A stretch of DNA of 37,767 bases from Gammaproteobacteria bacterium (GTDB lineage: Bacteria > Pseudomonadota > Gammaproteobacteria > Arenicellales > UBA868): positions 1 to 37,767 of the forward strand of contig JAKUQR010000027.1 in NCBI GenBank assembly GCA_022450155.1. Direction: 5' to 3'. Numbering within the stretch: the first letter of the stretch is position 1; the number at the start of each line of letters is the position of its first letter. The notes beneath the pieces are model-generated. The model had not been told where the DNA came from and ran no database searches. It saw nothing but the letters and a program-made list of their open reading frames with translations. This document shows positions 1 to 37,767 of this stretch, piece by piece. A program made the translations under genes and the position numbers.

Positions 1-52
1 GAGACTTCGTTGAGGGTGTCTACACTACCGAATTGGGTATAGAGAGAGCAAG

Positions 53-84
53 CGTTGCAACGTAGACTGTAACTGGGGTCTACG
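53..84 (+). repeat. Palindrome and hairpin just upstream of the TrpD-like gene
   Basis: CGTTGCAACG (53-62) is a perfect 10-base palindrome. It runs into a perfect 7-base inverted repeat, CGTAGAC (61-67) and GTCTACG (78-84), with a 10-base loop. GTCTAC also occurs at 18-23. The hairpin ends two bases before the probable Shine-Dalgarno AGGA (87-90), so it could be an operator or a leader hairpin affecting translation of the next gene. Function is inference; no binding protein is identifiable. Confidence 0.45.
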
Positions 85-98
85 ATAGGACTACGGTG

Positions 99-1217
99 AT
101 GACAAATACAGCGGTCGATCTTGAAATGCGTTCGTATCTGCAGCGCATTGCGACCGGACCTGAACTCAGTAAAGACCTCTCCGAAGAAGAGGCTTATCGC
201 GCGATGACCCATATTCTTGCTGGGTCAGCCGATGAAGTGCAGAGCGCGATTTTTTTGATTGCACTGCGCATGAAGCGCGAAACCGATGCTGAGAACTGCG
301 GCGCACTTCGGGCACTTCTCGACAGCACAGTACAGGTGCGCTGCGCTGTTGTTACTGACATTTTGCATATTGCAGACCCTTTCGACGGATTTGTTCGTGG
401 GTTACCAGCAGCCCCTTTTCTACCCGCAGTTCTTGCCGCCTGTGGTATCGCCACGGTCAGTTCGGGCGCTCGGCAGGTCGGGCCGAAGTACGGTATTTCT
501 CACTGCCAGGTCCTCGAGGCCGCGGGTGCGGCAGTGGGGCTGGTTCCGGCTGAGGCAGCAGTGCGGCTTGATGATCCGACCTGTGGTTGGGCATACGTGG
601 ACCAAAGGCACGCCTGTCCGGGTCTGCACCAGCTGGTTGATCTTCGGTCACGAATTGTGAAACGGGCGCTGCTGACGACGTTGGAGGTACTGCTGGCCCC
701 GGTCCTGGGTCAGCAGTCAACGCACCTGGTTACGGGGTATGTCCACAAACCTTATCTGCCAATTTATGCGATGCTGGCCCGCAGGGCAGGATTTGCATCT
801 GCTGCGATTGTTCGCGGTGTGGAGGGCGGCGTTATTGCTTCTCTGAATCAGCCGTCGAAACTGCTGCGTTTTACTGCTGATCGTGACAATGAAGAACTTC
901 GGCTTGATCCTGCGCTGGCTGGCATTACATCTAAGGTTCGTGCAGTACCACTGCCTGATGCAGTGTCGCCGGCGTCCGCACAGAGCGAACTGCCGGACGA
1001 AGACGAAATGCGCCGGAGAGTACTGGCCGCAGCTCAGGCCGGACGTCTAGCACTGGCCGGCGCACCGGGCCCGATGCGCGACAGCCTGATCTACGGTGCG
1101 GCAGTGTGTCTGCTACACCGGGGTGTCGAAATAAGTTTGAAGGGTGCTTCTGCCACTGTTCGGTCTGTGCTGGACAGTGGCCTGCCAACGGCGCGCTTTG
1201 ACGCAGGTTGTCACTGA
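99..1217 (+). CDS. Divergent TrpD-fold (glycosyltransferase family 3) protein
   Basis: The 372-residue protein has the two-part plan of anthranilate phosphoribosyltransferases: a helical N-terminal domain (about residues 8-75) and a larger alpha/beta domain (about 90-350). Residues recognised in true TrpD are not kept. The phosphoribosyl-pyrophosphate loop GTGGD is replaced by ADPFDGFVRG (92-101), and the following GNRxxSSxxGS region reads GARQVGPKYG (123-132). It is therefore unlikely to be the tryptophan enzyme, and no trp genes are nearby. The ATG at 99 has AGGA at 87-90 eight bases upstream; a GTG at 96 is an alternative start. It lies upstream of two LysR genes in the same direction. Members with this motif change are usually just labelled TrpD-like; the substrate is unknown. 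Fold assignment is fairly sure, function is not. Confidence 0.75.
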   Translation: MTNTAVDLEMRSYLQRIATGPELSKDLSEEEAYRAMTHILAGSADEVQSAIFLIALRMKRETDAENCGALRALLDSTVQVRCAVVTDILHIADPFDGFVRGLPAAPFLPAVLAACGIATVSSGARQVGPKYGISHCQVLEAAGAAVGLVPAEAAVRLDDPTCGWAYVDQRHACPGLHQLVDLRSRIVKRALLTTLEVLLAPVLGQQSTHLVTGYVHKPYLPIYAMLARRAGFASAAIVRGVEGGVIASLNQPSKLLRFTADRDNEELRLDPALAGITSKVRAVPLPDAVSPASAQSELPDEDEMRRRVLAAAQAGRLALAGAPGPMRDSLIYGAAVCLLHRGVEISLKGASATVRSVLDSGLPTARFDAGCH

Positions 1218-1302
1218 AAACAGACAAAAAGCCTAGCTGAAAGCCTGACGATCAGCGCTAAATCGGCCTGTCCACGGGTAAAGCCTTACATCAGCTTTCC
1301 TG

Positions 1303-1344
1303 CCACTGAGATGAAGTATAAATAAGCTATACTTATTTCAGTGG
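1303..1344. promoter_or_regulatory. Long interrupted palindrome, probable LysR operator
   Basis: Outer arms CCACTGA (1303-1309) and TCAGTGG (1338-1344) and inner arms AAGTATA (1314-1320) and TATACTT (1328-1334) pair perfectly. They are separated by a 4/3-base internal mismatch and a 7-base AT-rich centre. The inner part contains T-N11-A, the usual LysR-type core (for example T1319 to A1331). TATACT (1328-1333) could also serve as a -10 element, which would place the operator over the promoter of the LysR gene starting at 1385. There is no T-tract after it, so it is not a convincing terminator. Autoregulation is inference. Confidence 0.5.
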
Positions 1345-1384
1345 CCGAGGTCTGGATCTCGGTAATCAGCCCGGAAGGTCCAGT

Positions 1385-2287
1385 ATGCATATTACCATTC
1401 GCCAGTTGCAGGTCTTCGAAGCCGTCGCCCGCCAGCTGAGTTATACCCGTGCGGCTGAAGAACTCCACCTCACGCAGCCGGCAGTTTCAATGCAGGTTAA
1501 ACAGCTGGAAAATTCGGTCGGATTGCCGCTGTTCGAGCAGATTGGTAAGCGCGTATTCATGACTCAAGCGGGTGAAACGATGTTGCGCCACGCGCAGACC
1601 ATCATGCGCCACCTGGTCTCCGCGCAGGAAGAAATGGACGAACTCAAAGGCGTGGATTCAGGCCGGCTGCGCATCGCCGTTGCTTCTACCGTAAACTATT
1701 TCGCCACACGACTGCTCGCCACTTTTGCCCGTTTGCACCCCAGTGTTCAAATCACACTTGATGTGACCAACAGAGAAACCCTGCTGGAAAAACTTGAAGG
1801 CAATCAGCCCGATATCGTCCTGATGGGTAAGCCACCTAAGGATCTGGATCTCGATGCGGACGATTTTATGGACAATCCCCTGATTATGATTGCGCGACCC
1901 GATCATCCATTGTCCGGGCACCGTTCAATAGCCTTGAAGGAGGTAAATGAAGAAACATTTGTTGTGCGCGAGTCCGGGTCTGGGACCCGTATCGCGATGG
2001 AACGGTTTTTCGATCAAGAATCTTTTGCTCCCAGTGCAACCATCGAAATGACAGGGAATGAGACTATCAAACAGAGTGTCGACGCCGGCCTGGGACTGGC
2101 GATCGTTTCTGTACACACCGTCGAACTTGAACTCGCGCTCGAGCGACTGATCCGTTTGGATATCCAAGGAATGCCAATCATGCGCCGCTGGTACGTTGGC
2201 AATCGGCGTGGTAAACGGCTTTCGCCAACAGCTCAGGCATTCCGCCAGTTTGTGCTGGATGAGGGCGCAAGGCAGGCTGTCACTTGA
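1385..2287 (+). CDS. CbbR-like LysR-family transcriptional regulator
   Basis: This 300-residue protein has an N-terminal winged helix-turn-helix (about residues 5-64, with LSYTRAAEELHLTQPAVS in the recognition region) and a periplasmic-binding-like effector domain (about 90-295). The effector domain reads like CbbR/RbcR regulators of Calvin-cycle genes, for example the stretch DIVLMGKPP near residue 140. No RuBisCO or other cbb gene lies in the window, so the target is unknown. GGAAGG (1371-1376) is a good ribosome site for the ATG at 1385. A palindrome at 1303-1344 is a likely self-operator. The gene is followed 21 bases later by a second LysR gene, probably co-transcribed. The LysR call is certain; the CbbR subtype is inferred from remembered family patterns. 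Confidence 0.85.
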   Translation: MHITIRQLQVFEAVARQLSYTRAAEELHLTQPAVSMQVKQLENSVGLPLFEQIGKRVFMTQAGETMLRHAQTIMRHLVSAQEEMDELKGVDSGRLRIAVASTVNYFATRLLATFARLHPSVQITLDVTNRETLLEKLEGNQPDIVLMGKPPKDLDLDADDFMDNPLIMIARPDHPLSGHRSIALKEVNEETFVVRESGSGTRIAMERFFDQESFAPSATIEMTGNETIKQSVDAGLGLAIVSVHTVELELALERLIRLDIQGMPIMRRWYVGNRRGKRLSPTAQAFRQFVLDEGARQAVT

Positions 2288-2308
2288 TGCCAGACAAGTA
2301 CTTTTGTT

Positions 2309-3238
2309 ATGGCTGACAGAAGATTGCAGGTATTTACAACAGTAGCCAGGCTGTTGAGTTTTACCAAGGCTGCCGACGTGCTGCATATGACGCAGCCGGC
2401 AGTGACATTCCAGATCCGTCAGCTGGAGGAATACTTCAATACCCGTCTTTTCGATCGAACACATAACCGGATTGCACTGACCGCGGCAGGTGAACTGGTG
2501 AAGTCATATGGCGACCGGATCATCGCGCAGTACAGTGAAATGGACAATGAGATACGAAAACTCACGGGCGATGTTTCGGGCCCCCTGATTATTGGCGCAA
2601 GCACAACTATTGGTGAATATGTGGTACCAGGTGTCCTCGGAGACTACCAGGTGAAATTTCCGGAGGTGACGGTGCGTCTGAGAGTCACAAACACTCTCGG
2701 TATTATCCACATGGTGGAAAACAACGAAATTGATATTGGTATTGTTGAAGGTCCAATCGGCAACAAGAATCTGGCCACTCGAGTCTGTTGGCAGGATGAA
2801 CTGGTACTGGTGATGCCGCCGAATCACGCGCTAGCTGGACCAGATCCTGTCAGGCCTGACGAGATCATGCAGTATCCGTTTATCAGTCGTGAGGAAGGGT
2901 CTGGCACACGGCAGGTTATCACCGACTATCTGACTGAAAACGAGCTGTCGTTCTCAGATGTGAACCTGGCGATGGAGTTCGGCAGTCCTGAGTCGATCAA
3001 AAGTGCAGTCGCAGCAGGTCTGGGAATTTCGATTTTGTCGATCGCAACGCTGGATAAGGAACTCAGCCTGGGCCTGCTTGAGAAATCCAGTTTGGCTCCT
3101 CCGCTCAAACGGCCGTTTACGATTGTTTACCAGAGACAGAAATTTCGTCTGCGGGCGATGGAGGAATTTCTCTTATTTGTAAAAGACCATTGTGATACGG
3201 CTGGTCTCACGGGCGGACAAGCTGACAATAGCAACTGA
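2309..3238 (+). CDS. Second LysR-family transcriptional regulator (CysL/YeiE-like)
   Basis: This 309-residue LysR protein has a winged helix-turn-helix near residues 5-62 (LSFTKAADVLHMTQPAVTF) and a type-2 periplasmic-binding effector domain from about 90 to 295. The effector domain (DIGIVEGPI near residue 145, EEGSGTRQVI near 198) resembles the CysL/YeiE group, some of which respond to sulfite or other sulfur compounds; that assignment is tentative. The ATG at 2309 has only a weak ribosome site and starts 21 bases after the first LysR gene, so translation may depend on the upstream gene. Two adjacent, similarly oriented but clearly non-identical LysR genes suggest linked control of a shared pathway rather than recent duplication. 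Confidence 0.85.
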   Translation: MADRRLQVFTTVARLLSFTKAADVLHMTQPAVTFQIRQLEEYFNTRLFDRTHNRIALTAAGELVKSYGDRIIAQYSEMDNEIRKLTGDVSGPLIIGASTTIGEYVVPGVLGDYQVKFPEVTVRLRVTNTLGIIHMVENNEIDIGIVEGPIGNKNLATRVCWQDELVLVMPPNHALAGPDPVRPDEIMQYPFISREEGSGTRQVITDYLTENELSFSDVNLAMEFGSPESIKSAVAAGLGISILSIATLDKELSLGLLEKSSLAPPLKRPFTIVYQRQKFRLRAMEEFLLFVKDHCDTAGLTGGQADNSN

Positions 3239-3283
3239 CGTGGTCTGAATCTCAATGCCAGATCAGTCATCCACCTGATAATT

Positions 3284-3634
3284 ATGAGCGCTGATATTGA
3301 ACAGGCACTTCTGAAGGCATTTCGTCAAATGACACCGACGGCCCGATGTACGCTCGTCGATTTCGCTGATTTTCTATCGCAGCGGCATCCCTTTGCAGCC
3401 ACACCGGTTTCCGAGAAGCCCCTGCAGGTGCCAAGACCAGTGGAAGAGAGTGTCATTGCGGCGATCCGACGACTGGCGACAACCTATCCGATGCTTGACA
3501 GTGACAATGTTTTTTCTGCAGCCACTACACTCATGACCCGCCATGTTCTGGGGCGGCACGCTGCGGTCGAGGTGATCGATGAACTCGAAGCGCTGTTCAA
3601 GGCCCGCTACGATGACTTGTACCCGGATGCATAA
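3284..3634 (+). CDS. Small conserved-looking protein of unknown function
   Basis: I do not recognise this 116-residue protein. It is soluble and mostly helical by composition. The N-terminal stretch (ARCTLVDFADFLSQRHP, about residues 20-36) resembles the short helical segment found in several small DNA- or antitoxin-associated families (ARxxLLDFxxFL), followed by a linker rich in proline and a helical C-terminal half with two basic-acidic helices. It sits 45 bases after the second LysR gene on the same strand, so it is probably the last gene of that unit. Coding is supported by the clean frame, position and lack of an overlapping alternative. No catalytic motif, signal peptide or membrane segment is visible. 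Confidence 0.65.
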   Translation: MSADIEQALLKAFRQMTPTARCTLVDFADFLSQRHPFAATPVSEKPLQVPRPVEESVIAAIRRLATTYPMLDSDNVFSAATTLMTRHVLGRHAAVEVIDELEALFKARYDDLYPDA

Positions 3635-3824
3635 TTATCTGAAGTAGTCAGGTTTATCTCCCGCTATGCCCGGTTTCCACCCAGAATCAGGCCCTCTTTC
3701 GCCAGCAGGACAGAGCAGTTGCTGCGGTGCGATGCCCTTCATTCAAGGCAGCTCACGCAGGTTCGGACCACATTGTCTGGAAACGTCGAACATGAAACAA
3801 TTGTCGTCTTTGGGTGCACACTCG

Positions 3825-4355
3825 ATGAAACAGCCAGACGATCAATCCATTGATAAAGATGGTTATCGACCTAACGTCGGGATCATTTTGTGTAATGGTC
3901 GGAGTCAGGTGCTTTGGGCCCGACGCAGCCGCCATGACGGCTGGCAGTTTCCCCAAGGTGGGGTCGAAAGGGGAGAATCAGTGCTGGATGCCGTCTACCG
4001 CGAACTCTACGAAGAGGTCGGCCTATTGCCTGAGCATGTCGACGTGATTGGGCATACACAAGAATGGCTGCGCTATGATGTACCCCGAACCTACATTCGC
4101 TCTCAAGGAATGGTGTTTCGAGGTCAGAAGCAAATGTGGTATCTGCTGCATATGCTGGCCGATGACAATCAAGTCTGCCTTGATCATGCCGAGCGCCCCG
4201 AGTTTGACGAATGGCGGTGGGTCGATTACTGGCAGCCTCTGAAACAGATCGTGTCGTTCAAGCGCCGAGTGTATAGGCGAGCTCTGACCGAACTCGAACC
4301 CATGGTGATGCGGATTGACCTGCACACGCGAGCGTCACATATTTCTGACTGCTAG
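3825..4355 (+). CDS. rppH: RNA pyrophosphohydrolase RppH (Nudix)
   Basis: RppH removes pyrophosphate from the 5-prime end of transcripts and so starts RNase E-dependent decay. The Nudix box is intact at residues 45-67: Gly45, Glu51, Arg59-Glu60, Glu63-Glu64 and Gly66 match GX5EX7REUXEEXGU. DGYRPNVGIILCN, QFPQGG and the conserved tail SFKRRVYRRAL are all RppH signatures. From the ATG at 3825 the protein is 176 residues, the usual length. The frame stays open upstream to 3666 (ATGs at 3732 and 3792 as well), but those extra residues are not family-like, so the shorter form is chosen; the ribosome site is weak. The gene is followed 42 bases later by a macro-domain gene. Confidence 0.93.
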   Translation: MKQPDDQSIDKDGYRPNVGIILCNGRSQVLWARRSRHDGWQFPQGGVERGESVLDAVYRELYEEVGLLPEHVDVIGHTQEWLRYDVPRTYIRSQGMVFRGQKQMWYLLHMLADDNQVCLDHAERPEFDEWRWVDYWQPLKQIVSFKRRVYRRALTELEPMVMRIDLHTRASHISDC

Positions 4356-4397
4356 CGACTTTCCATAGGTCTTGATGCGCCCCAAGAGGATGTATCG

Positions 4398-4898
4398 TTG
4401 ATCGACGTGATGATCGCTGATATCACGACGCTCGACGTATCGGTCGTGGTTAATGCCGCCAATGAGACACTGCTGGGCGGTGGGGGTGTTGATGGTGCGA
4501 TTCACCAGGCAGCAGGGCCTGAGCTCAAGACCTACTGTGCAAAACTGGGCGGGTGCAGGACCGGGGAGGCGCGGTTGACTCCCGGCTTTGGGCTGGTCCC
4601 ACCCTGGATCATTCACACCGTTGGTCCAGTGTGGAAAGGCGGTAGCGCGGGGGAAGCGGCGCTGTTGCAGTGCTGCTACGAGAACTGTTTCGCGTTAGCG
4701 CTGGATGCCGGCCTGGCATCCATCGCTTTTCCGGCCATCAGTACGGGTGTATTCGGGTATCCCAAGGTAGACGCTGCAGCAATTGCGGTCTCCGTGATGT
4801 GTCAGCACCAGGGTCAGTTCGAGCGGATCGTTGCGTGTTGCTTCAGTGAATCTGATGCACAGGACTACAGGGCGCTGCTGACAGGCTCTAGCGTCTGA
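4398..4898 (+). CDS. Macro-domain ADP-ribose hydrolase (MacroD/YmdB type)
   Basis: The 166-residue protein is a single macro domain. VVNAANETLLGGGGVDGAIH (residues 17-36) holds the ADP-ribose-binding Asn and the Gly-rich loop with catalytic-site Asp, and STGVFGYP (115-122) is the second, diphosphate-binding loop. This pattern fits MacroD-type enzymes that hydrolyse O-acetyl-ADP-ribose or remove mono-ADP-ribose from proteins or nucleic acid ends. The start is TTG at 4398, supported by AAGAGGA (4384-4390) seven bases upstream; no in-frame ATG precedes it. It follows rppH on the same strand and ends 15 bases from the convergent rfaE2. Family assignment is firm, substrate is not. Confidence 0.9.
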   Translation: MIDVMIADITTLDVSVVVNAANETLLGGGGVDGAIHQAAGPELKTYCAKLGGCRTGEARLTPGFGLVPPWIIHTVGPVWKGGSAGEAALLQCCYENCFALALDAGLASIAFPAISTGVFGYPKVDAAAIAVSVMCQHQGQFERIVACCFSESDAQDYRALLTGSSV

Positions 4899-4913
4899 CC
4901 CGGAGTGGGGTTC

Positions 4914-5396
4914 TCAACGTTTTTCGGTGCGGATCTTTTTAAGCAGCGTGCTGGTTGAGCAGGGATAGCGGATAGGGATGGTGTGGACCATTCCTCCATT
5001 ATCCTGTACCAGATCGGCGCCGATAATCTCGGAAACAGGCCAGTCACCGCCTTTGACCAGCCAATCCGGTCGGCACAGGCGAATCAGTTCCAGCGGCGTC
5101 TCCTCCTCGAATCCGATCGCCAGGTCGACGGAACTCAGCGCGGCCAGTACCGCCAGCCGGTCGGCCAGCGAATTGATTGGCCGGTCTTCACCCTTGCCCA
5201 GTGCTCGGATTGACCCGTCACTGTTCACGGCTACGAGCAATGTAGCACCCAACTGTGCCGCCTGCTCTAGGTAATCAACGTGCCCCCGGTGCAGAATATC
5301 GAAGCAGCCGTTGGTGAAGACAAGCGGCCGCGTGACCTTGTCCAGTTGTGTCCGAAACTGGTCTCGGCTCTGAAAAATCTTGTGCTTGGAATTCAA
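4914..5396 (-). CDS. rfaE2: Heptose-1-phosphate adenylyltransferase (RfaE2, HldE C-terminal half)
   Basis: This 160-residue nucleotidyltransferase activates D-glycero-beta-D-manno-heptose 1-phosphate with ATP to ADP-heptose for LPS inner core. FTNGCFDILHRGH (residues 27-39) carries the HxGH nucleotide-binding signature, and STSTLLKKI (147-155) is the ISTT-like C-terminal motif. In E. coli this activity is fused to a kinase in HldE; here the adenylyltransferase stands alone, so the RfaE1 kinase must be elsewhere. The start appears to be TTG at 5396 with no strong ribosome site. It is the last gene of the minus-strand block with gmhA and the BON lipoprotein, which supports a heptose role. Confidence 0.92.
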   Translation of the reverse strand: MNSKHKIFQSRDQFRTQLDKVTRPLVFTNGCFDILHRGHVDYLEQAAQLGATLLVAVNSDGSIRALGKGEDRPINSLADRLAVLAALSSVDLAIGFEEETPLELIRLCRPDWLVKGGDWPVSEIIGADLVQDNGGMVHTIPIRYPCSTSTLLKKIRTEKR

Positions 5397-5434
5397 CGGC
5401 CGGTCAGGCGCCTGTACGCCCTGAGCTTACTGCA

Positions 5435-6022
5435 TTAGATGTACTCAAATACCTTGATAACGCGCACCACACCGGGAACGCTGCGCACGATCATCACAGC
5501 CGCGGCTGCTTCAGCCGAGGTGACCAGGCCCATGAGATAGACATTTGCCCTTTCGGTAACAACTTTGAAGCGCGTCGGATCCACTGTGCGCGATACCACC
5601 AGCGCAGTTTTTACGCGGCCAGTCAGCCAGCTGTCGTTAACACGGCTGGCCGCATTGGTCCGGCCAGCCAACTCGATCCGATTCACAATCTGGCGGGTGT
5701 AATGATGAGACTTCGCAATGTCCAGAATACGGTCGATGGCTCTCTGGTCGGGTACTTCGCCAGTCAGCAGCACCACGGCATTCCAGATCGTGACGCTGAC
5801 ATTGGTGTCTGAAATCGTGCTGGTCCGGTAGATTGAAAGCCGTATGTCCATTTCGGCCTTATTGTCCTGCCAGTAAGCGCGCGGTTCCCGCTCGTCTCGT
5901 ACGACATCAACAGCCAGTAAGCCTATGGCAGGAACACAGCCACCGGCCAGGAATGAGCCGGCCAACAGCAACAGGCCCAGGCCAACGTTCTTTAGGGGTG
6001 GTGTGCAGCCTGACAGTGTCAT
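5435..6022 (-). CDS. dolP: BON-domain outer-membrane lipoprotein (DolP/YraP-like)
   Basis: The 195-residue protein begins with a signal peptide (hydrophobic GLGLLLLAGSFLAGG) and a lipobox-type Cys at residue 29. Two BON domains follow, about residues 50-117 (GEVPDQRAIDRILDIA) and 125-192 (GLVTSAEAAAAVMIVRSVPGV). DolP (YraP) is an outer-membrane lipoprotein that binds anionic phospholipid and supports envelope integrity and the BAM complex. Its ATG overlaps the stop of gmhA by four bases (ATGA, 6019-6022), so the two are translationally coupled. The yraN - diaA/gmhA - dolP order is the same as in E. coli, which backs the assignment. Confidence 0.88.
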   Translation of the reverse strand: MTLSGCTPPLKNVGLGLLLLAGSFLAGGCVPAIGLLAVDVVRDEREPRAYWQDNKAEMDIRLSIYRTSTISDTNVSVTIWNAVVLLTGEVPDQRAIDRILDIAKSHHYTRQIVNRIELAGRTNAASRVNDSWLTGRVKTALVVSRTVDPTRFKVVTERANVYLMGLVTSAEAAAAVMIVRSVPGVVRVIKVFEYI

Positions 6023-6615
6023 AGCCTCGTCTCTCCTGTCATATGAAGGTCAATAAGGTCACATATGCAGTGTATGATTATACCGTGGGCTTCCTGGATA
6101 CGGGCTGTTGAGTCGGCCGGAACCCGCAGTTCCAGATCATTCGTGCCAAGCAGATCCGCCAGGGGACCACCGTCCCGCCCGGTCAGCGCGATGACGCCGA
6201 GTCCGGCAGATGCAGCAGCCTTGGTGGCCTCAAGAATGTTCGGGCTCTGGCCGGAGGTCGTGAAAACGATCAATACGTCGTTTGGTCTGCCCAGACCGCC
6301 GATCTGGCGGGCAAAAATTTGACTGAAATCGTAGTCGTTGCCCGCAGCGGTGAGTGTAGCTGTATCGGCCGGCAGGGCGATCGCGGCCAGCGGCTGGCGT
6401 TCTTTTTCATAGCGGCACAGCAATTCTGCGGAAAAGTGCAGCGCGTCGCTCGCCGAACCCCCGTTACCGCAGAGCAGGACCTTACCGCCGTTGTCGTAGA
6501 CGGTGGCGACCCGGCGCGCCGCTTCGACCACCTGTAGACCGATTGCGGCCTGGGTCTTGAGTGCGATCGCGGCGCTGGTCTCGAAATGTTGTCTGATCTT
6601 TTGTTCAGGATCCAT
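6019..6615 (-). CDS. gmhA: Sedoheptulose 7-phosphate isomerase-type SIS protein (GmhA, DiaA position)
   Basis: The 198-residue SIS-domain protein matches GmhA/DiaA. GmhA converts sedoheptulose 7-phosphate to D-glycero-D-manno-heptose 7-phosphate, the first step to ADP-heptose; its paralogue DiaA instead binds DnaA and lacks the catalytic residues. Here CGNGGSASDALHFSAEL (residues 49-65) keeps His60 and Glu64, and RIQEAH (172-177) keeps Gln174 and His177, which correspond to the GmhA metal and catalytic residues. The gene occupies the chromosomal slot where E. coli has diaA, but sits with rfaE2, so I favour real isomerase activity. No clear ribosome site precedes the ATG at 6615. Confidence 0.85.
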   Translation of the reverse strand: MDPEQKIRQHFETSAAIALKTQAAIGLQVVEAARRVATVYDNGGKVLLCGNGGSASDALHFSAELLCRYEKERQPLAAIALPADTATLTAAGNDYDFSQIFARQIGGLGRPNDVLIVFTTSGQSPNILEATKAAASAGLGVIALTGRDGGPLADLLGTNDLELRVPADSTARIQEAHGIIIHCICDLIDLHMTGETRL

Positions 6616-6747
6616 GGAGACGGTATTTCAGGGGATGTGGGTCCGGCAGCGGAGAAGTTTGAGACCGAACTGTAACAGGCCTTGGCTCCGGCCTACAATC
6701 CACGGCACTCCAGTGCGTTTCAGTGAGATGTCATGGTCGCGGGCGGT

Positions 6748-7125
6748 TTAGTGGAAGGCATTCTGAATCCAGCGACAATCCGGCGCATGTGGGCTGCCCG
6801 TGATCGCAACCACATCAAAACGACAGGGCCTGGATTGTAACCTGTCATGGCGCTGCAGATAGCTGGCTGCGGTGCGTCTCAGTTTCGCCTGTTTAGCCCT
6901 GCTGACCGCTTCTTCGGGTCGGCCAAACTGGCTGTCACGACGTTGCTTGACTTCTATAAAAACGAGCGTTTGGCCATCGATCATGATCAGGTCGATTTCA
7001 CCCGTTCGACTGCGATAGTTTCTCAACAGCAGTACCAGGCCCTGCCGTTGCAGGAATTCAGCGGCAATATCCTCAGACCAGTGATGACTTCCAGGTGGTC
7101 GGCGCTTGATGTGGCTATTGTGCAA
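6748..7125 (-). CDS. yraN: YraN/UPF0102 nuclease-fold protein
   Basis: The 125-residue protein belongs to UPF0102, a small family with a restriction-endonuclease-like fold of uncertain role, possibly in Holliday-junction or DNA repair processing. The nuclease core is visible: GEIDLIM (residues 42-48) and VFIEVKQR (55-62) give the D-xn-E-x-K arrangement with Asp45, Glu58 and Lys60. SRAKQAKLRRTA and the C-terminal CRFDVVAI are further family signatures. The frame starts at TTG (7125), as no in-frame ATG precedes the core. It is divergent from rsmI, as in E. coli, though lpoA is absent between them. A 132-base gap separates it from gmhA downstream. Confidence 0.9.
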   Translation of the reverse strand: MHNSHIKRRPPGSHHWSEDIAAEFLQRQGLVLLLRNYRSRTGEIDLIMIDGQTLVFIEVKQRRDSQFGRPEEAVSRAKQAKLRRTAASYLQRHDRLQSRPCRFDVVAITGSPHAPDCRWIQNAFH

Positions 7126-7328
7126 TCACTTATCCACCTGCCGGGTCTGGGGTGCACCCTGGGAGGTGTCCGGATTGCGCTGTCACAGCCCCAGTGCCTT
7201 GTAAGCAAGTCCAGATCGCGGCATCGAATCAGTATACCGGATACACTTTAAAAACCTGAGTCACAGTCACCGGGTAGACCTAGAATGTTATTCAGTTCAG
7301 TCGAATGTAGTCAGCGGCTTGCGCTGGT

Positions 7329-8192
7329 ATGAGCGTTTCCAGATCTGGTACGCTGTATGTGGTGGCGACACCGATCGGCAATCTGGGTGATCTGACTGTC
7401 CGGGCAGCTGAGATTCTGACATCGGTGGACCTGATCGCCGCCGAAGATACGCGGCACACACGGATTCTGCTTCAACATATCGGTGTGTCGAAACGACTGT
7501 TCTCGTTGCACCAGCACAATGAACGTGCGCGAAGTCGTCAGATCATCGACTCTCTGCTGCGTGGTGAGAATATTGCGCTGGTCAGTGATGCTGGAACACC
7601 GCTGATCAGCGATCCGGGGTACCTGCTCGTCCGAGATTGCTTGGCCCGAGGACTGCCGGTCCTGACGGTTCCCGGCGCCAGTGCCGTGACAGCGGCACTG
7701 GCTGTGTGTGGTCTACCGACAGATCGTTTCGCCTTTGAAGGGTTTCTGCCATCTCGATTGTCTGCAAGGCGAAGGATGCTTCAAGACCTGGCCCAGGAGC
7801 CCCGTACCCTGGTCTTTTTCGAGTCACCGAGGCGTTTAAAGGCGACACTTGCCGACATGGTCTGGGTTCTGGGCGGTGTGCGGCGCGTCTCGGTTTTGCG
7901 GGAGTTGACAAAGCGTTTTGAAGAGACTGTGCTGGCGACACTGGGTGAAATGGCGGAGCGCTTTGAAAACGATGATGATCCGGTCAGGGGGGAACTGGTG
8001 ATCATCGTCGAGGGCTGCCAAGACCCGGTCGCCCAACGTTTAGTGAGTCCTGACGACGTTTTGCCGATACTCGCCGAACATCTGCAACCCGGTACAGCGA
8101 GTCAGGCAGCCGTCAAGTTGTTCGGCGGTCGTCGCAACGATTATTACGACCAAATCCTGGCATTGACCAAGCAGGATGTCTCAGATGGCTGA
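7329..8192 (+). CDS. rsmI: 16S rRNA 2'-O-ribose methyltransferase RsmI (C1402)
   Basis: RsmI uses S-adenosylmethionine to methylate the ribose of C1402 in 16S rRNA at the decoding centre. The 287-residue protein has the tetrapyrrole-methylase fold: LYVVATPIGNLGDLT (about residues 9-23), AAEDTRHTRILL (about 38-49), ALVSDAGTPLISDPG (about 83-97) and the cofactor loop VPGASAV (about 119-125) are diagnostic. The C-terminal domain (about 240-285, ending near the KLFGGRRNDYYDQIL stretch) resembles the usual RsmI C-terminal helix. A weak -10-like TAGAAT (7281-7286) lies 42 bases upstream. The gene is followed 44 bases later by rnpB. Confidence 0.95.
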   Translation: MSVSRSGTLYVVATPIGNLGDLTVRAAEILTSVDLIAAEDTRHTRILLQHIGVSKRLFSLHQHNERARSRQIIDSLLRGENIALVSDAGTPLISDPGYLLVRDCLARGLPVLTVPGASAVTAALAVCGLPTDRFAFEGFLPSRLSARRRMLQDLAQEPRTLVFFESPRRLKATLADMVWVLGGVRRVSVLRELTKRFEETVLATLGEMAERFENDDDPVRGELVIIVEGCQDPVAQRLVSPDDVLPILAEHLQPGTASQAAVKLFGGRRNDYYDQILALTKQDVSDG

Positions 8193-8201
8193 CGCCCAAA
8201 C

Positions 8202-8230
8202 TTGCTATAAAGTGTCAGCAGTAATATGTT
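8202..8230 (+). promoter_or_regulatory. Probable rnpB promoter
   Basis: TTGCTA (8202-8207) and TATGTT (8225-8230) are separated by 17 bases and each match four of six consensus sigma-70 positions. The RNase P RNA would begin about seven bases downstream, near 8237, as expected for a promoter driving this RNA. TAATAT at 8222-8227 is an overlapping alternative -10. Confidence 0.45.
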
Positions 8231-8236
8231 GTCACA

Positions 8237-8628
8237 GGGAGTCGGCCGGGCGATCGCGGCCGCGTGACTGCAGCCACCGGAACACGGTGTTTAGCGGTGC
8301 GTGGCGGAGGAAAGTCCGGGCTCCACAGGGCAGGGTGCCAGATAACGTCTGGACGGCGCGAGTCGATGGACAGTGCCACAGAAAATATACCGCCTGCTCG
8401 GCAGGTGAATACCTGTTGAGCGGTAAGGGTGAAATGGTGCGGTAAGAGCGCACCGCGTTGGTGGCAACACGAACGGCAGGGTAAACCCCACCTGGAGCAA
8501 GACCAAATAGGAATCCAATGGTGTGGCCCGCATCGGATTCGGGTAGGTCGCTAGAGTTACATGGTGACGTGTGACCGAGATGAATGGTCGCCCTCGACAG
8601 AACCCGGCTTACAGGCCGGCTCCCCACC
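8237..8628 (+). ncRNA. rnpB: RNase P RNA (bacterial type A)
   Basis: This is the catalytic RNA that trims the 5-prime leaders of tRNA precursors. Conserved blocks are present: GGAGGAAAGTCCGGGCTCC (8306-8324), AGGGCAGGGTGCCAG, GGTAAGGGTGAAA followed by GGTGCGGTAAGAGCGCACCG, and ACAGAACCCGGCTTA (8597-8611). The ends close as helix P1: GGGAGTCGGCC (8237-8247) pairs with GGCCGGCTCCC (8614-8624), with one G-U pair. The length of about 390 bases fits type A. The position between rsmI and mraZ is the same as in Pseudomonas. The exact 3-prime end is estimated from P1. Confidence 0.97.
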
Positions 8629-8638
8629 CCCGCCCACC

Positions 8639-8660
8639 GGGCCTGTAGGCCTTGTTTTTA
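8639..8660 (+). terminator. Rho-independent terminator of rnpB
   Basis: GGGCC, a TGTA loop and GGCCT form a short GC-rich stem ending at 8652. The T-rich tract TTGTTTTT (8652-8659) follows at once. It lies about 10 bases past the end of the RNase P RNA. Confidence 0.65.
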
Positions 8661-8851
8661 CCGTCTAACGGGCCATCTGTCGTAGTTATACAACACTGAC
8701 GGACTGACAGCTGGCGTCGGTACTCGGTCACCCACGGGTGGCCACTGCTGAATTCGCGGTCGTCGACAGTGCCCAATCAGCGATAAGCCCATGATTTTTT
8801 TGAATTACGGGGGGTTGACAGGTCGTGATATTGATGCCAGAGTGTCGATTA

Positions 8852-8877
8852 GTGGGTAATTGTGGTGAAAAAGGTAA
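8852..8877 (+). promoter_or_regulatory. Putative MraZ-binding repeats
   Basis: GTGG occurs at 8852-8855 and 8862-8865, with a weaker AAGG at 8871-8874, giving a 10-base period (TGGGT, five bases, TGGTG, five bases, GGTAA). MraZ is known to repress its own operon by binding TGGG-type repeats separated by five-base spacers. Spacing fits well; only the first repeat matches fully. A TTGACA follows at 8881-8886. Confidence 0.45.
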
Positions 8878-9012
8878 AAATTGACAAAGAATCGTGGGTT
8901 ATTCAGCAGAACTTGCGGGCTACGGGCCGACCAATCCCGGTACCCTGATTACCCCGACCAGTTTGCCGTGGATGGCGGCATATCCATCCATCCTCATCCT
9001 CCTTTGGTGATT

Positions 9013-9046
9013 GCCCGGCCCCTTTTGGGGTCGGGCGTTCTTTATT
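9013..9046 (+). terminator. Strong terminator-like hairpin upstream of mraZ (possible attenuator)
   Basis: GCCCGGCCCC (9013-9022), loop TTTT and GGGGTCGGGC (9027-9036) pair over 10 bases with one G-U, followed by GTTCTTTATT. It could stop read-through from rnpB, end a small RNA, or act as an attenuator of the dcw operon if transcription starts near 8815-8890. An upstream CCCGACC (8953-8959) can pair with GGTCGGG (9029-9035) in its 3-prime arm, which would break the terminator. Confidence 0.7.
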
Positions 9047-9130
9047 GCACGGTAAGCGCCAATTGATTAATTGACCAGTGGACCAGACCAGCGGCTTGGG
9101 TTTGAAGTAAAGGCTAAGGTAGAAGACGAC

Positions 9131-9589
9131 ATGTTTCGTGGTGCAAGCTCCCTCAACATGGATCAAAAAGGACGGTTTGCCGTCCCCGCGAAATACCGTC
9201 AGGTACTTACTGAGCGCTGTGATGGTCAGTTCGTGCTGACGGTTAACAACACCGGGGAACGCTGTCTCTGGTTGTATCCCCAGGATGAGTGGGAGCAGAT
9301 CGAAAGAAAGGTCGTCGAGTTACCCAGTTTCGATCCGTTAGCACAGGCGTTGAAGCGGCTTTTGATCGGCTATGCCACGGATTGTGATCTTTCAAGCGGG
9401 GGACGGATACGCGTCTCCGCGCCATTAAGGGAATTTGCAGGTCTAGAAAAACACATTGTATTGATCGGACAGGGAAATAAGTTTGAGATCTGGGATGAAG
9501 GCCTTTGGAAAGTGAAGTGCGATGAATGGCTGTTGAAGCAGCCCGAGGATCGGCAGCTTCCCATTGAGCTTGAGTCGCTCTCGCTCTAG
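9131..9589 (+). CDS. mraZ: Transcriptional regulator MraZ
   Basis: MraZ is an AbrB-like, ring-forming DNA-binding protein that represses the dcw operon. The 152-residue protein has the two tandem SpoVT/AbrB-type halves, each with a DxxxR-type motif: DQKGR at residues 11-15 and a second GRIRVSAPLREFA element near 87-99. The start is the ATG at 9131 (MFRGASSLNMD); an in-frame start at 9071 would add residues foreign to the family. It is the first gene of the dcw block, 15 bases ahead of rsmH. Putative binding repeats lie at 8852-8877, unusually far (about 270 bases) upstream, with a terminator hairpin between. Confidence 0.96.
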   Translation: MFRGASSLNMDQKGRFAVPAKYRQVLTERCDGQFVLTVNNTGERCLWLYPQDEWEQIERKVVELPSFDPLAQALKRLLIGYATDCDLSSGGRIRVSAPLREFAGLEKHIVLIGQGNKFEIWDEGLWKVKCDEWLLKQPEDRQLPIELESLSL

Positions 9590-9604
9590 ACAACTCACCG
9601 GCAC

Positions 9605-10549
9605 ATGTCAGTCAACGGACACGAGCCGGTCATGACGAGAGAGGTCGTGCAGGCGCTTAACGTCCAAACCGACGGTACCTATGTCGATGCGACATTTGGC
9701 CGTGGAGGTCATACCCGAGCTATTCTGAGTTATCTAGGTCCGGCCGGACGAGTTCTTGCAATCGATCGAGACCCGGAAGCCTGTCGCTGTGCGAAGCAAA
9801 TGTCTGAGACCGAAAGCCGGCTGACGTTTGTGCAGGCGTCGTTTTCTGAACTGTTCGAAATGGTTAACTCCCACGGGCTTGTTCACCGGGTGACAGGGCT
9901 TGTACTCGATCTTGGTGTATCGTCTCCACAGCTCGACAGTCATGAACGTGGTTTCAGTTTCAATGGTGACGGCCCACTGGATATGCGTATGAACCCGGAT
10001 ATGGGTCAGTCTGCCGCAGACTGGTTGAATGCAGTCACTGAACTACAGCTCCGAAATTGCCTGCGCGAGCTTGGCGAGGAGCGCTATTCAAGAAGAATTG
10101 CTCGAGCCGTTGTTGCTGCGCGGACCAGTCAGCCGCTGTCGCGCACGGTAGAACTCGCTGACATCGTAGCACGCGCGGTACCGACCCGAGAACCGGGCAA
10201 GCACCCAGCAACCCGGACTTTTCAAGCGATCAGGATGCAGGTCAATCAGGAGCTCGGTGAGCTGAAGTCAGTATTGCCACAGGCACTGAGTGTTCTTGAA
10301 CCCGGCGGCCGTCTGGTCGTGATCAGTTTTCATTCCCTCGAACATCGTGCAGTCAAGCAGTTCCTGCGCCAGTCTGCCAGCGGTGATCCTTATCCGCCGG
10401 ACCTGCCGGTTACCCATGATCAGATTCGGCCTGCTGTGAAAATATTGAGTAAGCCACTTAGGCCTGGCAAGCAGGAGGTTGAGGCCAATCCTCGCGCCCG
10501 CAGTGCCGTACTCAGGGCGGCTGAAAAAACCGCAAACGCAGACTCATGA
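9605..10549 (+). CDS. rsmH: 16S rRNA m4C1402 methyltransferase RsmH (MraW)
   Basis: RsmH methylates N4 of C1402 in 16S rRNA, the same nucleotide whose ribose is modified by RsmI encoded at 7329. In this 314-residue protein the S-adenosylmethionine loop VDATFGRGGH is at residues 27-36, followed by VLAIDRDPEA, VLDLGVSSPQLD and the typical GPLDMRMN. The C-terminal VVISFHSLEHRAVKQFLR and ANPRARSAVLRAAEK complete the signature. The ATG at 9605 is 15 bases after mraZ; its stop overlaps the ftsL start (ATGA). Both enzymes that modify C1402 are therefore coded within about 3 kb, flanking rnpB. Confidence 0.97.
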   Translation: MSVNGHEPVMTREVVQALNVQTDGTYVDATFGRGGHTRAILSYLGPAGRVLAIDRDPEACRCAKQMSETESRLTFVQASFSELFEMVNSHGLVHRVTGLVLDLGVSSPQLDSHERGFSFNGDGPLDMRMNPDMGQSAADWLNAVTELQLRNCLRELGEERYSRRIARAVVAARTSQPLSRTVELADIVARAVPTREPGKHPATRTFQAIRMQVNQELGELKSVLPQALSVLEPGGRLVVISFHSLEHRAVKQFLRQSASGDPYPPDLPVTHDQIRPAVKILSKPLRPGKQEVEANPRARSAVLRAAEKTANADS

Positions 10550-10815
10550 AGATACTGATCGGTCTTGTCGTTGCGGTGGTTGGCAGTGCATTGAGCACAG
10601 TGTTGATTCGACATGAAAATCGACAAGTGTTTCTTGAGGTCAGGGATGCAGAAATTCAGCGTGATCGTCTTAACGACGAATGGGGAAAACTTCAACTGGA
10701 GCAGGCGACCTGGTCGCTACACAGCCTGATTGCATTCGAGGCCCGGCACAAACTGGGCATGGTGCCCCCAGACCCGCAGGACACCGTCGTTTTGCGACTT
10801 GAGAGTTCAAGATGA
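10546..10815 (+). CDS. ftsL: Cell division protein FtsL
   Basis: FtsL is a small bitopic inner-membrane protein that forms the FtsQLB complex and helps activate FtsW-FtsI. The 89-residue protein has one N-terminal membrane segment (about residues 3-22, LIGLVVAVVGSALSTVLI) and then a coiled-coil-like stretch with the EVRDAEIQRDRLNDEWGKL heptads, ending in the ARHKLGMVPP motif typical of FtsL. Both ends overlap neighbours by four bases (rsmH and ftsI). Sequence similarity in this family is low, so position and topology carry much of the weight. Confidence 0.93.
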   Translation: MKILIGLVVAVVGSALSTVLIRHENRQVFLEVRDAEIQRDRLNDEWGKLQLEQATWSLHSLIAFEARHKLGMVPPDPQDTVVLRLESSR

Positions 10816-12539
10816 GCCAATTGCCTCAAAAGCTGCAGAAATTCTACCCCCGGCGACACTGGATCTGCTTTGCAGTGATGTTGCTTGGGTTCATAGGATT
10901 GTTTGCCAGAGCATTTCAGGTCCAGGTGCTTGAGAGCAGTCAACTGCGAAGTGAGGGAGAAATCAGACAGATCAGAACGCTTCCAGTTAAACCGGTGCGG
11001 GGTGTGATCATGGACAGGCAGGGTGAGATCCTGGCCGTCAGTACACCACTGGACGCGATTACAGCAGATCCCCGAGAACTTAGAAAAGCCGGACCTGACC
11101 TCGAACGGCTCGCTGCTGCGTTGAATATCCCCCTCAAGCAGATCACCAGCAGATTAGATCTGCTGGCCAACAAGAAATTCGTCTATCTCCGTCGGCATCT
11201 CCCACCAGACAGAGCGCAGCAGATTCAACAGCTGGGTATCCGCGGTGTCGCTACCCAGAGGGAATATGGCCGTTACTACCCGGCCGGAGCTCTGGCTGGA
11301 CACATTGTTGGATTTACGGACATCGATGACCACGGACAGGAAGGCATAGAGCGGTCTTTTGACAATCACCTGGCGGGTGTAGAGGGTCAGAAACGGGTTC
11401 TGATTGATGCCCGCCACCGTGTTGTTGAAGATGTTGAGAGTGTTCGACCCGTGCACCATGGTCGGAATCTGCTTCTGAGTCTCGATCTTAGGATTCAGGC
11501 GGCAATGCGCAGACATCTGCGCAAAGCCGTCCTACAGAACCAGGCAGCTGGTGGTTCTGCCGTCATGCTCAATTGCGACACCGGTGAGGTGCTGGCGATG
11601 GTCAACCTGCCGGATTTCAACCCCAATGACCGGGAGGACATCACAGCTGGGCACTTTAAGAACCGTGCAGTCACGGATGTATTTGAACCGGGTTCAACGA
11701 TAAAACCATTTACCTTGTCTTTAGCCCTCGCCCAGGGTGTGTTCACCCCTGACAGCAGAATTATGACCGGTCCTGGTGTGCATTATGTGGGCGGTCGTCG
11801 TATTCGGGACATCCGGGATTATGGAGATCTCAGTTTTGCGGAAGTGTTGATCAAATCAAGTAATGTCGGTACAGCAAAAGTAGCATTGGAAATGGCGCCT
11901 GAGGCGCTGTACAACACTTTGAGTACCGTAGGATTCGGCCACATTACTGGGATTGAACTGCCAGGTGAACAGTCGGGGCGGTTGTTGAATAGGGAACGCT
12001 GGCTCCCGGTGGATCATGCCTGGCTGTCTTTTGGATATGGCCTGTCAACAACATTGCTGCAGCTGGCCCGGGCTTATGGGGTAATTGCCACCGAGGGGAT
12101 GCTGGTGCCGGTAACCATACGCCTGGATGCCAAAACTCAACCCGGCATAAGGGTGCTTCCTGCTGATGTCGCCCGCCAGATCACCGCGATGCTCGAACGG
12201 GTTGTCTCCGAGGGCACAGCGACCCGGGCGGTGGTACCGAATTACCGGGTGGCGGGTAAGACCGGTACGGTACACAAAATCAAGCCTGGTGGCGGCTATG
12301 AAAAGGATCGTTATCGGTCTTTGATTGCCGGTTTTGCACCGGTGTCTGATCCGCGCTTTGTTCTAGTCGTGATGATTGACGATCCCAAAGGTGGCAAACA
12401 TTTCGGGGGTGAGGTCGCAGCACCGGCCTTCGGGCATATTATGGCCGACGCTTTACGATTACATCGAGTTGCACCAGACGCGCTCAAATCGACACTCGAA
12501 ATTGTAGCCCGCAGCAGCGACTTGAGAACGGGCGCATGA
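10812..12539 (+). CDS. ftsI: Septal peptidoglycan transpeptidase FtsI (PBP3)
   Basis: FtsI cross-links septal peptidoglycan together with the glycosyltransferase FtsW. The 575-residue protein has a short cytoplasmic tail, one membrane segment (about 17-36), a pedestal domain and a C-terminal transpeptidase domain. The three active-site motifs are intact: S295-T-I-K298 (SxxK with the acylated Ser), S349-S-N351 and K483-T-G485. The length is typical of class B PBP3. The start ATG overlaps the ftsL stop by four bases, and the stop overlaps murE by four. No Sec or lipoprotein signal other than the membrane anchor is seen. Confidence 0.97.
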   Translation: MSQLPQKLQKFYPRRHWICFAVMLLGFIGLFARAFQVQVLESSQLRSEGEIRQIRTLPVKPVRGVIMDRQGEILAVSTPLDAITADPRELRKAGPDLERLAAALNIPLKQITSRLDLLANKKFVYLRRHLPPDRAQQIQQLGIRGVATQREYGRYYPAGALAGHIVGFTDIDDHGQEGIERSFDNHLAGVEGQKRVLIDARHRVVEDVESVRPVHHGRNLLLSLDLRIQAAMRRHLRKAVLQNQAAGGSAVMLNCDTGEVLAMVNLPDFNPNDREDITAGHFKNRAVTDVFEPGSTIKPFTLSLALAQGVFTPDSRIMTGPGVHYVGGRRIRDIRDYGDLSFAEVLIKSSNVGTAKVALEMAPEALYNTLSTVGFGHITGIELPGEQSGRLLNRERWLPVDHAWLSFGYGLSTTLLQLARAYGVIATEGMLVPVTIRLDAKTQPGIRVLPADVARQITAMLERVVSEGTATRAVVPNYRVAGKTGTVHKIKPGGGYEKDRYRSLIAGFAPVSDPRFVLVVMIDDPKGGKHFGGEVAAPAFGHIMADALRLHRVAPDALKSTLEIVARSSDLRTGA

Positions 12540-14017
12540 TGACTTCGGCATCACAGAAACCCTGTGCACTGGGAACACTGATTGGTGGCGTAACAGATGT
12601 TCCGGTCGAGGCTGACATCGAGATTTCAGGTATTTCCTTGGACTCTCGTCATGTGCAGCCCGGGCAGGTCTTTGTAGGCCTGCCCGGTAACCAGACCGAT
12701 GGGCGCGGTTACATCGACCAGGCGGTCAGTGCAGGTGCGGCCGCTGTTCTTTACGAATCGGGTGGATGGAATCGACAAGACTGTGCAGTGCCTGCTTTCC
12801 CGATAGACGGTCTCCGCCAGCACATCGGTCAGATTGCGAGCCGATTCTATGGATTTCCATCCCGGGCACTTTGTGTCATCGGCTTAACGGGTACCAACGG
12901 GAAAACCACCTGTGCGGGTCTGTTGGCACAAGCGCTCACCTGTCTGGGCCATCGGACAGGGTTCATCGGCACCGTTGGATCCGGTCTCGTCGGGGCACTT
13001 CAGCCACAAAGTCTGACCACACCGGATGCGGTCACCCTGCAGGCTAAACTGGCGGATCTCTTGCAAAAAGGCGCCGACAGCGTCTGTATCGAAGTGTCGT
13101 CTCATGCACTTGATCAGGGTCGAGTCAGGGGCGTCGAGTTTGATGCGGCCGTATTCACCAATCTCAGCCGAGACCATCTCGATTATCACCAAAACATGGA
13201 AGCGTACGCAGCGGCAAAACTGCTCCTGTTCCGGACCGGCGGGTTGCGTACAGCGATTATCAATGCTGATGATCCGTGGGGCGCTAAATTCGCTGTTGCT
13301 GGTCTATCGGCCAGGGTTTGGACCTATGGAATGAACGATAACGCCGACGTGTATCCTCTGGGGATGCACGTGGTGCCGGGAGGATACGACTTGACTCTGA
13401 GTTCTCCCGTCGGCGAGATCGGTTTTCACAGCCCGCTCCTGGGTGAGTTCAACGTCATGAACACGGTCGCAGTCGTGAGCACACTGCTTGCTCTGGAGTT
13501 CACGCCAACCGGTATATCTGAGATTATGCCGCGTCTACAGTCGGTACCTGGTCGCATGGAGTTGGTCGAACACAATCGACAAGGGCCACGGGTTATCGTT
13601 GACTATGCTCATACACCATCTGCTCTGGAACAGGCTCTCAAGGCGGCACGAGTTAATGCGGCCGGCCGGGTGTGGTGTGTATTCGGTTGCGGCGGGGAGC
13701 GGGATCCGGGGAAAAGGCCACTCATGGGTGCTATTGCCGAGTCTTGTGCCGACCACGTTGTGCTCACCAGTGACAACCCGAGGGGAGAGGACCCCGTGCA
13801 GATACTCGAAGACATCCAGTCTGGCATGACCCGTGAGCCCAGCGCAGTACAACCAGACCGCAAAAAGGCAATACAGATCGCACTGAAATGTGCTGATAAA
13901 AAGGATGTGGTGCTCATTGCAGGTAAAGGGCATGAGTTGAAACAGATCGTCGGCTCAGATGTGAAATTTTTCAGTGATCAGGACACCGTTAGGCAACTGC
14001 TGGAGGTAAATAAGTGA
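12536..14017 (+). CDS. murE: UDP-MurNAc-tripeptide synthetase MurE (meso-DAP adding)
   Basis: MurE adds meso-diaminopimelate to UDP-MurNAc-L-Ala-D-Glu using ATP. The 493-residue Mur ligase has the nucleotide loop LTGTNGKTT with Lys123, the central SRDHLDYH motif, and the C-terminal DNPR signature (413-416) that marks diaminopimelate rather than lysine specificity. VIVDYAHTP and GCGGERDPGKRP are further family blocks. Start is ATG at 12536 overlapping the ftsI stop (ATGA); another ATG follows at 12539. It overlaps murF by four bases. The DNPR motif indicates ordinary Gram-negative DAP-type peptidoglycan. Confidence 0.97.
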   Translation: MMTSASQKPCALGTLIGGVTDVPVEADIEISGISLDSRHVQPGQVFVGLPGNQTDGRGYIDQAVSAGAAAVLYESGGWNRQDCAVPAFPIDGLRQHIGQIASRFYGFPSRALCVIGLTGTNGKTTCAGLLAQALTCLGHRTGFIGTVGSGLVGALQPQSLTTPDAVTLQAKLADLLQKGADSVCIEVSSHALDQGRVRGVEFDAAVFTNLSRDHLDYHQNMEAYAAAKLLLFRTGGLRTAIINADDPWGAKFAVAGLSARVWTYGMNDNADVYPLGMHVVPGGYDLTLSSPVGEIGFHSPLLGEFNVMNTVAVVSTLLALEFTPTGISEIMPRLQSVPGRMELVEHNRQGPRVIVDYAHTPSALEQALKAARVNAAGRVWCVFGCGGERDPGKRPLMGAIAESCADHVVLTSDNPRGEDPVQILEDIQSGMTREPSAVQPDRKKAIQIALKCADKKDVVLIAGKGHELKQIVGSDVKFFSDQDTVRQLLEVNK

Positions 14018-15366
14018 TGAATCTGCTAACAGCTGCATCAGCTGTCGAGGGACGAATTGTCGGCAATGATGTTGATTTCGAACGAGTCGTGACGGACAGT
14101 CGCGAACTGAGTGGTGGCGAGTTGTTTGTTGCACTCAAGGGTGAAAATTTCGACGGCCATGAGTTTGTTGCGCAAGCCAAGAACTCGGGTGCAGTGGCTG
14201 CCATGGCCAGTCAAGAGCTGGAAATCGACCTGCCCACTCTGGTAGTTGGGGACACCACGCTATCACTTGGGCGTCTTGCTGCGTACTGGCGGTGCCAGTT
14301 CAACCTGCCCGTTGTGGCCGTAACCGGCAGCAACGGGAAGACAACTGTCCGCGAGATGATAACGTCGATACTGAGTGAAGGCGGTCCGGTGCTCTCGCCC
14401 CGTGCCAACTTCAACAATAACATCGGGATGCCCCTCACCTTATTGGGCTTACGCGAAGACCATCGTCATGCGGTTCTGGAGCTTGGCATGAACCAGCCAG
14501 GTGAGATCGACTACCTCTCGCGAATTGCCAGGCCATCGGTCGCCGTGATTACTAACGCAGCTTCGGCACATCTGGAAGGTTTACGCGATGTTACTGGCGT
14601 TGCCCGGGCAAAGGCAGAAATATTAAATGGACTCGACCGCAGTGGTGCCGTAGTCATTAATACCGATGATCGATTTGCGGCTTATTGGCTGGCCCGTGCC
14701 CGTCATTTCAGGAGTGTCACTTTTGCTTTGGAGAGTGAAGCTGATATCCGGGGCGACTCCACTACAGTCGGTGACAAACTCCTGCTTGAAGTCAGCCTTC
14801 CCGATGACCGGCTGGAGTTTCAATTGAGCCTGCTCGGTCGACACAATGCACGCAACGCATTGGCGGCGGTGGCCGCAGCATGGTCTGTTGGCTGCAGCAC
14901 TGAGCAGATCTGTGCTGGTATGGAAAAAGTACGGCCCGTTCGGCGTCGACTTGAACAAAAGCAGGCACAGGCCGGCGCACAGTTGATAGACGACACCTAC
15001 AACGCGAATCCGGCATCTCTCGAAGCGGCAATCCATGTGCTTGCTGCCCGTCCAGGAAGAAGGATTTTGGTGCTTGGAGATATGGCCGAACTCGGGGACC
15101 AGGCGGAGGGTCTGCACCAGGCTGCCGGTCGGGCTGCCAGGGAAGCGGGGATAGATGACCTGTTGACGACCGGTGGTCTCGCGCGTTGTGCGGCAGAGGA
15201 ATTTGGCACGCATGCCCGCCATTTTGAAAAACAAGAGAGTCTGATTGCTGCCGTTCACGAACTGCTCGCTCCCGAACTCACCGTGTTGGTGAAGGGCTCT
15301 CTCTCATCTCACATGGAGAATATCGTGAATGCGTTGATCCAGACAGGATCAAACGGGTACGCCTGA
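14014..15366 (+). CDS. murF: UDP-MurNAc-pentapeptide synthetase MurF
   Basis: MurF attaches D-Ala-D-Ala to the UDP-MurNAc-tripeptide, giving the pentapeptide taken by MraY. The 450-residue protein shows the Mur-ligase P-loop [12 protein letters not shown] with Lys109, the [12 protein letters not shown] block, [11 protein letters not shown] and the C-terminal [15 protein letters not shown] and VLGDMAELG motifs. D-Ala-D-Ala must come from a ddl gene elsewhere, since none lies in this cluster. Its stop shares one base with the mraY start (TGATG), which implies tight translational coupling. Confidence 0.97.
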
Positions 15367-16448
15367 TGCTCAAAGGTCTGTTCGAGATCTTGGCGACCGA
15401 GTACAGCGGGCTGAATGTTTTCCGCTACCTCACATTTCGAGCCATCTGCGGCATCTTAACAGCTCTGGTGATGAGCTTTGTCATTGGTCCGTTACTTATC
15501 CGCAAGCTGAACGATCTGAGGATCGGAGAGACAATTCGGGAGGATGGTCCAACGTCGCATCAACACAAGTCGGGCACTCCGACCATGGGTGGCGCACTGA
15601 TACTGGTGGCGACGGTCATCGCGACCCTGCTATGGTCAGACCTCAGCAACCGTTTTGTCTGGATCACGTTGTTTGCATGTGTTGGGTTTGGATTAATTGG
15701 CTGGATTGATGATCGGGGCAAACTCAGAGGAGATGAGGGGCGAGGACTGTCTAAGCGACAGAAGTTTTTCTGGCAAAGTATCGTAGCTGCCGGTGCTGCC
15801 AGCATGCTTTTTGCGATGGCACAAAGTCCGGTTGAAACGCAACTCATCGTTCCGTTGTTTAAGTCAGTGGCAGTCAATCTGGGACTGGGCTACGTGCTGC
15901 TTGCATGGTTTGTGATCGTTGGCAGCAGTAATGCGGTGAATCTAACTGATGGTCTGGACGGTTTGGCGATCCTGCCCAGCGTGCTCGTAGCAGGTGGCCT
16001 GGGCGTTTTTGCCTACCTCACCGGTCACGCAATTTTTTCTGGCTATCTAGGCATCCCACATATATCGGGTGCTGGTGAGTTGCTCGTATTCTGCTCAGCT
16101 TTGATGGGCGCAGGTCTTGGGTTCCTCTGGTTTAACACCTATCCGGCACAGGTGTTTATGGGTGATGTGGGTGCACTGGCCATCGGCGCTGCCCTTGGAA
16201 CCGTTGCGGTTATTGTCCGCCAGGAGATCGTGCTGGCAATCATGGGGGGTATTTTCGTCATTGAAACCTTGTCAGTTATCCTGCAGGTGATTTCTTTCAA
16301 GATTACCGGTCGTCGACTGTTTCGGATGGCACCGCTGCACCACCACTTCGAACTGAAGGGCTGGGAAGAACCAAAAATCATCGTTCGTTTCTGGATTATC
16401 AGCCTGATTCTGGTCCTGATCGGACTGGCGACGCTGAAGATCAGGTAG
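15366..16448 (+). CDS. mraY: Phospho-MurNAc-pentapeptide translocase MraY
   Basis: MraY transfers phospho-MurNAc-pentapeptide to undecaprenyl phosphate, making lipid I on the inner face of the cytoplasmic membrane. The 360-residue protein has about ten membrane segments. Signature motifs are present: SGTPTMGG, the catalytic Asp pair in [21 protein letters not shown], the Asp in FMGDVGALA and the HHHFELKGW loop. Length equals that of E. coli MraY. It follows murF with a one-base overlap and precedes murD by 11 bases, one of the few gaps in the block. Confidence 0.98.
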
Positions 16449-16459
16449 CCACTGCTGCG

Positions 16460-17830
16460 ATGAATCGGGCTGCTAACACTGTCTCAACAGACAAAAATCC
16501 AGGTCGGGCTGTCGTCGTTGGTCTGGGTGTTACCGGACTCTCTTGCATTCGCTACCTGGATAGCCTGGGTGTGTCATTGACCGTGATGGATACCCGCGCA
16601 GAACCGCCCTATCTGGAGACGTTGTCACGGTTCTACCCACATATTGATTTGCACGCGGGGTCGCTCGACACGGCAGTTGCAAAAGATACCGATCTGCTGG
16701 TCATGAGCCCCGGGGTTGCCCTGACTGAACCGGCTGTGCTCGAAGCCATCAATGCAGGCGTTGAAGTGGTTGGTGATATTGAACTTTTTGCACGGGACTG
16801 TACGGCACCGGTGATTGCCGTAACGGGGTCAAACGGGAAAAGCACAGTTACGACACTGATCGGCCGCCTGGCTGAGGCTGCCGGTCGGAATGTTCTGGTC
16901 GGCGGAAATATTGGCCGCCCTGCACTCGAGTTGCTGGCTGAACCACAACCTGACTGCTATGTGCTGGAGTTGTCCAGCTTTCAGCTCGAAACTACTTCGA
17001 CCTTGAATCCGCGCTGTGCCGCCATACTCAACATCGCCGAAGATCATATGGACCGGTATAAGAGTGCGAAAGACTATGCCAGGGCAAAAGCCCGAATCAC
17101 CCAGGGCGCAGCGGTTGTCATCACTCGACGCCATGATGCGATCCACCAACTTCTCGATCTGGAGAGCGATACCCAGCACATCACTTTTGGGCTCGACGAG
17201 CCGACCGGTCCGAACGATTATGGTCTGGTCACTGATGAACGTGACTCTTGGCTGGTACGCGGTGGCCATCATCTGGTCAGTGTTGCTGAGCTTGAACTCT
17301 CTGGAGCACATAACGTGGCAAATGCACTTGCAGCGTTGGCATCGACAGAGGCTTTGTTCGGTGCCACTTCAGCTCCGGGGCTGGAGGCATTGCGTGGGTT
17401 CCAGGGGTTGCCTCACCGCTGTGAAGTTATAGATGATCGGGACGACATTATCTGGGTAAATGATTCCAAGGGTACAAATCCTGCTGCCACCGTCGCTGCG
17501 CTGGAAGGTATGAACCGTCCTGTCGTGTTGATCGCCGGGGGTCAGTCTAAAGGTGCCGATCTTTCGATTCTTGCCGATGCAGTGAGACGTTATGCACGTC
17601 AGGTCGTCCTTTTTGGCGAAGACCGCAATAAGGTTGCGGCAGCTATTGGTCGACGTGTGCCGCTTACGATGGCGGACGATCTGGAGCATGCCGTTTCGTT
17701 GGCCGCATCCTGGGCACAACCAGGTGATGCTGTCGTTTTATCCCCAGCCTGTGCCAGCTTCGACATGTTTGAAGACTTCCAGCAGCGGGGGGAGGCATTT
17801 CGGCAGCTGGTCAAGGAGCAACTGAGGTGA
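16460..17830 (+). CDS. murD: UDP-MurNAc-L-Ala-D-Glu ligase MurD
   Basis: MurD adds D-glutamate to UDP-MurNAc-L-alanine. The 456-residue protein starts with a Rossmann-like UDP-binding domain (VVVGLGVTGLSCIRYL), followed by the ATP-binding P-loop VTGSNGKSTVTTL with Lys127, a central ILNIAEDHMDRY motif and the C-terminal NDSKGTNPAATVAAL and LSPACASFDMF blocks typical of MurD. The ATG at 16460 is 11 bases after mraY. Its stop overlaps the GTG start of ftsW by four bases. Confidence 0.97.
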   Translation: MNRAANTVSTDKNPGRAVVVGLGVTGLSCIRYLDSLGVSLTVMDTRAEPPYLETLSRFYPHIDLHAGSLDTAVAKDTDLLVMSPGVALTEPAVLEAINAGVEVVGDIELFARDCTAPVIAVTGSNGKSTVTTLIGRLAEAAGRNVLVGGNIGRPALELLAEPQPDCYVLELSSFQLETTSTLNPRCAAILNIAEDHMDRYKSAKDYARAKARITQGAAVVITRRHDAIHQLLDLESDTQHITFGLDEPTGPNDYGLVTDERDSWLVRGGHHLVSVAELELSGAHNVANALAALASTEALFGATSAPGLEALRGFQGLPHRCEVIDDRDDIIWVNDSKGTNPAATVAALEGMNRPVVLIAGGQSKGADLSILADAVRRYARQVVLFGEDRNKVAAAIGRRVPLTMADDLEHAVSLAASWAQPGDAVVLSPACASFDMFEDFQQRGEAFRQLVKEQLR

Positions 17831-18978
17831 GCATCACCCTTACCGTCGATCAGAAAGGCCCACGCTCTCAGATCGCTATGGATGGAACCCTGATCTTGTC
17901 GGTGCTGGGCTTGCTCGGATTCAGCGCAGTGATGGTATTTTCCGCGACGCTCGGCACGTACGGTTCTGATTCCAGTATCGTGCCGTTACTTAAACACGTA
18001 TTCAGTATTGCGCTCGGTATCGTAGTTGCCTATCTGGCGTCCCAGATTGACATGAACATTTGGCAGCGATCCAGTCGCCTGCTTATGGTTATTGGGATTG
18101 TAATGCTGGCGTTGCTGCTGTTACCCGGGCTGGGTCGGGAAGTCAACGGCAGTACCCGCTGGTTTCCCATAGGTCTCCTTCAGTTTCAACCTTCCGAGGT
18201 TGTTAAAGTGCTGGCTGTGCTTTATCTGGCAGACCATTGTGCAAGAAGGTTGTCTCAGTTGAGTACTTTCAGGGTCAACATTATTGAACCTGCGCTTGTT
18301 TTCAGTGGAATTGCGGTGTTACTTCTGCTCGAGCCGGACTATGGCAGCACTGCAGTTATCCTTGTTACTGTACTGGGCATGCTGTTCCTTTCTGGTATTC
18401 GCCTGAGCTACTTCTTTGGTGCATTTTTTGCAGGTTTTGTGGCGATGGGCGTTCTAATCTTCTTTAACCCCAACAGGCTGCAAAGAGTTCTGTGCTTTCT
18501 CGACCCATTTGCCGAACCTTACGGGTGTGGATACCAGTTGGTTCAGGCACTGATTGCACTGGGGAGTGGTGAGTGGTTTGGTGTTGGGTTAGGTGCGAGT
18601 GTGCAGAAGCTGTTTTATCTGCCTGAAGCCAGCAATGATTTTCTGGTTGCGGTAATTGGGGAAGAGTTGGGCCTCGTCGGAATCGCAGTGCTTATCGCTC
18701 TCTACGTAACTCTGTGCTGGCGAGCCTTCCGAATTGCAGATCGGGCAGGTCGGGCTGGACAGATGTTCCAGGCTCGTGTTGCCCAAGGGCTGGGTCTGTT
18801 GCTGACGCTTCAGGTAATGGTGAATCTGGCTGTGAACCTGGGCGTCATACCCACCAAAGGGTTGACGCTGCCGCTGATGAGTTATGGTGGCAGCAGCATG
18901 ATCAGTTGTTGTTTTGCGATCGGACTTCTGCTCTCAGTCGATCGATGTAGCCAACGGGCGCTTGGTACAAAACCATGA
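17827..18978 (+). CDS. ftsW: Septal peptidoglycan polymerase FtsW
   Basis: FtsW is the SEDS-family glycosyltransferase that polymerises lipid II at the septum with FtsI. The 383-residue protein has about ten membrane segments. The conserved cores are seen: GSTRWFPIGLLQFQPSE, the external loop LPEASNDFLVAVIGEELG whose Asp corresponds to the essential SEDS aspartate, and the C-terminal GVIPTKGLTLPLMSYGG. In that loop the residues before the Asp are Ser-Asn rather than the common His-Thr, a mild variation. Start is GTG at 17827, overlapping murD by four bases; the stop overlaps murG by four. Confidence 0.97.
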   Translation: MSITLTVDQKGPRSQIAMDGTLILSVLGLLGFSAVMVFSATLGTYGSDSSIVPLLKHVFSIALGIVVAYLASQIDMNIWQRSSRLLMVIGIVMLALLLLPGLGREVNGSTRWFPIGLLQFQPSEVVKVLAVLYLADHCARRLSQLSTFRVNIIEPALVFSGIAVLLLLEPDYGSTAVILVTVLGMLFLSGIRLSYFFGAFFAGFVAMGVLIFFNPNRLQRVLCFLDPFAEPYGCGYQLVQALIALGSGEWFGVGLGASVQKLFYLPEASNDFLVAVIGEELGLVGIAVLIALYVTLCWRAFRIADRAGRAGQMFQARVAQGLGLLLTLQVMVNLAVNLGVIPTKGLTLPLMSYGGSSMISCCFAIGLLLSVDRCSQRALGTKP

Positions 18979-20054
18979 AAACGATCCTGATCATGGCCGG
19001 TGGAACTGGCGGACATGTCTATCCGGCGCTCAGTGTTGCGAAATCACTGATGAACCATGGCGTTGGTATTGTTTGGCTGGGTACCCGCTCGGGACTGGAG
19101 TCTTCAGTGGTCCCGGGTGAAGGAATCGACATGGAATGGATCGATGTTCACGGTGTACGGCGAAGTGGTTGGCTCCGGAAAATCGGATCTCCCGTAATGC
19201 TGATCAGGGCGATGCTGCAGGTCTATGCCGCAATCAGCCGCCGCAAACCGGTTGCTGTCCTTGGAATGGGTGGATTTGTAGCCGGTCCGGGTGGGCTGGT
19301 GGCCTGGTTGATGCGCCTGCCGCTGCTGATTCATGAAGCAAATGCAACTGCTGGTATTACGAATCGTCTGCTGGCGCCAATTGCAAGACGCGTGATGTGC
19401 GGTTTTCCCGATACGCCTGGCCTTGGCCAGCGGGCCGAATGGACGGGTAACCCGGTTCGGGAAGCTATCCTTTCTTTACCGATTCCAGAAGAGCGATACG
19501 GCAACCGGCAGGATCGCGTTCTGCACGTACTGGTGGTGGGCGGCAGCCAGGGCGCACGGGTACTCAATCAGGTCGTACCGGAAGCGATGGCTGAGTTGAC
19601 GCCGGATCAGCGTCCCAAACTGCTACATCAGTGTGGGCGTGACCGAGCCCAGGAACTGTTTGCGCGCTACCGGGAGCTTGGCATCGAGGCGGATGTACGG
19701 GAATTCATAGAGGACATGGCTGCAGCCTATTACGAGGCCGATCTTGTGGTTTGCCGGGCCGGAGCCATGACAGTGGCCGAAATCTGTGCGGTAGGACTGG
19801 CGGCTGTACTGGTTCCCTATCCCTACGCTGCGGGGAATCATCAAAAAATAAATGCACAGTACCTGGTGTCGCAAGGTGCTGCTATTGCACTTGAAGAAAG
19901 TGAGTTCTCTGCCAATCTGTTGGCGCTAACGGTGAGAAAGTTTCAGGACGACCGATCGCGGCTGCTTTCGATCGCGCAGAAAGCGCGCGCGCTCGGTCGC
20001 CCAGACGCAATTGGCCGTGTGACTGGACAGTGTCTGGAGGTAGTCAGTGCGTGA
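18975..20054 (+). CDS. murG: Lipid II synthase MurG (N-acetylglucosaminyl transferase)
   Basis: MurG transfers GlcNAc from UDP-GlcNAc to lipid I on the inner membrane face. The 359-residue GT-B glycosyltransferase opens with MAGGTGGHVYPALSVA, has HEANATAGITNRLL and GGSQGARVLNQVVPE, and near the C-terminal domain the sugar-nucleotide motif CRAGAMTVAEICAVGLAAVL followed by NHQKINAQYL. Length matches the family. The start overlaps the ftsW stop (ATGA), and the end overlaps the murC start by eight bases. Confidence 0.97.
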   Translation: MKTILIMAGGTGGHVYPALSVAKSLMNHGVGIVWLGTRSGLESSVVPGEGIDMEWIDVHGVRRSGWLRKIGSPVMLIRAMLQVYAAISRRKPVAVLGMGGFVAGPGGLVAWLMRLPLLIHEANATAGITNRLLAPIARRVMCGFPDTPGLGQRAEWTGNPVREAILSLPIPEERYGNRQDRVLHVLVVGGSQGARVLNQVVPEAMAELTPDQRPKLLHQCGRDRAQELFARYRELGIEADVREFIEDMAAAYYEADLVVCRAGAMTVAEICAVGLAAVLVPYPYAAGNHQKINAQYLVSQGAAIALEESEFSANLLALTVRKFQDDRSRLLSIAQKARALGRPDAIGRVTGQCLEVVSA

Positions 20055-21456
20055 GTTCGTTCAGCAGATACATTTTGTCGGAATTGGCGGGGTTGGTATG
20101 AGCGGAATAGGGTCGGTCATGCTCAATCTGGGTTACCGGGTGACAGGATCCGACATGGTTGAATCAGATGTGACAGAGCGACTGCGGGAGATGGGTGCAA
20201 AGGTGACCATCGGCCACAGTGCAGACAGTGTTGCGCAAGCAGATGTTGTTGTGACATCTACGGCTGTCAGCACAGACAACATTGAAGTGAAAGCCGCGGT
20301 AGATGCAGGCATCCCAGTTATTCCACGTGCGGAAATGCTGGGGGAACTGATGCGTTTCCGGCAGGGAATTGCGGTGGCCGGTACACACGGTAAAACCACA
20401 ACGACCAGCCTGATAGCCGCTGTACTGGCTGCTGCCGGCATGGATCCGACATTTATTGTGGGTGGACTGGTAAAAAGTGTCAGCGGTAATGCACGGCTGG
20501 GTAGTGGTCGCTGGCTTATTGCCGAGGCTGACGAAAGCGATGCATCTTTTCTGTACTTACAGCCGTATCTCGCCGTGGTTACCAACATCGATAGCGATCA
20601 CATGGATTTCTATGGTGGAAGCTTTGACAGGCTCGTCTCAACCTTCGCTGATTTTCTTTCCCATCTTCCCTTTTACGGTCTAGCGATCCTGTGTGCTGAT
20701 GATCCTATTGTGGCCGACCTGCGGGTCAGGCTGAAAAAACCAGTCTTGACGTACGGCACTGAACGGGGGGCAGATTATTACGCCAGCGAGATCAGACCGC
20801 AGGGTTCTCACATGATGTTCCATGTCCATCTACCCGATGGTGCCAGATTACCGATAGATCTGGCACTGGCCGGGCGACACAATGTCCTGAACGCGCTTGC
20901 TGCTATTGCTGTCGCGGATAAGGTGGGCGCAAGCCATGAATCCATTGTGGAAGGGCTCAAGAATTTTCAGGGTATAGATCGACGCTTTGAGATTCTAGGT
21001 GAGCTGAGTGTTGCAGGAGGTTCCGCAGTTGTAGTTGACGATTACGCACACCACCCGAATGAAATCGCGGCCACCCTTGAAGCGGTTTCTGGGTGCTGGC
21101 CGGATCGACGTCGGGTCGTGGTTTTTCAGCCTCACCGTTACACCCGTACACGCGACCTGCTTGATGAGTTTGCCGCTCTGTTGGCTGCTGAAACACAGCT
21201 CGTCGTGACTGGCGTTTATCCAGCTGGCGAAGAGGTGATTGCCTCTGCCAGCGGCCCTGTGTTGTGTGAGCGGATTCGCGCACTCGGTGGCGTCGACCCG
21301 GTGTATCTGGAAGACGTATTTTTGCTACCGGACAAACTGCCAGAGCTTGTTCAGCCGGGGGATGTTGTGTTGACCCTGGGTGCGGGCAATATCGGTCATG
21401 TCGCGCGGAAACTGGTCGGAGAACAGAGTTGTGGTCTGGAGGGTGTCATCGAGTGA
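20047..21456 (+). CDS. murC: UDP-MurNAc-L-alanine ligase MurC
   Basis: MurC joins L-alanine to UDP-MurNAc, the first amino-acid step. The 469-residue protein has the N-terminal GIGGVGMSGIG UDP-binding loop, the ATP P-loop AGTHGKTTTTSL with Lys116, EADESDASFL, and the C-terminal DDYAHHPNEIAATL and FQPHRYTRTRDL blocks. The start is GTG at 20047 with a strong GGAGG (20036-20040) six bases upstream, overlapping the end of murG by eight bases. It is followed directly by murB with a four-base overlap. Confidence 0.97.
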   Translation: MREFVQQIHFVGIGGVGMSGIGSVMLNLGYRVTGSDMVESDVTERLREMGAKVTIGHSADSVAQADVVVTSTAVSTDNIEVKAAVDAGIPVIPRAEMLGELMRFRQGIAVAGTHGKTTTTSLIAAVLAAAGMDPTFIVGGLVKSVSGNARLGSGRWLIAEADESDASFLYLQPYLAVVTNIDSDHMDFYGGSFDRLVSTFADFLSHLPFYGLAILCADDPIVADLRVRLKKPVLTYGTERGADYYASEIRPQGSHMMFHVHLPDGARLPIDLALAGRHNVLNALAAIAVADKVGASHESIVEGLKNFQGIDRRFEILGELSVAGGSAVVVDDYAHHPNEIAATLEAVSGCWPDRRRVVVFQPHRYTRTRDLLDEFAALLAAETQLVVTGVYPAGEEVIASASGPVLCERIRALGGVDPVYLEDVFLLPDKLPELVQPGDVVLTLGAGNIGHVARKLVGEQSCGLEGVIE

Positions 21457-22370
21457 CGCCAGCAGCAGCTATGAATTCAACGCGCTATTTTCCAACTGTT
21501 CGGGGAGAAGTTCGACGCCATGAGCTGATGGCACAGCATACCAGTTGGCGGGTTGGTGGACAGGCTGACTATTATTTTTGCCCTTGCGACAGAAATGACC
21601 TCTCTCAGTTTCTCCAAGTGCTTCCTCTGGAGACGCCCTTATTGTGGGTTGGACTGGGTTCGAATCTGCTTGTGCGGGATGGCGGATTCCGGGGTGCCGT
21701 GATCTGCTGTCATGGTGGTTTGTCTCAGTTGACACAACTGCAAGATCACGGCGTGGTTGCAGAGGCCGGTGTGGCGTGTGCCAAGGTGGCTCGATTTTGC
21801 GCAAGGGCAGGATTTGCCGGTGCGGAGTTTCTTGCCGGTATACCCGGTACGCTCGGTGGTGCTCTGGCAATGAATGCGGGTGCGTTCGGGAGCGAAATCT
21901 GGGATATCGTCGTCCAGGTGGAACTCATCAGCCGTGATGGCAGGGTTCAGCAGCATCCCGCCGGCGTCTTCAAAACGGGCTATCGCTGGGTTGAGTTATT
22001 GCCGGACCACTGGTTTGTGGGTGTGACGCTGAAACTTGCTCGCGGTACTGAAGACAAGGGTCGACAGCGCATCCGGTCATTACTGGTGGAACGCTCGGCA
22101 AAACAGCCGATTCAGGCATCCAGTGCGGGTTCCGTCTTTCGCAACCCTGCCGGGGATCATGCCGCACGGCTGATTGATCAGGCTGGACTGAAGGGCTTCA
22201 AGGTCGGTGGTGCGATGGTCTCCCATCAGCATGCCAATTTCATCATTAATTCCGGAAATGCCTGTGCCGGGGACATCGAGAAACTCATTGAGTGCATACA
22301 AACGCGGGTTAAAGTCAAGTTCGGGATTCTCCTTGAAACTGAAGTCAGGATCGTCGGAGACCGGTTATGA
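21453..22370 (+). CDS. murB: UDP-N-acetylenolpyruvoylglucosamine reductase MurB
   Basis: MurB is the FAD enzyme that reduces UDP-GlcNAc-enolpyruvate to UDP-MurNAc with NADPH. In this 305-residue protein the FAD domain shows GLGSNLLVRDGG and GIPGTLGGALAMNAGAFG, and the C-terminal domain carries GSVFRNP, with the catalytic Ser, and HANFIINSGNA. GTG at 21453 is chosen because it overlaps the murC stop (GTGA) and has GGAGGG (21438-21443) nine bases upstream; ATG at 21471 is an alternative and GTG at 21429 is less likely. In E. coli murB lies elsewhere. Here it sits where ddl often follows murC. Confidence 0.95.
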   Translation: MTPAAAMNSTRYFPTVRGEVRRHELMAQHTSWRVGGQADYYFCPCDRNDLSQFLQVLPLETPLLWVGLGSNLLVRDGGFRGAVICCHGGLSQLTQLQDHGVVAEAGVACAKVARFCARAGFAGAEFLAGIPGTLGGALAMNAGAFGSEIWDIVVQVELISRDGRVQQHPAGVFKTGYRWVELLPDHWFVGVTLKLARGTEDKGRQRIRSLLVERSAKQPIQASSAGSVFRNPAGDHAARLIDQAGLKGFKVGGAMVSHQHANFIINSGNACAGDIEKLIECIQTRVKVKFGILLETEVRIVGDRL

Positions 22371-23200
22371 GTTCTGATCGTATAGCCAACGCTCAAGACG
22401 GTGAATTAACTGACGCCATGATTGGCCAGCGGAAAAAGACCATGTACAAACCGAGTTTGTGGATCACGATCACGGTTGTACTTTTAATGACAGGCGTTGT
22501 TCTGGTTGATCAACTAATGCGGCCAGGTCGTTTCACGATAGAAAGAATTGATGTACACAGCAGTTCGGCCCGCGTGGATGCACGGATGGTCGAGCGGACT
22601 GCTTGGTTAGCACTGATTGGCAACTATTTTACTGCCGACCTTGAGGAAATCGAGAGCGCCCTTGTTCGTTTACCAGGTGTCTACCAGGCAGCGGTGAGAA
22701 GGCACTGGCCAGATACACTGGAAGTCTCGATTACGGAGGCCGGTGCGATTGCGCTATGGTATGCGACTGACGGCAGCGCCCTTGAGGTTCAGGATTATGT
22801 GAATCTGCCGCCAGATTCCAATATCACTCTGCAACCGGTTTTGCGTAGCCCAACAGCTGACCGACATACCGTGATTGATGCCTTTCTCGACCTGGTATCA
22901 GGTCTGACCCCACTTGGCCTGGAGGTCAGGAACTTATCTGTCAATGAAGCTGGCGACTGGATGGTGGTGTTGCAATCGGCATCCCTGCAGACCCCGGCCG
23001 AGCTGGAAATCGTCGTGGGCAGAGGTGATCCGGTACGCAAGGTCGATCAGTTTGCTGTGGTGTTCGATTCGTTTTTGCAAGACCGGCTGGCGGACATCGA
23101 ACGTGTGGACATGCGCTATGACAGCGGTTTTGCTATCCAGTGGCGAGGCGGCGGTAGCGGTGTGGTTCAACTGGCAGCCCATGGACAGTTGGACAACTGA
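22367..23200 (+). CDS. ftsQ: Cell division protein FtsQ
   Basis: FtsQ is a bitopic inner-membrane protein that recruits FtsL and FtsB to the division site. The 277-residue protein has a cytoplasmic tail of about 30 residues, one membrane segment (about 31-47, LWITITVVLLMTGVVLV), a POTRA domain (about 52-125, starting FTIERIDVHSS) and a beta domain. LVRLPGVYQAAVRRHWPDTL is the usual POTRA end and SITE(A) the FtsQ linker. It overlaps murB by four bases and ends 11 bases before ftsA. No ddl gene precedes it, unlike E. coli and Pseudomonas. Confidence 0.95.
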   Translation: MSSDRIANAQDGELTDAMIGQRKKTMYKPSLWITITVVLLMTGVVLVDQLMRPGRFTIERIDVHSSSARVDARMVERTAWLALIGNYFTADLEEIESALVRLPGVYQAAVRRHWPDTLEVSITEAGAIALWYATDGSALEVQDYVNLPPDSNITLQPVLRSPTADRHTVIDAFLDLVSGLTPLGLEVRNLSVNEAGDWMVVLQSASLQTPAELEIVVGRGDPVRKVDQFAVVFDSFLQDRLADIERVDMRYDSGFAIQWRGGGSGVVQLAAHGQLDN

Positions 23201-23211
23201 GTAAGTCAGCG

Positions 23212-24456
23212 ATGATCAAAAACCGCGAAAACAACATCTTTGCCGGTTTGGATATTGGTACATCCAAGGTTGTGGCGATTGTCGGTCGGGTCCAGCCTGA
23301 CTCAAGCCTGGAGATTATCGGTATGGGGCAGCACATCTCCAAAGGTCTCCGCAAGGGTGTCGTGGCGAACATCGAGTCGACGGTCGATTCCATTCAGAAA
23401 GCGGTAGAAGAAGCAGAACTCACGGCAGACTGTCGGATTAATTCAGTATTCGCCGGCATAGCAGGTGCCCACATCAGCAGCCTGAATTCTCATGGGGTTG
23501 TCGCGATTCGTGATAAAGAAGTTGATGTTGCTGATATCGAACGTGTTATCGAAGCCGCCCGTGCCCAAGCTATACCCAATGATCAGCGGGTATTACACAT
23601 CTTGCCACAAGATTTCATTATTGACGGGCAGGAAGGCGTACGCGAACCCATAGGGATGAGCGGGGTGCGCCTGGAAACCAAGGTGCACATTATTACGGGT
23701 GCTTTGAGCGCGGTACAAAACATCGATAAGTGTATTCGACGCTGCGGGTTGGAAGTGGATGATCTGGTATTGGAGCAACTGGCATCGAGCTATGCAGTGC
23801 TCGATGCCGATGAGAAAGAACTGGGTGTTTGTCTGGTGGATATTGGCGGCGGTACGTCAGATATAGCGGTATTCACAGAGGGTGCAGTCAGACACACTGC
23901 TGTGCTGCCGATAGCGGGGGATCAGATCACAAACGATGTAGCTGTGGCCCTCCGGACCCCAACCCAGGCAGCCGAAGAGATCAAGATAAAGTTTGCCTAT
24001 GCACTGGCACGGCTGGCACCGGAGGGAGAGTTGATCGATACACCCAGTGTCGGCGACCGCGCACCGCGCAAGCTTGCTCTGTCTCAGCTGGTAGACGTCG
24101 TAGAGCCACGTGCTGAAGAGCTTTTCCTGCTGGTGAAAGACGAGTTGCGTCGAAGTGCATACGAAGACCTGTTGGGAGCGGGGATTGTGTTGACCGGCGG
24201 CAGTTCAAAAATGGAAGGTATGGTTGAGTTGGCAGAAGAAGTCTTCCGGTTACCCGTTCGGCTTGGCATCCCCCACTACACCGGTTCGCTGAGTGAAGTG
24301 GTAAGAAGTCCTATCTACGCCACTGCTATCGGCTTGCTGCTGTTTGGTCATCGACATCAGAGCAGGCCTGAAGTGCATAGCAAAGCATTTGGATGGGCAG
24401 ATCAGCCGATCCAGCGTATGAGAAGCTGGTTCAGTAAGTATTTCACGGAAGAGTAA
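23212..24456 (+). CDS. ftsA: Cell division protein FtsA
   Basis: FtsA is the actin-like protein that tethers FtsZ to the membrane and recruits later divisome proteins. The 414-residue protein has the phosphate-1 motif GLDIGTSKVVAIVG, phosphate-2 VDIGGGTSDIAVF, the adenosine motif IVLTGGSSKMEGM, and the inserted 1C domain between about residues 85 and 165. The C-terminal RMRSWFSKYF is a basic amphipathic helix, the membrane-targeting sequence. Length is normal. It starts 11 bases after ftsQ and is separated from ftsZ by 111 bases, the largest gap in the cluster since mraZ. Confidence 0.97.
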   Translation: MIKNRENNIFAGLDIGTSKVVAIVGRVQPDSSLEIIGMGQHISKGLRKGVVANIESTVDSIQKAVEEAELTADCRINSVFAGIAGAHISSLNSHGVVAIRDKEVDVADIERVIEAARAQAIPNDQRVLHILPQDFIIDGQEGVREPIGMSGVRLETKVHIITGALSAVQNIDKCIRRCGLEVDDLVLEQLASSYAVLDADEKELGVCLVDIGGGTSDIAVFTEGAVRHTAVLPIAGDQITNDVAVALRTPTQAAEEIKIKFAYALARLAPEGELIDTPSVGDRAPRKLALSQLVDVVEPRAEELFLLVKDELRRSAYEDLLGAGIVLTGGSSKMEGMVELAEEVFRLPVRLGIPHYTGSLSEVVRSPIYATAIGLLLFGHRHQSRPEVHSKAFGWADQPIQRMRSWFSKYFTEE

Positions 24457-24567
24457 ACCAGACGTATAGGAATTTACGATGACTTGGAGATAGGGGCTTG
24501 GAAATTTCGGGCTGTTGAAATTATTGCTTGAGTAATAACGTTTAACCTTGGCGAAAGGAGCTTAATC
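24457..24567 (+). promoter_or_regulatory. ftsA-ftsZ spacer with inverted repeat and strong ribosome site
   Basis: AATTTC (24503-24508) and GAAATT (24517-24522) form an inverted repeat with an 8-base loop. AAGGAG (24555-24560) is seven bases before the ftsZ ATG and is the strongest Shine-Dalgarno site in the cluster, in keeping with the need for much more FtsZ than other divisome proteins. I see no convincing -35/-10 pair, although ftsZ promoters are often placed here. Confidence 0.5.
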
Positions 24568-25719
24568 ATGTTTGAACTGATGGAAACTGCAGGCCAGCAG
24601 GCTGTCATTAAGGTGCTGGGAATTGGGGGTGGTGGCGGTAATGCAGTTGATCACATGCTGTCGGCAAACCTCGAAGGTGTTGAGTTTATTAACGCCAACA
24701 CTGATGCCCAGGCTCTCAGACGCTCGGGTGTATCAAAAGTTCTTCAGCTTGGTGAGAACCTGACCAAAGGGCTGGGTGCGGGAACAGACCCGGATGTTGG
24801 TAGGCAGGCTGCGACTGAAGATCGGGACAAGATAGCCGAGGTGCTCGATAACACGGATATGATTTTTCTGACAGCCGGCATGGGTGGCGGTACGGGTACC
24901 GGTGCTGCACCTGTGATTGCTCAGCTGGCACGAGAGAAGGGCATTCTGACGGTTGCAATTGTCACTCGGCCGTTCAAATTCGAGGGGCGAAAGCGCGTAG
25001 AGGCGGCAGACCGGGGTATCAGTGAACTGGGTGGGCTGGTCGATTCACTGATCATTATTCCCAACGAGAGGATTCTGGAAGTCATGGGGGGGCAGGTGAC
25101 TTTACTGGACGCCTTTGCCAAAGCAAACGAAGTTCTATTCAATGCTGTACAGGGCATTTCAGAGTTGATAACACGTCCAGGATTGATCAACGTTGATTTT
25201 GCAGACGTCAAAACTGTGATGTTGGAGATGGGCATGGCGATGATGGGCTCAGCTACTGCAACGGGGCCGGATCGAGCTATCGATGCCGTGCACGGTGCAG
25301 TATCAAGCCCGCTGCTTGAAGATGTCGATATCTATGGTGCACGAGGACTATTGGTTAACATTTCCGCAGGTCCGGACATGACGCTTGATGAGTATGCACA
25401 CATTGGAGAGGTGGTGAATAACTATGCCTCGGAAGATGCCACGGTGGTGATCGGAACCACGCTAGACCCCGAAATGGAAGGGGACCTTCGGGTCACCATG
25501 GTTGCGACAGGCATCCGTAATGGTACGGCGAGACCCGACATCCATCTGGTGAGGGAAGATGCAAGCGACAGTGCACCCGCAGAAGAACCTGTTCTGGATC
25601 TAGATACCCCTACGGTCATTCGGCGCCGTTCCCAGGCACCTCGTCTAGCCGAGGGTAATGCCGCTGTCGATATGGATTATCTGGACATACCGGCATTTCT
25701 GAGACGTCAGACCGAGTAA
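24568..25719 (+). CDS. ftsZ: Cell division protein FtsZ
   Basis: FtsZ is the tubulin-like GTPase that forms the cytokinetic ring. The 383-residue protein has GIGGGGGNAVDHM and the tubulin signature GMGGGTGTGAAPVIAQ near residues 106-121, the FKFEGRKR loop, and the T7 loop NVDFADVKTVM. A variable linker (about 320-368) leads to the conserved tail DYLDIPAFLRRQ that binds FtsA and ZipA. Length is typical. A strong ribosome site precedes it. It ends the dcw block; lpxC follows after 173 bases. Confidence 0.99.
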   Translation: MFELMETAGQQAVIKVLGIGGGGGNAVDHMLSANLEGVEFINANTDAQALRRSGVSKVLQLGENLTKGLGAGTDPDVGRQAATEDRDKIAEVLDNTDMIFLTAGMGGGTGTGAAPVIAQLAREKGILTVAIVTRPFKFEGRKRVEAADRGISELGGLVDSLIIIPNERILEVMGGQVTLLDAFAKANEVLFNAVQGISELITRPGLINVDFADVKTVMLEMGMAMMGSATATGPDRAIDAVHGAVSSPLLEDVDIYGARGLLVNISAGPDMTLDEYAHIGEVVNNYASEDATVVIGTTLDPEMEGDLRVTMVATGIRNGTARPDIHLVREDASDSAPAEEPVLDLDTPTVIRRRSQAPRLAEGNAAVDMDYLDIPAFLRRQTE

Positions 25720-25892
25720 AACCCCAATTAAATTAACGATCTAGGAGAAATCGACGAAAATGCAAAAAAAGTGGTAAAAAAATTGTAAAACAGGTACACA
25801 GTCAGGGAATACTAATGTACCATTGAGAACATGTCTGAAATCTGCCTTTTAGGCGCTGAATGCGACCCTATAACAACACAGGAACAGGTCGC
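25720..25892 (+). promoter_or_regulatory. ftsZ-lpxC spacer with A-tracts
   Basis: Runs of A (25764-25770, 25776-25782) precede TTGTAA (25783-25788), and TACTAAT lies at 25810-25816; this could be a promoter with an UP-like element, but the 21-base spacing is too long for a normal sigma-70 site. AGGAG (25743-25747) precedes a five-codon frame ATG-CAA-AAA-AAG-TGG-TAA at 25760-25777. The lpxC ribosome site AGGA lies at 25880-25883. Confidence 0.35.
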
Positions 25893-26804
25893 ATGATCAG
25901 GCAAAGAACCCTGAAAAATGTCATTCGCGCAACTGGCGTTGGCTTGCATACCGGCGAGAAGGTTTATCTGACACTGCGCCCCGCACCCGCGGGCACCGGT
26001 ATCGTGTTCCGGCGTATCGACCTCGACCCGGTAGTCGAGATTAATGCGTCGCCGGAACGTGTTGGCGATACCCGGTTGTCTACATCACTTGAATCATGCG
26101 GAACACGCGTGTCAACGGTCGAGCACCTGATGTCTGCCTTTGCGGGTCTTGCCGTCGATAATGCATGGGTCGACCTAACGGCAGCAGAAGTTCCGATCAT
26201 GGATGGCAGTGCCGCTCCTTTTGTCTTTCTGATCCAGTCAGCAGGAATTCAGGAGCAAAACGTCCCTAAGCAATTCATCCGAATCAAACAAGTGATTGAG
26301 GTGCACGACGGTGACAAATGGGCGCGTTTTGAACCTTTTGAAGGATTTAAAGTGACTTTCAGTATTGATTTTGATCATCCAATCCTGAAGTCATCTAGCC
26401 AGAGTGCGAGCATTGATTTTTCGACCACCTCTTTCATGAAAGAGATCAGCCGTGCCCGTACTTTCGGCTTTCTGCAGGATGTCGAGGCACTTCAGGATGC
26501 CGGACTTGCAAGAGGCGGCAGTCTCGATAATGCAATCGTGATGGATGCGTATCACATCCTGAATGATGAAGGACTTCGATACGGTGACGAATTTGTGCGA
26601 CATAAAATCCTCGATGCGATCGGAGATCTGTATCTACTGGGTCACCCACTGGTGGGATCGTTCACTGCACACAAGTCTGGGCACTGTCTCAACAACAGAC
26701 TGCTTCAGGAGCTCGTTGCACAGTCCGAGGCGTGGGAACTGGTCTCGTTTGAAGATGATCGAAGTGCGCCTATCAGTTTTACCCGACCTGCAGTTTCTCA
26801 ATAG
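25893..26804 (+). CDS. lpxC: UDP-3-O-acyl-GlcNAc deacetylase LpxC
   Basis: LpxC is the zinc enzyme that commits UDP-3-O-acyl-GlcNAc to lipid A synthesis. The 303-residue protein shows the first zinc-ligand motif [10 protein letters not shown], and the second, [14 protein letters not shown], with the His-xxx-Asp ligands; [10 protein letters not shown] carries the catalytic His. The start MIRQRTLKN at 25893 fits the family and has AGGA upstream; an in-frame ATG at 25860 would add 11 unusual residues. Its position after ftsZ is the standard gammaproteobacterial one. LpxC shows that the organism makes LPS. Confidence 0.97.
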
Positions 26805-26862
26805 TTTCCCCATCAGGCCCTGAATCTGTAGCGATAGGGGTCGAATTTGACCGCTTGTGGCT

Positions 26863-26887
26863 TGCATCGCATCAGGCATTCGATGCA
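26863..26887. repeat. Inverted repeat upstream of the acyl-CoA module
   Basis: TGCATCG (26863-26869) and CGATGCA (26881-26887) are perfect inverted arms around an 11-base loop, lying 160 bases ahead of the acyl-CoA dehydrogenase start. No T-tract follows, so an operator for an unlinked regulator is more likely than a terminator for lpxC. TTGACT at 26941-26946 may be a -35 element but has no clear -10. The rest of 26805-27046 shows nothing else. Confidence 0.35.
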
Positions 26888-27046
26888 GATCCTTGCAGAC
26901 AGGCAGCTGCAGGTCCGATGAACCGCAGATGCGCATGACGTTGACTTACGCTAGCATCAGCGCGGTTACCGGAGTGCTGGCCGTCTGAATCACCTTGCGC
27001 GGGTCAAATGCCCGTTATCGCTCTAGTGCAGTGGGAGTTACAACGC

Positions 27047-28207
27047 GTGGAATTTACCCTTACTGAAGAACAGAAAATGCTGATCGAAAGCGCCCGCCGC
27101 TTCGTCGAGCAGGAACTGTACCCACACGAGGATGAAGTCGAAAAAACCGATCAGGTATCTTCGGAGCTACGCCACGAGATTGTTCGTAAGGCCATTGAAC
27201 TGGGGTTCTATGCTGCAAATATGCCCGCAGAGCTCGGCGGTGGCGGACTTGATGCCGTGTCGCTGACTCTGTTTGAACGAGAGCTTGGCCGGGCTAATTT
27301 TGCACTGCAGTATCTTGTTGGCCGGCCCAGTAATATCCTGCAGGCTTGCACTGGCGAGCAGAGAGAGCGGTATCTTCTACCCTGCATAAAGGGTGAAAAA
27401 ATCGATTGTCTCGCGATGACCGAGCCAGGCGCCGGATCCGATCTTCGTTCAATGGCCTGTAGAGCGGATCAGAACGGTGGCGACTATGTTATTACTGGCA
27501 CTAAACATTTTATCAGCCATGCTGATATCGCCGATTTTGTTATTTTGTTTGCGGCAACGGGAGAAGAGAGCTCCAGTCGTGGACCTAGAAAGTTGATCAG
27601 TGCGTTTCTGGTTGACAAGGGGACCCAAGGATTCAATGTGCGTCCGGGCTATCACTGTGTCTCTCACCGGGGTTACCACAACTGTATTCTTGAATTCGAT
27701 CAATGCCGGATTCCAGCATCGCAGATGCTGGGTCATGAACATCAAGGTTTTGAGGTTGCCAATGACTGGCTTGGCGCGACCCGGCTTCAGGTGGCAGCAA
27801 TGTGCCTGGGCCGTGCCCATCGTGCATTGGAACTTGCTATAGACTGGGCTGTAGACAGAAAGCAGTTTGGACAGCCGATCGGTCGTTTCCAGGGTGTTGG
27901 GTTCAAGATTGCGGAGATGCGAATGCGTCTTGAAGCCGCTGAACTTCTGACCTTGAAGAGTGCGTGGAAAACTGATCAGGGTAGTGCAACTGACTCAGAC
28001 TACGCGATGGCAAAACTCTATACGACCGAGATGCTGGCTTATGTGGCTGATGAAGCGATCCAGATTCATGGTGGCATGGGACTGATGGCTGACCTGCCGC
28101 TCGAGCGGATATGGCGTGACGCCCGCGTTGAGCGAATCTGGGAAGGTACCAGCGAAATTCAAAGACATATTATCTCGAGAGATATTCTGAGGCCTCGCTG
28201 GGACTAG
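27047..28207 (+). CDS. Acyl-CoA dehydrogenase (CaiA/BbsG-like flavoprotein)
   Basis: This FAD enzyme of about 386 residues has the normal three-part fold: an N-terminal helical domain beginning EFTLTEEQKMLIESARRFV, a middle beta domain with the signature AMTEPGAGSDLRSM, and a C-terminal helical domain with DRKQFGQPIGRFQ and IQIHGGMGLM. The Glu in IWEGTSEIQR matches the catalytic base of short- and medium-chain enzymes. It oxidises an acyl-CoA to the 2-enoyl-CoA and passes electrons to ETF. GTG at 27047 with GGGAG (27033-27037) fits the family start; ATG at 27008 is an alternative. It starts the acyl-CoA module and ends five bases before the ligase. The substrate is not readable from sequence. 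Confidence 0.9.
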   Translation: MEFTLTEEQKMLIESARRFVEQELYPHEDEVEKTDQVSSELRHEIVRKAIELGFYAANMPAELGGGGLDAVSLTLFERELGRANFALQYLVGRPSNILQACTGEQRERYLLPCIKGEKIDCLAMTEPGAGSDLRSMACRADQNGGDYVITGTKHFISHADIADFVILFAATGEESSSRGPRKLISAFLVDKGTQGFNVRPGYHCVSHRGYHNCILEFDQCRIPASQMLGHEHQGFEVANDWLGATRLQVAAMCLGRAHRALELAIDWAVDRKQFGQPIGRFQGVGFKIAEMRMRLEAAELLTLKSAWKTDQGSATDSDYAMAKLYTTEMLAYVADEAIQIHGGMGLMADLPLERIWRDARVERIWEGTSEIQRHIISRDILRPRWD

Positions 28208-28212
28208 ACGAT

Positions 28213-30309
28213 TTGGACGCTGAGCAGAGCGCTTTCGATCTCGAACGTCTTTTTAGACCCAAGACTGTCGCCGTATTTGGTGGTCGAGAAGCCGCAGAGG
28301 TGGTGCGGCAGTGTACGCGTCTGGGTTTCCAGGGAGAGATATGGCCGGTACACCCGCGACATAACGAAGTTGCAGGCCATCGTTGCTATCGCGATACCAG
28401 TGAACTGCCTGGTGCGCCTGACGTTAGTTTTATTGGTGTCAACCGCCGGCAAACCATCGAGATCGTTGCTGAACTACGGAAGATTGATGGCGGCGGTGCG
28501 GTCTGCTACGCCTCAGGATTCAGCGAAAGTGAGGACGGTGAACAGCTTCAGGCAGAACTGGTCCAGGCCGCTGGCAATATGCCGATCCTTGGGCCGAATT
28601 GCTATGGCCTGATCAATTACTTAGATGGCGCATTGCTGTGGCCCGACCAGCACGGTGGTCAGCGGGTGAAGCGAGGTGTGGCGCTGTTTACCCAGAGCAG
28701 TAACATCCTGCTGAACCTGACCATGCAGACCCGCGGTCTGCCTATAGCCTATGTTCTGGCGCTGGGAAACCAGGCCCAGACGGATGTCGCGCATGCCATT
28801 GAAGCAGTAGTGGCCGATGACCGTGTGACCGCAGTGGGACTGCACATAGAAGGATTTAGGGATGTGCAGACTCTCGAGCGTGCAAGCAGACTTGCGCGGG
28901 ACAGGCACCTGCCGATGGTGGCCATCAAGGCCGGTTCGAGTGCACGTGGCGCCGGGCTTGCTTTGTCACATACCGCCTCACTGGCAGGTACCGACCGGGT
29001 CGCCGATGCGCTTCTGGACAGACTGGGGATCGCCAGGGTCCGTTCATTGGACAGTCTGATTGAAACCCTGAAACTGCTTCATGTACACGGGCCGCTGTCC
29101 GGTAGCCGCATATGTTCCATGAGTTGTTCAGGTGGTGAGGCGATGCTGATGGCAGACGCGGCAGAAAGTCGAGATGTCAGCTTCCCCGAGCTCTCCCCTG
29201 ATCAGCACCAGCAGGTCAGGGAGACCCTCACAGACCTGGTAACCGTATCGAACCCGCTCGACTACCACACGTTTAACTGGAATGATGAGGAAAAACTTTA
29301 CCAGACGTATCGTACGATGCTCAGTTGTGGCTTTGACTTGTCGGTGCTGGTGTTGGACTTTCCTCGACGGGACAACTGTCAATGGGATACATGGCATCCG
29401 GCCGTGAGCGCAATCGAAAGAGCAGCACAGGACACGGGGCAGCAGACAGCGATATTGGCCAGTTTGCCTGAAAACTTGCCCGAAGATACTGCTCGCGACT
29501 TCATCGATCGCGGTATCGCACCATTATGCGGGATTGAACAGGCAATGGACGCGGTCGAAGCTGCAGCCAGGATTGGACATCTCTGGCGCCAGGCATCGCC
29601 TTTAATGCTGCCGGGTGTGACCACTAAAATCAGACAAGGGTCGTTTATCGTTGATGAGTGGGAGGGAAAAGCCTGGTTGTCGGAGTTGGGCCTGGTTGTT
29701 CCACGGGGACGACTGGTGCGAAGTGTCGATGAGTCGGTTGAGGCAGCTGGTGAAATTGGATTTCCTGTTTGTGTGAAAGCCTGTGACGCCAGCTTAAGGC
29801 ATAAGAGTGATCAGGCAGCTGTTACATTGAATGTATTGGATGAACAACAACTCAGAAAGTCAGCTGAGCGCTTGCTTACCTACTATGACAGGCTGATCGT
29901 AGAGGAGATGATCACTGATGCGCTGGCCGAACTGATCATTGGCGTTGAACACGACCCACAGGTCGGTCCTTGCATGATGCTGGGAACCGGTGGTGTTCTG
30001 GTGGAATTGCTCCAGGATGTACAAATCGTTCTCTTACCCGCCCGGCGATCAGAATTTGAATCAGCCCTGGAAAAGCTCAGAGTGATGCCCTTGCTTAAGG
30101 GGTATCGCGGCACAAGTCGGGGTGATACGGTTGCGTTGCTTGATTGTCTCGAGACCCTGTCCAGCCATATCCTATCGGCGACTGACCCTGTTTCAGGGCT
30201 GGATATCAATCCGCTGCTGGTTCGACCTTCGGGGAAAGGCGTAGTGGCTGCTGACGTGCTGTTAAACCAGGTACACAAGCCGTTGTCGGGCGGGCGAGAT
30301 TCGGTCTAA
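28213..30309 (+). CDS. ADP-forming acyl-CoA ligase (acetate-CoA ligase family)
   Basis: The 698-residue fused ligase joins a carboxylic acid to CoA using ATP through a phospho-histidine. In order it has a CoA-binding Rossmann domain (about residues 10-130), a succinyl-CoA-ligase-like domain (about 145-300) with LSHTASLAG and the phosphorylated His253, a linker, and a C-terminal ATP-grasp domain (about 480-690, GFPVCVKACDASLRHKSD and LGTGGVLVELLQDV). Start is TTG at 28213, five bases after the dehydrogenase stop, with a weak GGGA upstream. The final ATP-grasp motif has QIVLLP where many homologues have a charged FRLAP-type run, a difference of unknown meaning. With its neighbours it would activate the acid to be oxidised and hydrated. 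Confidence 0.9.
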   Translation: MDAEQSAFDLERLFRPKTVAVFGGREAAEVVRQCTRLGFQGEIWPVHPRHNEVAGHRCYRDTSELPGAPDVSFIGVNRRQTIEIVAELRKIDGGGAVCYASGFSESEDGEQLQAELVQAAGNMPILGPNCYGLINYLDGALLWPDQHGGQRVKRGVALFTQSSNILLNLTMQTRGLPIAYVLALGNQAQTDVAHAIEAVVADDRVTAVGLHIEGFRDVQTLERASRLARDRHLPMVAIKAGSSARGAGLALSHTASLAGTDRVADALLDRLGIARVRSLDSLIETLKLLHVHGPLSGSRICSMSCSGGEAMLMADAAESRDVSFPELSPDQHQQVRETLTDLVTVSNPLDYHTFNWNDEEKLYQTYRTMLSCGFDLSVLVLDFPRRDNCQWDTWHPAVSAIERAAQDTGQQTAILASLPENLPEDTARDFIDRGIAPLCGIEQAMDAVEAAARIGHLWRQASPLMLPGVTTKIRQGSFIVDEWEGKAWLSELGLVVPRGRLVRSVDESVEAAGEIGFPVCVKACDASLRHKSDQAAVTLNVLDEQQLRKSAERLLTYYDRLIVEEMITDALAELIIGVEHDPQVGPCMMLGTGGVLVELLQDVQIVLLPARRSEFESALEKLRVMPLLKGYRGTSRGDTVALLDCLETLSSHILSATDPVSGLDINPLLVRPSGKGVVAADVLLNQVHKPLSGGRDSV

Positions 30310-30332
30310 TTTAAGTCAGATCGGTTGCAGCG

Positions 30333-30351
30333 GGCCGCCCGTTTTGCGGCC
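30333..30351 (+). repeat. Intercistronic hairpin before the CaiD-like gene
   Basis: GGCCGC (30333-30338) and GCGGCC (30346-30351) form a 6-base stem with a 7-base loop CCGTTTT inside the 70-base gap between the ligase and hydratase genes. It may protect or process the mRNA. AAGGAG (30363-30368) follows as ribosome site for the next gene. Confidence 0.45.
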
Positions 30352-30379
30352 AGCACCAACATAAGGAGTTGAATCGAGG

Positions 30380-31162
30380 ATGGATACACCAATTCATGTT
30401 GAGAAGCGTTCATCTGTACTGGAAGTTACCCTCAATCGACCTAAAGCCAACGCCATCGACGTCGCGACCAGTCGGCAGATGGGGGAAGTCTTCGCGGCCT
30501 TTCGGGATGATCCCGATCTGCGGGTTGCCGTGATTACCGGTGCTGGCGAAAAGTTTTTCTGCCCAGGTTGGGACCTTAAGGCGGCTGCAGACGGTGAGGC
30601 GGTCGACAGTGATTACGGTGTTGGAGGATTTGGCGGCCTGCAGGAGTTGCCGGACCTGAATAAGCCGGTTGTAGCTGCGGTAAACGGTATTTGTTGTGGC
30701 GGTGGGCTGGAGCTCGCGCTGTCAGCTGACATTATCCTCGCTGCCGATCACGCGACTTTTGCACTGCCCGAAATCAACTCGGGAACAATTGCTGATGCCG
30801 CGACGCTCAAGCTGCCCAAGCGGATTCCCTACCACATTGCCATGGAATTACTGTTCACCGGTCGCTGGCTTGACAGCAGTGAAGCACACCGCTGGGGGTT
30901 GGTAAATCATATCGTACCGGCTGCCGAGTTGATGACGCGGGCCCGGGAACTTGCCGAGACTTTAGCGCGGGGTCCACCACTGGTTTATGCGGCTATCAAG
31001 GAGGTCGCACGAGCAGCTGAGAATATGCGGTTTCAGGATGCGCTGAACGGAATCACAGGTCGAACTTTCCCGACAGTTGATCGGCTCTACAGCAGTGAAG
31101 ATCAGATTGAAGGTGTTCGTGCTTTTGCCGAGAAACGAAAACCTCTCTGGCGTGGTCGATGA
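30380..31162 (+). CDS. CaiD-like enoyl-CoA hydratase (carnitinyl-CoA dehydratase family)
   Basis: The 260-residue crotonase-family protein looks closest to CaiD, which interconverts crotonobetainyl-CoA and L-carnitinyl-CoA. RPKANAID, MGEVF, RDDP, ITGAGEKFF and GWDLKAAA are shared patterns, and both CaiD active-site glutamates, Glu111 (GGGLELAL) and Glu131 (ALPEIN), fall at the same positions. The loop that is usually G-I-x-P-D-x-G-G reads GTIADAATLKLPK instead, so substrate or reactivity may differ. AAGGAG (30363-30368) is a good ribosome site. It ends the three-gene module with the dehydrogenase and ligase. Crotonase fold is certain; CaiD substrate is a likely but unproven inference from remembered sequence. 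Confidence 0.85.
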   Translation: MDTPIHVEKRSSVLEVTLNRPKANAIDVATSRQMGEVFAAFRDDPDLRVAVITGAGEKFFCPGWDLKAAADGEAVDSDYGVGGFGGLQELPDLNKPVVAAVNGICCGGGLELALSADIILAADHATFALPEINSGTIADAATLKLPKRIPYHIAMELLFTGRWLDSSEAHRWGLVNHIVPAAELMTRARELAETLARGPPLVYAAIKEVARAAENMRFQDALNGITGRTFPTVDRLYSSEDQIEGVRAFAEKRKPLWRGR

Positions 31163-31216
31163 TCCGCTCGCTGAGGTTAAGCAGGGTCGTTTTCCGGGCG
31201 ATATCAAGTGTAATGC

Positions 31217-31663
31217 TCAGTTATCGGTTTGCCGGTGCTGACTGAGTCGGTGCAGCACCCTGCGCAGGCCGGGAGTTGCTACGGTGTGGGCACTTTGCTC
31301 AAGTGCGCAGGCTGAAGCAGATTCGATCGGTTCGGGCTTTCTTGGTGTTATCACCGGCACCCGGTCTGCCTCTGGGGGCCTGACTTTGACGGTGATTTCC
31401 TCGCAACCGACACCATGAGACTTGAGTTCGGCCATGATCGTGTTTTTTTGCAGGGTGATAGCGTGTCCCCATACCGGTGAATCCGCAAACACGACAAGTT
31501 TGCTGTCCTCTAGTGCAACCCGCGTGTGTGCAGCGATGTCGGCGCTGACGGTAAGCAGCCAGGATCGGGTTGCTTTGTCTGTATCGTCACGGGGATCTGC
31601 TGCAGCGGATGCTGACACAGATTTCACCAGAGCCCCTACTGGTCTGAAAGTTGATTCGCTCAT
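31217..31663 (-). CDS. dciA: DciA/DUF721 replicative helicase loader
   Basis: The 148-residue protein carries a DUF721/DciA domain at about residues 30-90 (SWLLTVSADIAAHTRVALEDSKLVVF then DSPVWGHAITLQKNTIMAEL, split here for length). DciA is the ancestral loader of the DnaB replicative helicase in bacteria that lack DnaC. Its C-terminal part (about 95-148) is a poorly conserved tail, which is normal. It is divergent from secA, as in Pseudomonas. The ATG at 31663 has no visible Shine-Dalgarno site. It is convergent with the CaiD-like gene, 54 bases away, with no clear terminator. Confidence 0.85.
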   Translation of the reverse strand: MSESTFRPVGALVKSVSASAAADPRDDTDKATRSWLLTVSADIAAHTRVALEDSKLVVFADSPVWGHAITLQKNTIMAELKSHGVGCEEITVKVRPPEADRVPVITPRKPEPIESASACALEQSAHTVATPGLRRVLHRLSQHRQTDN

Positions 31664-31704
31664 GATAAAATTTGTCCAATAGTATCAGTTTAACTGGGAT
31701 AGAG

Positions 31705-31812
31705 ATGCCTTCAGGTCGGTTACGGACGAAACCGGTTGCCAGCCGACCGTTTGAGATCGCCGGAATCATTACTTTGATCTGGTACCCACAGACACGGGAG
31801 ATATTGTTCTGA
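31705..31812 (+). CDS. Possible 35-codon leader peptide overlapping secA start
   Basis: An ATG at 31705 with GGGA (31696-31699) five bases upstream opens a 35-codon frame. Its stop TGA (31810-31812) shares a base with the secA ATG (31812-31814) as TGATG, the kind of junction that couples translation. The peptide begins [15 protein letters not shown], a basic segment, followed by the hydrophobic [12 protein letters not shown] and a polar end. GGTCGG (31714-31719) and CCGACC (31743-31748) could form a stem inside it. It might be a SecM-like monitoring leader, but no recognised arrest motif is visible and a random frame of this length is possible. Confidence 0.35.
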
Positions 31813-34556
31813 TGTTCGGTAAATTTGCCACAAAGATTTTCGGCAGTCGCAACCAGAGAAATCTAAAGCGAATGGGCCGTATGGTTGATCTGATTAATTC
31901 GGCAGAAGAGCAGATAGCCGGGCTTGATGATGGTGAGCTGGCGGCCAAGACCGATGAGTTTCGTCGGCGCTCTGGCGAAGGTGAGAGCCCGGAAGACCTG
32001 ATGTCGGAAGTGTTTGCGGTTGTGCGTGAGACGGCAAGACGTACTCTGGATATGCGGCACTTCGATGTGCAGTTGATCGGTGGCATGGTCCTGTACGAGG
32101 GCAAGATCGCAGAAATGCGTACGGGTGAAGGCAAGACCCTGGTTGCAACCCTGCCGGCGTATCTGACTGCTGTCTGCGGTGGGACTGTCCATGTAGTCAC
32201 AGTGAACGACTACCTCGCAGCCCGTGATGCCGACTGGATGGGGAAAATCTACAAGTTCCTAGGTCTGACAGTGGGCGTGATCGTATCCGGGCAGGACCCT
32301 GAGTCTAAACGAAGTGCTTACGCGTGCGATATCGTTTACGGCACCAACAATGAGTATGGTTTTGACTATCTACGCGACAACATGGCATTCGGGATCGAAG
32401 ACCGTGTTCAGCGTTCACTCGATTTTGCCATCGTAGACGAAGTGGACTCCATCCTGGTCGATGAGGCCAGAACACCATTGATCATATCGGGCTCGACCGA
32501 AGACAGTACTGATCTGTATGTGAAGATCAATCAGATCATCCCACGACTGGTGCGGCAGCATGAAGAAGAGGGTCCGGGTGATTTCTCTGTCGATGAGAAG
32601 AACAAGCAGGTCTTTCTGACTGAAGATGGCCACGAAAGCACCGAAACGTTGCTGCTCGAAGCAGGGTTGCTGGACGAGGGGTCGAGTCTCTATGACGTTG
32701 GCAACATCAGTCTGGTGCATCATCTGTATGCAGCACTGCGTGCCCACTCCTTGTTTCAGCGTGATGTTGATTACATCGTTCGCGACCGTCAGATCGTGAT
32801 TATCGATGAGTTCACCGGACGCATGATGGCAGGGAGGCGTTGGGGGGAAGGCCTTCATCAGGCTGTAGAAGCCAAAGAAGGTGTTCCAATCCAGCACGAG
32901 AACCAGACCCTCGCAGCGATCACTTTCCAGAATCTGTTCAGGTTGTACGATAAGTTGTCCGGTATGACGGGTACTGCAGATACTGAAGCTGTGGAATTTC
33001 AACAGATTTATGGACTTGAAGTGATGGTCATACCGACCAACATGCTGATGATTCGCGATGATCAGCCAGATCTGGTTTATCGTACTCAGGGTGAAAAATT
33101 CAAAGCCATCTGCAGCGGTATAGAGCACTGTCGCGACAAGCAGCAGCCTGTTCTGGTGGGAACTGCCTCCATCGAAACTTCTGAGTATCTTTCGGGAATT
33201 CTCCGTCAGTCTGGCATTGATCATGAGGTCCTGAACGCGAAACACCATGAGCGGGAGGCCCGTATCATTGCACAGGCCGGTCAGCCAGGCGCTGTCACAA
33301 TCGCAACGAATATGGCAGGTCGTGGAACGGACATCGTTCTGGGCGGTAACCTGGAGATGGAACTTTCCGACCTAGATGAGGGCCGGGAAGCCGACCGGGC
33401 GTCGATTCGCGAGCAATGGCAGCAACGCCACGAACAAGTGGTCAAGGCGGGCGGTCTGCATGTGCTAGGAACTGAACGCAATGAATCCCGCCGCGTCGAC
33501 AATCAGCTTCGCGGTCGTTGCGGGCGCCAGGGTGATCCGGGATCGAGCCGGTACTATCTTTCCATGGAAGATAATCTGATGCGTATTTTTGGCTCGGAGC
33601 GCGTATCCGGGTTGATGGAGAAGATGGGTATGGAAGAGGGTGAGGCGATCGAACACAGTTGGGTGACCCGTGCAATTGAAAATTCTCAGAAGAAGGTGGA
33701 GGGCCGAAACTTTGATACCCGAAAACAACTGCTGGAATATGACGACGTCGCGAATGAGCAGAGAAAGGTGATCTACGAGCAGCGCAATCGGTTGATGGAG
33801 GTGGATGATATCTCCGACACCATTGGCATGGCACGTACCGAAGTTGTCAATGAGCTGATCGATGTTCACCTACCGCCCGAGAGTCTGGAGGAGCAATGGG
33901 ATATCCCGAGCCTTGAGAAGGAAGTCGAGGCCCGTTTTGGACTGGCAATGCCCGTTGGTCAATGGCTGGCGGAAGACGACGCGCTTCACGAGGAGACACT
34001 CCGCCAACGAATCGAGTCAGAAGTAATCAGTGCCTATGAGCAAAAGGCTGCCGGTGTGGGTGAAGAGGTCATCCGACACCTCGAGAAGGCCATTATGCTG
34101 CGGGTTCTGGATGAACAGTGGAAGGACCACCTTGCCCAGATGGATCACCTGCGTCAGGGCATTGGACTCCGGGGATATGCGCAGAAGAACCCAAAACAGG
34201 AGTACAAACGCGAAGCCTTCGGGATGTTTACCGAGGTACTGGACCGGGTTAAGAACGAGACCATTGGGATTTTGTCGAAGATCCAAATACAGACCTCGGC
34301 CGAAGTTGAGGAGCTGGAGGTGCAGCGTCGCCGTCAGGGCGTAGATGGGCGTGAATACCTGCATCCCAGCGCCACAGCTGAACCTCTACCTACGCCGCAC
34401 CCGGAACACCAGCCGAATGCTTTGGCACCGCAGTCCGGTCAGGCCGCTGCGGTGGCGACCCAGCCCTTTGTCCGTAGTGGACCCAAGGTCGGCCGCAACG
34501 CACCCTGTCCTTGCGGTTCCGGTAAAAAATACAAACATTGCCACGGCAAGTTGTGA
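31812..34556 (+). CDS. secA: Preprotein translocase ATPase SecA
   Basis: SecA drives protein export through SecYEG. The 914-residue protein has Walker [15 protein letters not shown] with Lys108 at the same position as E. coli, the DEAD-type [15 protein letters not shown], the preprotein cross-linking domain, the second nucleotide domain ([16 protein letters not shown] and [18 protein letters not shown]) and a C-terminal zinc motif [15 protein letters not shown] that binds SecB and phospholipid. GGGAG (31796-31800) is the ribosome site, 11 bases from the ATG. A secM gene is not recognised; a short frame overlaps the start instead. It is followed 33 bases later by argJ. Confidence 0.98.
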
Positions 34557-34589
34557 CAGTTACAAAGCTTTTCTGAGAGGGTTGACCGA

Positions 34590-35825
34590 TTGCCTGACGT
34601 CTACAAGTCTCCGCTGGCGCCTCGGCGTTTCCCCCGCATACCGGAAGTGGCAGGTGTTCGACTGGCGGTTGTGGCTGCTGGGATCAAATATCGGCGCCGT
34701 AACGACCTGCTACTGGTTGCCTTGTCGCAGGGCACGACCGCTGCAGGGGTCTTCACCCGCTCCAGTACAGCATCGGCACCGGTGACCTGGTGCCGCGACA
34801 GCATCGCTTCAGGTCGGGCCCGTGCACTGCTGGTCAACAGCGGTAATGCCAATGCATTTACGGGTAGCCAAGGTATGCGCGATGTCAGGTGGTCTGCCCG
34901 GCGCACTGCCAAGGCACTGGCTTGCCGTCCCGGTGCGGTACTGGTCGCCTCAACCGGGGTGATTGGTGAGCCGTTGCCGGTGGATCGGATAGATACTGTG
35001 TTTCCCAGACTCGTCAGGGATCTGGGAAATGCGTCCTGGTATCAGGCTGCCCGGGCGATTACCACGACGGATACGTTTGCCAAAGGTGCCTATCGCCGGT
35101 GCCGGATCGGTGATACCGAAATCACGATTGCGGGCATTGCAAAAGGCTCCGGTATGATCGCCCCCGACATGGCAACGATGCTGGCTTTTGTATTTACGGA
35201 TGCACGCATTCCAGCCGCTGTACTGAGATCTGTACACCGCGCAGCTGTTGACCGTTCTTTTAACTGCATTACTGTCGATAGCGATACCTCGACCAGTGAC
35301 ACTGCAGTACTGGCAGCAACGGGCCAGGCGCGTAACGCGGAGCCTGAAAGCATATCGGATCGAGCACTGAGAAACTTCAAGCAGGCGCTGCTGGAGGTTT
35401 ATGTGGACCTGGCGACGCAGGTCGTGAAAGATGGGGAAGGCGCGAGCAAGTTCATCACCATCGACGTTGAGGGCGCCACCTCGGATACTGCTGCCCGCAA
35501 AGTCGGCCTCTCCATTGCTGAGTCGCCGCTGGTTAAGACGGCCATTGCAGGGGAAGATGCGAACTGGGGTCGCATCGTCATGGCAGTTGGCAAGTCCGAT
35601 GCTCGGGTTGACCAGCAACTTCTGAGTGTCTCAATGGGTGGTGTCCTGATCGCTCACCGGGGACAGCGTGTTGCCGGTTATACCGAGTCAATCGTGGATC
35701 AGCACCTGCAGGGAAGCCATGTTCAGATCAGTGTGAATCTGGGATTGGGGCGTGGTCGTGCGCGAGTCTGGACCTGTGACCTGACCCACGAGTACATTCG
35801 GATAAACGCGGAATACCGGACCTGA
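34590..35825 (+). CDS. argJ: Glutamate N-acetyltransferase/ornithine acetyltransferase ArgJ
   Basis: ArgJ moves the acetyl group from N-acetylornithine to glutamate in the cyclic arginine pathway; some forms also use acetyl-CoA. The 411-residue precursor is cleaved before a nucleophilic Thr in the KGSGMIAPDMATMLAF motif, here Thr196. LLVNSGNANAFTG and the C-terminal DGEGASKF and GEDANWGRI are family signatures. The start is TTG at 34590 with GAGAGGG (34575-34581) upstream. The secA-argJ pairing occurs in other gammaproteobacteria and may be co-transcribed here. Whether the enzyme is mono- or bifunctional cannot be read from the sequence. Confidence 0.95.
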   Translation: MPDVYKSPLAPRRFPRIPEVAGVRLAVVAAGIKYRRRNDLLLVALSQGTTAAGVFTRSSTASAPVTWCRDSIASGRARALLVNSGNANAFTGSQGMRDVRWSARRTAKALACRPGAVLVASTGVIGEPLPVDRIDTVFPRLVRDLGNASWYQAARAITTTDTFAKGAYRRCRIGDTEITIAGIAKGSGMIAPDMATMLAFVFTDARIPAAVLRSVHRAAVDRSFNCITVDSDTSTSDTAVLAATGQARNAEPESISDRALRNFKQALLEVYVDLATQVVKDGEGASKFITIDVEGATSDTAARKVGLSIAESPLVKTAIAGEDANWGRIVMAVGKSDARVDQQLLSVSMGGVLIAHRGQRVAGYTESIVDQHLQGSHVQISVNLGLGRGRARVWTCDLTHEYIRINAEYRT

Positions 35826-35872
35826 TACCCTGGGTGTAGTGCTGTACGGGCCCAGATTCCGTTGGCCACGAA

Positions 35873-36487
35873 CTAATCGTTCGATTGTTCTGGCCCCCTG
35901 GCGAGTGCCAGGTAACGTTGGTGCAGGCGGTCGATTCGGGCATGAAGGTCATCGATCCCGCCGTCATTAATCAGCAGATCATCGGCTGCACGTCGCCGTT
36001 GTTCGTCTGAAACCTGCGCCGACAATATGGCGGTGATCTCGCTTTCTGTGAGGTCGCTTCGTGCCTGTATCCAGGTTCTGCGCCGGTCCTCGGATGCTTC
36101 GATCACCAGTATCCGGTCGTAACTCGCGTGTTGACCGGTTTCAATAAGAAGCGGGATCGAAAACAGGCAGTAGGGTGATTGGGTACGGCTTGCCGCCTCA
36201 TTCATTCGCCGCCGGATCTCGGGGTGGAGGATCGATTCCAGTTGCTTACGGGATTCGGGATCACCAAACACTATGTTTCTCAAGGCGGTCCGGTCGAGGT
36301 TGCCGTCACGATCAAGCACCGAGTCACCAAAAACGTCCACGATCTTCTGGACAGCCGGTTCTCCAGCCTGTGTCATCTCATGTGAAGTCTCGTCAGCATC
36401 AATCACCGGTACGCCCAGTTTCCGGAAGTAATCACTGACTGTTGTCTTACCCGACCCGATGCCACCTGTTAATGCAATTCTCAGCAT
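35873..36487 (-). CDS. coaE: Dephospho-CoA kinase CoaE
   Basis: CoaE phosphorylates the 3-prime ribose hydroxyl of dephospho-CoA in the last step of CoA synthesis. The 204-residue P-loop kinase starts MLRIALTGGIGSGKTTV, with the Walker A loop at residues 8-15, has DADETSHEM after it, the LHPEIRRRM block and the lid Arg-rich stretch near the end. The ATG at 36487 gives the usual length; the frame remains open to 36544 but those residues overlap pilD. It lies seven bases after the pilD stop, in the common pilC-pilD-coaE order. Confidence 0.95.
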   Translation of the reverse strand: MLRIALTGGIGSGKTTVSDYFRKLGVPVIDADETSHEMTQAGEPAVQKIVDVFGDSVLDRDGNLDRTALRNIVFGDPESRKQLESILHPEIRRRMNEAASRTQSPYCLFSIPLLIETGQHASYDRILVIEASEDRRRTWIQARSDLTESEITAILSAQVSDEQRRRAADDLLINDGGIDDLHARIDRLHQRYLALARGPEQSND

Positions 36488-36494
36488 CGCGAAC

Positions 36495-37364
36495 TCAACC
36501 CAGACCAGTAAACCGGAGATAACCATTGACCAGTTGTTGGCCAAAGAGCATCGCTATAAAGCCAGCCCCTGCAAGGTAAGGTCCGAAAGGCAGTGGCTGG
36601 CGGCTGTTCAGTCGGCCTGCTGTGATCATGCTGATGCCGACTGCAGCACCGACCACCGATGCCAGCAGGATGACCAGAGGCAGCATCTGCCAGCCGAGCC
36701 AGGCACCAAGGGTCGCCAGCAGCTTGAAGTCACCGTGGCCGAATCCGGTACGCCCAGTGATGAACCGGTATAGGTGATAGACGAACCACAGGGACAGATA
36801 ACCCGCGACAGCACCGATGACCGCCGAATGAATGTCGCAGAATCCGCCTGCGAGATTGACCAGGAGCCCGAGCCAGAGCAGCGGCAGGGTCATGACATCG
36901 GGCAGCAGAAAATGATCGACATCGATAAACGTCAGTGCGATCAGAGTCCAGCTGAAGATTAGAGCCGGAACAAGCACTGAGCTGACGCCAAAGCGCCACA
37001 TGACGACCAGTGTCACAGCTGCAGTGAATGCCTCGACTGCCGGATAGCGGATCGAAATCTGGGCCTGGCAGCTCGAGCATCGCCCACGCAGGATCAAGAA
37101 GCCCAGTACCGGTATATTTTCCCACCAGCGAATGACATGATTGCACGTCGGGCAATGAGATCGTCCCAGCACAATGCCTGGTGGTGGTTTCGCACTGACC
37201 TGGGAAGGGTCTGAGACTGCTTCAGCGGGTTGCCACTGATAGGCAAGGCGCGGCGGCAGGCGAATGATCACCACGTTGAGAAAACTGCCGACCACAAGGC
37301 CCAGTAACAGCCCCAGTAAGCCGCTGGTTGCGGGCATCTCGGTCAGAAGATCTAGGTATTCCAC
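36495..37364 (-). CDS. pilD: Type IV prepilin peptidase/N-methyltransferase PilD
   Basis: PilD cleaves the leader of type IV prepilins and type II pseudopilins and methylates the new N-terminus. The 289-residue inner-membrane protein has about eight hydrophobic segments. The catalytic aspartates are present in FIDVDHFLLPD (Asp148/Asp150) and GFGHGDFKLL (Asp212). The cytoplasmic zinc tetrad is complete: CPTC (71-74) and CSSC (96-99), so it is the bifunctional form. The start is GTG at 37364. It lies 36 bases after pilC and seven before coaE. Confidence 0.95.
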   Translation of the reverse strand: MEYLDLLTEMPATSGLLGLLLGLVVGSFLNVVIIRLPPRLAYQWQPAEAVSDPSQVSAKPPPGIVLGRSHCPTCNHVIRWWENIPVLGFLILRGRCSSCQAQISIRYPAVEAFTAAVTLVVMWRFGVSSVLVPALIFSWTLIALTFIDVDHFLLPDVMTLPLLWLGLLVNLAGGFCDIHSAVIGAVAGYLSLWFVYHLYRFITGRTGFGHGDFKLLATLGAWLGWQMLPLVILLASVVGAAVGISMITAGRLNSRQPLPFGPYLAGAGFIAMLFGQQLVNGYLRFTGLG

Positions 37365-37400
37365 AGGCCAGACGCCCTCTGCGTTGCAAACACCAGAGGT

Positions 37401-37767
37401 CTAGACCACGGATGCCATCTTAAAGATGGGCAGGTACATCCCGATAACCAGCGTACCAACGATACCCCCCAGAACTACCATGAGCAGTGGTTCAATCAAT
37501 TTACTCATGTTGTCTACTGCTTCGCGGACTTCACGTTCGTAAAAATCAGCGACCTTGTTGAGCATGTCTTCTATGGCGCCGGACTCTTCACCGGTGGTGG
37601 TCATCTGGATAACCATCGCCGGAAACAGGCCTGTATCCGCCATTGACGCTGATAACGATCGGCCGGTGCTGACGGATTCGCGGATGTTGCTGCAGGCGTT
37701 GCTATACACGCTGTTTCCCGTTGCGCCAGCCACAGAATTAAGAGATTCAACCAGGGGTATGCCAGAA
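37401..37767 (-). CDS. pilC: Type IV pilus inner-membrane platform protein PilC (partial)
   Basis: Only the C-terminal 121 codons or so lie in the window; the frame runs off the end at 37767 with no start. PilC is the polytopic platform protein that couples the pilus motor ATPases to pilin. The visible part is the second type II secretion F domain: GIPLVESLNSVAGATGN, then PAMVIQMTTTGEESGAIEDM, a conserved F-domain motif, and the final membrane segment LLMVVLGGIVGTLVIGMYLP. The terminal PIFKMASVV is typical of PilC. It begins a pilC-pilD-coaE unit on the minus strand. Confidence 0.95.
   Translation of the reverse strand, partial: SGIPLVESLNSVAGATGNSVYSNACSNIRESVSTGRSLSASMADTGLFPAMVIQMTTTGEESGAIEDMLNKVADFYEREVREAVDNMSKLIEPLLMVVLGGIVGTLVIGMYLPIFKMASVV

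Follow-up and report, generated by a model that had tools for sequence, protein, structure and literature searches.

How is an essential division and cell-wall (dcw) operon transcribed when an intrinsic terminator stands between its only recognised promoter and its first gene, mraZ? The question is raised by the window, the whole stretch of 37,767 nucleotides that was analysed, which is one contig from a draft genome of 3.2 Mb and carries, in this order, an rsmI-like gene (named from PF00590 and an RsmI_C match under the cut-off), rnpB, a stretch of 503 nt, mraZ, rsmH/mraW, ftsL and an ftsI-like gene (Table 1). The ATG of mraZ at 9131 was picked by agreement with relatives; the open frame extends back to a TTG at 9071. 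After rnpB there is a short hairpin that resembles a terminator and has a run of T (GGGCCTGTAGGCCTTGTTTTTA, 8628-8660), thus rnpB and mra transcription look separate. We read the window's family as uncultured marine bacteria from isolate names such as REDSEA and ALOHA, and the relatives with the same element are metagenome assemblies of draft quality. Our answer, which we hold to be fairly probable, is that 8815-9046 forms a long 5' leader of the dcw operon containing a 5'UTR-derived small RNA (sRNA) directed against ribosome-binding sites (anti-RBS), and that the operon is fed by read-through.

Table 1. Coordinates of the features discussed, in the window unless another contig is given
Feature	Position	Strand	Basis
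rnpB, RNase P RNA class A, upstream neighbour	8238..8627	+	RF00010, 328 bits
P_mra promoter	8815..8843	+	-35 TTGACA 8815-8820, -10 CAGAGT 8838-8843
Putative leader sRNA, terminated transcript of ~197 nt	8850..9046	+	start inferred from -10; promoter and terminator
MraZ-type repeats, 10-nt period, just 3' of -10	8852..8876	.	GTGG pair in 29/30 leaders
Possible distal MraZ-type repeat GTGGGT, 42 nt past the first	8894..8899	.	alignment of 30 leaders
Hairpin GGAUGG/CCAUCC, possible H-type pseudoknot with GCCG/CGGC	8965..8989	+	30 rows, 9 distinct
CU-rich linker AUCCUCAUCCUCCUUUGGUGAUU, Shine-Dalgarno-complementary, presumed seed	8990..9012	+	mean identity 0.95
Intrinsic terminator	9013..9046	+	arms 9013-9022, 9027-9036; interrupted U tract 9037-9046
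mraZ, first dcw gene	9131..9589	+	PF02381
rsmH/mraW	from 9605	+	PF01795
ftsL	from 10546	+	PF04999
ftsI-like gene	from 10812	+	PF00905
Free-standing copy in the window's genome	L213 1501-1561 = G000:C22:22771-22831	-	R2

The starting point of the leader is P_mra. We compared the window with 29 relatives of its family (30 leaders, six genera), obtained by an MraZ protein search of 100 genomes that include the window's own; mraZ was found in 94 genomes, the 30 top-scoring loci are those of the window and these relatives, and 3 of the 33 family genomes gave no mraZ match. Since several lineages are represented by near-identical sequences, counts of leaders are not counts of independent events. In the alignment, the -35 TTGACA is found in 30/30 leaders, the -10 reads TATAGT in 25, CATAGT in one and CAGAGT in four of the window's genus, and the spacer between them is 17 or 18 nt. 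A consensus scan that demands 9 of 12 positions is passed at P_mra by 26 of the 30 leaders; the window's own copy fails. An earlier note on this DNA had pointed to two TTGACA hexamers, and both are present, at 8815-8820 and 8881-8886; the former belongs to the promoter, but the latter is not conserved, reading TTGGCA or TTGGTA in the three same-genus relatives, and was rejected as a promoter.

The repeats with a 10-base period, likened before to a MraZ box, are indeed there as GTGGG at 8852, GTGGT at 8862 and a weaker AAGGT at 8871. In the whole window, GTGG-N6-GTGG occurs once on the forward strand, at 8852, and twice on the reverse strand, so that its occurrence at the promoter is above chance, and the 10-nt spaced pair stands at P_mra throughout the family leaders save one, shifted by one repeat in L007 and L010. 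The distal repeat reads GTGAGT in the three same-genus relatives. MraZ repeats of Burkholderia and E. coli are described with the same placement relative to the -10 (PMC7761207).

Downstream of the repeats, the strong terminator hairpin reported 85 nt before the mraZ ATG was found as described, with GCCCGGCCCC-TTTT-GGGGTCGGGC at 9013-9036 and the tail GTTCTTTATT to 9046; a fold of 9005-9052 around it gives -26.6 kcal/mol (z -4.3). The hairpin belongs to a conserved stretch of 79 nt (8965-9043) consisting of a small hairpin or pseudoknot, the CU-rich linker and the terminator, and the most conserved part of the leader, 8965-9012, was absent from the earlier description. The layout in the family is TTGACA, -10, GTGG-type repeats, a variable stretch, the element, the linker, a G+C-rich hairpin with a U-rich tail, and mraZ. 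Identity to the window base averages 0.95 over the linker, 0.88 over the element and 0.79 over the terminator, against 0.35 over the variable stretch (8900-8964) and 0.37 over the spacer that precedes mraZ; a conservation peak in linker and hairpin, with low values in the variable stretch and the spacer, is what a seed-bearing RNA shows.

Both hairpins keep their pairing. A covariation check had been proposed for the terminator helix, and this helix is kept in relatives with compensatory changes: over hairpin 1 and the terminator in 25 aligned members (19 distinct), 285/285 cells are standard pairs and three pairs changed on both sides, and slid controls drop to 27-67%. The cells paired, the double-change cells and the covariation score are above shuffles (of 500, 0 or 6 reach the observed value), whereas the number of double-change pairs and the number of pair types, for both hairpins, are not. 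The hairpin of the element, GGRUGG/CCAYCC, is paired in 100% of cells over the 30 members (9 distinct), and one pair compensates A-U/G-C. The consensus of the element over the 30 leaders is GCCG[UC]GG[AG]UGGCGGC..AUCCA[UC]C, and GCCG-U-GGAUGG-CGGC-AUAU-CCAUCC is proportioned like a minimal H-type pseudoknot, with stems of 4 and 6 and loops of 1, 0 and 4. The element could form one if the invariant GCCG and CGGC, which flank and enter the hairpin, pair with each other; because neither ever varies, the alignment is uninformative on this pairing.

This arrangement is confined to one family among the leaders examined. The module, element plus terminator, lies between P_mra and mraZ in 30/30 family leaders, and a model of free-standing sRNA-like loci (R2, described below) finds it at E<=0.1 in 0/119 other gammaproteobacterial mraZ leaders, 59 from the class and 60 at order level, a few of the latter incomplete at contig ends. 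A terminator stands between the repeats and mraZ in all 29 family leaders with a box pair (L009 has no pair by the pattern used), in none of the 50 pair-bearing loci (of 60) in the order's other families and, counted from the last pair with a looser pattern, in none of the 58 pair-bearing loci (of 59) in the class's other families. For the class set, gene starts were taken as the outermost PF02381 match, and a 60th locus, L300, whose position was guessed, was dropped. That MraZ boxes usually sit near mraZ, as the earlier note stated, agrees with the comparison loci: the pair is <=126 nt from mraZ in 49/49 order loci (search reach ~220 nt) and <=97 nt in 53/58 class loci (last pair, looser pattern). 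In the window it begins 279 nt upstream of mraZ, since the sRNA module intervenes. Considering that the other families have repeat pairs with neither a terminator nor an R2 match, the ancestral promoter and repeats seem to have kept their position as some 200 nt entered between them and mraZ.

The layout supports the view that transcription from the promoter in the box region has to cross the terminator before it reaches mraZ. Between terminator and mraZ, a consensus promoter was found in 0/30 leaders by a scan that can miss non-consensus promoters, and together with the position of the operator relative to mraZ this points to an operon that depends on read-through. It is conceivable, instead, that there are two units: an independent sRNA gene captured P_mra, and mraZ is served by an unrecognised promoter of its own in 9047-9130 or by other transcription. 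A standard score rates the terminator as strong, which would suit two units, and consensus scans do miss non-standard promoters, that of the window at P_mra included. However, the spacer 9047-9130 is poorly conserved, varies between 57 and 133 nt in the 30 leaders and yields no consensus promoter in any of them, and the ancestral mraZ promoter with its MraZ repeats still lies 5' of the terminator. We regard two separate units as very unlikely. The earlier note had offered an independent small RNA as one option; a small RNA does fit best, but not one independent of the operon.

A second possibility is that the leader controls termination in cis. CCCGACC (8953-8959), GGTCGGG (9029-9035) and CCGACC (8927-8932) all occur at the positions reported, and the first two are complementary in the window; the pairing is not conserved, however. 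Among 29 of the 30 leaders, each taken against its own arm (L008 was missed by the pattern), CCCGACC fits the 3' arm in the window only. The leader/3'-arm duplex of the window is equalled by 21% of dinucleotide and 15% of mononucleotide shuffles, and over the 30 leaders only L003 falls under 5% of mononucleotide shuffles (4%). The mutually exclusive antiterminator proposed from these heptamers thus found no support in the relatives, and an antiterminator through the 3' arm was rejected. For the variable leader with the 5' arm, 6/30 leaders lie at or below 5% of mononucleotide shuffles, the window at 3%. In an alignment by eye, GGGCCG (8924-8929) can pair with CGGCCC (9016-9021) of the terminator 5' arm; in the three same-genus relatives this helix is kept with a compensatory change in L004 and broken in L003 and L005. 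There may be a lineage-specific antiterminator through the 5' arm.

A pure cis attenuator would go further: an element bound by a ligand, a protein or an RNA, or an alternative helix, would set termination versus dcw expression, and the short RNA would be a by-product. It would account for a terminator between the sole recognised promoter and an essential operon, and for a nearly invariant 25-nt element that fits an H-type pseudoknot; the six leaders with 5'-arm pairing, the window included, and the helix compensated in one of three relatives also speak for it. On the other side, that helix is broken in the other two, 24/30 leaders show no 5'-arm excess (related sequences, so that these counts are not independent), 3'-arm pairing is above shuffles in a single leader, and the element with either terminator arm does better than shuffles in 0/30. 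The linker, moreover, is more conserved than the hairpin and is common to free-standing loci away from mraZ. We consider a pure cis attenuator unlikely. The linker paired with mraZ's own ribosome-binding site in cis is no better than with shuffled sites in 28/30 leaders (L009 and L027 at 5%); its mean pairing energy is lower in the family, -13.5 versus -9.9 kcal/mol in 60 order-level loci (P 8e-5), a difference that base composition could explain.

Attenuation by a leader peptide, in which a ribosome on an upstream ORF that reaches the element or the terminator permits read-through, has its own evidence. In 30/30 leaders the frame through PW[MV]AA or variants of it has no stop over at least the 23 codons that precede the element, the product of the shuffle probabilities is 3.5e-4 over 10 chosen representatives, an in-frame ATG stands at -72 to -84 in 13 of the 18 g4 leaders, pN is below pS in four of seven clades, and weak translation of a small ORF is described at the UpsM terminator of R. 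sphaeroides (PMC5089854). Yet the pooled pN/pS in that frame is 1.07 and lower in the other two (0.38 and 0.63), over seven clades with 25 of the 30 leaders (L006, L013, L015, L024 and L030 left out), which makes a conserved peptide unlikely. In 18/30 leaders, frame 1 has no stops either; stop positions vary relative to the terminator, the only start in the window is a GTG that lacks a clear Shine-Dalgarno sequence, and the compensatory change of the element is non-synonymous on both sides (codons read by eye). This form of attenuation is, in our judgement, very unlikely.

The favoured reading, a leader sRNA with read-through, draws further on kinship with loci elsewhere. R1, a covariance model from 25 family leaders, recovers the five left-out leaders at E 1e-18 to 1e-23 and gives weaker matches outside the window's family (109 order, 369 class and 299 phylum genomes searched); at 1e-4, 6/299 phylum genomes match, the window's genome among them. 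These outside matches are a mixture, one being SorX and others resembling ordinary terminators. The core CAUCCUCCUUUGGUG or a one-base variant is present in 11/20 order-level and 19/29 class-level R1 loci that were fetched, and outside the family it usually reads CUCCUCCAUCCUCCUUUGGUGGUUU ahead of the terminator. We call such loci free-standing when mraZ is missing from their flanks: within ~1.5 kb, there is none at the 29 class-level loci and none at 13 further loci, and the 20 order-level loci were judged away from mraZ by contig and position only. Of 37 free-standing loci with long flanks, 25 lie outside any frame of at least 150 codons and 12 overlap one on either strand; the loci are likely intergenic. 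The SorX match is L301, a member of that Rhodobacter sRNA family (RF02784, 77 bits) with CCAUCCUCCC ahead of its terminator. Two loci of the window's family on other contigs, L062 and L064, look sRNA-like, with a TTGACA promoter and AUAUCCUCCUCCUU ahead of a terminator, and L064 also has a match to mmgR (RF00519) below threshold. The 24-nt element pattern has one exact match in a Spirochaetales assembly (L146 5068-5091), possibly by chance, with no mraZ within the 8 kb of that locus. Viral contigs gave no match.

R2 was built from 27 free-standing sRNA-like loci, none of them from the window's family; its hit in the window spans 8986-9042 (38.3 bits, E 5.7e-9 in a search of 136 kb), and it recovers 30/30 leaders, 27 at E <2e-8 and three of genus g6 at ~3e-5. 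E-values of both models are rough, and the kinship search is partly circular because the R2 seeds were gathered with R1; they were also chosen by a pattern that requires the core and at least six T. At E<=1e-6, R2 has matches in 117 of the 369 gammaproteobacterial genomes, among them the window's. In that genome it hits two places, the leader and, at E 6.3e-15, a free-standing copy that lies on a different contig. By eye, the latter lies between ORFs that resemble a glycolate oxidase iron-sulphur subunit and ribosomal protein L13, and it is overlapped by an 80-aa frame on the other strand. Free-standing loci (L173-L201, L233-L240 and others) carry a nearly invariant CUCCUCCAUCCUCCUUUGGUGGUUU followed by the terminator. 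The window copy shares with the free-standing type a core AUCCUCCUUUGGUG directly before an intrinsic terminator, but it sits in an mraZ leader and not in a transcription unit of its own. Because the core common to both types is an anti-Shine-Dalgarno sequence, unrelated RNAs could have converged on it.

The two types also differ at their ends. The U tract of leader terminators is mostly interrupted (TTCTTT type), whereas free-standing copies end in 5-9 consecutive T. The T-score is 2.38 for the window terminator versus 4.70 in free-standing copies, and the leader hairpins are stronger; this comparison covers 10 free-standing copies of the window's family and 27 others, of which L173 was mis-parsed and many were found with U-rich models. 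Since the combined terminator score is about equal (10.5 for the window, 11.3 for its genome's own free-standing copy), we did not conclude from the U tract alone that the leader terminator is leaky.

No Rfam family reaches its gathering threshold in the leader; leads below the threshold are VrrA, AgvB, RF02278 and ncS16. For RF02278 the window copy scores 16.6 bits and free-standing gammaproteobacterial copies up to 46.7, the best in 40 scanned loci, against a gathering threshold of 50. The free-standing loci are possibly a widespread anti-RBS sRNA family that is not captured at the Rfam cut-off.

The comparison shows a promoter, MraZ-type repeats, a conserved RNA element, a terminator, no further consensus promoter, restriction to one family among the leaders examined and similarity to free-standing sRNA-like loci, and from these we infer the following order of events. 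RNA polymerase would start at P_mra, at about 8850, and MraZ would repress this promoter through the repeats just 3' of the -10. Most transcripts would end at 9046 and give an sRNA of ~197 nt, whose conserved 3' part would represent the anti-RBS, double-hairpin type of sRNA; its conservation in the manner of a seed, its terminator and its likeness to stand-alone sRNA-like loci all point to a short RNA as the product. The sRNA, uncut or trimmed to ~80 nt, would pair by its linker with the ribosome-binding sites of other mRNAs, probably with the assistance of Hfq, whose gene is encoded in the window's genome. Polymerases that cross 9046 would make the dcw mRNA; the sRNA and the division genes would then share one MraZ-controlled promoter, and a single promoter probably serves a regulatory RNA as well as the division genes.

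A bolder extension is that one gammaproteobacterial family acquired a mobile anti-RBS sRNA module by insertion between the MraZ operator and mraZ, independently of UpsM (see below), with a compact pseudoknot as a 5' processing or switch element, so that MraZ would govern division-gene transcription and also how much of a trans-acting translation repressor is made. We offer this tentatively and think it rather doubtful. If it were true, it would mean a built-in link from the division operon to global translation or metabolism. The favoured reading itself would place a widespread anti-RBS sRNA type under a defined regulator, MraZ.

In the open literature searched for previous accounts of this leader or of its core sequence, only UpsM and the RF02278/S17 sRNAs were relevant. 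Several known systems share parts of the design. First, as at the canonical mraZ promoter of E. coli and B. cenocepacia, where the repeats are described directly 3' of the -10 and overlap the likely start (PMC7761207), the window has its repeats at the promoter; unlike there, they are far from mraZ with an sRNA module in between. Second, SreA and SreB of Listeria are riboswitch-derived, trans-acting sRNAs (as described in PMC5089854), and for the window, too, we propose that a 5' leader ended by a terminator has a further, trans-acting role; unlike theirs, the window's leader has no known ligand or aptamer. Third, the 'toxic' sRNAs of Burkholderia (RF02278) are described as a double hairpin with a CU-rich stretch complementary to ribosome-binding sites (PMC5688073), and S17 of Bordetella, related to RF02278, as repressing translation via sites near ribosome-binding sites and as being processed by RNase E into a form of 67 nt (PMC11722255). 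The window likewise has two hairpins around a CU-rich stretch complementary to ribosome-binding sites and, like S17 as described, unpaired sites of this kind plus a terminator. The RF02278 type is also defined by repression of mRNAs at the ribosome-binding site and by growth inhibition on overexpression, and in the accounts cited RF02278 and S17 are presented as sRNAs in their own right and not as parts of dcw leaders.

The closest parallel in layout is UpsM, a 5'UTR-derived sRNA of the dcw operon of Rhodobacter sphaeroides (PMC5089854). There, read-through of the terminator is given as about 1 in 100 events, and experiments are reported to show no promoter nearer mraZ (PMC5089854); StsR, which binds UpsM and the 5'UTR of dcw, thereby influences expression of the division genes (PMC8307010). 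Like UpsM, the window has a long mraZ 5'UTR with an intrinsic terminator, a predicted short RNA of ~200 nt and a possible small ORF across the terminator; a separate promoter closer to mraZ was not seen in 30 leaders by the consensus scan, which can miss non-consensus promoters. The two differ in that the window's family belongs to the Gammaproteobacteria and UpsM to the Alphaproteobacteria, the likeness being one of layout, and in that the window's element resembles free-standing anti-RBS sRNA-like loci. Such dcw leaders were stated to be exclusive to Rhodobacteraceae (PMC5089854); at the level of sequence anatomy, the window's family contradicts this. A whole family that would route dcw transcription through an sRNA terminator provides a second case beside UpsM and suggests that the coupling of an sRNA to division-gene transcription arose more than once, and with two presumably unrelated systems to compare, the question of multiple origins becomes testable.
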